Shown: positions 1 through 64,000 of the stretch, one piece after another
Numbering within the stretch: the stretch's first letter is position 1
Layout: each line of letters begins with the position of its first letter
NCBI RefSeq assembly: GCF_039525035.1
Contig: NZ_BAAAHE010000044.1
Span: 1 to 64,000, forward strand
DNA from: Sporichthya brevicatena
Lineage (GTDB): Bacteria; Actinomycetota; Actinomycetes; Sporichthyales; Sporichthyaceae
Direction: 5' to 3'
DNA length: 64,000 bases
Program-made: the position numbers and the translations under genes
The notes under the pieces: generated by a model
What the model was told of the DNA's origin: nothing
The model's input: only the letters and a program-made list of their open reading frames with translations
Databases searched by the model: none

Positions 1-227
1 GCCGGCGCGGGCGCCGGAGCCGGGGTAGCCTTCTTGGCCGGAGCCTTCTTGGCGGGGGCGGAGGACGCTCCCTGGGGGAACGCGTCCTTCAGCTTGCGGA
101 CGACTGGCGCCTCGATGGTGGACGACGCGGAGCGGACGAACTCGCCCATCTCCTGGAGCTTGGCCAGGACGACCTTGCTCTCGACGCCGAACTCTTTCGC
201 GAGTTCGTAGACCCGGACCTTGGCCAC
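1..227 (-). CDS. infB: Translation initiation factor IF-2, N-terminal fragment
   Basis: IF-2 is the GTPase that places initiator tRNA on the ribosome. Only about the first 75 codons lie in the window; the gene continues past base 1. The protein begins [18 protein letters not shown], the classic IF-2 N-terminal helical domain, and then enters an Ala/Lys/Pro-rich linker typical of actinobacterial IF-2. The start is a GTG at 227-225, preceded by a strong AGAAGGAG ribosome binding site at about 231-240. It is the last gene of the rimP-nusA-ylxR-infB operon, 170 bp after ylxR, with a hairpin in between. Confidence 0.95.
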
Positions 228-280
228 TTTTCTCCTTCTGGTCCGAGCCTGGGCGGCGCGGACCGTTAACCGATGGAAGT

Positions 281-313
281 GCTCATCGCTGCGTGCTCAT
301 CGAGCGCTCATCG
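281..313. repeat. Three direct copies of GCTCATCG
   Basis: GCTCATCG occurs at 281-288, 295-302 and 306-313, in the leader between ylxR and infB. Spacing is 14 and 11 bases. It may be a slippage product or a leader element of infB; no function is assigned. Confidence 0.6.
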
Positions 314-376
314 CAATTCGACCTGCTTCCGACATGGCTGAAACGGTGCGTCACACGCTGTGACGTCCTGCAGAAA

Positions 377-394
377 CGTCCCTGCGGAGGGACG
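377..394 (-). terminator. Hairpin just downstream of ylxR
   Basis: CGTCCCT at 377-383 and AGGGACG at 388-394 form a perfect 7-bp stem with a GCGG loop. It starts 4 bases after the ylxR stop codon and on the minus strand is followed by TTTCTG. It resembles a short, weak intrinsic terminator or attenuator within the operon, which would lower infB read-through or stabilise the upstream mRNA. Confidence 0.45.
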
Positions 395-397
395 CTC

Positions 398-730
398 TCA
401 CACACTGGTCTCACGCTGCGCGAGGAAAGCCGTCAGGTTCTCCGTGTCGAGCGGACCCGCAACCCGGAGGGCTCTCGGGAACGCCCGGCGGCGCAGGGCG
501 AGGGTAAGACACTCGGGTCGTGGGTGCAGATGCGCTCCACGGCCCGGCAACCGGCCGCGAGGATCGGGGACACATGCGCCCTCGACCGCCACGACCCGCA
601 GCAGGTCGGTCTTGGGAGCCCGTTCCCGACACCCCACGCACGTACGGAGGGGAACGGAAGGGGCATCCACGCGATCGACCACCGGACAGTCTAGTACCCC
701 GGCGGACCCACCGTCGGTCACCGCCGTCAC
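398..730 (-). CDS. ylxR: YlxR family RNA-binding protein (DUF448)
   Basis: Small basic protein with the family signature RTCVGCR at residues 29-35 and a PxGRGAHLHP-like segment near residues 62-70. YlxR proteins lie between nusA and infB in many bacteria and are thought to bind RNA; a role in RNase P modulation has been proposed for some. The family usually begins a few residues before the RTCVGCR motif, so the first 16-20 residues may be untranslated: GTG codons at residues 17 and 21 are alternative starts. Here it is separated from nusA by an inserted secreted repeat protein, which is unusual. Confidence 0.88.
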   Translation of the reverse strand: MTAVTDGGSAGVLDCPVVDRVDAPSVPLRTCVGCRERAPKTDLLRVVAVEGACVPDPRGRLPGRGAHLHPRPECLTLALRRRAFPRALRVAGPLDTENLTAFLAQRETSV

Positions 731-756
731 CCTGCGCGACGACGGCCCCGCTCAGC

Positions 757-792
757 GGCGTTCGGGCAGGTCAGGGCGTTCGGGCAGCTCAG
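757..792. repeat. 18-bp tandem duplication at the 3' end of the ELWxxDGT gene
   Basis: Two adjacent 18-base units (757-774 and 775-792), both beginning GGCGTTCGGGCAG and both ending TCAG, differ at one base. The gene's stop codon (TGA, read on the minus strand from 791-789) lies in the second unit and is reproduced in the first. It is one of several stop-codon-associated microduplications in this window. Confidence 0.75.
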
Positions 793-2534
793 CAGGACCG
801 CAGCGTGTCGCGCCCCGGCCCGCCGTTGCAGGTGTCGCGGCCGGGGCCGCCGTGGAGGGTGTCCCGGCCCTTGTTGCCGGCGAGCTTGTCGCGGCCGCCC
901 TGACCGAAGATGCGGTCGTTCCCGGCGCCCCCGCTGATCCGGTCGTTGCCGCCCCGCCCGCAGATCACGTCGTTCCCGCCCTTGCCCCGGATGACGTCGG
1001 GTCCGGCGGTGCCCCGGATCACATCCCGGCCGGCGGTCCCGACGATCGTCGCGCCCTTGCTCCCCTTGCCCACGATCGTCACGGCCAGGCCCGCGCAGCG
1101 CAGGGTCTTCCCCGGCTTCGGGGTCGGCGTCGGCTTCGGGGTGGGCTTGGGCGTCGGGGTGGCCGGCGGGGTCACCGAGCCGATGCGCCACAACTCCAGG
1201 TTGCCGTCGTCGGCCTGCGCCCGCAGGATCAGCGCCGAGCCGAGCGTCGCGAGGTGGTGCGGAAGGGCGAAGGCCGCCCCGGGCGCGATGTCCGGCACGG
1301 GCTCGACGGTGGTGCCGTTCGTCCGCCACACCTCACTGCCGCGCGCGGCGGTGACCGCGACGAAGTACAGGTAGCCCCCGGCGGCGGTGAAGCTGTTCGC
1401 CTCCGACCCACCGGCGCCCGGGTTGACGTCGGCGAAGCGCAGCGTCGTCGACCCGTCGGTCCGCCACAGCTCCCCGCCGCTCGCCCCGTCGTCGGCGAGG
1501 AAGTAGACGTGCCCGCCGAAGGCGGTCAGGAACTCGGGGTAGCCGTTGGCCGACCCCGGGTTGATGTCCTTGACCAGCTCGGCGCCGGTCCCGGAGGTGC
1601 GCCAGAGCTCGCGACCCTTCTCCCCGGTGATGGCGCTGAAGTACAGGTACCCGCCCAGCGGGGTCAGGTACTCGGGGAGCGACCCGTCGGCACCGGGATC
1701 GATGTCCGCCACCAGTTGGGTCGTGGCACCGTCCGTGCGCCAGAGCTCGACGCCTTCCGGCCCCATGGCGGCGAGGTACAGGCGGCCGTTCCAGACGGTG
1801 AGATCGGCGGGGCCGGCGCTCCCCGAACCGGCGGCGATCTGCGTGACCCGGTCGGTCTGGCTCCCGTTGCTGCGCCACACCTCGCTGCCGTTGGTGCCGT
1901 CGTCGGCGACGAAGTAGACGTGGTCGCCCATCGTCACCAGGTCACGAACGGTCCCATCACCGGAGGGGTGGACGTCCTTCACCAGCTCCGTGGTCGTGCC
2001 GTCGGTCCGCCACAGCTCGGTGCCGATCGCGTTCGTCGTCGCCGCGAAGTAGACGTGGGCGCCGAGCGCCGCGAAGGAGGACGGGTGCCCGCTCACCGTC
2101 CCGGGGTTGATGTCCTTCACCAGCCGGGTCGTGGTGCCGTTGGTCCGCCACAGCTCCCAGCCGTGCTGCCCGGCGCCGTCGTTGCCCGCGAAGTACGTCC
2201 ACCCGGCGAGGGTGACCATCCCGGGTTCGTCGGACCCGGTCTCGACGCCGCTGCCCGAGCCGGGGTTGATGTCCCGCACGAGCGTCGCGGTCGTCCCGTC
2301 GGTCCGCCACAACTCGAAGCCGTGCGTGCCGTCGTCGGCGGCGAAGTACGCGACCGTGCCCACGACGTGGAACGGTCCCGGCTCGGAGGACCCGCCCGGG
2401 TTGATGTCCTTCACCAGCACCGCCGCGGGCGCCGCGGCCTCGGCCGGACCGGCCTCGATCAGATGGGCGGCGGGCACCAGGAGGGCGGCTGCGAGAGCCA
2501 AGCCCCCCACCCGCCGGCGTGCACCTGCCGCCAT
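789..2534 (-). CDS. Secreted ELWxxDGT-repeat protein with C-terminal RTX-like repeats
   Basis: A 581-residue exported protein. Residues 1-34 form a signal peptide (MAAGARRRVGG, then an Ala/Leu-rich core ending near AEAAA). Eight repeats of about 47 residues follow, each with a G-x-ELWRTDGT core and a DINPG turn, plus a degenerate ninth. The motif matches the ELWxxDGT repeat family seen in surface proteins. A Thr/Pro/Lys linker near residue 460 leads to about nine GGxGxD nonapeptides resembling haemolysin-type calcium-binding repeats, though several Gly/Asp positions are replaced by Lys or Arg. The protein is probably extracellular; its partner is unknown. It sits between nusA and ylxR in the same orientation, 98 bp after nusA, which breaks a normally tight operon and suggests a later insertion. 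Confidence 0.85.
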   Translation of the reverse strand: MAAGARRRVGGLALAAALLVPAAHLIEAGPAEAAAPAAVLVKDINPGGSSEPGPFHVVGTVAYFAADDGTHGFELWRTDGTTATLVRDINPGSGSGVETGSDEPGMVTLAGWTYFAGNDGAGQHGWELWRTNGTTTRLVKDINPGTVSGHPSSFAALGAHVYFAATTNAIGTELWRTDGTTTELVKDVHPSGDGTVRDLVTMGDHVYFVADDGTNGSEVWRSNGSQTDRVTQIAAGSGSAGPADLTVWNGRLYLAAMGPEGVELWRTDGATTQLVADIDPGADGSLPEYLTPLGGYLYFSAITGEKGRELWRTSGTGAELVKDINPGSANGYPEFLTAFGGHVYFLADDGASGGELWRTDGSTTLRFADVNPGAGGSEANSFTAAGGYLYFVAVTAARGSEVWRTNGTTVEPVPDIAPGAAFALPHHLATLGSALILRAQADDGNLELWRIGSVTPPATPTPKPTPKPTPTPKPGKTLRCAGLAVTIVGKGSKGATIVGTAGRDVIRGTAGPDVIRGKGGNDVICGRGGNDRISGGAGNDRIFGQGGRDKLAGNKGRDTLHGGPGRDTCNGGPGRDTLRSC

Positions 2535-2632
2535 CGTGGCCCCCCCGGGGCGCCGGCTCCGTTGTGTGCCGCGGACGCTACCGGTCGCGACCGGCCCTGC
2601 ACAGGGCCCGACGGGTGAGAACTGACCGCGGC

Positions 2633-3643
2633 TCAGGGAGCGTCGGCCGTCGCCGGGTCGCCGGCCGCCGGGCTCTCACCCTCGGTGTCGGGGCGGATGT
2701 CGATGCGCCAGCCCGTCAGCCGGGCGGCGAGGCGGGCGTTCTGGCCCTCCTTGCCGATGGCCAGCGAGAGTTGGTAGTCGGGCACGATCACGCGCGCGGC
2801 GCGGCCCGCGAGGTCGACGATCTCCACGCGGCTGACCCGGGCCGGTGAGAGCGCGTGCCCGACGAGCTCCGCCGGGTCGTCGGACCAGTCGACGATGTCG
2901 ATCTTCTCGCCGTGCAGCTCGTTCATGACGTTGCGCACCCGGGCGCCCATCGGCCCGATGCAGGCACCCTTGGCGTTCACGCCGGACTTCGTGGACCGGA
3001 CCGCGATCTTCGTACGGTGCCCAGCCTCGCGGGCGATGCCGGCGATCTCGACGGTGCCGTCGGCGATCTCCGGGACCTCGAGCGCGAACAGGCGGCGCAC
3101 GAGATTCGGGTGCGTCCGGGACAGCGTGACCGACGGGCCCTTCATGCCCTTCTTCACCCCGACCACGTAGCACTTGATCCGGGCGCCGTGCTCGTACTTC
3201 TCCCCCGGCACCTGCTCCTGCGGCGGCAGGATCGCCTCGACCTTGCCGAGGTCGACCAGGACCGCCTTCGGGTCCCGGCCCTGCTGGATGACGCCGGAGA
3301 CGATGTCGCCCTCCCGGCCCAGGTACTCGCCGTAGGTCAGCTCGTCCTCGGCGTCCCGCAGACGCTGGAGGATGACCTGCTTCGCGGTCGTGGCCGCGAT
3401 CCGGCCGAAGCCGGTGGGGGTGTCGTCGTACTCGCGCAGGACGTTGCCCTCGGGGCCGAGCTCCTGGGCGTGCACGACCACGTGACCGCTCTGCCGGTCC
3501 AGCGACACCCGCGCGTGCGGCTGCGAGCCCTCGGTCCGGTGGTAGGCGATCAGCAGGGCGGCCTCGATGGCCTCGACGAGCAGCGAGAACGAGATCTGCT
3601 TCTCCCGCTCCAGCGCGCGCAGGGCGCTCATGTCGATGTCCAT
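2633..3643 (-). CDS. nusA: Transcription termination/antitermination factor NusA
   Basis: NusA binds RNA polymerase and controls pausing, termination and antitermination. The 336-residue product has the N-terminal polymerase-binding domain ([15 protein letters not shown]), an S1 domain near residues 105-175 and two KH domains, including [20 protein letters not shown] and [17 protein letters not shown]. It lacks the C-terminal acidic repeats of enterobacterial NusA, as is normal in actinobacteria. Its ATG overlaps the rimP stop by one base (TGATG), so the two are translationally coupled. Confidence 0.97.
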
Positions 3644-4164
3644 CAGTCCTCCTCTCCCTGCAGGTCGGCAATCTCGGCGGCGATCTCGGCGTCCAGCCCG
3701 GGGTCCTCCCCGGCCTCGGGGCGGCCGAACTCCACTTCGACCCGCGCCCGCCGCACCTCGCTGTAGGCGATCGGGCCGTCCGCGAGGACGGCGCCGTCCT
3801 CACCGCCCTCCAACACCCGGGCGGTGCGGGTCGTCCCGTCGGTGAGTTCGGCCTTGACCAGCCGGCCGACCGCGCGCCGCCAGTGGCGTGGCGCGGTCAG
3901 GGGGCGGTCGGTGCCCGGGCTGGTGACCTCGAGCACATACGCCTGACCGCCCATCACATCGGAGGCATCCAGGGCGTCGGAGACCGCGCGGCTCACCTCG
4001 GCGACGCCGTCCAGATCGATCCCGCCGTCACGGTCCACCACGACCCGCAGGACGCGCCGACGGCCCGCCGGCGTCACCTCGACGCTTTCCAGGTCCAGCC
4101 CGGCAGCCGTCACGACGGGCGCGATCAGGCGCTCGATGCGCACGGGGAGCGTCTCCGCGGCCAT
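3643..4164 (-). CDS. rimP: Ribosome maturation factor RimP
   Basis: RimP assists maturation of the 30S subunit. The 173-residue protein has the expected N-terminal fold ([18 protein letters not shown], then [24 protein letters not shown]) and a C-terminal SH3-like domain. An acidic tail ends at the overlap with nusA. It is the first gene of the operon; a GGGAGG ribosome binding site precedes the ATG at 4164. The preceding 143 bp is a divergent promoter region shared with the lipoprotein gene. Confidence 0.95.
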
Positions 4165-4295
4165 TGCCCTGACCTCCCGTCACCAGCTGTCCTGTTGAAA
4201 AACGCGCCTCGCTGCGTCCGTGCGCGAACGACCGGTGTCCCACACGGCGGGGCGTGTCATGTGGGCCATCACCATAGCCGGACCCGGCGGCGAGG

Positions 4296-4301
4296 TAGCG
4301 T
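4296..4301 (+). promoter_or_regulatory. Possible -10 element for a leaderless mRNA
   Basis: TAGCGT fits the actinobacterial TANNNT -10 consensus and ends 6 bases before the GTG start at 4308, which has no Shine-Dalgarno sequence. That spacing would put transcription start at or next to the start codon, the usual architecture of leaderless genes. This is inference from spacing only. Confidence 0.4.
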
Positions 4302-4307
4302 CGCCCG

Positions 4308-4820
4308 GTGCCACCCGTACCGCCTTCCCGCCGCCAGGTCCTCGCCGGCCTGTCCGCCGTGACCGCCGTGTGGCTGCTGCCCGGCTGCACCGGGGACGAC
4401 GGCGACGACGGTCCGGACGCCGGCCGCGCGCCGGATCCCGACCTGGACCTGCTGGCCCGCACCATCGCGGACAAGCAGAACCTGCTCGCCGCCTACGCCG
4501 CGACCACCACGCGTCACCCGGGGCTCGCCGCGCGGCTGGACCCGATGCGCGCCGACCACGCGGCCCACCTGGCCGCGCTCACCAGCTTCCGCTCCGACGT
4601 CCCGGTCCCGGAGGCCTCCGCGAGCGCCGTCCCGACCGCCCCGGCGGTCCCGGCCGATCCGCAGCGGGCCGTGACGGCGTTGGCGTCCGCGGAGCACTCC
4701 GCGGCCGGGCGCCGCGTCGGCCAGTGCGAGGCCGCCCGCGACCGGCAGCTCGCCCGGCTGATCGCCTCGATCGGCGGCAGTGAGGCCGCCCACACCGCCG
4801 TCCTGCGAGCCGGCTCATGA
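4308..4820 (+). CDS. Tat-type lipoprotein, ferritin-like partner of the next gene
   Basis: A 170-residue protein starting at GTG. The N-terminus has a twin-arginine-like SRRQVLAG motif, a short hydrophobic stretch and a lipobox LLPGC, so it should be a Tat-exported lipoprotein. A Gly/Asp-rich spacer follows, then a helical region (residues 45-170) with His and Glu pairs resembling the ferritin-like fold of its neighbour. The stop overlaps the next start by 4 bases (ATGA), indicating a two-gene unit. The function is unknown. No ribosome binding site is visible and translation may be leaderless. Confidence 0.75.
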   Translation: MPPVPPSRRQVLAGLSAVTAVWLLPGCTGDDGDDGPDAGRAPDPDLDLLARTIADKQNLLAAYAATTTRHPGLAARLDPMRADHAAHLAALTSFRSDVPVPEASASAVPTAPAVPADPQRAVTALASAEHSAAGRRVGQCEAARDRQLARLIASIGGSEAAHTAVLRAGS

Positions 4821-5278
4821 GCGCCGACCCGGAGGTCCTCGGCGAGGTGCTCGCCGCCGAGCACGCCGCCGTCTACGGCTACGGCGCCGCCGCGGCTCAG
4901 CTGTCCGGCATCAACCGCGCCGCGGCCCTGCAGGCCCTCGACGTCCACCGCGACCGTCGCGACCAGCTCCGCCGCAAGATCCTCGACGGCGGCGGCACGC
5001 CGGTCGAGTCGCAGGCCGCGTACCAGCTCCCCCGCCCGTTCACCGGCCTCGCGACGGTCGTCGACGTCGTCGCCGGCATCGAGCGGGACGTCGCCCTCGC
5101 CTTCGGCGCCCTCGTCGCCGCCTCCGACGGCGACGACCGCGGCTTCGCCGCCCGGGCCCTGCAGGACGCCGCGGTCCGCGAGTCCGCCTGGCGCCGCGAG
5201 GCCGCCCGCTTCCCGGGCCTCGAGGACCCGGGCCTCGCCCCCGAGGCCCCGACCCCCGGCCCGTCCTCCCCGTCCTGA
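4817..5278 (+). CDS. DUF4439 ferritin-like domain protein
   Basis: A 153-residue all-helical protein beginning MSADPEVLGEVLAAEHAAVYGYG. The EHAAVYGYG segment, the HRDRRDQL stretch and the AYQLPRPF region match DUF4439, a ferritin-like domain commonly encoded next to rimP-nusA in actinobacteria. Whether it binds metal cannot be judged. It has no signal peptide, whereas its upstream partner is a lipoprotein. It ends 20 bp before a long palindrome that lies between it and the convergent HAD gene. Confidence 0.8.
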   Translation: MSADPEVLGEVLAAEHAAVYGYGAAAAQLSGINRAAALQALDVHRDRRDQLRRKILDGGGTPVESQAAYQLPRPFTGLATVVDVVAGIERDVALAFGALVAASDGDDRGFAARALQDAAVRESAWRREAARFPGLEDPGLAPEAPTPGPSSPS

Positions 5279-5298
5279 CGCCTCGTCACCATCGCGAC

Positions 5299-5354
5299 GT
5301 CAAAAAAGGGTGACACCCCTTACTGCGCAGTAAGGGGTGTCACCCTTTTTTGAC
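5299..5354. terminator. 56-bp perfect palindrome, probable bidirectional terminator
   Basis: Bases 5299-5326 are the exact reverse complement of 5327-5354. The outer ends are A6/T6 tracts beside GGG/CCC, followed inward by a GTGACACC core and CTTACTGC. The A-tract, GC stem and T-tract on both strands suit a bidirectional intrinsic terminator, and it lies between convergent genes ending at 5278 and 5387. The same core recurs at 28448 and 34805. Confidence 0.85.
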
Positions 5355-5367
5355 AATGCGCGCCGGC

Positions 5368-5403
5368 GTCAGAGCCGGTGGTCGGGTCAGAGCCAGCGGT
5401 CGA
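5368..5403. repeat. 18-bp tandem duplication spanning the HAD stop codon
   Basis: Units 5368-5385 and 5386-5403 both begin GTCAGAGCC and continue GGTGGTCGG or AGCGGTCGA. Both contain TCA, the minus-strand TGA; the functional stop at 5389-5387 is in the second unit and the first carries a spare copy in the same frame. Confidence 0.65.
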
Positions 5404-6121
5404 CGAGGTGGAGGACGTCGAGGAGACGGTCGAGGACCGCGTCGGCCTCGCCCTGGACCGGGCCGCGCTCGTGGTCGCCGATCACCGTGAACGGGACGAG
5501 GGCGGCCCGCATGCCGACCTGCTTGGCGCCGTGGATGTCCTCGAACGGGCGGTCGCCGACGAACAGGACGCGCTCGGGGTGGGCGTCGACCGCGTCGGCC
5601 GCGGCGAGGAAGGCCTCCGGGTGCGGCTTGGTGCGGGCGATCTCGGAGGAGTAGACCGCGCCGTCGATGAGCTCGAGCACGCCGTCGCGGGCGAACCAGG
5701 CCTCGTGCTGGGCCCGGGGCCAGATCGTGTTCGACAGCACCCCGACGCGCAGGCCGCGGTCCTTCAGCCCGGCGAGGACAGCCGGGGTGTCCGGGTCCAG
5801 CGTGGTGGCGGGCTCCCACTCCCCCAGGTGTGCGGCGAGCAGGTCCGGGTGGTCGTCGAGTCCGCACGCGGCGAGGACGTCCGCGAAGCGGGTGCTCTCG
5901 CAGTCGCCGTTGCGGCAGCGGGACCACAGCTGCTCGTCGACCTCGGCGAGCCGGACGGCGAGTTCGGCGACGTCGTGGGCCGGGTCGACCGCAGCGGCGG
6001 CGGCCGCGACCGCCTTCCAGGTGCCCGGGATGTCCATCGGACGCCAGCGCGTCAGCGTCCCGCCCCAGTCGAAGATGACGGCGTCGAGCCCGGCGGGCGC
6101 CCCGTTCGGCGCGGCGGTCAT
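5387..6121 (-). CDS. HAD-superfamily hydrolase
   Basis: A 244-residue HAD-like phosphatase. Motif I is FDWGGTLT at residues 17-24, carrying the nucleophile Asp but Gly in place of the usual second (general acid/base) Asp. Motif II is VLSNT near residue 127, motif III is the Lys in ARTKPHPEAF, and motif IV is FVGDRPFEDIHGA. An alpha-helical cap lies between motifs I and II. The substrate is unknown. A GGGGAGGGG ribosome binding site supports the ATG. It ends at the convergent palindrome. Confidence 0.85.
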   Translation of the reverse strand: MTAAPNGAPAGLDAVIFDWGGTLTRWRPMDIPGTWKAVAAAAAAVDPAHDVAELAVRLAEVDEQLWSRCRNGDCESTRFADVLAACGLDDHPDLLAAHLGEWEPATTLDPDTPAVLAGLKDRGLRVGVLSNTIWPRAQHEAWFARDGVLELIDGAVYSSEIARTKPHPEAFLAAADAVDAHPERVLFVGDRPFEDIHGAKQVGMRAALVPFTVIGDHERGPVQGEADAVLDRLLDVLHLVDRWL

Positions 6122-6176
6122 GCGGTCCCCTCCCCGGTGGCTCCGTGTGTGCGTCCCCCCACGATCATGCCCGTCG

Positions 6177-7817
6177 TCATGCGCTGACGATCGAGCGCAC
6201 GGCGGCGACGGCCGCCGGCAGCGCGACCTCGCTGCGGGTCCCGGCCCGCCGGTCCCGGATCTCGACCAGGCCCGCGGCCAGGCCGCGCCCGACCACGACG
6301 ATCACCGGCAGGCCGAGCAGTTCGGCGTCGGCGAACTTCACCCCCGCCGAGACCGCGGCCCGGTCGTCGATCAGGACGCGCAGCCCGGCCGCCCCGGCCT
6401 CGGCCGCGAGCCGCTCCGCCGCGGCGGCGACCCCCTCGGCGCGGCCCGCGGCCACCAGGTGGACGTCCGCCGGGGCCGCGGCCGGCGGCCAGCAGATCCC
6501 CGCCTCGTCGTGGTGCTGCTCGACGATCGCCCCGATCAACCGGGTGACGCCGAGGGCGTAGCTGCCGACGGCCACCCGCTCGTTGCGGCCGTCGCGGCCG
6601 AGCACGACCACCCCGGTCGGTCCGGCGCGGCGGCCCAGTCGGGCGATCCGCGCGACGGCGATGCCCTGGTGCAGCCGCAGCCGGCCACCGCAGGCCGGGC
6701 ACGGGTCGTCGTCGCGGACGTGGACGAGGTCGACGTACCGCTCCGGGGCGAAGTCGCGCCCGGCGACGAGGTTGCGCACGTGCCGCCCCGGGGCGTTCGC
6801 GCCGGTCACCCAGGCCGTCCCGGGCGCGATGCGCGGGTCCGCGAGATACCGGAACGCCTTGCCGGCGAGGCCCTGCGGCCCGATGTAGCCGCGGACGAGG
6901 CCCGGGTGCTCGGCGAAGTCCGCGTCGGTGAACAACTCCACCCGCGCCGGGGCCAGCGCCGCCTCGACGCGGGCCAGGTCCACCTCCCGGTCACCCGGGA
7001 CACCGACCGCGACCACCTCGCGCGTCCCGTCCGGGGCCGTCGCCGTCAGGAGCAGGTTCTTCAGCGTCGCCGACGTCGGGACGCCGAGCCGGTCGGCGAG
7101 GGACTCGATCGTCGGGGTGTCCGGGGTGTCGACCTCCTCGGGCGCGGGCGCCGGACCCCGGGACCGGATGGCCTCGATCGGCAACTCCCCCGCCCGCACC
7201 GCGGCCGACGCCGCGGCGTAGTCGCAGGCGCCGCAGGTGACGTAGACGTCCTCGCCGGTCTCGGTCGCCGCGAGGAAGTGCTCCGCGTGCTCCCCGGCCC
7301 CGGCGGGGGCGGCCACGATCCGGTAGTCGAGCCCGACCCGCTCGAGCAGACGCATGTAGAGCGCCCGGTGGCGGTTGTAGGCGGACTGCAGCCCGTCGGA
7401 GTCGATGTCGAACGACCAGGCGTGGTGGGCGACGTACTCCCGGGCGCGCAGCAGGCCACCGCGCGGCCGCGACTCCTCCCGCACCACGGGCTGGATCTGG
7501 AACAGCGTCACCGGCAGGTCGCGGTAGGACGAGATCTCGGCCCGCAGCAGCGCGAGAACGCCGGCGAGCCGGTCCGGGTCGGCAACCGGCAGCGCGACCT
7601 CCTGGCCGCCGATCGCGGCCAGCTCCGTGCGCAGCACGTGCTCGACCGCGTCGAGGACCCGGCGCCCGAGCGGCAGCCAGGCGTGGACGCCGGGCGCGGC
7701 GCGGCGCAGGTACCCGGCGCGGACGAGCAGCCGGTGGTTGGCGGCCTCGGAGTCCGAGGGGTCCTCACGCAGGGTGCGCAGGAAGAGCTGCGAGAGCCGC
7801 AGCGGCGGGGTGTTCAC
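6177..7817 (-). CDS. proS: Proline-tRNA ligase (bacterial type)
   Basis: Charges tRNA-Pro. The 546-residue enzyme has the class II core: SQLFLRTLREDP at the N-terminus, motif 1 around LPLGRRVLDAVEHVL, and motif 2 REESRPRGGLLRAREYVAHHAWSFD. A YbaK-like editing insertion follows (TIESLADRLGVPTSATLKNLLL, residues about 225-380), then motif 3 GSYALGVTRLIGAIVEQHHDE and a C-terminal anticodon-binding domain. The open frame runs further upstream, but the family start and the upstream gene's end at 7853 place the start at GTG 7817. No clear ribosome binding site is visible. Confidence 0.95.
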   Translation of the reverse strand: MNTPPLRLSQLFLRTLREDPSDSEAANHRLLVRAGYLRRAAPGVHAWLPLGRRVLDAVEHVLRTELAAIGGQEVALPVADPDRLAGVLALLRAEISSYRDLPVTLFQIQPVVREESRPRGGLLRAREYVAHHAWSFDIDSDGLQSAYNRHRALYMRLLERVGLDYRIVAAPAGAGEHAEHFLAATETGEDVYVTCGACDYAAASAAVRAGELPIEAIRSRGPAPAPEEVDTPDTPTIESLADRLGVPTSATLKNLLLTATAPDGTREVVAVGVPGDREVDLARVEAALAPARVELFTDADFAEHPGLVRGYIGPQGLAGKAFRYLADPRIAPGTAWVTGANAPGRHVRNLVAGRDFAPERYVDLVHVRDDDPCPACGGRLRLHQGIAVARIARLGRRAGPTGVVVLGRDGRNERVAVGSYALGVTRLIGAIVEQHHDEAGICWPPAAAPADVHLVAAGRAEGVAAAAERLAAEAGAAGLRVLIDDRAAVSAGVKFADAELLGLPVIVVVGRGLAAGLVEIRDRRAGTRSEVALPAAVAAVRSIVSA

Positions 7818-7852
7818 CGCGCCGGTCCGGGAGGCCGAGCAGGGCGACCCGG

Positions 7853-8383
7853 CTACGGGCGCAGGCCCGTGATGGAGGACGGCGGCGTCGGCGGCTCGTG
7901 CGAGCCGGTGTCGTGCCGCGCCTCCTCCTCGGCCCGTCGGCTCGCGCGGGTCCAGCGGCCCGGCATCGGCGGCGGGAGGTTGTCCTCCTCCAGCGCGGTG
8001 CCGTCGGCCGCGGCCGGGCCCGTCTGCGCCGGGCCGGAGTCCACGACGATCGGCTTCGGGTGCTTCTCGGCCCACCACGAGCCGATCCAGTCGCCGAGGT
8101 AGACGCCGACGATCGTGTAGCCGAGCAGCAGCACGGCGGACCAGCCGTCCTCCTGCGACAGCCGGATCACGACGGTCGGCCAGGCGAGGACGACCGCCCA
8201 CAGGATCGGCACGGACGGCCGGATCAGGCCGAAGGGCAGGGACGCGGCGATCAGCAGCGTCCCGAGCAGGTAGGCGTTCGGGGTGTCGTCGATCAGCGGT
8301 ACGGCCGCGACCAGCAGGCCGACCGACGCCGCCGCCAACCACAACAGGGCCAGCATCGTCTTGGGGTTCATGCCCTCGCGCAC
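7853..8383 (-). CDS. Hypothetical membrane protein upstream of proS
   Basis: A 176-residue protein with about four hydrophobic segments between residues 8 and 105 (for example MLALLWLAAASVGLLVAAV and ILWAVVLAWPTVVI), followed by a polar, Pro/Glu/Arg-rich cytoplasmic tail of about 70 residues. It is not recognised as a named family. It lies 35 bp upstream of proS in the same orientation. The GTG start at 8383 has a GGGAG site six bases upstream; an ATG four codons in is an alternative. Confidence 0.7.
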   Translation of the reverse strand: MREGMNPKTMLALLWLAAASVGLLVAAVPLIDDTPNAYLLGTLLIAASLPFGLIRPSVPILWAVVLAWPTVVIRLSQEDGWSAVLLLGYTIVGVYLGDWIGSWWAEKHPKPIVVDSGPAQTGPAAADGTALEEDNLPPPMPGRWTRASRRAEEEARHDTGSHEPPTPPSSITGLRP

Positions 8384-8483
8384 CGGAAACTCCCACCGCC
8401 GGTCGTCGAACCAGCCTCGAACTGCTGTACCGCCTCAGCCTAGGCGTGCGACGGGGGTTCCGCGGGGATCTGACCGAGTTCGG

Positions 8484-8542
8484 CGCAGAACGGGTGATCC
8501 GCCGAACGGGTGCCCGCAGAAGGGTGCTACGCCGAACGGGCC
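8484..8542. repeat. 15-bp imperfect tandem repeat, four copies, across the GNAT stop
   Basis: Units start at 8484, 8500, 8515 and 8530, alternating CGCAGAACGGGTG-, CGCCGAACGGGTG-, CGCAGAAGGGTG- and CGCCGAACGGGC-type versions. The stop codon of the GNAT gene (TAG, 8529-8527) lies in the third copy. Two copies contain the GCCGAACGGG motif that recurs in other gaps of the window. Confidence 0.75.
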
Positions 8543-9084
8543 GGGTCGGCCTGTCGGACGGCGAGCGGCAGCGGGGCCGCCATCAGCGCGTAGCCCTGCG
8601 ACGAGGTCCCGAACCGGAACCCGGTGATCAGGTCCACGAAGCCGAGCCCGCGGTAGAGCCGCCGGGCGCGGGTCTCCCCGTCGTAGGTCGACAGCAGCGC
8701 GGTCGGGTTGCCGACGCCGGAGAGCAGCGTCGTCAGCAGCGTCAGTCCGAGGCCCTGGCCGTGGTACTCGGGCCGGACGTGCAGTTCGGTGACCGCGTAG
8801 GCATCGGCGATCCACGGTCCGTAGCCGGCCGCCCGCAGCGACGGGCTGATCTGGTCGAACCACCACTGGCCGCTGCGGCAGGCGGCGCCGTACGCGAACC
8901 CGACCAGCTTGTCCTCGCCGTCGGAGGTGTCGAACGCCCCGAACGCGCGGAAGCCGGGGTGGACGGTGTGCCGTGCGTAGACCGCGACGCGGTCCGGCGA
9001 CACCGGGCCGAGCGCCACGGATTGCACAGCCGCCGCGTCCGCCGCCCGGGCCCGCAGGTCCAGCGGCGCGATCGTCACCACCAC
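8527..9084 (-). CDS. GNAT family N-acetyltransferase
   Basis: A 185-residue acetyltransferase. The acetyl-CoA binding signature is VRPEYHGQGLGLTLL (around residues 108-122), preceded by the beta strand AYAVTELHV and followed by ARRLYRGLGFVDL, the standard GNAT motifs A and B. The substrate is unknown. The C-terminal end is encoded by a tandem repeat that crosses the stop codon, so the last residues are probably not functional. Confidence 0.85.
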   Translation of the reverse strand: MVVTIAPLDLRARAADAAAVQSVALGPVSPDRVAVYARHTVHPGFRAFGAFDTSDGEDKLVGFAYGAACRSGQWWFDQISPSLRAAGYGPWIADAYAVTELHVRPEYHGQGLGLTLLTTLLSGVGNPTALLSTYDGETRARRLYRGLGFVDLITGFRFGTSSQGYALMAAPLPLAVRQADPARSA

Positions 9085-9103
9085 ACGGTCCTCCTGGCCG
9101 GCG

Positions 9104-9976
9104 TCAGAACAGCACCGAGGCGAAGGTACCGACCTGGCGGAACCCGACGCGCCGGTACGTGGCCAGCGCCGCGGTGTTGAAGTCGTTCACGTAGAGGCTG
9201 ACGGTCGGGGCGATCCCGGCCCGGGCGAGCTCCACGACCGCCGCGACGCCCGGGGCCGCGAGGCCCTGCCGCCGGTGGGCGGGATCCACCCAGACCCCCT
9301 GCACCTGGCAGACCGCCGGGGTGGCCGCCCCCACCTCGGCCTTGAACAGGACCTGGTCGTTCTCGATCCGGGCGAACGCGCGGCCCGCGTCGACGAGCTC
9401 GGCAATCCGGCACCGGTAGAGCAGGCCGCCGTCGCCGCCGAGCGGCGAGACGCCGACCTCCTCGGTGAACATCGCGACGCAGGCCGGCATGACGATGTCG
9501 AGCTGCGCCCGCGTGACCGGCCGGACGCCGGGATCGGGGGTCAGGCTGCGGTCCGGTGCCTCGATCGCCATCAGCGGCTGGGCGGCCCGGACCTCACGGG
9601 CGGGGCCCCAGACCGGCGCGACCCGCTCCCAGAACGGGAGCACCGCGTCGGCCGGACCGACGATCGAGGAGCAGCGCCGCACCGTGCGGGCGGCCCGGTC
9701 GGCGAAGGCCGCGACCGCCTCGGCGTCGGCCTGGACCGGGACCACGTTGGCGCCGACGTAGAGCATCGAGCGCAGGACGCCGTCGACGGAGTAACCCCAC
9801 ACCTCCGCGGCCCCGCGCGTGGGACCGAGGCCCCCGCTGCGCAGGCGGGACAAGACGAAGACGTTCGCGATCGGGTTCTGCTCGGCCAGCTGCAGCGCGG
9901 CGGGCAGGTCGGCGAGGGTCAGGACGCGGAGCTCCGCGGCGCCGGCGGCCGTGTCGCGATCGACCGGGACTGCCAC
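9104..9976 (-). CDS. GNAT acetyltransferase with N-terminal DUF4081
   Basis: A 290-residue protein with an N-terminal half (LPAALQLAEQNPIANVFVLSRL...WERVAPVWGPAREVR) matching DUF4081. The C-terminal half is a GNAT domain with QVQGVWVDPAHRRQGLAAPGV and SLYVNDFNTAALATYRRVGF. In actinobacteria a protein of this architecture commonly lies beside ispG and proS, as here. The substrate is unknown. A GAGGAG site precedes the GTG start at 9976. Confidence 0.85.
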   Translation of the reverse strand: MAVPVDRDTAAGAAELRVLTLADLPAALQLAEQNPIANVFVLSRLRSGGLGPTRGAAEVWGYSVDGVLRSMLYVGANVVPVQADAEAVAAFADRAARTVRRCSSIVGPADAVLPFWERVAPVWGPAREVRAAQPLMAIEAPDRSLTPDPGVRPVTRAQLDIVMPACVAMFTEEVGVSPLGGDGGLLYRCRIAELVDAGRAFARIENDQVLFKAEVGAATPAVCQVQGVWVDPAHRRQGLAAPGVAAVVELARAGIAPTVSLYVNDFNTAALATYRRVGFRQVGTFASVLF

Positions 9977-9991
9977 GCACGCTCCTCGGTT

Positions 9992-10032
9992 CGCCGGATC
10001 AGGGACGCCGGGTCAGGGACGCCGGGTCAGGA
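9992..10032. repeat. 14-bp tandem triplication across the ispG stop codon
   Basis: Units 9992-10005, 10006-10019 and 10020-10032 read CGCCGGATCAGGGA, CGCCGGGTCAGGGA and CGCCGGGTCAGGA. The ispG stop (TGA, 10029-10027) is in the third unit, and each of the other two also carries TCA, so the minus strand has three stop codons in different frames. Confidence 0.8.
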
Positions 10033-11184
10033 CACCGAGACGACGGGTTCGCCGGGGCTCGCCCCCGCGGCCGACATCTCCTCCGCCAGACGCAGCGCCT
10101 CGTCGATCAGGGTCTCGACGATCTGGTGTTCGGGCACGGTCTTGATGACCTCGCCCTTGACGAAGATCTGCCCCTTGCCGTTGCCCGACGCCACTCCGAG
10201 GTCGGCCTCGCGGGCCTCGCCGGGTCCGTTCACCACACACCCCATCACGGCGACGCGCAGGGGGACGGTCAGCCCGTCGAGACCCGCCGTCACCTGATTC
10301 GCGAGTGTGTAGACGTCCACCTGGGCACGGCCGCAGGACGGGCAGGACACGATCTCCAGCCCGCGTTGGCGCAGGCCGAGCGACTCCAGGATCTGCGTGC
10401 CGACCTTCACCTCCTCGACCGGAGGCGCGGAGAGCGAGACGCGGATCGTGTCGCCGATGCCCTCGGAGAGCAGGGCGCCGAAGGCGACGGCCGACTTGAT
10501 CGTCCCCTGGAAGGCCGGTCCGGCCTCGGTGACGCCGAGGTGCAGCGGGTAGTCGCACGCCGCGGCGAGCTGCCGGTAGGCGTTGATCATCACGACCGGG
10601 TCGTTGTGCTTCACCGAGATCTTGACGTCGTGGAAGTCGTGCTCAGCGAACAGCGACGCCTCCCACAGCGCCGACTCCACGAGCGCCTCGGGGGTGGCCC
10701 GGCCGTACTTCGCCAGCAGGCGCTTGTCGAGCGACCCGGCGTTGACGCCGATCCGGATCGAGACGCCGGCGTCCTTGGCCGCCCGGGCGATCTCGCCGAC
10801 CTTGTCGTCGAACTGCTTGATGTTGCCCGGGTTCACCCGTACCGCGGCGCAGCCGGCGTCGATCGCGGCGAAGACGTACTTGGGCTGGAAGTGGATGTCC
10901 GCGATGACCGGGATCGGGGACTTCTTCGCGATGGCGGGCAGCGCGTCGGCGTCGTCCTGCGACGGGCAGGCGACGCGGACGATCTGGCAGCCGGCCGCGG
11001 TGAGCTCCGCGATCTGCTGCAGCGTCGCGTTCACGTCCGCGGTCAGCGTCGTGCACATCGACTGCACCGACACGGGTGCGTCGCCGCCGACGAGGACGTC
11101 GCCGACCCGGATCTGCCGGGAGCGGCGCCGTTCGGCCAGCCGGAGGGGTGGCGGAGCGGGCATCCCGAGCGAAACAGCGGTCAC
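10027..11184 (-). CDS. ispG: 4-hydroxy-3-methylbut-2-enyl diphosphate synthase (flavodoxin)
   Basis: IspG (GcpE) makes HMBPP from MEcPP in the non-mevalonate isoprenoid pathway, using a [4Fe-4S] cluster. The 385-residue protein shows the N-terminal TIM-barrel segment with [35 protein letters not shown] and [13 protein letters not shown]-terminal cluster cysteines lie in [16 protein letters not shown] and [14 protein letters not shown]. It is followed closely by rseP and dxr, giving an isoprenoid cluster. An internal ATG at codon 8 is an alternative start. Confidence 0.96.
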
Positions 11185-11194
11185 GGGATCGAAA

Positions 11195-12412
11195 TTAGCT
11201 CACGGTGATGGGGTTGACGATGTCGGCAGCCAGCAGCAGCACCGTGAGTGCGATCAACACCACGACGAACGCGTACGTCGCGGGCAGCAACTTGGTGATG
11301 TCGACGCGCCCCGGGTCGGGCTTCCCGAAGAGCCGGAACAGGCGCCGTTTGCCCGACTCGTAGGCCGTCACGGCGACGTGGCCGCCGTCCAGCGGCAGCA
11401 GCGGCAGGGCGTTGAACAGCGCGAGGAAGATGTTCAGCCCGCCGACGTTGAGCAGCACCAGCGACAGCCGCTCGGTGGTCGAGCTGTTGTCCAGGCTGAA
11501 GAACTCGCCGGAGACGCGGGCGGCGCCGACCACGCCGGACAGGCCCTCCTGGTCGCGCTCGTCGCCCCCGAGCGCGTCGAAGAGCTCACCGATCTTGTCC
11601 GGGAAGTTCTTCACGAGCGTCCCGGAGGCCTTGACGACGTCCCACATCAGGCCGACGGAGCGGTCCGCGGCGGCGATCGGGCCGTCGTGCTGGGTCCGGA
11701 AGGACGGCCCGACCCCGAGGACGCCGACGGTGACGACCCGGTCCGGGTTGTCCAGGTCCGCCCGTTCCCGGGTGACGAGGTCCGCGGTGAGCGTCACGAG
11801 CTTGCCGTCGCGCAGGACGGTGACGGCCAGCGGCCCGGCGCCCGCCTCCCGGATCAGCCGCGAAGCGGTGTCCCAGTCGCCGCCGACGCGGTCGGCCCCG
11901 ACGGCGAAGATCTCGTCGCCCTCGAGCAGACCGGCGGCCTTCGCCGGCGACGGCGCGTCCTGCGGCCCGCACTCCGACGTGGTCGCGGTCGCGGCGGGGA
12001 TGCACTCGGACACCGACTGCACGACCGTCGTCGGCGTGTACCGGCCGATGCCCATGAAGGCGATGACGAAGAGGAGGAAGCCGATCACCAGGTGGAGGAA
12101 GACGCCGGCGAGCAGCACGACCGTCTTCTTCGGGGCGGAGTACCGGTAGAACGCCCGGTCGCGGTCCGCCTCGTCGACCTCCTCGAGGTCGGTCATCCCG
12201 ATGATCTTGCAGTAGCCGCCGGCGGGGATGGCCTTGAGTCCGTACTCGGTCTCCCCCCGGCGGAACGACCAGATCTTCGGGCCGAATCCGACGAAGTACT
12301 CGGAGACCTTCATCCCGTACATCTTCGCGGTCACGCAGTGACCGAACTCGTGGATCGCCACCGACCCGAGCAGCAGCACCACGAACAGGACGATCCCGAA
12401 CAAGGTCAGCAT
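11195..12412 (-). CDS. rseP: RIP metalloprotease (site-2 protease), RseP/Rip1 type
   Basis: A 405-residue intramembrane zinc protease that cleaves anti-sigma factors or other membrane proteins. The zinc motif HEFGH is at residues 20-24 in the first membrane segment ([20 protein letters not shown]). A PDZ domain follows ([23 protein letters not shown], about 170-260), then the second active-site motif [12 protein letters not shown] and a final membrane segment. The start is the ATG at 12412, which overlaps the end of dxr by 7 bases; the frame is open further upstream but only as antisense-like sequence. The substrate is unknown. Confidence 0.94.
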
Positions 12413-13683
12413 GCAGGCCCGTTCTTCCCCGTCGTGCGATCCCGCGCCACCGTGCCCCCCAGCAATTCCGCGACCCGTGTCCGGGCCCAGGACTCCGCGC
12501 CGAGCACGTCGTCCAGGGTGAGTGTGCCGTCCCGCCCGAGCACGCCGGAGTCGGTGTGGTCGGAGACGACGGCAGCGACCGTATCCACAATCCGGTTGAA
12601 GTGCAGGGATCCGGCCAGGAACGCCGACACGCACTCCTCGTTGGCGGCGTTGAACACGGCCGGGGCCGTGCCGCCGGTGCGCCCGCACTCGCGCGCGAGC
12701 TCCACCGCCGGGAAGGCGGTCGAGTCCAGCGGCGCGAACTCCCAGCTCGTGGCCGTGCTCCAGTCGCACGCCGGGGCGACGGCCGGCACCCGGTCGGGCC
12801 AGCCGAGCCCGAGCGCGATCGGCAGCCGCATGTCCGGCGGCGAGGCCTGGGCGATCGTCGAGCCGTCGACGAAGGTGACCATCGAATGGACGATCGACTG
12901 CGGGTGGACGACGACCTCGATCGCGTCGAAGTCGATCCCGAACAACAGGTGAGCCTCGATCAGTTCCAGGCCCTTGTTGACCAGGGTCGCGGAGTTCACG
13001 GTGATGACCGGCCCCATGTCCCAGGTGGGGTGCGCGAGCGCGTCGGCGACGGTGACCGACTCCAGCTCCTCGCGGGTCCGGCCGCGGAACGGGCCACCGC
13101 TGGCGGTGAGGACCAGCTTGGCGACCTCGGTCGGAGCGCCGGCGCGCAGGCACTGGGCGAGCGCGGAGTGCTCGGAGTCGACGGGGACGATCTGCCCCAG
13201 CGCGGCCGCCGCGGTGACCAGCGGCCCGCCGACGATCAGCGACTCCTTGTTGGCCAGCGCGAGCGTGCGCCCGGCCGCCAGGGCGGCCAGCGTCGGCGCC
13301 AGCCCGACCGAGCCCGTCATGCCGTTGAGGACGACGTCGGCCGACCAGGCGGCGAGCTCGGTCTGCGAGTCCGGGCCGGCGAGGATCTTCGGGAGCGCGA
13401 ACTCCCCCGCGCTCCAGCCCCGTTTCTGGGCCTCGGCGTAGAAGGCCAGCTGGAGGTCCTGGGCGGCGCCCGCGCGCGCGACGCCGACGACCTCGACGCC
13501 GAACTCCAGCGCCTGCGCGGCCAGCAGGTCGACGTTCCCGCCCCCGGCCCCGAGGCCGACGACGCGGAACCGGTCCGGGTTCGCGCGGACGACGTCCAGG
13601 GCCTGGGTGCCGATGGATCCGGTCGACCCCAGGATCACCACGTTCCGAGGTGCGGCGTTCCGGGATGCGGCAGGCGGGCTCAC
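12406..13683 (-). CDS. dxr: 1-deoxy-D-xylulose 5-phosphate reductoisomerase
   Basis: The first committed enzyme of the MEP pathway, converting DXP to MEP with NADPH. The 425-residue protein has the nucleotide-binding [14 protein letters not shown], the [12 protein letters not shown] segment, the metal/substrate site [12 protein letters not shown], the flexible-loop region SGGPFRG and [28 protein letters not shown]. The start is the GTG at 13683, which overlaps the stop of the META lipoprotein by four bases (GTGA). It clusters with rseP and ispG. Confidence 0.96.
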
Positions 13684-14591
13684 TCCGCCATTGTCCCCTT
13701 GCCCGCCTTCAGCTGCAGACCGGAGCCGTCCGCGTTGGTCAGCGTGAGCACGTCGTGGTCGATCTTCCAGGTCACCTCGCCGGTGAGGACGGCCAGCACG
13801 CGCTCGGTCCCCTCGACGCCCTTGCAGGCCATCTTGGTCGTCGCGATCGGGCCGAAGGTGATCGTGTCGCCGCTGATCGTCGCGTCCCCGAAGAGGCGGT
13901 TGCAGCCGTCGTTGCCGGTGACCCGGCCGTCGGCGAACTCCAGGAACGCCTTCTTCGGGGCCATGCCGGCCGAGACCGCGGCGTTCGGGTCGTCCACGGC
14001 GTCGCGGGCCGGGCCGGAGGTCAGGTGGGTGACGTTCCAGCGGGTGCCCTCGAGCGGGAGGTCGGGCTGGACCTGCTCGCGCGGGCCGAACACCATCCGG
14101 ACCGAATCCGTGCTCAGGTTCAGCGTTGTCCCGTCGTAGGTGTAGGCCGGGCGGGCGGTCAGGAACGCGGCGACGAACTGGTCCTGCTCGTGCCGGCCCT
14201 CCCCCGGGCAGCCCATCTCGGTCATCGCCAGGTCCGTGACGACGAGCTTGCCGTCGGCGAACCGGACCGGGCCGCTCATGGTGTTGCAGCCGGCCTGCGC
14301 GCTGACCGAGCCGTCGGCGAAGCGCAGCGAGACGCGGGTGCCCTTGACCAGCTTCTTCGGCTTCCCGTCCTCGGTGACCGAGCTGGACAGGAACTCCCCG
14401 CTCGGGGTGCCCGCCGACGGACCGGGACCGTTGCCTCCCGCGGCCGGGTCGGGCTCCGAGGACGCCGCGTCGCTCCCGCACGCCGCCAGGCCGGCCAGCA
14501 GCAGCACGGCCAGCGGCAGCATCAGCGTCCGCCCGACAGTCCCCCGCCCGAGCCGGCCCCGCCGGGCCCAGGTCGTCCCCGTCCGCGTCAT
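13680..14591 (-). CDS. META-domain (HslJ-like) lipoprotein
   Basis: A 303-residue lipoprotein: basic N-terminus, hydrophobic core [14 protein letters not shown] with a lipobox Cys, a low-complexity linker, then two META/HslJ-like domains (about 65-165 and 180-300). Each has the CN(T/R)(M/L)SG-like turn after a strand ([20 protein letters not shown]) and a TEMGC- or TKMAC-type motif. The molecular role of META domains is unclear. The ATG at 14591 follows a strong GGGGAGG site; upstream in-frame codons are rejected. The 4-base overlap with dxr suggests coupled expression. Confidence 0.88.
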
Positions 14592-14661
14592 GTCGTCCTC
14601 CCCGATCGCCCCGTTCTCACCAGCAGGACGTGCGAGCGGCCGAAAACGTTCACCCGGGCAG

Positions 14662-16125
14662 TCAGGTCGGCAGCGCGACGTACTTCGTCTCCACGTACTC
14701 CTCGATGCCGACCGCGCCGCCCTCCCGGCCGAGACCGGACTGCTTGACCCCACCGAACGGGGCGGCGGGGTTGGAGACGAGCCCGACGTTGAGACCGACC
14801 ATCCCGGACTCCAGCCGCTCGGCGACCCGCAGCGCCCGGTCGAAGTCCGCGGTGAACGCGTAGGCGACCAGGCCGTACTCGGTGGCGTTGGCCTCGGCGA
14901 TCGCGGTCTCGTCGTCGTCGAAGGTCCGGATCGCGGCCACCGGGCCGAAGATCTCCTCGCAGGTCAGGCGCACCCCGTCGGGGATGTCGGTGAGGACGGT
15001 GGGCTCGTAGAAGTAGCCCGGCCCGTCGCCGGCCTTGCCGCCGAGCAGCAGCTTCGCGCCCCGGGAGACGGCGTCGGAGACGAGTCCGTCGACCTTGTCG
15101 ATCGCGGCCTGGTCGATCAGCGGGCCGAGCGTGACGCCCTCCTCGGTCCCGCGGCCGGGCACGAGCGCGGCCATCTTCTCGACGAGGCGTTCGGTGAACT
15201 CGCCCGCGACGTTGGAGTGCACCAGGAACCGGTTGGCCGAGGTGCAGGCCTGACCCATGTTCCGCATCTTGGCGATCATGGCGCCCTCCACCGCCCGGTC
15301 GAGGTCCGCGTCGGCGAACACCAGGAACGGTGCGTTGCCGCCCAGCTCCATCGACGTCCGCAGCACCTGGCCGGCCGACATCTCGATCAGCTTCTTCCCG
15401 ACCCCGGTGGAGCCGGTGAACGAAAGCTTGCGCAGGCGGTCGTCGGCCAGCAACGGCTCACTCACGACGCTCGGGTCCTCCGCGGTGACCACGTTGAGCA
15501 CGCCGTCCGGGAGCCCGGCCTCCCGGAGGATCTGAGCCAGCATCAGCATCGACAGCGGGGTCTGCTTGGCCGGCTTCATCACCATCGTGCAGCCGGCCGC
15601 GATCGCGGGGCCGATCTTGCGGGTGCCCATCGCGAGGGGGAAGTTCCACGGCGTGATCAACAGACACGGCCCGACCGGCTGCTTGAGGGTCAGCAGCCGG
15701 AGGTTGCCGGCCGGCGCGGTCGAGAACGACCCGGCGATGCGCGCGGTCTCCTCGGAGAACCAGCGGAAGAACTCGGCCCCGTACGCGACCTCGGCCTTCG
15801 ACTCCGCAACCGGCTTGCCGTGCTCGAGTGTCATCAGCAGCGCGAGGTCGTCGGCCCGCTTCGTCATCGCCTCGAAGGCGCGGCGGAGGATCTCCGCGCG
15901 CTCCCGCGGTGCGGTCGCTGCCCACGCCGGCTGCGCCTCGACGGCGGCGTCGAGCGCGGCCCGGGAGTCCTCGGCGCTCGCGTCCGCGACCGTCCGCAAC
16001 TGCGTCCGCGTGGCCGGGTCCTCGACGCCGAACTCCCGGCGGCCGGTGGCCGGGCGCCACTGGCCCCCGATCAGCAACCCGTCCGGTACTGCGTCCAGAA
16101 CCCGCCGCTCCGCTGCTTCACCCAT
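14662..16125 (-). CDS. gabD: Succinate-semialdehyde dehydrogenase-like aldehyde dehydrogenase
   Basis: An NAD(P)-dependent aldehyde dehydrogenase of 487 residues. Key elements are TPWNFPLAMGTRKIGPAIAAGCT, KPAKQTPLSM, FTGSTGVGK, the catalytic Glu in MELGGNAP and the nucleophilic Cys in NMGQACTSANR. It is most like GabD, which oxidises succinate semialdehyde to succinate, the last step of GABA breakdown. It is the last gene of a co-oriented run with gabT, a polyamine-type ABC importer and a second dehydrogenase, which supports that role. Substrate assignment is by similarity and context. Confidence 0.88.
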   Translation of the reverse strand: MGEAAERRVLDAVPDGLLIGGQWRPATGRREFGVEDPATRTQLRTVADASAEDSRAALDAAVEAQPAWAATAPRERAEILRRAFEAMTKRADDLALLMTLEHGKPVAESKAEVAYGAEFFRWFSEETARIAGSFSTAPAGNLRLLTLKQPVGPCLLITPWNFPLAMGTRKIGPAIAAGCTMVMKPAKQTPLSMLMLAQILREAGLPDGVLNVVTAEDPSVVSEPLLADDRLRKLSFTGSTGVGKKLIEMSAGQVLRTSMELGGNAPFLVFADADLDRAVEGAMIAKMRNMGQACTSANRFLVHSNVAGEFTERLVEKMAALVPGRGTEEGVTLGPLIDQAAIDKVDGLVSDAVSRGAKLLLGGKAGDGPGYFYEPTVLTDIPDGVRLTCEEIFGPVAAIRTFDDDETAIAEANATEYGLVAYAFTADFDRALRVAERLESGMVGLNVGLVSNPAAPFGGVKQSGLGREGGAVGIEEYVETKYVALPT

Positions 16126-16149
16126 GGCTGTTCCTGTTCGTCGTGGTGA

Positions 16150-17598
16150 CTACCACTTCACCATGACGTGCTTGAGCTCGGTGTAGTGCTCCACGGCGTA
16201 CAGGGACATGTCCTTGCCGAAGCCCGACTGCTTGAACCCGCCGTGGGGCATCTCGGAGACCAGGGGGATGTGGTCGTTCACCCACACGGTCCCGAACCGC
16301 AGCGCGGCGGAGGCCCGCATCGCCTTCCCGACGTCGGTGGTGAACACGCTGGCCGCGAGCCCGTAGTCGACGGCGTTGGCCGCGGCGATCGCCGCCTCGT
16401 CGTCGGCGACACGCTGCACCGTCACGACCGGCCCGAACACCTCGCGCTGCACGATCTCGTCGTCCTGGCCGACGCCGACGATCACCGAGGGCTCGAAGTA
16501 GAAGCCCGGCCCCTCGGCGGGGCGGCCGCCAGCGGTTGCCTCCCCCGAGCCGGCCAGGGCCCGCTCCACGAACCCGGCGACCCGCTCGCGCTGCTTCGCC
16601 GACACCAGCGGCCCGAGTTCGGTCTCCGCCGCGGCGGGGTCGCCGGAGACCAGGGTCTTCGCCCCGTCGGTGACCCCGGCGACGGTCGCCTCGTACGCGC
16701 GGTCGGTCGCGATCACCCGGCACGCCGCCGTGCAGTCCTGGCCGGCGTTGAAGAACGCGCCGAGCCGGACCGCCGCCGCCACCGTCTCCGGGTCGGCGTC
16801 GTCGAGGACGACGACGGGAGCCTTGCCCCCGAGCTCGAGGTGGACACGTTTGAGGGTGGCCGACGCCGCGGCCATGATCGCCTTCCCGGTCCCCACCGAC
16901 CCGGTGAGCGAGACCATGGCGACGTCGGGGTGCTCGACGAGGGCGGCCCCGGCCTCACCGGTCCCGGTGACGACGTTCAGCACGCCCGGCGGCAGGGCAT
17001 CGGCGAGCAGCTCGGCCAGCCGCAGCGCCGACAACGGCGTCAGCTCACTCGGCTTGAGCACGACGGTGTTGCCCGCGGCCAGCGCCGGCCCGATCTTCCA
17101 GGCCGCCATCATCAGCGGGTAGTTCCACGGCGCGATGCTGCCGACCACGCCGAGGGGTTCCCGGCGCAGCATCGAGGTGTAGCCGCTCATGTACTCCCCC
17201 GCCGGCTTCGCCTCCATGGCGCGGGCGCCGCCGGCGAAGAAGCGGAAGTTGTCGATCGTCAGATCCATCTCGTCCGGCAGCGCGGACACCGGCTTGCCGA
17301 CGTTCGCCGACTCGATCGCGGTGAACTCGTCGGCGTGGTCCTCGATGACCTGGGCAATCCGCAGCAGCGCCTCCGAGCGCTCGCGCGGCGTCGTGACCGA
17401 CCACGACTCGAACGCCTTCGCGGCCGACCGCACCGCCCGGTCGACGTCCGCCGCCCCGGAGGAGGCAGCGCGGAACAGCACCTCACCCGTCGCGGGGGCG
17501 TACACGTCGTCGAGCCGGTCGGACTCGGGGTCGACCCAGGTCCCGTCGATCCAGTTCTTGGCCGGCAGGTCGACCGGGAGAGACGTCAGGTTCGGCAC
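16150..17598 (-). CDS. Gamma-aminobutyraldehyde dehydrogenase-like enzyme
   Basis: A 482-residue aldehyde dehydrogenase distinct from its neighbour. It has APWNYPLMMAAWKIGPALAAGNT, SLTGSVGTGKAI, the catalytic Glu in LELGGKAP and Cys in NAGQDCTAACR. The C-terminal motif MPHGGFKQSGFGKDMS resembles the PatD/YdcW group, which oxidise 4-aminobutanal (from putrescine) to GABA. A GTG at 17598 has a GAGGTGG site just upstream; an upstream TTG would add six residues and is rejected. With gabT and gabD it completes a route from aminobutyraldehyde to succinate. Confidence 0.87.
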   Translation of the reverse strand: MPNLTSLPVDLPAKNWIDGTWVDPESDRLDDVYAPATGEVLFRAASSGAADVDRAVRSAAKAFESWSVTTPRERSEALLRIAQVIEDHADEFTAIESANVGKPVSALPDEMDLTIDNFRFFAGGARAMEAKPAGEYMSGYTSMLRREPLGVVGSIAPWNYPLMMAAWKIGPALAAGNTVVLKPSELTPLSALRLAELLADALPPGVLNVVTGTGEAGAALVEHPDVAMVSLTGSVGTGKAIMAAASATLKRVHLELGGKAPVVVLDDADPETVAAAVRLGAFFNAGQDCTAACRVIATDRAYEATVAGVTDGAKTLVSGDPAAAETELGPLVSAKQRERVAGFVERALAGSGEATAGGRPAEGPGFYFEPSVIVGVGQDDEIVQREVFGPVVTVQRVADDEAAIAAANAVDYGLAASVFTTDVGKAMRASAALRFGTVWVNDHIPLVSEMPHGGFKQSGFGKDMSLYAVEHYTELKHVMVKW

Positions 17599-17656
17599 GT
17601 TCCACCTCGCTTGCAATCGGTTCGGGTGGGCGGGAGAGGTACGGAATGAGGGTGCG

Positions 17657-18496
17657 TCACTTCGCAGCGGCGGCCGCCGCCCCCGTCGACCCCCGGGCGA
17701 CGGCCTCGCCCTCGGTCAGTCGCTGCGCGAGGTAGACGGGGATGATCGACAGGAGGATCGCGAACAGGCCCACCGCGTTGACGATCGGACCCTGGTTGGG
17801 TCGCGAGTAGTTCTGGAGGATCCAGATCGGCAGCGTCTGCGTCGATCCGGCGGTGAAGATGGTGACGATGATCTCGTCGAAGGAGAGCGCGAAGGCCAGC
17901 AGGCCACCGGCGAGCAGCGCGGACCGGATCGTCGGGAACGTGACGTAACGGAACGTCTGGAGCGGGTGTGCCCCGAGGTCCGCCGACGCCTCCTCCAGGT
18001 GGCCCGACATCCGCCGCAGCCGGGCGATGACGTTGTTGTAGACGAGCACGATGCAGAACGTCGCGTGGCTGATGACGATCGTCAGCAGGCCGAGATTGAC
18101 GCCCCCGATCAGCGGCGCCTCCCGGAACGCGGAGTTCAGCGCCATGCCGGTGACGATGCCCGGCATCGCGATGGGGATGACCACCAGGAACGAGATGGTG
18201 TTCCGGCCGAAGAAGTTGTAGCGCGCGACCGCGAACGCGGCCAAGGATCCGAGGACCAGTGCGACGCCGGTGGCCATCAACGCCACCTTGATCGACGTGA
18301 GGAGGGCGTCGCGAGCGCCGGGGTTGTGGAGCGCCGCGTCGACCCACTTCGTCGACAGACCGTCGATCGGCCAGCGCTGGACCCGCGAGGAGTTGAAGGC
18401 GTAGAGCGCGATGATCGCGAGCGGGAAGTAGATGAACGCGAGGGTGACCGCTGTGCCCGACCAGTGCAGCGCGCGAGCGCGCCGGGAGAAGTTCAT
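17657..18496 (-). CDS. ABC transporter permease, polyamine type (PotC/YdcV-like)
   Basis: A 279-residue inner-membrane permease with about six membrane segments, beginning AVTLAFIYFPLAIIALYAFN. It has the EAA loop EEASADLGAHPLQTFRYVTFPTIRSAL that contacts the ATPase. The SFDEIIVTIFTAG segment is typical of PotC-type permeases for spermidine/putrescine. It pairs with the permease 10 bp upstream. The cargo is inferred to be putrescine, a related polyamine or GABA from the co-encoded catabolic enzymes. Confidence 0.9.
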   Translation of the reverse strand: MNFSRRARALHWSGTAVTLAFIYFPLAIIALYAFNSSRVQRWPIDGLSTKWVDAALHNPGARDALLTSIKVALMATGVALVLGSLAAFAVARYNFFGRNTISFLVVIPIAMPGIVTGMALNSAFREAPLIGGVNLGLLTIVISHATFCIVLVYNNVIARLRRMSGHLEEASADLGAHPLQTFRYVTFPTIRSALLAGGLLAFALSFDEIIVTIFTAGSTQTLPIWILQNYSRPNQGPIVNAVGLFAILLSIIPVYLAQRLTEGEAVARGSTGAAAAAAK

Positions 18497-18506
18497 CGCG
18501 CCGCCC

Positions 18507-19430
18507 TCACAGGTTCTCGAACGCGCCGAGCCGGCGCGCGACCAACAGGTAGGCCGTCATGACGACCAACGGGAAGGAGGCGTAGGCGGCGGCGAACGGC
18601 AGGTTCCCGGCCACGCCGAGGTTGTCGTAGATGACGTTCCCGATGAACTGGCTCGAGGAGACGAGCCGCGGGGTGATGTAGTCCCCCATCGTCAGCGAGA
18701 ACGTGAAGATCGAGCCGGCCACGACCGACGGGAACGCCATCGGCAGGATCACCTTGCGGAACGTCGTCACCGGTGACGCTCCCAGATCTGACGAGGCGTC
18801 GAACAGCGAGTCGGGAATCCGCTCCAGTCCCGCGTAGATCGGCAGGATCATGAACGGCAGCCAGAGGTAGGTGAAGGTCAGCCAGATCCCGATCAGACCG
18901 TTGCCCCCGGTGCCTGGGCCGGACATCCCGAACGGATCGAGCATCCAGTTGAGGACACCCTCCTCCGCGAGGATGGTCCGCCAGGCGTAGACCTTGACGA
19001 CGTAGCTGGCCCACAGCGGCAGCAGGACCGCGACGAGCAGCAATCGGCGCTGCCGCGGCGTTGCGACCTTCGCCATCGTGAACGCGATGGGGAAGGCGAG
19101 CACCGCGCAGGTGACCGTGACCGCGAAGGCCATGCCCACCGTGCGCAGCGTGATCGTCCAGTAGGTGTCGCTGGTCAGCAGTTCACGGAAGTTCTCCGTG
19201 CTGATGTCCTCGATCACGACCTGGTTGCCCAGGTCGAAGCGCCACAGGCCGTTGAAGAGCATCACGGCCAGGGCGCCCAGGTACGCCACCACCAGCCACG
19301 CCACGGGCGCGGCCAGCAGCAGCGAGACCTGGAGCCACCGGCGCCCACGCAGCACCCGGGCGATCGGGTCGATGACCCGATCGGTCCGGGTGCGCGTGGC
19401 CGTCCCCGTGGAGGCGCCGGTGTCGATCAC
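18507..19430 (-). CDS. ABC transporter permease, polyamine type (PotB/YdcU-like)
   Basis: A 307-residue permease with a hydrophilic N-terminus, a first membrane segment near residues 35-60 and about five more. The EAA loop is DASSDLGASPVTTFRKVILPMAFPSV. The YVVKVYAWRTIL and FSLTMGDYITPRLV segments are characteristic of PotB-like proteins. It is the partner of the downstream permease, forming the membrane channel of the importer whose ATPase and binding protein are encoded upstream. Confidence 0.9.
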   Translation of the reverse strand: MIDTGASTGTATRTRTDRVIDPIARVLRGRRWLQVSLLLAAPVAWLVVAYLGALAVMLFNGLWRFDLGNQVVIEDISTENFRELLTSDTYWTITLRTVGMAFAVTVTCAVLAFPIAFTMAKVATPRQRRLLLVAVLLPLWASYVVKVYAWRTILAEEGVLNWMLDPFGMSGPGTGGNGLIGIWLTFTYLWLPFMILPIYAGLERIPDSLFDASSDLGASPVTTFRKVILPMAFPSVVAGSIFTFSLTMGDYITPRLVSSSQFIGNVIYDNLGVAGNLPFAAAYASFPLVVMTAYLLVARRLGAFENL

Positions 19431-19431
19431 C

Positions 19432-19469
19432 GTTCAGTCCTGCTTCTCAGTCCTGCTTCTCGGTCCTGC
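19432..19469. repeat. 13-bp tandem repeats at the 3' end of the binding-protein gene
   Basis: TTCTCAGTCCTGC (19444-19456) and TTCTCGGTCCTGC (19457-19469) are adjacent, preceded by a partial copy ending in TTCAGTCCTGC (19433-19443). The gene's stop codon (19474-19472) follows immediately in a diverged GCTCAGCCC. This is another 3'-end microduplication. Confidence 0.7.
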
Positions 19470-19471
19470 GC

Positions 19472-20686
19472 TCAGCCCTTGATCTCGGTCCAGGCCTTGA
19501 CCCATTCCGAGTAGTCCTTGCAGACCTCGCCGCGGTCGTCGCCGCAGTCACGGACCGGCGTCGTCCAGTACGCGACCTGGTCGAAGTACGCCTCGTCGGT
19601 GGCGTGGTAGACGTCGCAGTGCTTCTTGTCGGCGGTGAAGTTGCACGCCTTCGGGTTCGACGGAGCCTCGCCGAAGTACTCGGTCGCGGCCGCGTTCGCC
19701 TTGGGTGAGGCGATGTGGTCCATCCACATGTACATGCAGTTGGGGTTCTTCGCCTTGGACGAGAGCATCCAGGTGTCGGACCAGCCGGTCGAACCCTCCT
19801 TGGGCAGGATCGCCTTGATCGGCGCCTTGTCGGCCTTCAGGACGTTGGCGATGACCTGCCACGTCGTGCCGGCGACCGAGTTACCCTTGGCGAAGGCGTC
19901 GATCTCCTTGGTGTAGTCCGACCAGTACTCACCGATGATGCCGCGCTGCTTCTTGAGCAGGTCGACGGCGGCGGTGAACTGCTTGTCGTCGAGCTCGTAG
20001 ACGTTGGTGATGCCGAGGTCGGGCTGCGTCGCCTTCAGGTACAGCGCGGCGTCCGCGATGTAGATCGGGCTGTCGTAGGCCGTGATCTTGCCCTTGTACG
20101 GCGAGCTGGTGTCCCAGACGACGCTCCAGCTGTCGGGCGCCGGCTTCACCTTCTCGGTGTTGAACATGAGCAGGTTCGCACCGCGGCCGTGCGGGATGCC
20201 GTAGTTGACGCCGTCGACGGTGTTGTGCGGCTTGTTCTTGAGGCCGTCGAAGATGTCCTTGTAGTTCGGGATCAGGTCGGTGTTGACCGGGGCGACGTCG
20301 CCGGCCCCGATCAGGCGCAGCGAGGCGTCGCCGGAGGCGGAGACACCGTCGTACTTGCCGCTCTTCATCAGCGTGACCATCTCGTCGGACGTGTTGCCCA
20401 ACGTCACGTTGACCTTGCACCCGGTCTTCTTCTCGAAGTCGGACACCCAGTCGACCTTGGGGTCGGTGGAGCCGTCCTCGACGTAGCCGGCCCAGGCGAC
20501 CAGGTTCAGCTGGCCCTCGCCCGCCCCGAGCGACGTGGCCATGCCTTCCGTGCCGCTGCCCGTGGTGGCGCCGGCGCCCGGCGTCGCCTGCGCGACGTCG
20601 TCGTCGTCATCTCCACCGCAGCCGGCGAGTACCAGGGCCAGGGTCGCGACCCCCGCCAACGCCGTTCGGCGATAACGCATCCGCAT
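19472..20686 (-). CDS. Polyamine-type ABC transporter substrate-binding lipoprotein
   Basis: A 404-residue lipoprotein with a signal peptide ending in the lipobox VLAGC, then an acidic linker. The mature protein has the PotD/PotF-like fold: LNLVAWAGYVEDG, DFEKKTGCKVNVTLGNTSDEMVTLM, YDGVSASGD, NYGIPHGRGANLLMFNTEKV and WSDTWMLSSKAKNPNCMYMW. It should capture the substrate outside the membrane for the adjacent permeases. ATG 20686 lies 6 bases after a GGAAGGA site; an upstream TTG is rejected. Four extra cysteines near the C-terminus may form disulphides. Confidence 0.9.
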   Translation of the reverse strand: MRMRYRRTALAGVATLALVLAGCGGDDDDDVAQATPGAGATTGSGTEGMATSLGAGEGQLNLVAWAGYVEDGSTDPKVDWVSDFEKKTGCKVNVTLGNTSDEMVTLMKSGKYDGVSASGDASLRLIGAGDVAPVNTDLIPNYKDIFDGLKNKPHNTVDGVNYGIPHGRGANLLMFNTEKVKPAPDSWSVVWDTSSPYKGKITAYDSPIYIADAALYLKATQPDLGITNVYELDDKQFTAAVDLLKKQRGIIGEYWSDYTKEIDAFAKGNSVAGTTWQVIANVLKADKAPIKAILPKEGSTGWSDTWMLSSKAKNPNCMYMWMDHIASPKANAAATEYFGEAPSNPKACNFTADKKHCDVYHATDEAYFDQVAYWTTPVRDCGDDRGEVCKDYSEWVKAWTEIKG

Positions 20687-20713
20687 TGTGTGTCCTTCCA
20701 AGGGGTGGGGGTG

Positions 20714-21742
20714 TCAGCCGGGAAGCAGCCGGTTGTGCTGCTCCCCCCAGATGAGGCGCACCGGCCGGTCCCGGGCGGCCAGCGCGTCGGTGGACTTCGT
20801 TGCGAGGTTCTGCTCGGTGACCACCAGCTCGTCGCCGGCGTCGAGGGTCACGGTGTAACGGGTCTCCGCCCCCAGGTACGACACGTCGGTGACGACCCCG
20901 GTGGCGCTGCATTCCCCGTCACCGGCGCTCGGACCGTCGATGTCGACGAGGCGGATCTTCTCCGGGCGCACGGTGAAGGTGCCTTCGCGCCCGATGATCT
21001 TGCGGGCCGACTCCGGCCCGAGGAGGTTCGACGTGCCGACGAACCCGGCGACGAAGGCGTCCGCCGGGTTCTCGTAGAGCTCGGCCGGCGGCGCCACCTG
21101 GACGATCCGGCCCTCGTTGAACACCGCGATCCGGTCACTCATCGACAGGGCCTCGGCCTGGTCGTGGGTGACGAAGATGAACGTGATGCCCACCTCGGCC
21201 TGAATGGCCTTCAGTTCCTTCTGCATCTGCTCGCGGAGCTTGAGGTCCAGCGCACCGAGCGGCTCGTCCAGGAGCAGCACCCGGGGGCGTTTCACCAGCG
21301 CGCGGGCGAGGGCCACGCGCTGGCGCTGACCGCCCGACAACTGCGTCGGCCGGCGCTTCTCGTAGCCGTCCAGGCGCACCATCGCGAGGGCCTCGGACGC
21401 GCGCCGGCGGCGCTCCGCCTTCGGCACCTTCTCGACCATGAGGCCGTAGGCGACGTTGTCCCCGACCGACATGTGCGGGAACAGCGCGTAGTCCTGGAAG
21501 ACGGTGTTGACGTCCCGCTGGTAGGGCGGCCGGCCGGTGACGTCCTCGCCGTGCAGGAGCACCCGGCCCCGGGTCGGTTCGACCAGGCCGGCGACGATCC
21601 GCAGGCAGGTCGTCTTGCCGGACCCCGACGGGCCCAGCATCGAGAAGAACTCACCCTCCTCGACCTCGAGGTCCACGCCGGTGAGCACCTCGACGTCGCC
21701 GTAGCGCTTGCCGAGTCCTTCGAGCCGGACCGCCACTCCCAT
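20714..21742 (-). CDS. Polyamine-type ABC transporter ATP-binding protein (PotA-like)
   Basis: A 342-residue ATPase with Walker A GPSGSGKTT, Q-loop FQDYALFPHM, signature LSGGQRQR, Walker B VLLLDEP and the switch His in FVTHDQAEALSM. A C-terminal TOBE regulatory domain spans about residues 240-340. This is the PotA/MalK class energising the co-encoded permeases. Its ATG overlaps the gabT stop by one base (TGATG), tying the importer to GABA transamination. Confidence 0.93.
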   Translation of the reverse strand: MGVAVRLEGLGKRYGDVEVLTGVDLEVEEGEFFSMLGPSGSGKTTCLRIVAGLVEPTRGRVLLHGEDVTGRPPYQRDVNTVFQDYALFPHMSVGDNVAYGLMVEKVPKAERRRRASEALAMVRLDGYEKRRPTQLSGGQRQRVALARALVKRPRVLLLDEPLGALDLKLREQMQKELKAIQAEVGITFIFVTHDQAEALSMSDRIAVFNEGRIVQVAPPAELYENPADAFVAGFVGTSNLLGPESARKIIGREGTFTVRPEKIRLVDIDGPSAGDGECSATGVVTDVSYLGAETRYTVTLDAGDELVVTEQNLATKSTDALAARDRPVRLIWGEQHNRLLPG

Positions 21743-23016
21743 CAGCCGCGTGTCTTTCGCAGGGCGGTGGCGAAGGCGTCGACCGCGCGGTCCACCTCGG
21801 CCTCGGAGACGATCAACGGTGGCATGAAGCGGACGATGTTCCCGTAACTGCCGGCCCCCATGAGGATCAGTCCGCCCTCCTCCAGACAGGAGCGCAGGAC
21901 CGCGCTCACCCGCGTTGCGTCGGGCCGGCCGGTCGCCGGGTCGACGACTTCGACCGCCACCATCAGCCCGAGGCCACGGACCTCGGCGACCCCGGGGTCG
22001 TCGGCCGCGGCCTTCTCCAGTCCGGCGCGCAGCTGCTGTCCCCGCGCCTCCACGTGGCCGAGGAAGCCGGGCTCGGTGAGGACGTCGATCGTGGCGAGCG
22101 CCGCCGCACACCCGACGGGGTTGCCGCCGTAGGTCCCCCCGTGGGACCCACGCGGCCAGCGGCTCATGACCTCGGCCGAGGCGCCGATCGCCGAGATCGG
22201 GAAGCCGGAAGCGATGCCTTTGGCCATCAGCAGGATGTCGGGGCGGACCCCGGAGTGCTCGACGGCGAACATGCGGCCGGTGCGGGCGAAGCCGGTCTGG
22301 ATCTCGTCGGCGACGAAGAGGATGCCGTGCTCCCGGCAGATCTCCTCGATCCCCCGGAGGAAGCGCGGCGGGGCCGCGTAGTAGCCGCCCTCGCCGAGGA
22401 CGGGCTCGATCACGATCGCGGCGGTCTCCGCCGGCGCGGTCTGACTGACCAGCAGATGCCGCAGCGCGGCCAGGCAGTGGTCGGTGGCCGCCTCGATGTC
22501 GCCGCCGAACTTGAGGGCCGTCGGGAACGGCGCGACGAAGATGCCGGCGGGCAGCGGCTGGTAGCCCGCCCGGTAGCCGGCCTTGGAGGTGGTCATCGCC
22601 ATCGCCAGCATCGAGCGGCCGTGGAAGCTGCCCTCGAAGACGATGACGTTCTGGCGCCCGGTCGCCTGCCGGGCCAGCTTCACCCCGCCCTCGGTCGCCT
22701 CGGCGCCGGAGTTGGCGAGGAAGAAGACCTCGATCGGGTCCGGGGTGATCTCGGCCAGCCGGTCCGCCAAGGGATTCAACAGGTTGTGGCGGTAGACGTT
22801 CGCCTGGGCGTGGAGAAACCGCCCCGCCTGCTCGGCGATGGCCGCGACCACCTTCGGGTGGCAGTGGCCGGTGCTGGTGACGGCGATGCCGCTGGAGAAG
22901 TCGAGGTACTGCGTGCCGTCCCGGGTGGTCACCACAGCGCCGGAGCCGGAGACCACCTCGAGGTCCGTCACGGAGAACCACACGTCCGACAGGTGCGAGG
23001 TCAGACCCGAGGTCAT
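21742..23016 (-). CDS. gabT: Class III aminotransferase, 4-aminobutyrate type
   Basis: A 424-residue PLP enzyme. It shows the N-terminal GTQYLDFSSGIAVTSTGHCHPKV, the cofactor pocket NSGAEATEGGVKLAR and FEGSFHGRS, the Asp in FVADEIQTGFARTG and the Schiff-base Lys in LLMAKGIASGFPI. This set suits 4-aminobutyrate aminotransferase, which yields succinate semialdehyde; action on putrescine or another omega-amine is also possible. First gene of the seven-gene polyamine/GABA operon, with an AGGGAG site before the ATG and a promoter in the divergent gap. Confidence 0.9.
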   Translation of the reverse strand: MTSGLTSHLSDVWFSVTDLEVVSGSGAVVTTRDGTQYLDFSSGIAVTSTGHCHPKVVAAIAEQAGRFLHAQANVYRHNLLNPLADRLAEITPDPIEVFFLANSGAEATEGGVKLARQATGRQNVIVFEGSFHGRSMLAMAMTTSKAGYRAGYQPLPAGIFVAPFPTALKFGGDIEAATDHCLAALRHLLVSQTAPAETAAIVIEPVLGEGGYYAAPPRFLRGIEEICREHGILFVADEIQTGFARTGRMFAVEHSGVRPDILLMAKGIASGFPISAIGASAEVMSRWPRGSHGGTYGGNPVGCAAALATIDVLTEPGFLGHVEARGQQLRAGLEKAAADDPGVAEVRGLGLMVAVEVVDPATGRPDATRVSAVLRSCLEEGGLILMGAGSYGNIVRFMPPLIVSEAEVDRAVDAFATALRKTRG

Positions 23017-23068
23017 AGGCGCTCCCTGGTGGTCGAGACTCTTGTGCGGACCGGCCGGAATGAGAGAT

Positions 23069-23097
23069 AACCTATGAGTTCAGATGTTTAAGGTCAA
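23069..23097 (-). promoter_or_regulatory. Probable sigma-70-type promoter of the gabT operon
   Basis: On the minus strand TTGACC (23097-23092) and TAGGTT (23074-23069) are separated by 17 bases, close to the TTGACA/TATAAT ideal. Transcription would start about 45 bases upstream of the gabT ATG at 23016. The element lies in the 87-bp gap before the divergent GntR gene, which would allow direct repression. Confidence 0.55.
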
Positions 23098-23103
23098 CGA
23101 TTG

Positions 23104-23874
23104 ATGGACCTTTCTCCCGATGGGGCGGACGCGATGCATCGGTGGGCACCGGACGCCCGGGCCGCTGTGTTCGCGCCGCTGGACACCCTCAGCCGGACCG
23201 AGCTCGTCGCCGGCCGCCTGGCCGACGCCATCGTGCTCGGCCTGCTCGCCGACGAGGAGCAGCTGCCGAGCGAGGCCGACCTCGCGGCCCAGCTCGCGGT
23301 CTCCACCGTCACCGTGCGCGAGGCCCTCACCGTGCTGCGCGAGCGCGGCCTGGTCGAGACGCGTCGGGGACGGGGCGGCGGCAGTTTCGTCAAGGCACCG
23401 GCCGACCCGACCGCGGCCGAACTGCGCGAACGGCTTGCGCGGATCTCGTTGATCGAGCTGCGCGACCTGTTCGACCACTACGCGGCCGTCGGCGGCACCG
23501 CGGGCCGGCTCGCAGCTGAGCGTGCCTCAGCTGAGGACATCGAGCGGTTGGAACGCGCGGCCGACCAGCTGGCGGCCGCGACCGACCCCGGCGCGCGCCG
23601 GCGCGCGGAGGGCTACTTCCACCTCGAGATCGCGGCGGCGGCTCAGTCCGCCCGCCTGGCGCGCGAGGAGCTCGCGCTGCAGAGCGAGCTCGGGGCCCTG
23701 CTCTGGGCGCCCTTCGAGGGCGAGGCCGTGCAACGGCGCGCGGCCGCCCAGCACCGCGAGATTCTCGCCGCCATCGCCGACGGCGACGGGGCGTCAGCTC
23801 GCGACCTGGTCGAGGCGCACGTGCGCGCGGCGGCGGAAAGAGTGACCGAACTGCGACTGAATTTGCTGACCTGA
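23104..23874 (+). CDS. GntR/FadR-family transcriptional regulator
   Basis: A 256-residue regulator. The N-terminal winged helix (residues about 30-95) reads LADAIVLGLLADEEQLPSEADLAAQLAVSTVTVREALTVLRERGLVETRRGRGGGSFV, the GntR signature (described here by its key parts). The C-terminal part is an all-helical FCD/FadR-like effector domain. It is divergent from gabT with the promoters between them, so it probably controls the polyamine/GABA operon in response to a substrate or acyl ligand. ATG 23104 is taken as start; a TTG one codon earlier is unlikely. Confidence 0.88.
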   Translation: MDLSPDGADAMHRWAPDARAAVFAPLDTLSRTELVAGRLADAIVLGLLADEEQLPSEADLAAQLAVSTVTVREALTVLRERGLVETRRGRGGGSFVKAPADPTAAELRERLARISLIELRDLFDHYAAVGGTAGRLAAERASAEDIERLERAADQLAAATDPGARRRAEGYFHLEIAAAAQSARLAREELALQSELGALLWAPFEGEAVQRRAAAQHREILAAIADGDGASARDLVEAHVRAAAERVTELRLNLLT

Positions 23875-23894
23875 TCGAAATAGGGGCGTAGTAC

Positions 23895-23909
23895 GTTGGG
23901 CGCCCCAAC
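23895..23909. other. Short inverted repeat between regulator and cache gene
   Basis: GTTGGG at 23895-23900 and CCCAAC at 23904-23909 form a 6-bp dyad around CGC, in the 56-bp gap upstream of the cache-domain gene. It may be an operator or a small hairpin; it has no U-tract. Confidence 0.3.
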
Positions 23910-23930
23910 CGGGCAATCACGGGGGCTGCC

Positions 23931-24698
23931 GTGGCGCTGCACCAGATGATCGAGAGCTCCGAGTCGGTGGGCCAGCACGTCGCGACGGCCGCCGAAGCTG
24001 TGTTCGACCTGGTCTCGAATCTGCGCCGCACCACCGAGAGCCTCTTCGCCGAGGCGCACCACGAGGGTCGTCGGGTCGGGGTCGCGGACCTGGCCGCCAT
24101 CGACGCCATCGCGATCGGCATGCTCGGCGAGGTCGACGGCATCATTCCCGGCGCGGGTTTCATCTCCGCCCCGAACACCCTGAGCGACGCCCCGCGCTGG
24201 CTGCAGTGGTGGCAGCAGGGCCGGAACGGCAGCGCGTCGCGCCTGGTCGTCGAGCTCGACCCGAGCCGGGACCGCTTCTACGACTACGTGCCCCTCCCCT
24301 GGTTCGCGGTACCCGCCGCGACCGGCCGCCGCCACGTCACCGGCCCCTACGTCGACTACGTGTGCAGCGACGAGTACGCGCTCACCTTCACCGAACCGAT
24401 CTTCGTCAATGGCACGTTCGTCGGCGTCGCCGGCGCGGACGTCTTCGTCAACCGCTACGAGTCGCTGGTGCTCCCCCCGCTGCGGTCGCTCCCGAGCGCC
24501 GCCGCGCTGGTCAACACCCAGGGCCGGGTGATCGTGTCCAACACCGCGCGGCTCGTCACCGGCTCGCTGGTCCGCCGGCTCGACCTCGCCGGGTTCGTCG
24601 CCGGCGGCGAGGCGACCAGCCGCCAGCAGGGCCTGACCCTGCAGCGCTGCGGCGACGTCCCGATCGTCCTGCTCGTCGGGGACCGCCTCGTCGCCTGA
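23931..24698 (+). CDS. Soluble cache-domain (PDC sensor-like) protein
   Basis: A 255-residue protein without signal peptide or membrane segment. The central region (DRFYDYVPLPWFAVPAATGRRHVTGPYVDYVCSDEYAL is its core, residues about 105-145, given by key parts) followed by TFTEPIFVNGTFVGVAGADVFV matches double-cache/PDC ligand-binding domains. These usually form the extracellular part of chemoreceptors and kinases. Here the domain stands alone in the cytoplasm next to a GntR regulator and a polyamine/GABA operon, so it may bind an amine or amino acid and assist regulation. Its function is inferred from context only. Confidence 0.72.
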   Translation: MALHQMIESSESVGQHVATAAEAVFDLVSNLRRTTESLFAEAHHEGRRVGVADLAAIDAIAIGMLGEVDGIIPGAGFISAPNTLSDAPRWLQWWQQGRNGSASRLVVELDPSRDRFYDYVPLPWFAVPAATGRRHVTGPYVDYVCSDEYALTFTEPIFVNGTFVGVAGADVFVNRYESLVLPPLRSLPSAAALVNTQGRVIVSNTARLVTGSLVRRLDLAGFVAGGEATSRQQGLTLQRCGDVPIVLLVGDRLVA

Positions 24699-24719
24699 CT
24701 GGCGCTCAGGGCTGTCCGG

Positions 24720-26600
24720 TCACGACTCCTTGGTCAGGATCGGACGGAGCTTGTCGAGCACGCTCGCGTCCTCGATCGTCGAGGGCACCGGCTCGTCACG
24801 GCCGTCGGCGATCCCGCGCATGGTGCGGCGCAGGATCTTCCCGGACCGGGTCTTCGGCAGCGCCGGGACGATGTCGGCGCGCTTGAACGCCGCGACCGCG
24901 CCGATCTCGTTGCGCACCGCGGCGACCAGTTCGGCGGAGAGCGCCTCGGGGTCGACGTCCACGCCGGCCTTGAGCACGACGAACCCGCGCGGGACCTGGC
25001 CCTTGAGCGAGTCGTGGACGCCGATCACCGCACACTCGGCCACGGCCGGGTGGGCGGCGAGCACGGCCTCCATCGAGCCGGTCGAGAGCCGGTGCCCGGC
25101 GACGTTGATGACGTCGTCCGTCCGCCCGAGCACGTAGAGGTAGCCGTCCTCGTCGACGTACCCGCCGTCGCCGGAGAGGTAGTAGCCGTCGTAGGCCGAC
25201 AGGTAGCTCGCGACGAAGCGGTCGTCGTCGTTCCACAGCGTCGGCAGCGCACCCGGCGGCAGCGGGAGCTTGATGCAGATGGCGCCCTCGGTGTTCGGGC
25301 CGACCCGGTTGCCCTCGGGATCGAGGACCTGGACGTCCCAGCCGGGCACCGGCACCGACGGCGATCCCGCCTTGATCGGCATCGGCTCCAGGCCGCGGAG
25401 GTTGGCGCAGATCGGCCAGCCGGTCTCGGTCTGCCACCAGTGGTCGATCACCGGGACGCCGGACTTCTCCGTCGCCCAGTGGTAGGTGTCGGGGTCGAGC
25501 CGCTCCCCCGCGAGGAACAGCGCACGCAGCTTGGAGATGTCGTACTGCTCCAGCAGCTTCGCGTCCGGGTCCTCCTTCTTGATCGCGCGGAAGACCGTCG
25601 GCGCGGTGAACAGCGTGACCGCGCCGTGCTCGGCGATGACCCGCCAGAACGCGCCCGCGTCCGGGGTGCCCACCGGCTTGCCCTCGTAGAGGATCGTCGT
25701 CGCGCCGAGCAGCAGCGGGGCGTAGACGATGTAGGAGTGGCCGACGACCCAGCCGACGTCGGACGCGGTCCACCACACCTCGCCCGGCTCGAGGCCGAAG
25801 ACGTTGCGGATCGACCACAGCAGCGCGACGGCGTGACCGCCGTTGTCGCGGACGATGCCCTTCGGCTTCCCGGTCGTCCCGGACGTGTAGAGGATGTAGA
25901 GCGGGTCGTTCGCACCGACCGGGACGCACTCGACCGGCTCGGCGGAGGCCATCGCCTCGGTCCAGTCGACGTCGTCCGGGCCCATCTCGGCCCGCGCCTG
26001 CTCCCGCTGGAGGACGACGCACCTGTCCGGCTTGTGGTCGGCGATCTCGATCGCCGCGGCGATCATGGGCTTGTACTCGACGACACGCGTCGGCTCCAGC
26101 CCGCAGGAGGCGGCGACGACGACCTTGGGCTGGGCGTCGTCGATCCGGGCCGCGAGCTCACGCGGGGCGAAGCCGCCGAACACCACCGAGTGGACCGCCC
26201 CGATCCGCGCGCAGGCGAGCATCGCGACCACGGCCTCGGGGACCATCGGCATGTAGATGACGACCCGGTCGCCCTTCTCCACGCCGAGGCTGCGAAGCAC
26301 CCCGCCGAAGCGGGCGACCTGGTCACGCAACTCGGCGTAGGTGAAGCGCGCCTGACGGCCGGTCATCGGGCTGTCGTAGATCAGCGCGGTCTGATCGCCC
26401 CGACCGCCGTCCACGTGCCGGTCCAACGCGTTGTGACAGGTGTTCAGCTCTCCGTCAGGGAACCAGCGCACGAACGGGGCCCGACTGTCGTCGAGCACCG
26501 TCGTCGGCGCCCGGGTCCAGTCCACGGCCTGTGCGGCCTCGGCCCAGAAGCCGGTCGGGTCTTCGATACTGCGGCGGAACGCGTCGGCGTAGGCACCCAT
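24720..26600 (-). CDS. prpE: Propionyl-CoA/acetyl-CoA synthetase family enzyme (PrpE-like)
   Basis: A 626-residue AMP-forming acyl-CoA synthetase. It has the ATP loop YTSGTTGKPKGI, the DHWWQTETGWPI motif favouring PrpE over Acs (which normally has DTWWQTETG), YYLSGDGGYVDEDGYLYVLGRTDDVINVAGHRL, and the acetylatable Lys in PKTRSGKILRR. It activates propionate or other short-chain acids. ATG 26600 gives the family N-terminus MGAYADAFRRSIEDP; a longer open frame upstream is rejected. It is divergent from the FadD-like gene and converges on the cache gene. Confidence 0.9.
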   Translation of the reverse strand: MGAYADAFRRSIEDPTGFWAEAAQAVDWTRAPTTVLDDSRAPFVRWFPDGELNTCHNALDRHVDGGRGDQTALIYDSPMTGRQARFTYAELRDQVARFGGVLRSLGVEKGDRVVIYMPMVPEAVVAMLACARIGAVHSVVFGGFAPRELAARIDDAQPKVVVAASCGLEPTRVVEYKPMIAAAIEIADHKPDRCVVLQREQARAEMGPDDVDWTEAMASAEPVECVPVGANDPLYILYTSGTTGKPKGIVRDNGGHAVALLWSIRNVFGLEPGEVWWTASDVGWVVGHSYIVYAPLLLGATTILYEGKPVGTPDAGAFWRVIAEHGAVTLFTAPTVFRAIKKEDPDAKLLEQYDISKLRALFLAGERLDPDTYHWATEKSGVPVIDHWWQTETGWPICANLRGLEPMPIKAGSPSVPVPGWDVQVLDPEGNRVGPNTEGAICIKLPLPPGALPTLWNDDDRFVASYLSAYDGYYLSGDGGYVDEDGYLYVLGRTDDVINVAGHRLSTGSMEAVLAAHPAVAECAVIGVHDSLKGQVPRGFVVLKAGVDVDPEALSAELVAAVRNEIGAVAAFKRADIVPALPKTRSGKILRRTMRGIADGRDEPVPSTIEDASVLDKLRPILTKES

Positions 26601-26731
26601 GGGCTCATCCTGTCTTCCACTCGCGGGAACGGCCAGCCCCGCCCCAACCGTTGGAGGGCCTGACAAACCCGGTGCGACCTGGTTGGCTGCCCCGAAGTCC
26701 CGGCATGACGACCCTGACGATGGAGAACGGC

Positions 26732-28441
26732 ATGGTTCAGCTCATCCCCAGCAGCGACCGTCCCATTCAGGAGGGCGTGCCCGCGTTGCACGCCGCGACG
26801 ATCTGCGAGGCGTTTCAGCTGACCGCGGCCGAGCAGGCCGACCGCGTCGCCCTCCGTACCCCCGACGACTCGATCAGCCTGACCTTCGCCGAGTACGCCG
26901 ACCGGGTGCGCCGGATCGCCGCCGGCCTCGCCGCCCTCGGGGTCGGGCACGGGGACACCGTCGCGCTGATGATGCGCAACCGGCCCGAGATGAATCTCGT
27001 CGACATGGCCGCGCTGCACCTGGGCGCGGTGCCGTTCTCGATCTACAACACCTCGTCGCCGGAACAGGTCGAGTACCTGTTCTCCAACGCCGGCAACCGC
27101 GTCGTGGTGTGCGAGCAGGCCTTCCTGGAGACCGTCCGCAAGGCGGGGACCGCGGTCGCGCACGTCGTCTGCATCGACGGCGGGGACGCGAGCACCTCCA
27201 CCCTCGACGAGCTGATCGCCGGCGGTTCGGACGACTTCGACTTCGACGCCGCCTGGCGTGCCGTGCAGCCGGACGACGTGCTGACGCTGATCTACACCTC
27301 AGGGACCACCGGTCCGCCCAAGGGCGTCCAGCTCACGCACGCCGGCATGATGGCCCAGATCCGCGGCATGTCGGCGATGGCCCCGACGCCGGTCGGCGGG
27401 TCGATCGTGTCCTACCTGCCGTCGGCGCACATCGCCGACCGGTGGAGCCACCACTACCACTGCTCGGCGACCTTCGGGGCCACCGTCACGACGGTGGCGG
27501 ACCAGACCCAGCTGATCCCGGCGCTGGTCAGCGCCCGCCCGACGTTCTGGGGCGGCGTGCCGCGCGTCTACGAGAAGATCATGGCCGCGCTGCAGGCCGG
27601 CGGTCTGACGGACCCGGCCGCGCTGCCCGAGGAGGTCCGCGCCGGGGCGCGGGCGAAGATCGGCCTCGACCAGGTTCAGTGGTCGATCGTCGGTGCCGCC
27701 CCGATCGCGGTCGAGACGCTGAAGTACTTCGGCGACCTCGGGCTGCCGGTCCAGGAGGTCTACGGCATGTCCGAGACCTCGTGCTGCATGACCTGCGTCC
27801 CGGCCGACGACATCCGCCCCGGCACGGTCGGCCAGCCGATCCCGGGCTCCGAGATGGCCCTCGCCGACGACGGCGAGATCCTCGTCCGCGGGCCGCTGCT
27901 GATGAAGGGGTACCGCAACGACCCCGAGCGCACCGCCGAGGCGATCGACGCGGACGGGTGGCTCCACACCGGCGACGTCGGCGTCGTCGAGGACGGATTC
28001 ATCCGCATCGTCGACCGCAAGAAGGAACTGATCATCAACGCGGCCGGCAAGAACATGTCGCCGGCGAACATCGAGCAGCGGCTCAAGGCGTCCCACGCCC
28101 TGATCGGGCAGGCGGTCTGCATCGGCGACGGCCGGCGCTACAACGTCGCGCTGCTCGTCCTCGACCCCGACGCCGCCGCGGCCTACGCGAAGCAGGCGGG
28201 GCTGCCCGACTCCTCGGCGCGGACCGTCGCCGCCGACCCCCAGGTGCAGCAGATCGTCGGCGCCGCGGTCGCGTCCGCGAACGAGAAGCTCTCCCGCGTC
28301 GAGCAGATCAAGAAGTGGCACCTGCTCGACGTCGACTGGCTCCCCGGCGGCGACGAACTCACCCCGACGATGAAGCTCCGCCGCAAGCCGATCGCGGAGA
28401 AGTACGCCGACGTGATCGAGGCCCTCTACGCCGAGGACTGA
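26732..28441 (+). CDS. Long-chain fatty acid-CoA ligase family protein
   Basis: An AMP-binding enzyme of 569 residues with the ATP loop YTSGTTGPPKGV, PSAHIADRWSHHY, VYGMSETS, GWLHTGDVG and KKELIINAAGKNMSPANIE, the pattern of FadD15-like long-chain acyl-CoA synthetases. It would activate fatty acids for beta-oxidation or lipid synthesis. The ATG at 26732 has a GGAG site 6 bases upstream; an in-frame ATG at 26705 would add nine residues. It ends just before a palindromic terminator-like element at the convergent junction with the DUF1501 gene. Confidence 0.88.
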   Translation: MVQLIPSSDRPIQEGVPALHAATICEAFQLTAAEQADRVALRTPDDSISLTFAEYADRVRRIAAGLAALGVGHGDTVALMMRNRPEMNLVDMAALHLGAVPFSIYNTSSPEQVEYLFSNAGNRVVVCEQAFLETVRKAGTAVAHVVCIDGGDASTSTLDELIAGGSDDFDFDAAWRAVQPDDVLTLIYTSGTTGPPKGVQLTHAGMMAQIRGMSAMAPTPVGGSIVSYLPSAHIADRWSHHYHCSATFGATVTTVADQTQLIPALVSARPTFWGGVPRVYEKIMAALQAGGLTDPAALPEEVRAGARAKIGLDQVQWSIVGAAPIAVETLKYFGDLGLPVQEVYGMSETSCCMTCVPADDIRPGTVGQPIPGSEMALADDGEILVRGPLLMKGYRNDPERTAEAIDADGWLHTGDVGVVEDGFIRIVDRKKELIINAAGKNMSPANIEQRLKASHALIGQAVCIGDGRRYNVALLVLDPDAAAAYAKQAGLPDSSARTVAADPQVQQIVGAAVASANEKLSRVEQIKKWHLLDVDWLPGGDELTPTMKLRRKPIAEKYADVIEALYAED

Positions 28442-28447
28442 TGTGAA

Positions 28448-28466
28448 GAAAGGGTGACACCCTTTC
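28448..28466. terminator. 19-bp inverted repeat with the shared GGGTGACACCC core
   Basis: GAAAGGGTG (28448-28456) and CACCCTTTC (28458-28466) flank one A. It is a half-length version of the palindromes at 5299 and 34805 and also lies between convergent genes (ends at 28441 and 28487). Just beyond it, 28473-28486 is a separate 14-bp imperfect dyad, ACCGA-n-CG-n-TCGGT. Confidence 0.65.
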
Positions 28467-28486
28467 GTCACGACCGAACGGTCGGT

Positions 28487-29773
28487 TCAGGCGGTCGGGC
28501 GACGGAAGGCGCCGACCGGGCGGGGCTTGTAGTTCGGGAAGACCACCGACACCGCGTTCTGGCCGAGGCCGGCGCGCCGGACGAGAAACTCGGCGAGCAC
28601 GTCGCGGTAGTCGGTGGTCGCGGCGAGGTCGCCCTGATCGAGGTCGTCCTTGGCGAGGCCCGGCCAGCGGCCGTGGACCTTGCCGCCGACGAGCCCGCCG
28701 CCGGCGAGCAGCATCGCGTTGCCGTGCCCGTGGTCGACGCCGCCGCTGCCGTTCTGGCCGGCCCGGCGACCGAACTCGCTCATCGTCACGACGTTGACGC
28801 GGTCGAAGTCCTTGCCCAGGTCCGCGGCGAACGCGGCGATCGCGGCGGCGACCTGCCCGGCCAGGGCGGCGAACTGGCCCTCACCGGCGTTGCCGAGCGC
28901 GATGTGCATGTCCCAGCCGCCGATCTCGACCGCCAGCGCCGCGAGGCCGACGTCGGCGCGGATCAGGGCGGCGGCGTCGGCGAGCGCCGCACCCAGGGCG
29001 CTGTTCGCCGGGTAGGCGGTCGCGGGGGCACCCGCCTTGGCGCGCTGGGCGTTGATGGTGCCGACGGTGTCGAGCGCCGTCAGCGTCGCGACAGCGCTGG
29101 AGGTCTGCGGCGCCTTCGGGTCGCTGTGCAGTGCCCGCAGCGCCTTGGCCATGGCCGGGCAGAGGGTGTCCGGGCCGGCGAGGGTGAAGCTCGACAGCGA
29201 ACGCATCGTCAGGACGTCGCTCTCGCCGACGAGGTGACCGGGCCGACCGCCGGTCCCGAGAGCGACCGCTTCGAACGTGGCGTTGCGCCCGTTGACGCGC
29301 AGCACGCGGTCCAGCCACCCCGAGTGCACGTTCGTGCCCGGGGCCGACCGCTCGAGCTCGGCGGTGGCGTTGAAGTGGCTGCGGGAGGTGTCCGCGGACG
29401 CGACGGCGTGGACGAAGGAGAGCCGCTTCGAGTCCCAGAGCGGACGCAGCGGCGCGAGCGCGGGGTGCAGGCCGAACCGCGGGTCATCCGTCGGGATCGC
29501 GGTGCGCTGCGGCACGGCGATCGACGGTCGCAGCTTGGCGTAGTTCGGGTCGCCGACCGGCGGGACGAGCGAGAGCCCGTCCATCCCGCCGCGCAGCGAG
29601 ATCACGACCAGCACGGGGCCGCGGTGCGGGCCGGCCGCGAAGGCCGCCTGCGCCGAGAACATCGACGGCGCGGCGACGGCGGCTCCGGTCACGCCGATGG
29701 CCTGCAGGAAGCGGCGCCGGCTCACCGACCGGGCGCTCGTGCACTCCTGGCACTCGTCCGTGGGCTCGGTCAT
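28487..29773 (-). CDS. Tat-exported DUF1501 family protein
   Basis: A 428-residue protein with a twin-arginine signal (SRRRFLQAIGVTGAAVAAP) and the DUF1501 body: LVVISLRGGMDGLS, the alkaline-phosphatase-like segments GWDMH and MSEFGRRAGQNGSGGVDHGHGN, and a C-terminal DVLAEFLVRRAGLG. DUF1501 proteins are exported and often paired with DUF1800 proteins, as here, where the stop of the upstream gene overlaps this start by 4 bases. A sulfatase-like fold has been suggested for the family; the substrate is unknown. Confidence 0.9.
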   Translation of the reverse strand: MTEPTDECQECTSARSVSRRRFLQAIGVTGAAVAAPSMFSAQAAFAAGPHRGPVLVVISLRGGMDGLSLVPPVGDPNYAKLRPSIAVPQRTAIPTDDPRFGLHPALAPLRPLWDSKRLSFVHAVASADTSRSHFNATAELERSAPGTNVHSGWLDRVLRVNGRNATFEAVALGTGGRPGHLVGESDVLTMRSLSSFTLAGPDTLCPAMAKALRALHSDPKAPQTSSAVATLTALDTVGTINAQRAKAGAPATAYPANSALGAALADAAALIRADVGLAALAVEIGGWDMHIALGNAGEGQFAALAGQVAAAIAAFAADLGKDFDRVNVVTMSEFGRRAGQNGSGGVDHGHGNAMLLAGGGLVGGKVHGRWPGLAKDDLDQGDLAATTDYRDVLAEFLVRRAGLGQNAVSVVFPNYKPRPVGAFRRPTA

Positions 29774-31305
29774 CGCACGCTCCAGTACGGGCTGTCGAGC
29801 ACGAGCGCGACGAGGACCGGCAGCAGCGCCTTGAGGTCCTGCGGGCGCAACGCGCCGGGGTCCGCGGCGCCGGCGGCGTCCGCGAGGAACGCCAGGAAGG
29901 CCGCGCGGTGCGCCGGGCTCACCCGCTGCCCGGGCAGCAGACGGGCCGTCAGAGTGTCGACCAGACCGTCCCAGCTCGTCGGCACCGCCCCGTCGAGCAG
30001 GTGCGTCGCCAGGTCGGGCCACAGCACGCCGTTGTTGAGGCGATGGGTCGCCGCGGTCAGGTGCGCGTTCCACGCCGTCAACGTCAGACCGGCGCCCTTC
30101 CAGGCCGCCGCGACGTCCGGGTAGCCGTCGGGCAGGGGCCAACCCAGCGGGGCGTTCCCCATCTCCGACAGCGTCCAGCGCAGCTGCGCGACGGCGTTGT
30201 TGCGGTTCAGCCACCCCGGAATCGGCTGCGCGCCGAGCGCCCGCCAGCCGGCGATCACGACCTCCGCGGGCCGGCGGACCTTCGCCCCCACGGCGTTCGC
30301 GAACTCGTCGGACGTGAACAGGGCACGCAGCACGGGCACGATCTCGGTGTCCGAGTCCAGGTACACCCGGGCCAGACGGCGCACCAGCGCCGCGGACGGG
30401 TGGTCGCGGACGAAGCGCACGGCGAGCTTGCGGGCGATCCGCTCCGCCGTGGACGGGTGGCGGGCGAGGTACGCGATCAGGGACCGCGCGACCTCGACTC
30501 CGCCGGCGGCGTCACCGTTCGGGTGCGACCAGCCGAGGACCGAGACCGGGCCGACGTAGTGCCACTCCGCCCGGTAGCGGAAGGTGCCCAGCGAGAGCGC
30601 GGCGGCCTTGTCGCTGCGGTCCCACACCGACAGACCGCTCAGGGCACGGGCCGCGTTCACGATGTCGCGATGCTGATAGCCCGCGCCCAGGCCGACCGTG
30701 TGCAGCTCGAGCAGTTCGCGGGCGTAGTTCTCGTTCACGGCGTCGCCACGGGACTGCGCGTTGTTCAGGTACAGCAGCATCGCCGGCGAGGTGACCGACG
30801 CCTGCAGCATGTCCTCGAACCGGCCGAGCGCGTTCGCCCGGACGACGTGGATGTCGTCCCAGGCCTTGGTGGCCCAGACCGTCCCGCTCGGACACGTGAT
30901 GTTGAGGTGGTTCGACCAGAAGTCGACCATCACCTCGAACAACTGACGCCGTGACCAGATCTGCCGGGCGAGCGTCGCCCGGACCAGATCCTCCATCGAC
31001 GTCGCGTTGCCGGCGCCCATGGTGGCGTGGTTGACCTGCGGGTCGGTCGTCGCGAACGGCCAGGCAGCGAGCGCCCCGGAACAGGTCCCGTCGTCGATCG
31101 ACTCGGGGTCGAACTGCTGCTCGAGCCACGCCAGCGCGCCGCCGGCGTCCGCGACGTCGGCGCGCAGGTCCGGCGTGATGCCGAACGTCGTCCGGCGCAA
31201 GAGGTGGAGGGCGAACTTCTCTGACGACCGGTCAGGTGCAGCCGCCCGCGCCTGCTTCGCCCCGCGCTCGAGGCGGTGCTGCTTCGTGGGCCGACTGCTC
31301 CGCAT
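29770..31305 (-). CDS. DUF1800 family protein
   Basis: A 511-residue protein with the family landmarks ALHLLRRTTFGITPDL near the N-terminus, MVDFWSNHLNI, NENYARELLELHTVGLGAGYQHRDIVNAARALSG and ARKLAVRFVRDHPS. DUF1800 and DUF1501 genes regularly occur as adjacent partners and probably act together at the cell surface. This protein has a basic N-terminus without an obvious signal peptide, so it may be carried by its Tat-exported partner. That is inference. Confidence 0.9.
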   Translation of the reverse strand: MRSSRPTKQHRLERGAKQARAAAPDRSSEKFALHLLRRTTFGITPDLRADVADAGGALAWLEQQFDPESIDDGTCSGALAAWPFATTDPQVNHATMGAGNATSMEDLVRATLARQIWSRRQLFEVMVDFWSNHLNITCPSGTVWATKAWDDIHVVRANALGRFEDMLQASVTSPAMLLYLNNAQSRGDAVNENYARELLELHTVGLGAGYQHRDIVNAARALSGLSVWDRSDKAAALSLGTFRYRAEWHYVGPVSVLGWSHPNGDAAGGVEVARSLIAYLARHPSTAERIARKLAVRFVRDHPSAALVRRLARVYLDSDTEIVPVLRALFTSDEFANAVGAKVRRPAEVVIAGWRALGAQPIPGWLNRNNAVAQLRWTLSEMGNAPLGWPLPDGYPDVAAAWKGAGLTLTAWNAHLTAATHRLNNGVLWPDLATHLLDGAVPTSWDGLVDTLTARLLPGQRVSPAHRAAFLAFLADAAGAADPGALRPQDLKALLPVLVALVLDSPYWSVR

Positions 31306-31324
31306 CCCCGCAGTGTCGGAGGAG

Positions 31325-31346
31325 GCGCCGCGCCGCGACGCGGCGC
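31325..31346. other. GC-rich hairpin upstream of the DUF1800 gene
   Basis: GCGCCGCG at 31325-31332 and CGCGGCGC at 31339-31346 form an 8-bp stem with a six-base loop, followed on the plus strand by TTTA. Both flanking genes are on the minus strand, where no U-tract follows, so a terminator role is doubtful. Confidence 0.35.
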
Positions 31347-31368
31347 TTTACGCAATCATTCCGCTGGT

Positions 31369-31950
31369 TCAGACGGCGGAGGACCGAGCGGGGTCGGCGA
31401 AATTGACGCCAACCTCCTCAAATCGGGCTTCGAGAGCCTCGACCCCGTCGAGCGCCACCATCGCAGCCTCGGCCGCGGTGATGGGCATCAGCCACAGCAC
31501 GCGCGCGGTGCAGTTCTGCCCGCGGAACTTCCAGCGGCAGTACTCGAGCTCGGGACCGTACGGGTAGGGCAGGGTCACGAGCAGCCGGTCGCACTCCGAC
31601 CCGGGCAGCCACGGCCCGTCGAGCTGGACGACCGAGCCACGGTCGAGCCGGCTGTCCGGGGTGCCGCAGTGCGCGATCGCCGCGGCGGCGAGGGACTTCA
31701 GGTGCGCCTCGCTCGGCTCCCGGGCGGACAGGACGAACTCGCACCCGATGCCGAGGCTCTGCACGGCCTCCCAGCAGCCGAGGGTGAAGTAGCTGACGAC
31801 GTCGACGCGCTTGCCCGCCGTCACCTCCAGCATCCGCAGCCCGGGCACGCGGTCGGTGGCCTCGGCCGGCGGGTCCATCTCGAAGATCGAGTGCCCACGG
31901 CCGAAGTAGTCGGTGTAGTGCTTGCCGATCAGTTCGCTCGGCGTCTTCAC
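31369..31950 (-). CDS. Suppressor-of-fused-like domain protein
   Basis: A 193-residue protein with [46 protein letters not shown] and [24 protein letters not shown], consistent with the bacterial SUFU domain. Bacterial SUFU proteins are often immunity or accessory proteins of polymorphic toxins, but no toxin gene is next to this one. The start is the GTG at 31950, overlapping the rlmN stop by four bases (GTGA), so it is translationally coupled to rlmN. Its function is unknown. Confidence 0.72.
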
Positions 31951-33098
31951 GCCCCCGCCTCCTCGTCGATCGCCTCCAGGTCGGCCGCGGCCAGCTGGCC
32001 GCAGGCCCCGTCGATCTCCCGGCCCCGAGTGTCCCGCACCGTGACCGGCACGCCCGCGGCCTCCAGCCGGCGGACGAAGGTCCGCTCGTCCTTGGGCCGC
32101 GAGGCCGTCCACTTCGAGCCCGGCGTCGGGTTGAGCGGGATGAGGTTCACGTGCGCCCACGCGCCGGGCCCCGCGAAGGCGAGCACCCGGGCGAGCTCGT
32201 CCGCCCGCCAGGCCTGGTCGTTGATGTCGCGGATCAGCGCGTACTCGATCGAGACCCGGCGTCCCGTCCGCACGAAGTAGTCATGCGCGGTGCCCACGAC
32301 CTCCGCGACCGGGTACCGCGTGTTGATCGGCACCAGCGTGTCGCGCAACTCGTCGTCCGGGGCGTGCAGCGAGAGCGCGAGCGTCACGCCGAGCCCGGAG
32401 TCCGCCAGCTTCGCGATGCCCGGCACCAGCCCCACCGTCGAGACCGTCACCGAGCGCCGCGACAGGCCGAGCCCGTCCGGCGTGGGGTCGATCAGCCGTG
32501 CGACGGCGGCGGAGGTGGCGTTGTAGTTCGCGAGCGGCTCCCCCATGCCCATGAACACCACGTTGGAGACACGGCCGGGCCCGCCCGCCACCTCGCCGCG
32601 GTCGAGGGCCCGTGCCGCCGCCACGACCTGGTCGACGATCTCGGCCGTCGACATGTTCCGGGTCAGTCCGCCCTGGCCCGTCGCGCAGAACGGGCAATTC
32701 ATGCCGCAGCCGGCCTGGGACGAGACGCAGACCGTCACCCGGTCGGGGTACCGCATGAGGACGCTCTCGACCAGCGCGCCGTCGAACAGCCGCCACAGGG
32801 TCTTGCGCGTGGTGCCCTCGTCGCAGGTGATGTCCCGGACGGGGGTGAGCAGCGGCGGGAACAGCGCGTTCGCGAGGGCCTCGCGGTCCTTCGCGGGGAC
32901 GTCGGTCCAGGTGTCCGGGTCCGCGTTGTGGTGGGTGAAGTAGTGCGTCGCGAGCTGCTTGGCCCGGAAGCCCTTGTGCCCGAGCTCCTCGACGGCGGCC
33001 TTGCGCTCGCCGGGTGCGAGGTCGGCCAGGTGCCGCGGCGGCTTCGCGCGGCGCGGGGCGACGAGGGTGAGCTCACCGGGGGCAGGCATTGACCCCAT
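31947..33098 (-). CDS. rlmN: 23S rRNA (adenine2503-C2)-methyltransferase
   Basis: A radical-SAM enzyme that methylates A2503 of 23S rRNA (and A37 of some tRNAs). The 383-residue protein has the cluster motif [11 protein letters not shown] near residues 131-141, the [11 protein letters not shown] segment, [17 protein letters not shown] and the catalytic C-terminal Cys in [10 protein letters not shown] 33098 and ATG 33089 are both plausible starts. It is divergent from the glyA riboswitch region. Confidence 0.95.
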
Positions 33099-33141
33099 TC
33101 TCGCAGCCGATCCGGGAGGCGTCGGCTCCAGGCGGTAGTTT

Positions 33142-33219
33142 GGGACCTGCGACTGGCGCGTTCACAGGCGGAGTTCACCGCCGGGGAGCTTGCAGTACGG
33201 GGCCGTGCGCCTGGGCTCC
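33142..33219 (+). promoter_or_regulatory. Probable ZTP (pfl) riboswitch upstream of glyA
   Basis: The leader contains the conserved pfl elements in order: GACTGGCG (33151-33158), a P2 hairpin GGCGG/CCGCC (33167-33171 with 33178-33182), GGGGAGC (33183-33189) and CGCCTGGGC (33208-33216) within a GC-rich P3 region. pfl RNAs sense ZTP/ZMP, signalling low 10-formyl-THF, and commonly control glyA. A small hairpin at 33233-33248 abuts the AGGAGG ribosome binding site, suggesting translational control. The assignment is from motif recognition. Confidence 0.85.
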
Positions 33220-33257
33220 GTGACCACCGAGGTGTGCCGAACGGCACAGGAGGACCC

Positions 33258-34513
<1,256 letters not shown>

Positions 34514-34514
<1 letters not shown>

Positions 34515-34795
34515 TGACGGGCACGCCGGCTCCTCGCACCGCCGAGGAGCGGGAGGCGCTCGCCCTGCGGGCGGAGATCTTCGAGGCGCTGATCGCCCTC
34601 GGCGACCAGACCGACGCCGTCCTCGCCCTCGTCCGTGCCGGTGCCCCGGACCTGCGGACGCAGGTCCGCACCCTGCTCGACTGCAGCGACGCCGCCGCCG
34701 AGCAGGTCCTGTTCAACCTGCGGGTCCTGCACCCCGAGCAGCAGGCGAAGTACCGCGCCGAGGCCGCCGAGCTCCGCGAACTTCTCGACGCCTGA
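34514..34795 (+). CDS. Orphan small protein resembling the GyrA/ParC exit-gate helices
   Basis: A 93-residue helical protein whose start overlaps the glyA stop by one base (TGATG). Its sequence follows the GyrA coiled-coil/exit-gate region segment by segment: RAEIFEALIALGDQTDAVLALVRA resembles the GyrA HILxGLxxALDxIDEVIxLIRA helix, and EQVLFNLRVLHPEQQAKYRAEAAELRELL resembles AQAILDMxLxxLxxLExxKIxxE. It lacks the DNA-cleavage and beta-propeller domains. It may dimerise or bind gyrase, but this rests on remembered family patterns. It is co-transcribed with glyA and ends before the palindrome. Confidence 0.6.
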
Positions 34796-34804
34796 CCTGT
34801 GCGA

Positions 34805-34852
34805 AAAAAGGGTGACACCCCTTACTCGTGAGTAAGGGGTGTCACCCTTTTT
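34805..34852. terminator. 48-bp palindrome, probable bidirectional terminator
   Basis: Arms 34805-34827 and 34830-34852 are perfectly complementary (23 bp) around GT. The sequence is A5-GGGTGACACCCC-TTACTC and its complement, nearly identical to the 5299 palindrome apart from the centre. It lies between convergent genes ending at 34795 and 34861, with A and T tracts on both sides. Confidence 0.85.
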
Positions 34853-34860
34853 CGACGGCG

Positions 34861-35706
34861 CTACGGCGTCGGGTCGACGAAGAACGAGAGCAGCAGCCAG
34901 CAGATCGGGGCGGCGATCAGGAGCGAGTCGAGGCGGTCCATGATGCCGCCGTGGCCGGGGAGCAGCGTCCCCATGTCCTTGACGCCGATGTCGCGCTTGA
35001 GCACCGACTCCCCCAGGTCCCCGACCGTCGCGGCGACGGCCAGGGCGAGGCCGAGCAGGGCGCCCTTCCAGGCGGCGTCGTCCATCAGCGTCGCCATGCA
35101 GATCGCGCCGCCGGCGGCGCAGCCGATCAGCGAGCCCGCCATGCCCTCCCACGACTTCTTCGGGGAGATGCGCGGCGCCATCGGGTGTTTGCCGAACAGC
35201 ACCCCGGCGGCGTAGCCACCGACGTCGTTGCAGACCACGACGAGGATGAACGTCGCCACCCGCTCGGCCCCGTCGTTCGGTGCCGCGACCATGAGGATCG
35301 CGAAGCCGGCGAGGAACGGCAGGTAGACGCTGGTGAAGACACCGGCGGTGACGTCGCGGACGAAGCCGTCAGGCCCCTCCGCGATCCGCCAGCCGATGAC
35401 CCCGAGCACGGTCAGCAGCAGCCCGACCATGAGCGACTCGGTCCCGGCCTCGTAGGCAGCCGCGAGCATCGCGACCGTGCCGATGCCGAGCGGCACGACC
35501 GGGATCTTGACCCCCGTGGTGGCGAGGGCGTTGCCGAACTCCCAGAGCGCGATGAGGATCGCGACGGCCACGACGCCGACGAAGATCGCCGGCTCGAAGA
35601 TCAGCGACGCCGTGGCGATCGAGCCCATGCCGACGCCCACGCCGATGGCAGCGGGCAGGTTGCGCCCGGCCCGGCTCTTCTTCGGCTCCTCGGTCGCCGC
35701 GGTCAC
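34861..35706 (-). CDS. cdsA: Phosphatidate cytidylyltransferase
   Basis: Makes CDP-diacylglycerol, the precursor of phospholipids. The 281-residue membrane protein has about eight hydrophobic segments and the C-terminal family signature: PRISPKKSWEG, GDLGESVLKRDIGVKD and LPGHGGIMDRLDSL, with the catalytic acidic residues. It is the last gene of the rpsB-tsf-pyrH-frr-cdsA group and ends at the palindrome. Confidence 0.95.
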   Translation of the reverse strand: MTAATEEPKKSRAGRNLPAAIGVGVGMGSIATASLIFEPAIFVGVVAVAILIALWEFGNALATTGVKIPVVPLGIGTVAMLAAAYEAGTESLMVGLLLTVLGVIGWRIAEGPDGFVRDVTAGVFTSVYLPFLAGFAILMVAAPNDGAERVATFILVVVCNDVGGYAAGVLFGKHPMAPRISPKKSWEGMAGSLIGCAAGGAICMATLMDDAAWKGALLGLALAVAATVGDLGESVLKRDIGVKDMGTLLPGHGGIMDRLDSLLIAAPICWLLLSFFVDPTP

Positions 35707-35715
35707 CGGAAGTCC

Positions 35716-36273
35716 TCAGACCTCGAGGAGCTCCGCTTCCTTGTGTTTGAGCAGCTCGTCGACGGTGCCGACGTACTTGTGGGTGACGTCCTCGAGGTGC
35801 TTCTCCGCGCGACGGACGTCGTCCTCGCCGGCGTCGCCGTCCTTCTGCATCTTGTGCAGCGCCTCCATCGCGTGGCGACGGATGTTGCGGATCGAGATGC
35901 GCGCGTCCTCGGCCTTGCCCTTGGCGACCTTGATGTACTCCTTGCGCCGCTCCTCGGTGAGCTGCGGCAGGACGACGCGGATGATCGAGCCGTCGTTGCT
36001 CGGGTTCACGCCGAGGTCGGAGTCGCGGATCGCCTTCTCGATGGCGGCCAGCGAGCCCTTGTCGTACGGGCTCACGATGACCATGCGCGCCTCGGGCGTG
36101 GTGAAGGAGGCGAGCTGGTTCACCGGGGTGAGGGCGCCGTAGTAGTCGACCATGATCTTGGAGAACATCGCCGGGTTGGCACGGCCGGTGCGGATCGCCG
36201 CGAAGTCCTCCTTGGCGACCTCGACGGCCTTCTCCATCTTCTCCTCGGCCTCGAGCAGGGTGTCGTCGATCAT
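35716..36273 (-). CDS. frr: Ribosome recycling factor
   Basis: Releases ribosomes from mRNA after termination with EF-G. The 185-residue length and the segments [55 protein letters not shown] and the C-terminal helix [14 protein letters not shown] match the family. It lies 36 bp after pyrH and 9 bp before cdsA, in the usual order. Confidence 0.97.
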
Positions 36274-36309
36274 GTGCGTGCTCCTATCCCGTTCTGCAGC
36301 GGGGGCCGA

Positions 36310-37933
<1,624 letters not shown>

Positions 37934-38059
37934 CTCGTGTGCCGTCCGTTCCTTCGAAGTGGTGTGTTCGTCTGGGGGCGCACCCCCTGGGGGGTCAGCC
38001 CAACGCGCGCGGCGGCTGTCGAATTCCGCGGACTCCTCAGGGTTTCCGCGGGCTTCCGG

Positions 38060-38076
38060 CCGCCGCGCAGCGGCGG
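38060..38076 (-). terminator. Hairpin just after rpsB, possible attenuator before tsf
   Basis: CCGCCGC (38060-38066) and GCGGCGG (38070-38076) form a 7-bp stem with a GCA loop, four bases downstream of the rpsB stop codon on the minus strand. A second dyad (ACCCCC/GGGGGT, 37982-37995) lies closer to tsf. Neither has a U-tract, so weak termination or mRNA stabilisation is as likely as true termination. Confidence 0.4.
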
Positions 38077-38079
38077 TTG

Positions 38080-38943
38080 CTACTCGGCCGGAGCCGCCGG
38101 GGCCGGGTCCGCAGCAGGCGCCTCGGCCGGAGCCTCGGCGGGAGCCTCGGCACCGGCCGCCTGGGTCGCGAGCAGCTCGCGCTCCCACTCGGCGAGCGGC
38201 TCGTCGGTGGCCAGCTGGCCGTCGGCGGGCTTGTCGTCACCGGCGCGCGCGCCGGACCGGGCCATCAGGCCCTCGGCGACGGCGTCGGCCACGACGCGGG
38301 TCAGCAGGCTGATCGAGCGGATCGCGTCGTCGTTGCCCGGGATCTTGTAGTCGACCTCGTCCGGGTCGCAGTTGGTGTCGAGGATCGCGACGACCGGGAT
38401 GCCCAGCTTGCGGGCCTCGCCGACGGCGATGTGCTCCTTCTTGGTGTCGACGATCCACACCGCGCTCGGCACGCGGGACATGTCCCGGATACCGCCCAGT
38501 GTCTTCTCCAGCTTCTCCTTCTCGCGCTGCAGACCGAGCAGTTCCTTCTTGGTCATGCCCGAGCCGGCGACGTCGTCGAAGTCGAGCTCCTCGAGCTCCT
38601 TCAGCCGCTGCAGCCGCTTGTAGACGGTGGAGAAGTTGGTCAGCATGCCGCCGAGCCAACGCTGGTTGACGTACGGCATCCCGACGCGGGTCGCCTGCTC
38701 GGCGATGGCCTCCTGGGCCTGCTTCTTGGTGCCGATGAACATCACCGTGCCGCCGTGAGCGACGGTGGCCTTGACGAACTCGAACGCGCGGTCGATGTAG
38801 GACAGCGACTGCTGCAGATCGATGATGTAGATGCCGTTGCGCTCGGTGAAGATGTAGCGCTTCATCTTCGGGTTCCAGCGGCGCGTCTGGTGCCCGAAGT
38901 GGACACCGCTCTCGAGCAGCTGGCGCATCGTGACGACGGCCAT
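38080..38943 (-). CDS. rpsB: 30S ribosomal protein S2
   Basis: A 287-residue S2 protein with the family segments [28 protein letters not shown]-type [35 protein letters not shown] and [16 protein letters not shown]-terminal Ala/Glu/Pro-rich tail of about 35 residues extends the core, as in several actinobacteria. An AGGAGAG site precedes ATG 38943. It is the first gene of its cluster and is divergent from the M23 peptidase. Confidence 0.97.
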
Positions 38944-39285
38944 GGGTGGTTCTCTCCTTCGCCCGGCCGCCGAACGCGGCCGTGCTTCACTCGGTTTGTT
39001 GCACCGGCCGGTCGGCCGACGCCCTGACGTCCTGGGCGCACCGCGCGGCTGTCTGGACTCGACGTTCTTCGAGACGGCCGACCGAGGGTGCGCGCACCGG
39101 GTTTCCGAGCGCTGACGCGCTGGAGTCGCCGGAGGACGTGCGAAGTACGACCCCGGGGGGTCGCCGCCGGGCAGTCTACCCCCCGCGCGGCGCGGGCTGG
39201 ACGCCGGGATATCCACAGGCCAGACACCCCGCGCGCCGTCCACAGGCGGGCATCCGTCCCGCCCGCGCCCGGCGACGATGCCCGC
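38944..39285. other. 342-bp divergent intergenic region (rpsB / M23 peptidase)
   Basis: No gene recognised. It must hold the rpsB promoter and leader. On the minus strand TAGACT (39178-39173) fits TANNNT but has no clear -35 element. A CGACCCC/GGGGTCG dyad lies at 39148-39163 and two DnaA-box-like 9-mers at 39209-39217 and 39236-39244. The rest shows nothing distinctive. Confidence 0.5.
39209..39244 (+). other. Two DnaA-box-like 9-mers, 27 bp apart
   Basis: ATATCCACA (39209-39217) and CCGTCCACA (39236-39244) resemble the actinobacterial DnaA box (TTGTCCACA and close variants). The start-to-start spacing is 27 bases, the same as the pair at 44851-44886. Function is not established. Confidence 0.4.
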
Positions 39286-39984
39286 GTGTCGATCTTCGCC
39301 GTTCTCCCGCTCCCGACCGCGCTCGCCCTGGTCGCGTCGCTCGCGGTCTCCCCGGGCCCGGACCCCGGCCCGAGGACCAGCCGGGCGACCGAATCCTGGA
39401 CCGCTCCCCTGGCCGGGCCGGTGACGGTGGTGCGCCCGTTCGACGCCCCCGCCGGGCCCTACGCCCCGGGGCACCGCGGGGCGGATCTCGCCGCCGAGGT
39501 CGGCGCCGCGGTCCGCGCGGCCGGCGCGGGCGTCGTCACGTTCGCCGGCCCGGTGGCCGGGCGCGGGGTGGTGGTCGTCGGGCACGCCGGCGGCCGCCGG
39601 ACGACCTACGAACCGGTGCGGGCGGACGTGCGGGCGGGCGACCCGGTCCCCCTCGGGGCGGACCTGGGCCGCCTGGAACGGTCCCGGCACTGCCCGCGGG
39701 CCTGCCTGCACTGGGGCCTGCGGGAGGGCGCCGCGTACCGGGACCCGATGAGCTTGCTGGCCCCGCCGACCGGGCCGGCCCGGCTGCTCCCGCTCGACGA
39801 CCCGCTCGACGACCCGGCGGGGAGCGTCAGCGCCGGCCGGCCAGCTTGGTGCGCAGGGCGAGCATCGCCTTGGAGTGGATCTGGCACACCCGGCTCTCGG
39901 AGACGCCGACGTGCTCGCCGACCTCGGCCAGCGTCATGCCCTCGACGTAGTACAGGTGGATCACCCGGCGCTCGCGCTCGGTGA
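39286..39984 (+). CDS. M23-family peptidase (LytM-like), overlapping whiG 3' end
   Basis: A 232-residue exported protein: hydrophobic N-terminus ([14 protein letters not shown]), then a LytM-type domain with the zinc motif [12 protein letters not shown] (H-x3-D) and LHWGLREG, where the usual first His of the H-x-H pair is Cys. Such domains cut peptidoglycan cross-bridges or act as inactive scaffolds. The GTG start at 39286 is chosen because the hydrophobic segment follows directly. The frame runs 158 bp into the convergent whiG gene; the last 50 or so residues are low-complexity and probably non-functional. Confidence 0.75.
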
Positions 39985-40720
39985 GCTCCGCGATCGCGTT
40001 CAGCAGCAGCGCGCGCGTCTCCTGGTCCTCGAACACGGCGACGGGGTCGTCGGCGGTGAGGTCGGCGAGGGTGTCGCCGAAGTTCATCTCGCCCGGCTCG
40101 TCGGTGGCCGCGAGCAGCTCGTCGAGCGCGAGGACGTTGACGACGGAGATCTGGCTGAACGTCTGCTGCAGGTCCTCGACGCTGATGCCGAGTTCGGCCG
40201 CGAGCTCGGCCTCGGTGGGGCTGCGGTGCAGCCGCGCCTCGAGCGCCTGGTAGCCGCGCTCCACCGAGCGGGCCTTCGCGCGCACCGAACGCGGGATCCA
40301 GTCCAGAGCCCGCAGCTCGTCGAGGATCGCCCCGCGGATCCGGCTCATCGCGTACGGCTCGAACCGCACGCCGCGGTCGGGGTCGTACTTCTCGATCGCG
40401 TCGATCAGGCCGAACATGCCGTACGAGGCGCAGTCACCCATGTCCACGTTGGGCGGCAGGCCCACCGCCACCCGGCCGGCCACGTGCTTGACCAGCGGCG
40501 AGTAGTGCAGGATCAGCCGCTCGCGGGTCGCCTCGTCCCGGGCCTCCCGGTACCGCCGCCACAGCGCGGGCAGCTCGTCCGTCGCGCCCGCGTGGGCGTC
40601 CCGGCCCTGGACCGGGACGTGCGCGACCGTGCCCGCCGTCGGGTGCTCCACCACGGACGGCGCCGGCCCGAGCGTGTCCGCCGCCGCGGCGGCGTCAGGC
40701 CCGCGGGTGCGCTCGCTCAT
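39827..40720 (-). CDS. whiG: RNA polymerase sigma factor WhiG/FliA type
   Basis: A 297-residue sigma-28-family factor. After a variable N-terminus come region 2 ([24 protein letters not shown], then [38 protein letters not shown], described by key parts), region 3 ([23 protein letters not shown]) and region 4 ([38 protein letters not shown]). In Streptomyces WhiG starts spore formation; in motile actinobacteria the homologue runs flagellar genes. ATG 40720 overlaps the end of xerC by 26 bases. Confidence 0.93.
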
Positions 40721-41669
40721 AGGAGGCCCTGAGTCTCTCGACGGATACGTGCGTGTAGATCTGGGTCGTGGTGAGCGTTGCGTGACCGAGCAACTCCTGC
40801 ACGCTACGCAAATCTGCCCCGCCCGCAAGTAGGTGGGTGGCGGCACTGTGCCGAAGACCGTGCGGACCGAGGGCCGCCGCGCCGGCGACCTCCCCCAGGT
40901 ACCGGGTCACCATCGTGCGGACCGCGCGCTGGTCGAGCCGACCGCCGCGCGCGCCGAGGAACAGCGCGGGACCCGAGGTCGAGGTCGCGAGCGCGGGCCG
41001 ACCGCGGGTCAACCAGGCGTCCACGGCGTCCATCGCCGGACGCCCGAGCGGGACGCTGCGTTCCTTGTTGCCCTTGCCGACGGCGCGGACGAGGTGCCGG
41101 CTGCGGTCCAGGTCGTCGATGTCGAGGCCGACCAGCTCCCCCACCCGCAGGCCGGTCGCGTAGAGGACCTCGAGGACGGCGCGGTCGCGCAGGCCGACCG
41201 GACCGGACTCCGGGTCGGGGACGGCCATCAGCGTCGCGGCCTGGTCCTCGGTGAGCACGCCGGGCAGGGCGCGGCGGACCTTGGGGCTGGCCAGGCCGGC
41301 TCCCGGGTCGGTGCTCGCCCGGCCCGTGCGCAGGGCATGGGCGGTGAAGGCCCGGGCGGCCGCCGCGCGGCGCGCGAGCGTGGAGTCGGCATGGCGCGTG
41401 GTCCGTTCCAGCGCCAGCCAGCTGCGCAGGATCGGCAGTGTGATGCCGTCGGGATCCCGGACCCCGGAGCGGGCCGCGTGCCGCAGCAGGCGCGTCACGT
41501 CGCCGAGGTAGGCCCGGACGGTGTGGGCGGAGAACGCCCGTTCGTCCCGCAGGTAGGACTCGAAGCCCGCCAGCGCGTCGTCGAGCGCGGGCGGCAGCTG
41601 CTCAGGCGCAGGCGAGGGCGCGGGCGAGGGCGCATGCGCCGCGGCCGCAGCCACCCCCCGATCGCCCAT
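40695..41669 (-). CDS. xerC: Tyrosine recombinase XerC-like
   Basis: A 324-residue site-specific recombinase for chromosome dimer resolution. The N-terminal SAM-like core-binding domain ([30 protein letters not shown]) is followed by the catalytic domain. The catalytic residues are the Arg in [12 protein letters not shown], the Lys in [19 protein letters not shown] (H-x-x-R), His in [11 protein letters not shown] and the Tyr in IYTHVS. It lies next to dprA and whiG as in many actinobacteria. An upstream in-frame start would add 13 residues. Confidence 0.92.
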
Positions 41670-41754
41670 ACGGCCACGGTTCCGCCCCCGCGGGCGTGGT
41701 GCAAGCACCGGCGCGCCGAACGGGTGTGGAAGTCCCCACGCGCGGGTATGCCAG

Positions 41755-42888
41755 TCAGCCCCCTCGGCCCCGGCGCGTGGGCCGCCACCCGCCGTCGATG
41801 CGCTCGACCATTCCCAGGAGGGCGAGCTGCCCGAGCTCCGCGCTCGCGGCCGCCGGATCGAGCCCGCAACGCCGCGCCACCTCGTCGACCGCGACGGGCC
41901 GACGGGCGGGCAGGGCGCCGATGACCTCCGCCTGGCGGCGGGAGAGCGCGTCGTGCGGACGCTCCTCGGCGGTCCGGGCGGGCGCGAGGTCCGCCCCGAT
42001 CCGGCCGAGGTCCTCGATCACCTCTCCCGCGCAGGTCACCGGGATCGCCCCGCGGGTGCGCAGCAGGTCGTTCGACCCGGCGGAGACGGTCGAGGTGACC
42101 GGCCCCGGCACCGCCAGCAGCGGCCGGTTCAGATCGGCGGCGTAGCGGGCGGTGCTCAGGGCCCCGCTGCGCATCGCGGCCTCCACGACCACCGTGCCCC
42201 GCGTCAGCGCGGCGATCAGCCGGTTGCGCGTGAGGAACCGGTGCCGCATCGGCACGGTCCCGAACCCGGACTCGCTGATCACGATCCCCTCCTCCGCGAT
42301 CTGGTCGAGCAGCCGGGCGTGCGCGACGGGGTACGGCACGTCGAGGCCGCTCGCCAGGACGGCGACGGTCGGGCCGCCACCCGCGAGCGCCCCGCGATGA
42401 GCCGCGCCGTCGATGCCGAGCGCCGCGCCGGACACCACCGTCCAGCCGCGCTCGGAGAGCTCCGAGCCGAGGTCGGCGGCGACCCGGAGTCCGTAGGCCG
42501 ATGCGGTGCGCGAGCCCACCACCGCCGCGGAGCGCAACAGCGCGGGACGCAACGCGACCGACCCCCGCAACCAGAGCGCGAGCGGGCGGCTGTCCCCCAG
42601 GTCGTCGAGCTGCGTCGGCCAGTCCGGGTCGCCGCGCGCGACGAGGACGGCGTCCAGCGCCGCCGCCCGACCCAACTGCTCGGCGCCGTCGACGGTCTCC
42701 AGACGCCGCCGCAGCGCCGCGGCGCCGGGGAATCCCCCGCACCCGGTGCGGACGCGGCGCACGAGTTCGACCGGCCCCCACCGGTCCAGCTCGGTCCCCA
42801 ACCGGGCGTCGCCGGGTTCGGCGGCGGCGAGCAACGCGGCCAGCGCCTCCTGCCCCGGGCCCAGCGGCAGGTTCAACTGCGCGCTCAC
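41755..42888 (-). CDS. dprA: DNA-processing protein DprA
   Basis: Binds single-stranded DNA and loads RecA during transformation and repair. The 377-residue protein has the Rossmann-like core [75 protein letters not shown] and the C-terminal winged helix. The start is the GTG at 42888, overlapping the comM stop by 4 bases (GTGA). Confidence 0.94.
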
Positions 42889-44432
42889 GCCCACCCTCCG
42901 CCCGCTCCGGCCCGCAGGGCGAGCGCCTGGCCGACCTCGTCGAGGCCGGGCCGCTCCCGGCCCGCCAGATCGGTCAGCGTCCACGCGAGACGCAGAACCT
43001 TCGCCAGGCCGCGGGCCGACAGCGCACCGCGGTCGAGCGCCGTCTCCACCAGCGCCATGGCGTCGGTCGCGGGCGCGAACCGCGTCCGCAGCGCGCGGGC
43101 CGACACCTGGGTGTTGAGCTCCCACGGGGTGTTCCGCAGCCGGTGGGCGGCTCGTTCCCGGGCCAGGGCCACGCGGTCGGCCACCACCTCCGTGCCCTCC
43201 CCGTCCGGGGCGTTCACGAGCTCGTGCCGGCTCGGCCGGTCGACCATCACCTGGATGTCGATGCGGTCGAGCAGCGGACCGGACAGCCGCGCCGCGTACC
43301 GGCGGCGGGCCTCCGACGAGCAGGTGCAGCTGCGCGGCCCCGACGGCGAGCCGCACGGGCACGGGTTGGCCGCCATCACGAGCAGGAAGTGGGCCGGGAA
43401 ACGCGCCGTCACCCCGGACCGCGACAGGACCACCTCCCCGCTCTCCAGCGGCTGCCGGAGCGCGTCGAGGACCGACGGTTTGAACTCGGCCACCTCGTCG
43501 AGGAAGAGCACCCCGTGGTGCGCGACCGACGCCGCCCCGGGCCGCAGGTCCTTGGCCGCGCCACCGCCGACCATCGCCGCGAGCGAGGCGGAGTGGTGCG
43601 GCTGGCAGTACGGCGGCCGCTCGACGAGCGGCGCACCCGGGTGGAGCAGGCCCGCGACCGAGTGGATCTCGCTGACCTCGAGCGCCCGCCGCCCCTCCAA
43701 CCGCGGCAGCAGCCCGGGCAAGCGGCTCGCGAGCATGGTCTTGCCCGAGCCGGGAGCGCCGTGCAGCAGCAGGTGATGACCGCCGGCCGCGGCGACCTCG
43801 AGCGCCCGCCGGGCCTCGGCCTGGCCACGGACGTCGATCAGGTCCAGCACCTCGGCCGGACCGGGAACCGCCGTCGGCTCGACTCCCGGGACCGGTGGCG
43901 CGTCCGGGATCTCCTCCCCCCGCAGGAACGCCAGCAGCTGCGCCAACGAACGGATCCCGATCACCTCGACGTCGTCGACCAGCGCGGCCTCCTCGGCGTT
44001 CGGCTCGGGCACCACCACCCGTTTGATGCCGCCCCGCACCGCGGCGGAGACCGCCGGCAACACCCCGCGCAGCGGGCGCAGCCCGCCGTCGAGACCCAGC
44101 TCCCCCAGCAGCACCCGGTCGGCCAGCCCCTCCGCCGGCACCTCGCCGAACGCCGCGAGCACGACGGCGGCCAGCGCGAGGTCGAAGCGCGATCCGCGCT
44201 TGGGCAGATCGGCCGGGGACATCGAGACCGTCACCTTGTGGTCCGGCCACGCCTCACCGCTGTTGAGCACCGCCGCCCGGACCCGGTCGCGGCTCTCGTT
44301 CAGGGCCGCGTCCGGCAGCCCGAGCAACGAGAACTTCGGCAACCCCGGCCCGATGTCGGCCTCGATGCTCACCAGCTGCCCGGTGACCCCGACCAGGGCG
44401 ACCGACCACCCGCGGGCGAGCCCGCGCCTCAC
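42885..44432 (-). CDS. comM: ComM/YifB family magnesium-chelatase-like AAA ATPase
   Basis: A 515-residue AAA+ helicase that promotes branch migration in transformation in other bacteria. The N-terminal Lon-like domain is [36 protein letters not shown]. The ATPase domain has Walker [12 protein letters not shown], Walker [12 protein letters not shown], sensor segment [10 protein letters not shown] with zinc-ligand-like Cys, and arginine finger [11 protein letters not shown]. The start is GTG 44432, overlapping the yraN end by four bases. Confidence 0.94.
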
Positions 44433-44785
44433 TGGACGCCCCGCAGGTGCTCGACGCGGGCGGCCCCGCGCCCCGACGCCCAGACCGCGACGACGTCCAC
44501 GCGGATCTCCGGGACGTGCACCCCGGCCGCACGGACGTAGGTCGCCGCCAGCCGACGCAGCCGTTGCAGCTTCACCGGGGTGATTCCGGCGTAGGGCCCG
44601 CCGAACAGGTCGTCCCGCCGCGTCTTCACCTCGCACACGACGAGCGCCCCGCCGTCCCGCGCGACGATGTCGATCTCCCCCGCCGGGCAGCGCCAGTTCC
44701 GTTCCAGCACCACCAACCCGGCCTCGGTCAGGTACCGGGAGGCCACGTCCTCCCCGTACCGCCCCAACGCGTCCTTCGCCCGCAC
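44429..44785 (-). CDS. yraN: YraN family (UPF0102) nuclease-like protein
   Basis: A 118-residue PD-(D/E)xK-fold protein. The motifs [42 protein letters not shown] (catalytic-like E, D and E-x-K) and the RLRRLAATY helix match UPF0102. Its precise role is unknown; it is usually found with comM and dprA. The GTG at 44785 with a GGAGGTG site seven bases upstream is preferred over longer alternatives. Confidence 0.9.
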
Positions 44786-44850
44786 CGCGACCACCTCCGC
44801 CCGGCAGCTTCTGCCATGACGGAGCGTCAGATCTTGGGAGTGCCCGAATC

Positions 44851-44886
44851 TGTGGACAACGTGCGCCGTGTGCGGCCTGTGGACAA
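44851..44886 (-). other. Two TTGTCCACA DnaA-box-like sites, 27 bp apart
   Basis: TGTGGACAA at 44851-44859 and 44878-44886 are exact TTGTCCACA on the minus strand, the preferred Streptomyces DnaA box. They lie in the gap between yraN and the heparinase-like gene as part of an 11-base direct repeat (CTGTGGACAAC). Confidence 0.55.
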
Positions 44887-44891
44887 CCGGG

Positions 44892-46751
44892 TCAGACCCG
44901 GGTGAGGACCCCACCGGCGGCGACGCGGAACTTGTAGGCCTTGCCGTCGATGCGGACCGTCAGGAGCTTCGCGCCCTTGCCGAGGTTCTTCACCGACGTC
45001 GTCACCTTCGCCGACTTCGCCGCCGGGACGATCACCGTCAGCATGCGCGCGGAGCGGCCCGTCGACGTCATCTCCACGACCGGGGCCTTGCGGGCCTGGA
45101 GGACCTGCTCCGAGACCCAGCCCTGGCGCGGCCGGGTGCGGCCGGTGACGACCTGGGTCTTGCCGCCGCCCCCGAGCCGGACCGGGATCAGCCAGAGTCG
45201 CGCGTCCACGCCGCCGCGCGGGGTCGCCTTGGCGACGCCCTTCGCCCCGCGCGAGACGTCCATGGTCGGGGCCAGGTGCCAGAGCTGCCGGAACGTGCGT
45301 GTCCGGTCCGCCGACCCGGTGCTGTCGTGGACGATCGCGATGTCCGGGCCCTGGGCGACCAGCACGTTGCGCGTACGGGAGAACCCGAAGGCCTGGTCGG
45401 TCATCGTGTACGACTGCCAGCGCTTGCGGAGGACCTGACGGGTGAGCGTCGTCGCGACGTCCCGGGCCTTCACCCCGGCAACCTCGAGCACGTTGTGTGC
45501 CGCGGGCGAGCGCAGGAACGAGCGCTGGGCGCCCGCCTTGTAGCCGTTGTGCCCGGAGTCGACGAGCATCGGAACACCACGCGCGAAGTAGGTCATCGAC
45601 GTGTGGTCGAGGTGGCCGTGCACCTGCCGGGCCGGTCCGAACCGCAGGCTGTAGAACGACTCCTCCGCGAACGGACGCGCTGTGCCCCACCCGCTGCGCC
45701 CGAAGACGTAGCCCCGCTTGAACACCGAGACGAGCTTGGTCGGACGCGGGCCCTTGGCGCCCTTCGTCGCGGCGTACTGGATCGTCGTCCCCGGTTCGAC
45801 CTCCGCCGGCCGCGCGAAGGTGTCACCGAGCTGGACGAGGTTGCCGTCCGGCTGGATGGCGGCGGTGACGAACGCCTCCGCCTTCGCGACGCGGTTCCGG
45901 ATGACCTGGGGGACGGTGTCGCCGCAGGTGCGGAACGTCCGCATCACCTCGTGCCAGAGCTGATAGGTGAACTCGGCGTACCCGACCGCCTGCTCGTTGG
46001 TCGCGCCCTGGTTGTCGAGCGCCGGACCGAAGCGGTTGTCCTTGCTCTCGAAGGAGCCGACCAGGCGCGAGCGCCCGACGCGCCGTGCCTCGCGGTCCGA
46101 CTCCAGGCAGCCGATGCGGTAGAGCGCGAGCGCCTCCATGGTTCCGTGGTTCCAGGCCCCGGACCAGTGCTTGCGCAGGAAGGCGGCGTGGTCGTCGATC
46201 GTCCGGTGCAGCCAGGCCGAGCCGCCCAGCGAGCGCTTCGCGCACAGCAGGAACGCGCTGCGCAGTGCCACCGCGGTCGGGTCGTCCCAGATGAAGCGCA
46301 GCTTGTTCTTCGCGTTCGGCGGGTTGTCCTTCACCCAGTCCTGAATGATCGCCTGCGCGTGCTCGCGGAAGCGCGACCGCTCGGCCGGGGTTCGTTCCGG
46401 GTTCAGCGACTCGTCGATCAGCGGCTCCACCCAGCGCAGGCTGCGGTAGCGCGACGCCCAGGACGGGTGGTCGAACGGGTCGATGGCCCAGTTGAAGTTG
46501 CCGTCCTTGCGCACGGCCACCGGACCGAACGGGGAGAGCTGCAGCGTCCCGCTCAGGATCCGGTCGGCGGCCCCGGGCTTGCTGTCGACGTCGTCCTCGC
46601 AGCCGAGCACGTCGGCGCCGAAGACGGTGACGGGGTCCTCCGCGAGGATGTTGACGGGCTTGTCGTCCGCCCTCGCCGGCTCGGTGACCGCGAGGCCTCC
46701 GAGCAGCGCGAGCGCCACCGTGCCGGCCACCGCTCCGCGCCGAAACCTCAC
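44892..46751 (-). CDS. Secreted heparinase II/III-like polysaccharide lyase (copy 1)
   Basis: A 619-residue exported protein. The signal peptide is [20 protein letters not shown] ending near ARA. The N-terminal half is an alpha/alpha toroid typical of alginate/heparin lyases, with [16 protein letters not shown] and [12 protein letters not shown]. The C-terminal half is a beta-sandwich heparinase II/III-like domain with [14 protein letters not shown] and LVDSGHNGY, which carry the conserved His, Tyr and Asp. It should cleave an acidic polysaccharide by beta-elimination. The GTG start follows a GGGGG site. It is a tandem paralogue of the next gene. Confidence 0.85.
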
Positions 46752-46883
46752 TCCGTGCCCCCGTGCGTACCCCGAACGCCCCGTACGGGCGATATGCCCG
46801 TGGGGTCGGACGGCCCCGCCTCCAGCGTGGTTCCGTTCCGCGACGGTCTCCACCGGGAATCAGCCGAACGGGTGAGGCGCCGC

Positions 46884-48740
46884 TCAGAGCCGGGTCAGGG
46901 TCCCCTGCGCCCCGATCCGGAACCGGCGCGCGGTCCCGTCGACGGTGACGGTCAGGACCTTCGCACCCTTGCCGACGTTGCGGACCGCGGTCCGCACGAC
47001 CGCGGTCGAGGACGTCGGGACGAAGACCGTGAGCATCCGCGCCGCGGTGGCCCGGCGGGTCATCGTGACGACCGGAGCCGGACGCCGCGTCAGTTCGTGG
47101 TCGGAGACCCAACCCTGGCGGGGGGAGGTCCGCCCGGTCACGACGGCGGTCCTCGGGCGGGCGCCGCCCAGGGCGACGGGGATCATCCAGAGCCGCGCGT
47201 CGGCGCCGCCCTTCGGCGTGGCGACCGCGACGCCCTTCGCCTTGCGGGTCACGGTCATGTCGGCACCGAGGTGCCAGAGCTGACGGAACGTCCGCTTCTT
47301 GCCGCGGGCGGCGGTCCGGTCGTACACCAGGGCGATGTCGGGCCCCTGCGCGACGAGCACGTTGCGCGTGCGGGGGAAGCCGTACGAACGGTCCGTCAGA
47401 CCGAAGGTCTGCCAGTTGCCGCGTACGACCTTGCGCGTGAGCTTCGTGGTGACGTCGCGCTGCTTCACCCCGACGACCTCGAGCACGTTGTGCGCAGCCG
47501 CGGACTGCAGGAAGGCCCGCTGTGCGTCGGCCTTGTAGCCGGTGTGGCCGGAGTCGACGAGCATCGGGATGCCGCGGGCGAAGTAGGTGAAGGCGGTGTG
47601 GTCGACGTGCCCGTGCACCTGGCGCGGCGCCCCGAACCGCAGGCTGTAGAAGCTCTCCTGCTCGAACGGTCGCCGCTCGCCCCAGCCGCTGTGCCCGAAC
47701 ACGTAGCCGCGCTGGTACACCCACACGCGCTTGGTCGGCCGCGGCCCGGACTGCCCGCGGGACACCGCGTACTCGAGCGTCGTGCCGGCGGCGCTCTCCG
47801 CCGGGTCGGCGTAGGTGTCCCCGAGCTGCACCAGCGTCCCGTCCGGCTGCGTCGCCGCCGTCAGGAACTCGGGCAGCTTGGCCACCCGCTTCCGCAGGAC
47901 GGCGGGGACCGGGTCCCCGCCGTCCTTCAGCAGCCGGATCGCCTCGTTCCAGAGCTGGTGCTGGTAGTCGGCGTAGCCGACGGACTGCTCGTTGGTGGCG
48001 CCCTGCGCGTCGAGGACCGGGCCGAGCGGCTGGTCGGCCGAGAACGAGCGGACCAGCCGCGCGCGACCTTCGCGACGGAACGCGCTGTCCTTCGTCCGGC
48101 AGCCGATGCGGTAGAGGGTGATCGCCTCCATGGTCCCGTGGTTCCAGGCCCCGGCCCACCGGCCGTGAAGGAAGCGTCCGTGCTCGGTGATCGCGCGGTC
48201 CAGCCACGCCGTGCCACCCAGGGCGTCCCGGGCGCAGAGCAGGAACGAGGCGCGCAGCGAGACGGCGGTCCCGGCGTCCCAGGTGAACCGGAGCGGCTTC
48301 TTACCGGTGCGCGGGTTGTCGCGCAGGAAGTCCCGGACCACGTTCTCCACGAACGCGCGGTAGCGGGCGCGGGTGACCGCGTCGACGGTCGGGTCCGCGA
48401 CCCCGAGGATCAGCGGCCGCAACCAGCGCAGCGTCCGGTACCGGACCTCCCAGGACGGGTGCCGGTACGGGTTGATCGCCCAGTTGAGGTTGCCGTCGGT
48501 GGGGATCCGCACAGCGGGGTACGGCCCGATCGAGACGCTGCCCGCCACCAGCCGGTCGGCGGCGGCGCGGTTGAACGAGTCGCCTTTCTCGCAGCCCATG
48601 ACGTCGTCCTCGACCGCGGCGACCCGGACCGGGTCGTCCTCGGCCTGCGCGGGTGCCCCCACGGCGATCCCACTCAGCAGCGCGGCCGTCACGGCAGCGG
48701 CCACCACCGCCACGGCTGTGCGCTTGACGAGCACGGACAT
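46884..48740 (-). CDS. Secreted heparinase II/III-like polysaccharide lyase (copy 2)
   Basis: A 618-residue paralogue of the downstream copy, alignable along its whole length. Signal peptide MSVLVKRTAVAVVAAAVTAA ends near AQAED. The toroid domain has [16 protein letters not shown] and ATNEQSVGYADY; the beta domain has GHVDHTAFTYFARG and LVDSGHTGY. Substrate unknown. The ATG at 48740 follows GGGGG. Both genes interrupt the block that otherwise links yraN with DUF2469-rnhB, pointing to insertion and duplication of a surface polysaccharide enzyme. Confidence 0.85.
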   Translation of the reverse strand: MSVLVKRTAVAVVAAAVTAALLSGIAVGAPAQAEDDPVRVAAVEDDVMGCEKGDSFNRAAADRLVAGSVSIGPYPAVRIPTDGNLNWAINPYRHPSWEVRYRTLRWLRPLILGVADPTVDAVTRARYRAFVENVVRDFLRDNPRTGKKPLRFTWDAGTAVSLRASFLLCARDALGGTAWLDRAITEHGRFLHGRWAGAWNHGTMEAITLYRIGCRTKDSAFRREGRARLVRSFSADQPLGPVLDAQGATNEQSVGYADYQHQLWNEAIRLLKDGGDPVPAVLRKRVAKLPEFLTAATQPDGTLVQLGDTYADPAESAAGTTLEYAVSRGQSGPRPTKRVWVYQRGYVFGHSGWGERRPFEQESFYSLRFGAPRQVHGHVDHTAFTYFARGIPMLVDSGHTGYKADAQRAFLQSAAAHNVLEVVGVKQRDVTTKLTRKVVRGNWQTFGLTDRSYGFPRTRNVLVAQGPDIALVYDRTAARGKKRTFRQLWHLGADMTVTRKAKGVAVATPKGGADARLWMIPVALGGARPRTAVVTGRTSPRQGWVSDHELTRRPAPVVTMTRRATAARMLTVFVPTSSTAVVRTAVRNVGKGAKVLTVTVDGTARRFRIGAQGTLTRL

Positions 48741-48885
48741 CCCCCGGATCGCGCCCGGGCGTCCTTCCACCCCGCGCCTGTTGTCGGCGCGGGTTTGGAC
48801 GCACGAGCGGGGTCCCGTGTTCCGGCGCGACGTCCCGCCGGACGAACTGTGGCCGGGCGGAGGACCACCGGGATCGGCCGAACGG

Positions 48886-48950
48886 ATCAGCGCTGGTAAG
48901 AACTCAGCGCCGTTGCCGACTCAGCGCTGCTGCCGACTCAGCGCTGCTGC
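48886..48950. repeat. 17-bp tandem repeat, three to four copies, across a stop codon
   Basis: ACTCAGCGCCGTTGCCG (48902-48918), ACTCAGCGCTGCTGCCG (48919-48935) and ACTCAGCGCTGCTGC (48936-48950) are adjacent, with a diverged copy at 48886-48901. The LURP-one-like gene stops at 48940-48938 within the last unit, and each copy carries the same TCA stop complement. Confidence 0.8.
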
Positions 48951-49525
48951 AACGCGTCGAGGGCGACACCCATCGCGATCGCGAGCCGGCGGTCGAGGCC
49001 GGGGACGTGGATCAGGACCAGATACCGGTCCCGGAGGGTGCGCTGGCGCTCGACGGTGAGGATCGGCTGCCCGTTCGCGTCGAAGTCGAAGTGGAACGGC
49101 AGCGGGATCAGGTCCTGCGCGCGGCGCAGGAGGGCGATCGGCATGCTGCGCTCCTGGCCGATCACGTCGGGCTGGCCGGGCTGCGAGAGCCGCCAGGTCG
49201 AGCGCAGGAGGGACTTCATCCCCTCCTTCTTGAACGTCCCGATCGGCGTCCCGTCCGCAGCGGTGACGTCGTAGGTCGCACCGAGGTCGACGACCGAACG
49301 GGCTTTGAAGCGGAACAGCGAGGTCTGTCCGTCGGGCAGCCGGAAGTCGACCTGCTCCTTGAACGCGAGCCGCTTCTGCTCGACGAAGCAGACCGGCTCC
49401 CCCGGGCTGAGCCCGTCGGACGCCGGCAACGAGACGTCGTAGCGGTTCACCAGCGCGGTGAAGCGCTGGGCGATGACGAAGCGCTCGGCAGCGGCGACGC
49501 GGTTGGGGTCCACGGGCGGGGTCAC
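48938..49525 (-). CDS. LURP-one/scramblase-like protein
   Basis: A 195-residue protein with the tubby-like beta-barrel pattern of LURP-one-related/phospholipid scramblase families: FVIAQRFTALVNRYDV, VCFVEQKRLAFKEQVDF, LFRFKARSVVDLGATYDVTAADGTPIGTFKKEGMKSLLRSTW (key segments) and LVLIHVPGLDRRLAIAMGVALDAL at the end. Some relatives bind membranes; the role is unknown. It lies 7 bp after DUF2469 in the same operon, and its stop codon sits in a tandem repeat. Confidence 0.75.
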   Translation of the reverse strand: MTPPVDPNRVAAAERFVIAQRFTALVNRYDVSLPASDGLSPGEPVCFVEQKRLAFKEQVDFRLPDGQTSLFRFKARSVVDLGATYDVTAADGTPIGTFKKEGMKSLLRSTWRLSQPGQPDVIGQERSMPIALLRRAQDLIPLPFHFDFDANGQPILTVERQRTLRDRYLVLIHVPGLDRRLAIAMGVALDALQQR

Positions 49526-49532
49526 GGACGCG

Positions 49533-49841
49533 CTAGTCCTTCGGCAGTTCGAGCTCGGCCTTGGCGAGCTCCTCCACGTTGACGTCCTTGAAGGTGACCA
49601 CCTTGACGTTCTTCACGAACCGGGCCGGGCGGTACATGTCCCAGACCCACGCGTCGGTCATCGACACCTCGAAGTAGGTCTCCCCGGCATCCGCGCGGAC
49701 CTGCAGGTCGACGTGGTTGGTCAGGTAGAACCGGCGCTCGGTCTCGACGACGTAGGCGAAGAGCCCGACGACGTCGCGGTACTCCTTGTAGAGCTGGAGT
49801 TCCATCTCGGTCTCGTACTTCTCGAGATCCTCAGCGCTCAT
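49533..49841 (-). CDS. DUF2469 family protein
   Basis: A 102-residue protein starting MSAEDLEKYETEMELQLYKEYRDVVGLF and including YVVETERRFYLTNHVDLQVR and FEVSMTDAWVWDMYRPARFV. DUF2469 is an actinobacterial family of unknown function almost always next to rnhB. ATG 49841 overlaps the rnhB stop by four bases, so the pair is coupled. Confidence 0.9.
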   Translation of the reverse strand: MSAEDLEKYETEMELQLYKEYRDVVGLFAYVVETERRFYLTNHVDLQVRADAGETYFEVSMTDAWVWDMYRPARFVKNVKVVTFKDVNVEELAKAELELPKD

Positions 49842-50554
49842 CGGTACTCCCCCTCCCCCATCTCCTCGGCGATCAGCGCATTGTCGTCGACGGCCCCGGC
49901 GCTCACCCGCAGGCCCGCCGCGGTCCGGACGTTCACGTACGAGAAGCGGTGGTGCGCGCAGGGGCCGTGGGCCGCGAGCGCCGCGTTGTGCTCGGCCGTG
50001 CAGTAGCCCTTGTGCTCGTCGAACCCGTACTGCGGGTACTGCTCGTGCAGCTCCGCCATCATCCGGTCGCGCGTCACCTTCGCGACCACGGACGCCGCGG
50101 CGATGCACGCCGCGACCCGGTCGCCCTTCCAGACCGCGAGACCGGGCACGCCGAGCCCGGCGACGGGGAACCCGTCGGTGAGCACGTAGCCGGCCGGCAG
50201 CGTCAGCTTGGCGAGGGCACGGCGCAGCGCCGCGACGTTGGACCGGTGCAGCCCGACGCGGTCGATCTCGTCCGGCGTAATGACGACGACGCTCACCGCG
50301 GCCGCCCGCCGCAGGACCTGGTCGTAGACCTTCTCGCGCGTCGCCGGCCGCAGCAGCTTCGAGTCGGCCAGGCCCGGCACCTCGCCGCGCTTGCCCTCGG
50401 GCAGGATCACGGCCGCCGCGACCAGCGGGCCCGCGCAGGCACCCCGGCCGGCCTCGTCGGCACCGGCGACCGGCGCGAGGCCGCACCGGGCCAGCGCGCG
50501 TTCGTAGCCGTAGAGCCCGGAGTCCCTCCGGACCGCGGTTCCTCGCGGGAGCAC
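49838..50554 (-). CDS. rnhB: Ribonuclease HII
   Basis: Cleaves RNA in RNA/DNA hybrids and single ribonucleotides in DNA. The 238-residue enzyme has the catalytic DEAGRGACAGPLVAAAVIL, SKLLRPATRE, the GFPV strand, the Ala/Ser stretch ASVVAKVTRDRMM and YGFDEHKGYCTAEHNAAL. The GTG start at 50554 follows GGGAGCTGATC and lies two bases from the lepB stop. Confidence 0.95.
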   Translation of the reverse strand: MLPRGTAVRRDSGLYGYERALARCGLAPVAGADEAGRGACAGPLVAAAVILPEGKRGEVPGLADSKLLRPATREKVYDQVLRRAAAVSVVVITPDEIDRVGLHRSNVAALRRALAKLTLPAGYVLTDGFPVAGLGVPGLAVWKGDRVAACIAAASVVAKVTRDRMMAELHEQYPQYGFDEHKGYCTAEHNAALAAHGPCAHHRFSYVNVRTAAGLRVSAGAVDDNALIAEEMGEGEYR

Positions 50555-50556
50555 GA

Positions 50557-51798
50557 TCAGCTCCCGCCCCGGCTTCCGTCCGCCACCTCCGGCACGGACG
50601 CCACCGGCACGAGCACCGCCGGGCGGCGGCGCCGGGCCAGCGCCAGCGGGCCGAGCACCGCGAGGCCGACGGCCGAGGTGGCGAGGCCGGCGTCGTCGAT
50701 CTCGGGTCGCTTGAACGTCGCGGGAACGGTCAGCACGTCCCACCGGGAGATCGGCCAGACCAGGACGAAGGCGCGACCGACGACGTTCTCGCTCGGGATC
50801 GTGCCGTTGCCGGGGCCGTCCATGTGCGAGCGCGAATCGGCGGAGTCCGAGCGGTGGTCGCCCATCACCCACAGGCGGTTCGGCGGCACCGTCACCGAGA
50901 ACTCCCGGTCCGACGGCCGGTCGCCCGGATACAGGTACGGCTCGTCGAGCGGCACGCCGTTGACGGTGACCCGGCCCTCGGAGTCGCAGCAGGCGACCTT
51001 GTCGCCCGGGACGCCGATGACGCGCTTGATGAGGTCCTTCTCGCTCTGCGAGGGCAGGAGCCCGACGAACGAGAACACGTCCTTGAGCCCGCGCACGATC
51101 GGGTTGCCCGTGGTGTCGTCCTGGTCCGAGTCCAGCCAGCCACCCGGGTCCTTGAAGACGACGACCTGGCCGCGCTTCACGTCCCCGCCGAAGCGGTCGG
51201 CGAACTTGTTCACCAGGACGCGGTCGCCGGTGAGCAGCGTGTTCTCCATCGACTCCGACGGGATGAAGAACGCCTGCACCAGGAACGTCTTCACCAGCAG
51301 CGCGATGCCGAGCGCGACGGCGACGAGGATCGGGATCTCCCGCAGCCACGCGGACGCGCTGCCCACCTCGGGGCCGTGCTCGACCGGCTCCGGCAGGGGC
51401 TCCTCCGGGGTGCGGCGCACCGTCCGGCGTTGCGTGGGCCGACGCGGCATGTCGTCGCCCGGCTGCGGCGCCGGGAGAGGCGGCGGCGGCACCGCGTAGC
51501 GCGAGGCCGGCGGCGGGTCCGGCGGCGCCGTGTACTCCGGCGGCGAGTACTGCGCGGGCGGTGCGACCGGGGGCGGTGCGGCCGGGGGCGTCATCGGAGC
51601 CGGGACCACCGGCGGCAGGGCCGTCGGGGGAACGTTCGGCGGGGGCAGGTTCGGCACCGGCGGGATCGGGACGTACTCGGTGTTCGGGTCACCGGCTCCG
51701 AAGATGCTGGGCGCGGGCGTACCGCGCTCCGGCCCCGGAGTGGTGGGGTCGGTGCCAGGGTTCGGGTGCTCGCCCCCGTCAGGCGGCGTCGACGTCAT
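50557..51798 (-). CDS. lepB: Signal peptidase I, paralogue with long Pro-rich N-terminus
   Basis: A 413-residue type I signal peptidase that removes signal peptides at the membrane. About 130 Pro-rich cytoplasmic residues precede one membrane anchor (IPILVAVALGIALLVKTFLV). Catalytic elements are the Ser in FIPSESMENTL, the Lys in KRVIGVPGDKVAC and the WVMGDHRSDSADSR box. A C-terminal hydrophobic segment (LATSAVGLAVLGPLAL) may be a second anchor. It is the last of three adjacent lepB genes; its start overlaps the previous gene by 20 bases. Confidence 0.93.
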   Translation of the reverse strand: MTSTPPDGGEHPNPGTDPTTPGPERGTPAPSIFGAGDPNTEYVPIPPVPNLPPPNVPPTALPPVVPAPMTPPAAPPPVAPPAQYSPPEYTAPPDPPPASRYAVPPPPLPAPQPGDDMPRRPTQRRTVRRTPEEPLPEPVEHGPEVGSASAWLREIPILVAVALGIALLVKTFLVQAFFIPSESMENTLLTGDRVLVNKFADRFGGDVKRGQVVVFKDPGGWLDSDQDDTTGNPIVRGLKDVFSFVGLLPSQSEKDLIKRVIGVPGDKVACCDSEGRVTVNGVPLDEPYLYPGDRPSDREFSVTVPPNRLWVMGDHRSDSADSRSHMDGPGNGTIPSENVVGRAFVLVWPISRWDVLTVPATFKRPEIDDAGLATSAVGLAVLGPLALARRRRPAVLVPVASVPEVADGSRGGS

Positions 51799-52801
51799 GG
51801 ATCAATCGCCCCACCCGGCGCCGGCGGACGAACGCCAGCGGGACCAGCGTGACGAGCCCGAGCGAGGAGACCGCCACCGCGGCGTCGTCGAGCTCCTTGC
51901 GCTTGAACGTGTCCGGCACCCCGAGGGTCGACCAGCGGTCGAGCGGCCAGACCAGGACGAACGCGCGGCCGACCACGTTGTCCGCGGGGATCGTGCCGTT
52001 GCCCGGGTCGGACATGTGGACGCGCGAGTCGGCGGACAGCGAGCGGTGGTCGCCCATCACCCAGAGCCGGTTCGGCGGGACCGTCACGCTGAACTGACGG
52101 TCCGACGGTTTGTCGCCCGGATAGACGTACGGTTCGTCGATCGGGATGCCGTTGACGGTGATCTTTCCGTTCGTGCAACAGGCGACCTTGTCGCCGGGCA
52201 CGCCGATCACCCGTTTGATCAGGTCCTTCTCGCTGCTGGAGGGCAGCAGGCCGACGAAGACGAAGACGTCCTTGATGCCCTTGACGATCGGGTTGCCGCC
52301 CTCGTCGTCCGCGCCGGCGGGCAGCCAGCCGCCCGGGTCGCGGAACACGACGACCTCGCCCCGCTTCACGTCGCCGAAGTGCGACGCGAACTTGTTCACG
52401 AGGACCCGGTCCCCCTGCAGCAGCGTGTTCTCCATCGAGTCCGACGGGATGAAGAACGCCTGGACGAGGAACGTCTTGATGAGCAGGGCGAGCGCCAGCG
52501 CCACGAAGACCAGGATCGGCAGCTCGCGCATCAGGCTGGAGGACTGCCCGACGCGGCGGCCGGCGGTCGGCTCCGTGCCGTCGTCGGCGGCGTCCCCGGC
52601 GCGGCGCGCGACCCGGCTCGGCGGCGGCGGGAGCGCGTCGGCGTCGTTCGCCGCAGCGCCGTCGACCCCCTCGGCCGTACCGTCGGTCGGCGCGGCGCTC
52701 GTGGGCTCCACGCCCTCGACCGGCTCGTTCCCGCCCGGACGGCCGGTCGGGTCGCCGGGCCTGCCCGGATCGACCGGCTCAGTCACCGGCGGCCCCTCCA
52801 T
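51779..52801 (-). CDS. lepB: Signal peptidase I, middle paralogue
   Basis: A 340-residue signal peptidase I. After a Pro/Asp-rich N-terminus (about 95 residues) come a membrane anchor (LPILVFVALALALLIKTFLV), the catalytic Ser in FIPSDSMENTL, Lys in KRVIGVPGDKVAC, and WVMGDHRSLSADSR. It is very close to the downstream copy in the catalytic half, suggesting a recent duplication. The start overlaps the end of the first lepB by 23 bases. Confidence 0.93.
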   Translation of the reverse strand: MEGPPVTEPVDPGRPGDPTGRPGGNEPVEGVEPTSAAPTDGTAEGVDGAAANDADALPPPPSRVARRAGDAADDGTEPTAGRRVGQSSSLMRELPILVFVALALALLIKTFLVQAFFIPSDSMENTLLQGDRVLVNKFASHFGDVKRGEVVVFRDPGGWLPAGADDEGGNPIVKGIKDVFVFVGLLPSSSEKDLIKRVIGVPGDKVACCTNGKITVNGIPIDEPYVYPGDKPSDRQFSVTVPPNRLWVMGDHRSLSADSRVHMSDPGNGTIPADNVVGRAFVLVWPLDRWSTLGVPDTFKRKELDDAAVAVSSLGLVTLVPLAFVRRRRVGRLIHDVDAA

Positions 52802-53651
52802 TCGTCAGCCTTTCGAAGCTCTCGGGGATGGGTAACCACCCCGCCCGGCCGAGAGGCCAGACGATCGCCACGGCGCGTCCCACGATCTTGTCGATGGGAA
52901 CAGTACCGCCGCCGGGGTCCGCAAGGTGGGCACGTGAGTCAGCGGAGCGGCTCCGATGGTCACCCATCACCCAGACGCGCCCGGGAGGAACCAGGACATC
53001 GAACTTGTCCCGGGACGGAAGGTCCATCGGGAACAGGTAGGGCTCGTCGAGCGAAATGCCGTTGATCGTGAGCCGGCCCTGCGGGTCGCAGCAGGCGACG
53101 CGGTCCCCCGGAAGGCCGATCACTCGCTTGACGTAGTCGTCCTGGCCGTTGTTCAGGCCCAGCGCGCCGAGGACGCGGCCGACGAGGCCCGGTTCGTCGC
53201 GGGCGGGGACGAAGCTGCCCGCGCCGTCGAACACGATCACCTGGCCGCGCTGCACCGACCCGACGTCGTAGGACAGCTTGTTGACCAGGACCCGGTCGCC
53301 GACGTGCAGCGTGGGCTCCATCGACACCGACGGGATCGAGAAGGCCTGGAACAGGAAGCCCCGGACCGTCGTCATCAGCACCAGCAGGCCGACCACGACC
53401 GCGGCCTGGACACGGCGGAGGTGCCGCCGGCGGGCCGCCCGCAGCTCGGCGCGCCCGAGCGCGGACTCCGCCTCGGGCACCCGGGCTCGCCGGGACGACC
53501 GTCCCGAGGCCGGAGCACGGCGCGGCGGAGCGGCCCGGCGGTGCGAGGTGGGACGGCGGCGGACCGCGGTCAGCGTCGCGTCCACGTCGGAGTCCACAGC
53601 TGCGTCCACGTCAGCGTCCGCCGGTCGGACGTCGTCGCGGTCGGTGTCCAT
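52779..53651 (-). CDS. lepB: Signal peptidase I, first and most diverged paralogue
   Basis: A 290-residue signal peptidase I with an Arg-rich N-terminus, one membrane segment (AAVVVGLLVLMTTVRGFLF), the catalytic Ser in FSIPSVSMEPTL, Lys in KRVIGLPGDRVAC and WVMGDHRSRSADSR. It lacks the second C-terminal anchor seen in the other two. ATG 53651 is preferred; an upstream codon at 53684 would add 11 residues. It lies 99 bp after rplS, beyond a terminator-like hairpin. Confidence 0.92.
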   Translation of the reverse strand: MDTDRDDVRPADADVDAAVDSDVDATLTAVRRRPTSHRRAAPPRRAPASGRSSRRARVPEAESALGRAELRAARRRHLRRVQAAVVVGLLVLMTTVRGFLFQAFSIPSVSMEPTLHVGDRVLVNKLSYDVGSVQRGQVIVFDGAGSFVPARDEPGLVGRVLGALGLNNGQDDYVKRVIGLPGDRVACCDPQGRLTINGISLDEPYLFPMDLPSRDKFDVLVPPGRVWVMGDHRSRSADSRAHLADPGGGTVPIDKIVGRAVAIVWPLGRAGWLPIPESFERLTNGGAAGD

Positions 53652-53679
53652 GTCCGGTCGAGGGTATCCGCGCGACCTT

Positions 53680-53719
53680 GGCACCCCGGCCGATCCGACG
53701 CCGATCGGCCGGTGGTGCC
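53680..53719 (-). terminator. Long hairpin between rplS and lepB
   Basis: CCGGCCGATC (53686-53695) pairs with GATCGGCCGG (53703-53712). The stem extends through GGCACC (53680-53685) and GGTGCC (53714-53719) past a single bulged T, giving 16 bp. It lies about 30 bases downstream of the rplS stop on the minus strand. No U-tract follows, so it is a GC-type terminator or mRNA end protector. Confidence 0.5.
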
Positions 53720-53747
53720 GGAGCTGCGGGGCCGGAGCTGCGGGGCC
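53720..53747. repeat. 14-bp tandem duplication next to the rplS stop
   Basis: GGAGCTGCGGGGCC occurs at 53720-53733 and 53734-53747 without a gap. It lies immediately downstream of rplS (stop at 53753-53751). It is one of the 3'-end microduplications, though the stop codon itself is outside the unit. Confidence 0.75.
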
Positions 53748-53750
53748 GGA

Positions 53751-54110
53751 CTACTTGGCCGGAACGGCGTCGCGCTTCTCCTTGATCTTCGCGGCCTTGC
53801 CACGCAGATCGCGGAGGTAGTACAGCTTCGCGCGCCGGACGTCACCGCGGGTGACGACCTCGATCTTGTCGATCGACGGGGTGTTGACCGGGAACGTGCG
53901 CTCGACACCGACGCCGAAGCTGACCTTGCGGACGGTGAAGGTCTCGCGCAGGCCACTGCCCTGGCGGCGGATCACGACGCCCTGGAACACCTGGATGCGG
54001 GACCGGTTGCCCTCGACGACCCGGACGGACACCTTCAGGGTGTCACCGGGACGGAAGTCGGGGATGTCGGAGCGCAGGTAGGCGGCATCAACGGCATCGA
54101 GCGTGTGCAT
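53751..54110 (-). CDS. rplS: 50S ribosomal protein L19
   Basis: A 119-residue L19 with [61 protein letters not shown] (key parts) and [21 protein letters not shown]. It follows trmD by 66 bp in the conserved rpsP-rimM-trmD-rplS order. Confidence 0.97.
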
Positions 54111-54176
54111 GATCGGTCGCTTCCTTCGGCCAGCAGGCGTACAGATCGCCCGCGGCGGGGCGTGAAAATCCAGCGG

Positions 54177-54989
54177 TCAGTCTGACACACCCGGGGGCGT
54201 CGGACGAAACCGGCCGTCCTCCCCCGGTTCCCAGCCCGTCTCCGCGAGCGTGGCGAGGTCGGTGCGGTCGAGGGTGGCCGGGTCCAGCGCCCGGATCAGA
54301 TCGGGCCGGACCGCGGCCGTCCGGCGCAACGCCTGGTCGCGGCGCCACCGCGCGATGCGCCCGTGGTCGCCCGAGCGCAGGATCTCCGGGACGTCCAGGC
54401 CGCGCCACGCCGGCGGCTTGGTGAACACGGGGTACTCCAGCAGCCCGCCCGTGTGGGACTCCTCGGTCAGCGACGCCGGATTGCCCAGCACGCCGGGCAG
54501 GAGCCGGGCCACCGCCTCCACGATCACCAGGACGGCGACCTCACCGCCCGCGAGGACGTAGTCCCCGAGCGAGACCTCGTCGACGGCGTCGATCTCGGCC
54601 CGGGCCGCCGCGTGCGCCGCCACGCGGGCGTCGATGCCCTCGTACCGGCCGCAGGCGAACACCAGCCACGGCAGGGCGGCGTAGGACTCGGCCAACTCCT
54701 GCGTGAACGGCCGGCCCCCCGGGGTCGGGACCACCAGCCGCGCCCGGGCGCCGGGCGGGCCGCCCGCCAGCACCGCGTCGAGGGCCTCCCCCCACGGCTC
54801 GGGCTTCATCACCATGCCGGCGCCGCCGCCGTACGGCGTGTCGTCGACGGTGCGGTGCACGTCGTGCGTCCAGTCCCGCAGGTCGTGGGCGACGACGTCG
54901 AGCAGGCCGCTCGTGCGCGCCCGCCCGACGATCGAGAGGTCCAGCGGGGCCAGGTACTCGGGGAAGATCCCGATCACGTCGACGCGCAT
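54177..54989 (-). CDS. trmD: tRNA (guanine37-N1)-methyltransferase
   Basis: Methylates G37 of tRNAs to prevent frameshifting. The 270-residue SPOUT enzyme has [17 protein letters not shown], the [17 protein letters not shown] motif, the knot region [13 protein letters not shown] and [33 protein letters not shown] (key parts). The start overlaps the rimM stop by one base. Confidence 0.96.
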
Positions 54990-55510
54990 CAGCCCTCCGG
55001 CGCGTCGGCGAACAGCCCGGGGGGCGGGGTCACGCGGACGCGCTTCGCCGCGAGATCGACCTCGGGGACGATCTCGTGGACGAACGGGACCAGCACCTCG
55101 CGGCCGTCCGGGGTGCGGACGGCCAGGAGCTCCTGCGACGGCAGGTGGAGCACGTCGGTGACGGTGCCCAGGTCGGTCCCGGCAGCGTCGACGACACCCA
55201 GCCCGACGAGCTGGTGGTCGTAGAAGTCCTCGGGGTCCTCGGGCGTCTCGTCGTCCGGGATCTCCACGACGAGCCGGACGTTCCGCAGCGCCTCGGCCGC
55301 GGTGCGGTCCGCAACGCCGGCGAAGGTGAGCAGCAGGCGACCACTGTGCCAGCGGGCGCCGGTGATCTCGAGCGGACCCGCGGACTCCGGGTCGGTCAAC
55401 AGCGAACTCCCCGGTGCGAAACGCAGTTCCGGGGAGTCGGTGCGGACCTCGACGGTGAGCTCACCGCGCACGCCGTGCGGGCGCCCGATGCGCCCGACGA
55501 CGAGCTGCAT
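54989..55510 (-). CDS. rimM: 16S rRNA processing protein RimM
   Basis: Assists assembly of the 30S head through binding S19. The 173-residue protein has the N-terminal [22 protein letters not shown], the PRC-barrel segment [24 protein letters not shown] and the C-terminal [14 protein letters not shown]. It lies three bases downstream of khpA. Confidence 0.95.
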
Positions 55511-55513
55511 CGC

Positions 55514-55750
55514 TTACCGACCGCGCTGATCGACCAGATCGACGCGGATGTTGCGGCCGCCGAGGGCGGAGATGACGGTGCGCAGCGCGGTCGCGGTGCG
55601 ACCGGAGCGGCCGATCACCTTGCCGAGGTCGTCGGGGTGGACCCGGACCTCGAGGACCTTGCCGTTGCGCTGGTTGCGCTCGCGGACGCGGACGTCGTCG
55701 GGGTGCTCGACGATGCCGCGCACGAGGTGGTCGAGGGCGTCCTCGAGCAC
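55514..55750 (-). CDS. khpA: KH-domain RNA-binding protein KhpA (YlqC family)
   Basis: A 78-residue single-KH protein: MLEDALDHLVRGIVEHPDDV, then the GxxG loop in DLGKVIGRSGRTATALRTVI. Homologues bind RNA broadly and pair with KhpB in some bacteria. It lies directly after rpsP (two bases between stop and start), the usual position. Confidence 0.93.
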   Translation of the reverse strand: MLEDALDHLVRGIVEHPDDVRVRERNQRNGKVLEVRVHPDDLGKVIGRSGRTATALRTVISALGGRNIRVDLVDQRGR

Positions 55751-55752
55751 CG

Positions 55753-56205
55753 TCAGCTCTCCTCGGTGGCCGGTGCCTCGGCGGCGGGCGCCTCGGCCGC
55801 GGGCGCCTCGGCGGCGGCCTCGGCCGGGGCCGACTCGGCCTTCTCGGCCTTCGCGCCGGCGTTCGCGTCCAGGCCGGTGGCGACGAACTCGTTGCCCGCC
55901 TGCTTGTCGACCTTCTCGGCGACCTTCAGCGTGCCCTCGGCGCCCGGCAGGCCCTTGAACTTCTGCCAGTCGCCGGTGATCTTGAACAGCGCGAGGACGG
56001 CCTCGGTGGGCTGCGCGCCGACCTTCAGCCAGTGCTGCGCACGCTCGGAGTCGATCTCGATGACCGAGGGCTCGTAGGTCGGGTGGTACTTCCCGATCTC
56101 CTCGATGGCGCGACCGTCCCGCTTGGTCCGGGAGTCCGCGACGACGACGCGGTAGTGCGGGGAGCGGATCTTGCCCATCCGCTTGAGCTTGATCTTGACG
56201 GCCAC
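55753..56205 (-). CDS. rpsP: 30S ribosomal protein S16
   Basis: A 150-residue S16. The core is [45 protein letters not shown] and [20 protein letters not shown]. It is followed by a long Ala/Glu-rich tail absent from E. coli S16 but common in actinobacteria. The GTG start at 56205 is the family N-terminus; an upstream ATG would add eight residues. Confidence 0.96.
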
Positions 56206-56307
56206 GAGCCTGGTCTCTCCTGAGGTCATCGAATGCAGCGGCCGATTATGCCACCTGAGGCACGTTCGGCCGAATCGGGCGGTCCCCCGACCGGAATCGG
56301 GGTGGGG

Positions 56308-57384
56308 TCAGGCGATCACACGGCCCCGGAGGACGATCCGGGAGGGGGCGGCGAGCGTGGCCAGGTCGGCCCGCGGGTCCGCGGCGAAGATCACCAGGTC
56401 GGCGGGGTCGCCCTCGGCCAGTCCGGGGCGCCCGAGGAACTCCCGGGCGCGCCAGGAGGCACCCCCGAGCACGTAGTCCAGCGGCAGCCCGGCCCGCGTG
56501 AGCGTGGCGATCTCGTCGACGATCCGGCCGTGGGCGATCACGCCGCCGGCGTCGGTCCCGACGAAGATCGGCACGCCCGCCTCGTAGGCGGCGGCGATCC
56601 GGGCGGGCGCGGTCTCCCACAGCCGGCGCATGTGGTCGGCGTAGGCCGGGAACTTCGCCTGCCCGGAGTCGGCGATGCCCGGGAAGTTCTCGACGACGTT
56701 GAGCAGCGTCGGGACCAGCGCCGTCCCGGCGGCGGCCATGCGCGCAGTGAGCTCGTCGTCGAGGCCGGTGCCGTGCTCGATGCAGTCGAAGCCGGCCTCC
56801 AGCGCCTCGGCGAGCGCCGCCCGACCGAACACGTGGGTGGTCGCGCGCGCCCCGGCGGCGTGGGCGGCAGCGACGGCGTCGGTCAGCGCCGCCACGGGCC
56901 AGAGCGGGGTGAGGTCGCCGGCGTCGCGGTCGATCCAGTCCCCCACGATCTTCACCCAGCCGTCGCCCCGCGTCGCCTGCTCGGCGACGGCGGCGGGCAG
57001 CTCGGGCGGCTCGACGTCGACGCTGACGTCCCGCATGTAGCGCTTGGGACGGGCGACATGGCGCCCGGCGCGGACGATCCGCGGCAAATCCTCGCGGTCG
57101 TCGATCCACCGCGTGTCCGCGGGCGTCCCGCAGTCGCGGGCGAGCAGGACGCCCGAGTCGCGGTCCCGGACCGCCTGGGCCTCGGTGGCCTCGCGGTCGG
57201 TCTCGCCGCTCGCGGCCAGGCCGATGTGGCAGTGCATGTCGACCAGGCCGGGCGTGATCCAGCCCGTCCCGATCGTGACCGCGTCCGGCACCGGTTCGTA
57301 GGTGACGACGCCGTCGACGATCCAGAGGTCGACGTCGGTCTCGTCGGGCAGGCGGACGCCCCGGACGTGCAGCGCTTCACTCAC
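56308..57384 (-). CDS. Amidohydrolase family protein
   Basis: A 358-residue metal-dependent hydrolase. It has the H-x-H motif in GLVDMHCHIGLA, metal or substrate ligands in WVKIVGDWIDRD (Lys), ATTHVFG, CIEHGTGL and the Asp in FVGTDAGG, and the composite C-terminus GDPADLVIFAADP. This is the imidazolonepropionase/prolidase-like subgroup, and the substrate is unknown. Actinobacteria often carry such a gene between ffh and rpsP, as here. Confidence 0.88.
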   Translation of the reverse strand: MSEALHVRGVRLPDETDVDLWIVDGVVTYEPVPDAVTIGTGWITPGLVDMHCHIGLAASGETDREATEAQAVRDRDSGVLLARDCGTPADTRWIDDREDLPRIVRAGRHVARPKRYMRDVSVDVEPPELPAAVAEQATRGDGWVKIVGDWIDRDAGDLTPLWPVAALTDAVAAAHAAGARATTHVFGRAALAEALEAGFDCIEHGTGLDDELTARMAAAGTALVPTLLNVVENFPGIADSGQAKFPAYADHMRRLWETAPARIAAAYEAGVPIFVGTDAGGVIAHGRIVDEIATLTRAGLPLDYVLGGASWRAREFLGRPGLAEGDPADLVIFAADPRADLATLAAPSRIVLRGRVIA

Positions 57385-57394
57385 GACCGCGCGC

Positions 57395-58969
<1,575 letters not shown>

Positions 58970-59021
58970 GAGAAACGGATCCTCTTCTGAGCTGGCTCGG
59001 GGCTCCCCCCAGCCTATGTCC

Positions 59022-59102
59022 TGCGGGATGACGTCCCTGGTGGACGCGTGTCAGCCCGTCTGCGGGCTGACACCGGGGGCCTGCGGGACGTCATCCCGCA
59101 GA
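59022..59102. terminator. 81-bp nested inverted repeat between glnD and ffh
   Basis: The outer arms 59022-59038 and 59086-59102 are a perfect 17-bp inverted repeat (CTGCGGGATGACGTCCC and its complement). Inside, 59049-59059 (GTGTCAGCCCG) and 59064-59074 (CGGGCTGACAC) form an 11-bp stem with a TCTG loop. It ends three bases from the glnD stop and lies upstream of ffh. A terminator for the glnD operon is the simplest reading; no U-tract is present. Confidence 0.7.
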
Positions 59103-59104
59103 GC

Positions 59105-61423
59105 TCAGTCGAGGGCGTCGAGGACGGACTTGCGGACGGCCTCGGCGCGGGCCTCGTCGAGGGCGCGGCCGGTCACCGGGTCGACGACGTAGAAGACGTC
59201 GACGGCCTCGGCACCCCAGGTGCTCACCTTCGCGGACCGGATGTCGACCTCGGCCGCGGACAGCGCGCGGCCGACGCGGTGGAGCAGACCGGGCCGGTCG
59301 TGGGCCCGGACCTCGAGCACGGTCGCGGTGTCGGAGGCGTCCGCCACGACGTGCACGCTCGGCGGCGGGACGGCGATGCCCGGCTTCTGCACCTGGGCCT
59401 GCTCCCGGCGGGCGAGCCGCGCGCTGACGTCGAGCGAGCCGTCGAGGGCGCGGACGATGTCGCCGCGCAGGACGGCGGCGTCCGGCGGCGCGCCGAAGTC
59501 GGGCTGCACGGTCCAGACGGTCACCGCGGCGGAGTCGATGGTCTCCGTCACGGCCGACCGGACCCCGAGGCGGTGCACGCCGAAGACCCCGGCCACGGTG
59601 GCGAGCAGACCGAGCCGGTCCGGCGAGACCACGGTGACGATCGTCCCGGAGTCCCCGGACTCCGCTCCCCCGATGTGGACGTCGATCGCGCCGTCGCGGG
59701 CGAGCGCGCGCTGGTCGTCGGTCAGGGGCGAGGAGATCGGCACCGGCGTGCCGGACAGCGCCGCGCGGGCCCGCTCGACGAGGGTGTCGATCAGGTTGAC
59801 GCGCCACGGCGTCCACGCGGCCTCGCCGGTCGCGAGCGCGTCGGCCTCGGTGAGCGCGTGCAACAGGTCGAGGTTCTCCACGGTCCCGACAGCGTTCGCG
59901 ACCGCCTCGATCGTCTTCGGGTCGTCGAGGTCGCGCCGGGTGGCGACGTCCGGCAGCAGCAGGTGGTGCGTCACGAGCATGGCGAGCACCTCGACGTCCG
60001 CCTCGGAGAACCCGAGGCGGGGCGCCAGGTCGCGGACGATGGTCGCGCCGACGACGCTGTGGTCGCCGGGCCAGCCCTTGCCGATGTCGTGGAGCAGGCA
60101 GCCCACCAGCAGCAGGTCGGGTCGCGCGACCCGGCGGGTCAGCGCCGCGGCGTTGGCGGCGGCCTCGACCAGGTGCCGGTCGACGGTGAACCGGTGCACG
60201 GCGTTGCGCTGCGGGCGGCAGCTGACGCGCGCCCAGTCCGGGATCAACGTCGTCATCACGCCGGCGAGGTCGAGCGCCTCCCACACGGCGACCGCAGGGC
60301 GGCCGGCGCCGAGCAGGCGCACCAGTTCCTCCCGGGCCGCGTCCGGCCACGGCTCGGGTAGGCGCTTCGCCGACGCGGCCAGTCGGTCGACGGTGCCGGG
60401 CGAGAGCGGGATGCCCGCCTGCGCCGCCGCGGCGGCGGCGCGGAGCACCAGGATCGGGTCGCGCGCGGGATCGGCGTCCCGGGCGAGGACCGCCTCCCCC
60501 TCGGACTGGACGACACCGTCCGCGAGCGGCGTACGCGGCGCGGGTTTGCCCGCGGTGCCGCGGATCCGGAAGCGCCGGGTCCGCGTCTCCAGCACCTGGT
60601 CGACCCGGCGCCAGGTGATGTCCGAGGCGTAGGCGATCGTGCGCCCGACCTCGGCGAGCGACCGCATCAGGGCGATCGCGTCGAGCAGGCCGAGCGCGCT
60701 CGCGACGTTCTCCTGCTCCTGCAGCACCAGTCGGTCGGTGCTCCGGCCGGTGACCGTGTGCAGGGCGTCGCGGACGTCGAGCAGCCGGTCGTGGGCGGGG
60801 CCGATGCGGGAGTGCGGCACGTCCGCCACCCACGAGGCCTGCACCGCGCGGAGCGTGACCAGGTCGCGCAGACCCCCGCGGCTCTCCTTCAGGTCGGGCT
60901 CGAGGAGGAACGCCAGTTCCCCGTTGCTCCGGTCGCGCTCCTGCGCGGACTCCCGCAGTTCGGGCAGGCGCTTGGTCGCGGCCGAGCGCCAGTCGGCGAG
61001 GACGGTGCTGCGCAGCTGCTCGGTCAGCCCGACGTCCCCGGCGACGTGCCGCATGTCGAGCATCCCGAGCAGCGCCTTGAGGTCCTCCCCCGCCACCGCG
61101 CGCGCCTCGGCGACCGTGCGGACGGAGTGGTCGAGCTTCACGCCGGCGTCCCAGATCGGGTACCAGACGGCGTCGGCGACCTCCGCCAGGCCGCGCTTGC
61201 GGGCGTGCAGGAGCAGGACGTCCAGATCGCTGCCCGCGACCATCTCGCGCCGGCCGTAGCCGCCGATGGCGACAAGGGCGAGCCCGCTGTCGTCACCGCC
61301 GGAGGCGGCCCGGAGCAGCTCGATGAGCCAGCCGTCGGCGGCGTCGGAGAGCGCCGCCCGGCGGTCCGGCCCGAAGGGCATGTTCCGGGCCAGCAGCGCG
61401 GCCCGCTCCTGCGCGTACGTCAC
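59105..61423 (-). CDS. glnD: PII uridylyltransferase/uridylyl-removing enzyme (GlnD)
   Basis: Modifies PII protein in response to nitrogen state; actinobacterial GlnD adenylylates PII. The 772-residue protein has the nucleotidyltransferase motif IGGYGRREMVAGSDLDVLLL, the HD hydrolase motif LVGCLLHDIGKGWPGDHS, and two C-terminal ACT domains (VTVVSPDRLGLLATVAGVFGV and VRAHDRPGLLHRVGRALSAA). It lies 28 bp after glnB, completing amtB-glnB-glnD. Confidence 0.94.
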   Translation of the reverse strand: MTYAQERAALLARNMPFGPDRRAALSDAADGWLIELLRAASGGDDSGLALVAIGGYGRREMVAGSDLDVLLLHARKRGLAEVADAVWYPIWDAGVKLDHSVRTVAEARAVAGEDLKALLGMLDMRHVAGDVGLTEQLRSTVLADWRSAATKRLPELRESAQERDRSNGELAFLLEPDLKESRGGLRDLVTLRAVQASWVADVPHSRIGPAHDRLLDVRDALHTVTGRSTDRLVLQEQENVASALGLLDAIALMRSLAEVGRTIAYASDITWRRVDQVLETRTRRFRIRGTAGKPAPRTPLADGVVQSEGEAVLARDADPARDPILVLRAAAAAAQAGIPLSPGTVDRLAASAKRLPEPWPDAAREELVRLLGAGRPAVAVWEALDLAGVMTTLIPDWARVSCRPQRNAVHRFTVDRHLVEAAANAAALTRRVARPDLLLVGCLLHDIGKGWPGDHSVVGATIVRDLAPRLGFSEADVEVLAMLVTHHLLLPDVATRRDLDDPKTIEAVANAVGTVENLDLLHALTEADALATGEAAWTPWRVNLIDTLVERARAALSGTPVPISSPLTDDQRALARDGAIDVHIGGAESGDSGTIVTVVSPDRLGLLATVAGVFGVHRLGVRSAVTETIDSAAVTVWTVQPDFGAPPDAAVLRGDIVRALDGSLDVSARLARREQAQVQKPGIAVPPPSVHVVADASDTATVLEVRAHDRPGLLHRVGRALSAAEVDIRSAKVSTWGAEAVDVFYVVDPVTGRALDEARAEAVRKSVLDALD

Positions 61424-61451
61424 GTGCGGTCGACCGGGGACACCACGCGGA

Positions 61452-63165
<1,714 letters not shown>

Positions 63166-63191
63166 CGTCGACCCTTCGCGTCCGCGGTCCT

Positions 63192-63219
63192 GCGCCGACC
63201 GTGGGGACACGGTCGGCGC
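63192..63219 (-). promoter_or_regulatory. Stable hairpin in the amtB leader
   Basis: GCGCCGACCGTG (63192-63203) and CACGGTCGGCGC (63208-63219) form a perfect 12-bp stem with a four-base loop, 27 bp upstream of the amtB start and downstream of the GlnR sites. It would be within the 5' leader and may affect translation or mRNA life. No anti-structure is evident. Confidence 0.5.
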
Positions 63220-63236
63220 GACGGTTTCGGGACGCG

Positions 63237-63263
63237 GTTTCGACCGCGTGACACGAGTGTTTC
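63237..63263 (-). promoter_or_regulatory. GlnR-type binding site, amtB-proximal
   Basis: On the minus strand GAAAC-n6-GTCAC-n6-GAAAC, which matches the GlnR consensus of alternating GTnAC and GAAAC half-sites every 11 bp. It is about 75-100 bp upstream of the amtB start. GlnR activates ammonium assimilation genes in actinobacteria under nitrogen limitation. Confidence 0.75.
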
Positions 63264-63278
63264 CGGATCATCACCAAT

Positions 63279-63305
63279 GTTGCGTCCGTGTTACGTCTGT
63301 GTTGC
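63279..63305 (-). promoter_or_regulatory. GlnR-type binding site, amtB-distal
   Basis: On the minus strand GCAAC-n6-GTAAC-n6-GCAAC, three half-sites with the same 11-bp spacing as the proximal site, 16 bp further upstream. The GTnAC element matches GlnR exactly and GCAAC is a one-base variant of GAAAC. Confidence 0.7.
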
Positions 63306-63340
63306 GCACCTCTCTCGCCGATGCCGGTCAGGACGTGCGA

Positions 63341-63375
63341 AAGGGGCCCGATCCGCCGAGCGGATCGGGCCCCTT
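63341..63375 (-). terminator. Strong GC-rich terminator between glnK and amtB
   Basis: AAGGGGCCCGATCCGC (63341-63356) and its complement (63360-63375) form a perfect 16-bp stem with a CGA loop, about 20 bases downstream of the second PII gene on the minus strand, followed by TTTCGC. It separates the two amtB-glnB pairs into different transcription units. Confidence 0.8.
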
Positions 63376-63394
63376 CCATGCCGTGCCGATGCCC

Positions 63395-64000
<606 letters not shown>

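What the first reader, a model, noticed from the sequence alone, without database searches (positions are those of the whole stretch)
5299..5354. Perfect 56-bp palindrome whose core is shared by three convergent gene junctions
The 5299-5354 element is a perfect palindrome with no spacer. Its outer A6/T6 tracts and GGGTGACACCCC core recur at 34805-34852 (23-bp arms) and, shortened, at 28448-28466. Three of the five convergent junctions in the window carry it and no other site was seen. Conservation of primary sequence, not just structure, is more than an ordinary intrinsic terminator needs. It could be a mobile palindromic repeat (REP/MITE-like) used as a bidirectional terminator, or a binding site for a nucleoid or termination factor.
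Basis: partly seen in the sequence, partly recalled or inferred. Interest (0 to 1): 0.68.

Follow-up and report, generated by a model that had tools for sequence, protein, structure and literature searches.

The report
One repeated palindrome ends many genes
In this high-GC actinobacterium (close to Sporichthya), nearly every recognisable classical "stop transcription" signal is a copy of one perfect palindrome, repeated roughly 100 times, sitting just past gene ends and readable from both sides; it is absent from other relatives, and jumping genes use it as a landing site.

Summary
The window has four (not five) convergent junctions; three carry the element and the fourth is only 21 bp wide. 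The own genome holds about 86 canonical full palindromes and 201 hits of AGGGTGACACC (reversed control: 1). A sister species has about 68 full copies. A third congener, the sister genus and 388 other genomes of the class show only background counts.

In 2.04 Mb with my own gene calls, copies lie a median 21 nt past a stop codon: 57 at convergent junctions (about 15% expected), 27 at co-directional ones, one weak divergent hit, none in coding sequence. By a strict scan, 55 of 57 hairpin-plus-U-tract terminators past genes in this genome, and 17 of 17 in the sister, are this family.

Stems are conserved; the apical loop and one tract position vary. At orthologous junctions the palindrome differs 4% against 18% at fourfold sites. 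Best reading: a dispersed, selectively maintained bidirectional intrinsic terminator, REP-like in layout but without RAYT or GTAG tag, and not a DNA uptake sequence. An ISL3 element and a second IS insert into it. Termination itself was not measured.

The parts
5299..5354 (.). Canonical long element: perfect 56-bp palindrome, two inverted cores joined by CTTACTGCGCAGTAAG
   Evidence: RNA fold 26-bp stem with 4-nt loop, -46.3 kcal/mol
5308..5318 (+). Left core GGGTGACACCC of the 5299 element
5335..5345 (-). Right core (GGGTGTCACCC on the + strand), inverted partner
5302..5307 (-). A6 tract = U-tract for transcripts of the minus-strand gene 5387-6121
5346..5351 (+). T6 tract = U-tract for transcripts of the plus-strand gene 4817-5278
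34805..34852 (.). Second long element (23-bp arms, centre variant TTACTCGTGAGTAA)
28443..28471 (.). Single-core element GTGAAGAAAGGGTGACACCCTTTCGTCAC; the sister species carries an ISL3 insertion in the orthologous copy
   Evidence: (-14.7 kcal/mol)
4817..5278 (+). Gene converging on element 5299-5354 (own gene call)
5387..6121 (-). Gene converging on element 5299-5354; 81% identical protein in a Sporichthya MAG
26705..28441 (+). Gene converging on the single-core element
28487..29773 (-). Gene converging on the single-core element
34514..34795 (+). Gene converging on element 34805-34852
34861..35706 (-). Gene converging on element 34805-34852

Best explanation
The palindrome is one copy of a lineage-specific, dispersed family of bidirectional intrinsic (Rho-independent) transcription terminators. 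The basic module is a hairpin core GGGTG(A/T)CACCC flanked by A- and T-rich tracts. The common form is an inverted dimer of this module, which gives a 24-28-bp RNA hairpin ending in about six U, readable on either strand, so that one copy can end both converging transcripts. The family was spread over the genome before this species and its sister separated and has since been kept by selection on the hairpin and the tracts. Shown: sequence, copy number, position relative to stop codons, base-pairing pattern, conservation at orthologous sites. Inferred: that RNA polymerase stops there, in both directions. Unknown: how the copies were spread.
For: Copy number: 103+98 hits of AGGGTGACACC against 1+0 for the reversed control; about 86 and 68 canonical palindromes in G000 and G001, 0 in G002. 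Position in 2.04 Mb: 57 convergent, 27 co-directional, one weak single-core hit in a divergent region, none of the family in coding sequence; nearest stop codon median 21 nt; convergent excess p 9e-20 and 2e-8, divergent deficit p 8e-10 in G000. Monopoly: past gene ends, a hairpin followed by at least 5 T of 6 is found 57 times in G000 and 55 are this family, 17 of 17 in G001, against 3 and 2 in upstream control regions; 8 of 8 A6/T6 runs in 372 kb lie at the element. Structure: in 77 aligned long copies the stem pairs are nearly invariant, while the pair that falls in the RNA tetraloop is not Watson-Crick in 21 and tract position 23 is unpaired in more than half. Orthologous palindromes differ at 16 of 400 bases (4%) against 18.2% of fourfold sites.
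Against: No transcript 3' ends were available. Stems of 24-28 bp are far longer than needed, and the exact primary sequence is kept across loci, which a pure structure requirement does not explain; common descent of the copies or a further constraint is needed. Copies were found by their core, so core invariance is partly by construction (the U-tract scan is the unbiased check). Gene calls come from a home-made codon-usage caller. Fourfold sites are only a rough neutral yardstick, and ten orthologous pairs are few.
Confidence: 0.86

Rival explanations
1. It is primarily a selfish mobile palindrome (REP or MITE-like); its place past genes only reflects where insertions are tolerated, and termination is a by-product.
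For: High copy number with subfamily ends that are copied beyond the palindrome (TTTCTTTTCCACAGG; 16 and 10 copies); singles, dimers, clusters and a 47-bp tandem array; three junctions occupied in G001 only; restricted to two sister species.
Against: No Y1/HUH (RAYT-type) transposase in any of five genomes, control positive; no target-site duplication or clean empty site of the palindrome itself was seen; in the junctions compared all canonical long copies are shared by both species and conserved above fourfold sites; the three unshared ones are non-canonical.
Confidence: 0.2
2. The core GGGTGWCACCC is the binding site of a sequence-specific protein (nucleoid or termination factor), which explains why the letters and not just the fold are kept.
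For: The core is an odd palindrome with a free A/T centre, the same in single, double and clustered forms, while the linkers between cores change as whole palindromes (TTACTGCGCAGTAA, TTTCTGGCGCCAGAAA).
Against: Cores occur only past stop codons, with A/T tracts, and not at promoters; loop and tract tolerance fit a hairpin; common descent would give the same uniformity; in orthologous pairs the core also collects changes.
Confidence: 0.12
3. It is a DNA uptake sequence that has been co-opted in inverted pairs as terminators, as in Neisseria and Haemophilus.
For: A short word repeated genome-wide and paired in inverted orientation to form terminators, as described for those genera (PMC1852404).
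Against: Copies inside coding sequence are absent apart from chance matches, and about 200 words is far below the roughly 1,000 or more reported for uptake signals.
Confidence: 0.02
4. Chance or composition artefact: three unrelated hairpins that look alike.
For: None found.
Against: 201 copies against 1 in the reversed control; background counts in relatives of similar GC content.
Confidence: 0.001

Closest known systems
Bidirectional intrinsic terminators (hairpin with upstream A-tract and downstream U-tract)
   Same: Hairpin, A-tract and U-tract, placed between convergent genes just past stop codons.
   Different: Ordinary terminators share structure, not sequence; here one sequence supplies nearly all of them. 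A-tracts are reported as virtually absent and U-tracts as weak in high-GC Streptomyces (PMC12207403).
Uptake-signal terminators of Neisseria and Pasteurellaceae
   Same: One short repeated word in inverted pairs forms a large share of terminators (about 55% contain the exact signal in Neisseria; PMC1852404).
   Different: Here copies outside terminators are essentially absent and numbers are several-fold lower, so there is no sign of an uptake role.
REP elements, GTAG and CGTC superfamilies (PMC3733652)
   Same: Extragenic palindromes at convergent and co-directional 3' ends, as singles, dimers and clusters, varying between species.
   Different: Perfect 50-56-bp dimers with A/T tracts; no GTAG tag, no RAYT gene.
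REP-targeting insertion sequences (PMC1525189; IS110-type IS, PMC11208160)
   Same: IS elements use the palindrome as target.
   Different: Here the target is the terminator family; the ISL3 element enters its A/T tract with an 8-bp duplication.

Membership tests
Bidirectional intrinsic terminator | GC-rich hairpin followed by U-tract on both strands | tested here: met
Bidirectional intrinsic terminator | Located past gene ends, enriched between convergent genes | tested here: met
Bidirectional intrinsic terminator | RNA 3' ends at the U-tract on both strands | not testable with these tools
   no transcript data held
REP element with RAYT (GTAG superfamily) | GTAG tetranucleotide at one end of the stem-loop | tested here: not met
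   ends read TTGACA, TTCACA, TTTTCCACAGG and others
REP element with RAYT (GTAG superfamily) | RAYT (Y1/HUH) transposase in the genome | tested here: not met
   PF01797 absent in G000-G004, control genomes positive
REP element, broad sense | Many extragenic palindromic copies, as singles, dimers and clusters | tested here: met
REP element, CGTC superfamily | Unpaired CGTC (or TGTC) tag at one end | tested here: inconclusive
   many copies start TGTC or CGTC, but the bases pair with the other end
DNA uptake sequence | Hundreds to thousands of copies, many of them inside genes | tested here: not met
   no coding copies beyond chance
MITE | Terminal inverted repeats with target-site duplication and empty sites | tested here: inconclusive
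   no clean empty site among about 16 element-bearing orthologous junctions

The most novel reading that the evidence does not exclude
In this lineage intrinsic termination depends on one sequence: a dedicated factor, or a sequence-sensitive property of RNA polymerase, recognises GGGTGWCACCC, so that a single repeat family has replaced individually evolved terminators.
Probability: 0.12. Interest if true: 0.85.

Novelty: new variant of a known kind. Interest (0 to 1): 0.6.

Why it matters
High-GC actinobacteria are thought to have few strong U-tract terminators. Two sister species have gained about 70-90 near-identical ones, absent in their relatives, which makes the origin and spread of terminators directly traceable. 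It also shows how a repeat can become the main terminator stock of a genome and a safe landing site for insertion sequences.

Tried and rejected
Plasmid and phage records have no match to the palindrome. Seven viral contigs share a 17-mer, but only within one conserved sequence of about 50% GC and without the palindrome. Rfam gives only a ZTP riboswitch in the window. The RAYT idea failed. Loss of Rho as a reason for needing intrinsic terminators failed: Rho is present in all five genomes. The uptake-sequence idea failed. The built-in terminator scan missed the palindrome, so I wrote my own. The IS-end fragment had no plasmid match. Literature searches found no report on Sporichthya repeats.

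Full report
What is there. The 56-bp palindrome at 5299-5354 is exact, and the related element at 34805-34852 and the one-core element at 28448-28466 are as described. My gene calls give four convergent junctions in the window. Three carry the element; the fourth, at 24698/24720, has 21 bp between the genes and no room for it. All A6/T6 runs in the window belong to the elements.

Whole genome. The window lies in a 5.2-Mb draft genome of 89 contigs (G000). AGGGTGACACC occurs 201 times there against once for the reversed control, and the canonical 38-bp palindrome about 86 times. A sister species (G001, one 5.5-Mb contig, median protein identity 95.6%) has 177 and about 68. A third congener has 4 and 0, the two genomes of the sister genus 5 and 8 hits of the 11-mer. 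In 393 genomes of the class no other is enriched; the highest others are about 20 in genomes of 6-10 Mb. The nearest named relative found by protein is a Sporichthya MAG; an order with a single small family fits Sporichthyales, but the organism name is an inference. At the junction orthologous to 5299-5354 that MAG has no palindrome after the stop codon.

Position. I called genes with a codon-usage model on 1.24 Mb of G000 and 0.8 Mb of G001. Of the copies with two flanking genes, 57 lie between convergent genes, 27 between co-directional genes, one weak single core in a divergent region, and none of the family inside a gene. The distance to the nearest stop codon has a median of 21 nt. Convergent junctions make up 15% of junctions and 14-16% of intergenic bases, but hold 41 of 60 and 16 of 25 intergenic copies. 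About 46% of the convergent junctions of 40 bp or more in the G000 sample carry a copy (41 of 90).

Monopoly. A scan for hairpin plus U-tract (at least 5 T in 6) past gene ends gave 57 sites in the G000 sample; 55 contain the core. In G001 it was 17 of 17. Upstream control regions gave 3 and 2. With a looser tract (4 of 6) the family still makes up 63 of 82 in G000. In 372 kb of contig C7 all eight A6/T6 runs lie at the element; in the G001 sample 6 of 13 do. Term-seq work reports weak U-tracts and virtually no A-tracts in Streptomyces (PMC12207403).

Anatomy. The unit is the core GGGTG(A/T)CACCC. One unit with flanking tracts folds as a hairpin with a 3-nt loop; two inverted units joined by a palindromic linker give the long form. 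Clusters of three or four units and a second linker type, TTTCTGGCGCCAGAAA, occur. In 77 aligned long forms the pairs of the stem are nearly constant. The second pair from the centre, which lies in the RNA tetraloop, is not Watson-Crick in 21 of 77, and position 23 in the tract varies freely. This is what a hairpin with U-tract needs, and less what a double-stranded palindrome as such would need. Because the alignment was collected by the core, the core columns are biased; a Hamming scan over the whole 40-mer shows the same picture, with changes concentrated in the centre, the central A/T of the core and the outermost base.

Evolution. Among junctions with reciprocal best neighbours in both species, 14 matched the core in both; one of these is an unrelated conserved match, which leaves 13. 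Five were scored as discordant, of which two are not family copies; the three real ones are non-canonical forms present in G001 only. Ten orthologous long copies differ at 16 of 400 positions, fourfold sites at 18.2%. The canonical copies thus predate the split and are kept. How they spread is open: subfamily ends such as TTTCTTTTCCACAGG, extending beyond the palindrome, point to copying, but no RAYT gene exists.

Insertion sequences. An ISL3-family element (PF01610, E 1e-68) sits in the sister species inside two copies, with 8-bp duplications CCCTTTCT and AAAAAGGG. One of these is the orthologue of the window's single-core element at 28448-28466. In G000 five left ends of this IS were found, four of them in the family's A/T tract. 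Since these tracts are the A/T-rich islands of a GC-rich genome, a plain preference for A/T-rich targets may suffice. A second IS end is fused to GTCACCC, half a core, at five of five contig starts. Its last residues and end resemble an IS110-family element, one of which lies about 15 bp from a canonical copy; the family of this second IS was not shown. REP elements are known IS targets (PMC1525189).

Verdict. The family behaves like a bidirectional intrinsic terminator in every test that sequence allows. It resembles REP elements in layout and uptake-signal terminators in principle, but does not meet the definition of RAYT-linked REPs or of uptake sequences. What would be new is that one repeat supplies almost all strong intrinsic terminators of a high-GC genome. 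Termination itself remains to be measured.

Noticed in passing
L200 (G001 3808547) and L201 (G001 4026486); window 28443-28471: ISL3-family IS inserted in family copies with 8-bp duplications; one is the orthologue of the window's single-core element. Five left ends in G000, four in family copies.
   Followed up: yes
L159-L163, starts of contigs C9, C11, C13, C24, C64 of G000: The same IS right end (..LYRLLEAGPNPA* CGGGACATAGGAGC) is fused to GTCACCC, half a core, five times out of five; possibly an IS110-type element with guided target choice.
   Followed up: partly
26 copies in G000 and G001, e.g. G000 C4:44153-44169: One subfamily ends in TTTCTTTTCCACAGG, which contains TTTTCCACA, a DnaA-box-like word that is otherwise almost absent in the sampled DNA.
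   Followed up: partly
G000 and G001 samples: Other repeated palindromes in the same genomes, e.g. GCCCTTACTCGCCCGACCGGGCGAGTAAGGC, AGATGACATCT with TGCACTGGAGATG, ACGTCAGCGGGATCG..GCTATAGC.., CTCATGCATGAG (mostly convergent).
   Followed up: partly
window 33139-33223 (+): ZMP/ZTP riboswitch (RF01750) upstream of the gene that starts near 33258.
   Followed up: no
L074, G001 985205-985355: Array of single-core units with a 46-47-bp period at a convergent junction where the sister species has a complex multi-core palindrome.
   Followed up: partly
ends of G000 contigs C6, C9, C13, C14, C24, C55 (L178, L182, L184, L185-L187, L189, L190): Shared contig ends starting at CTAG (CTAGGGCGTGTTGATCAAGT.., CTAGGACTCTCCTGAA..), probably further IS elements that insert at CTAG, often at a TAG stop codon.
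   Followed up: no
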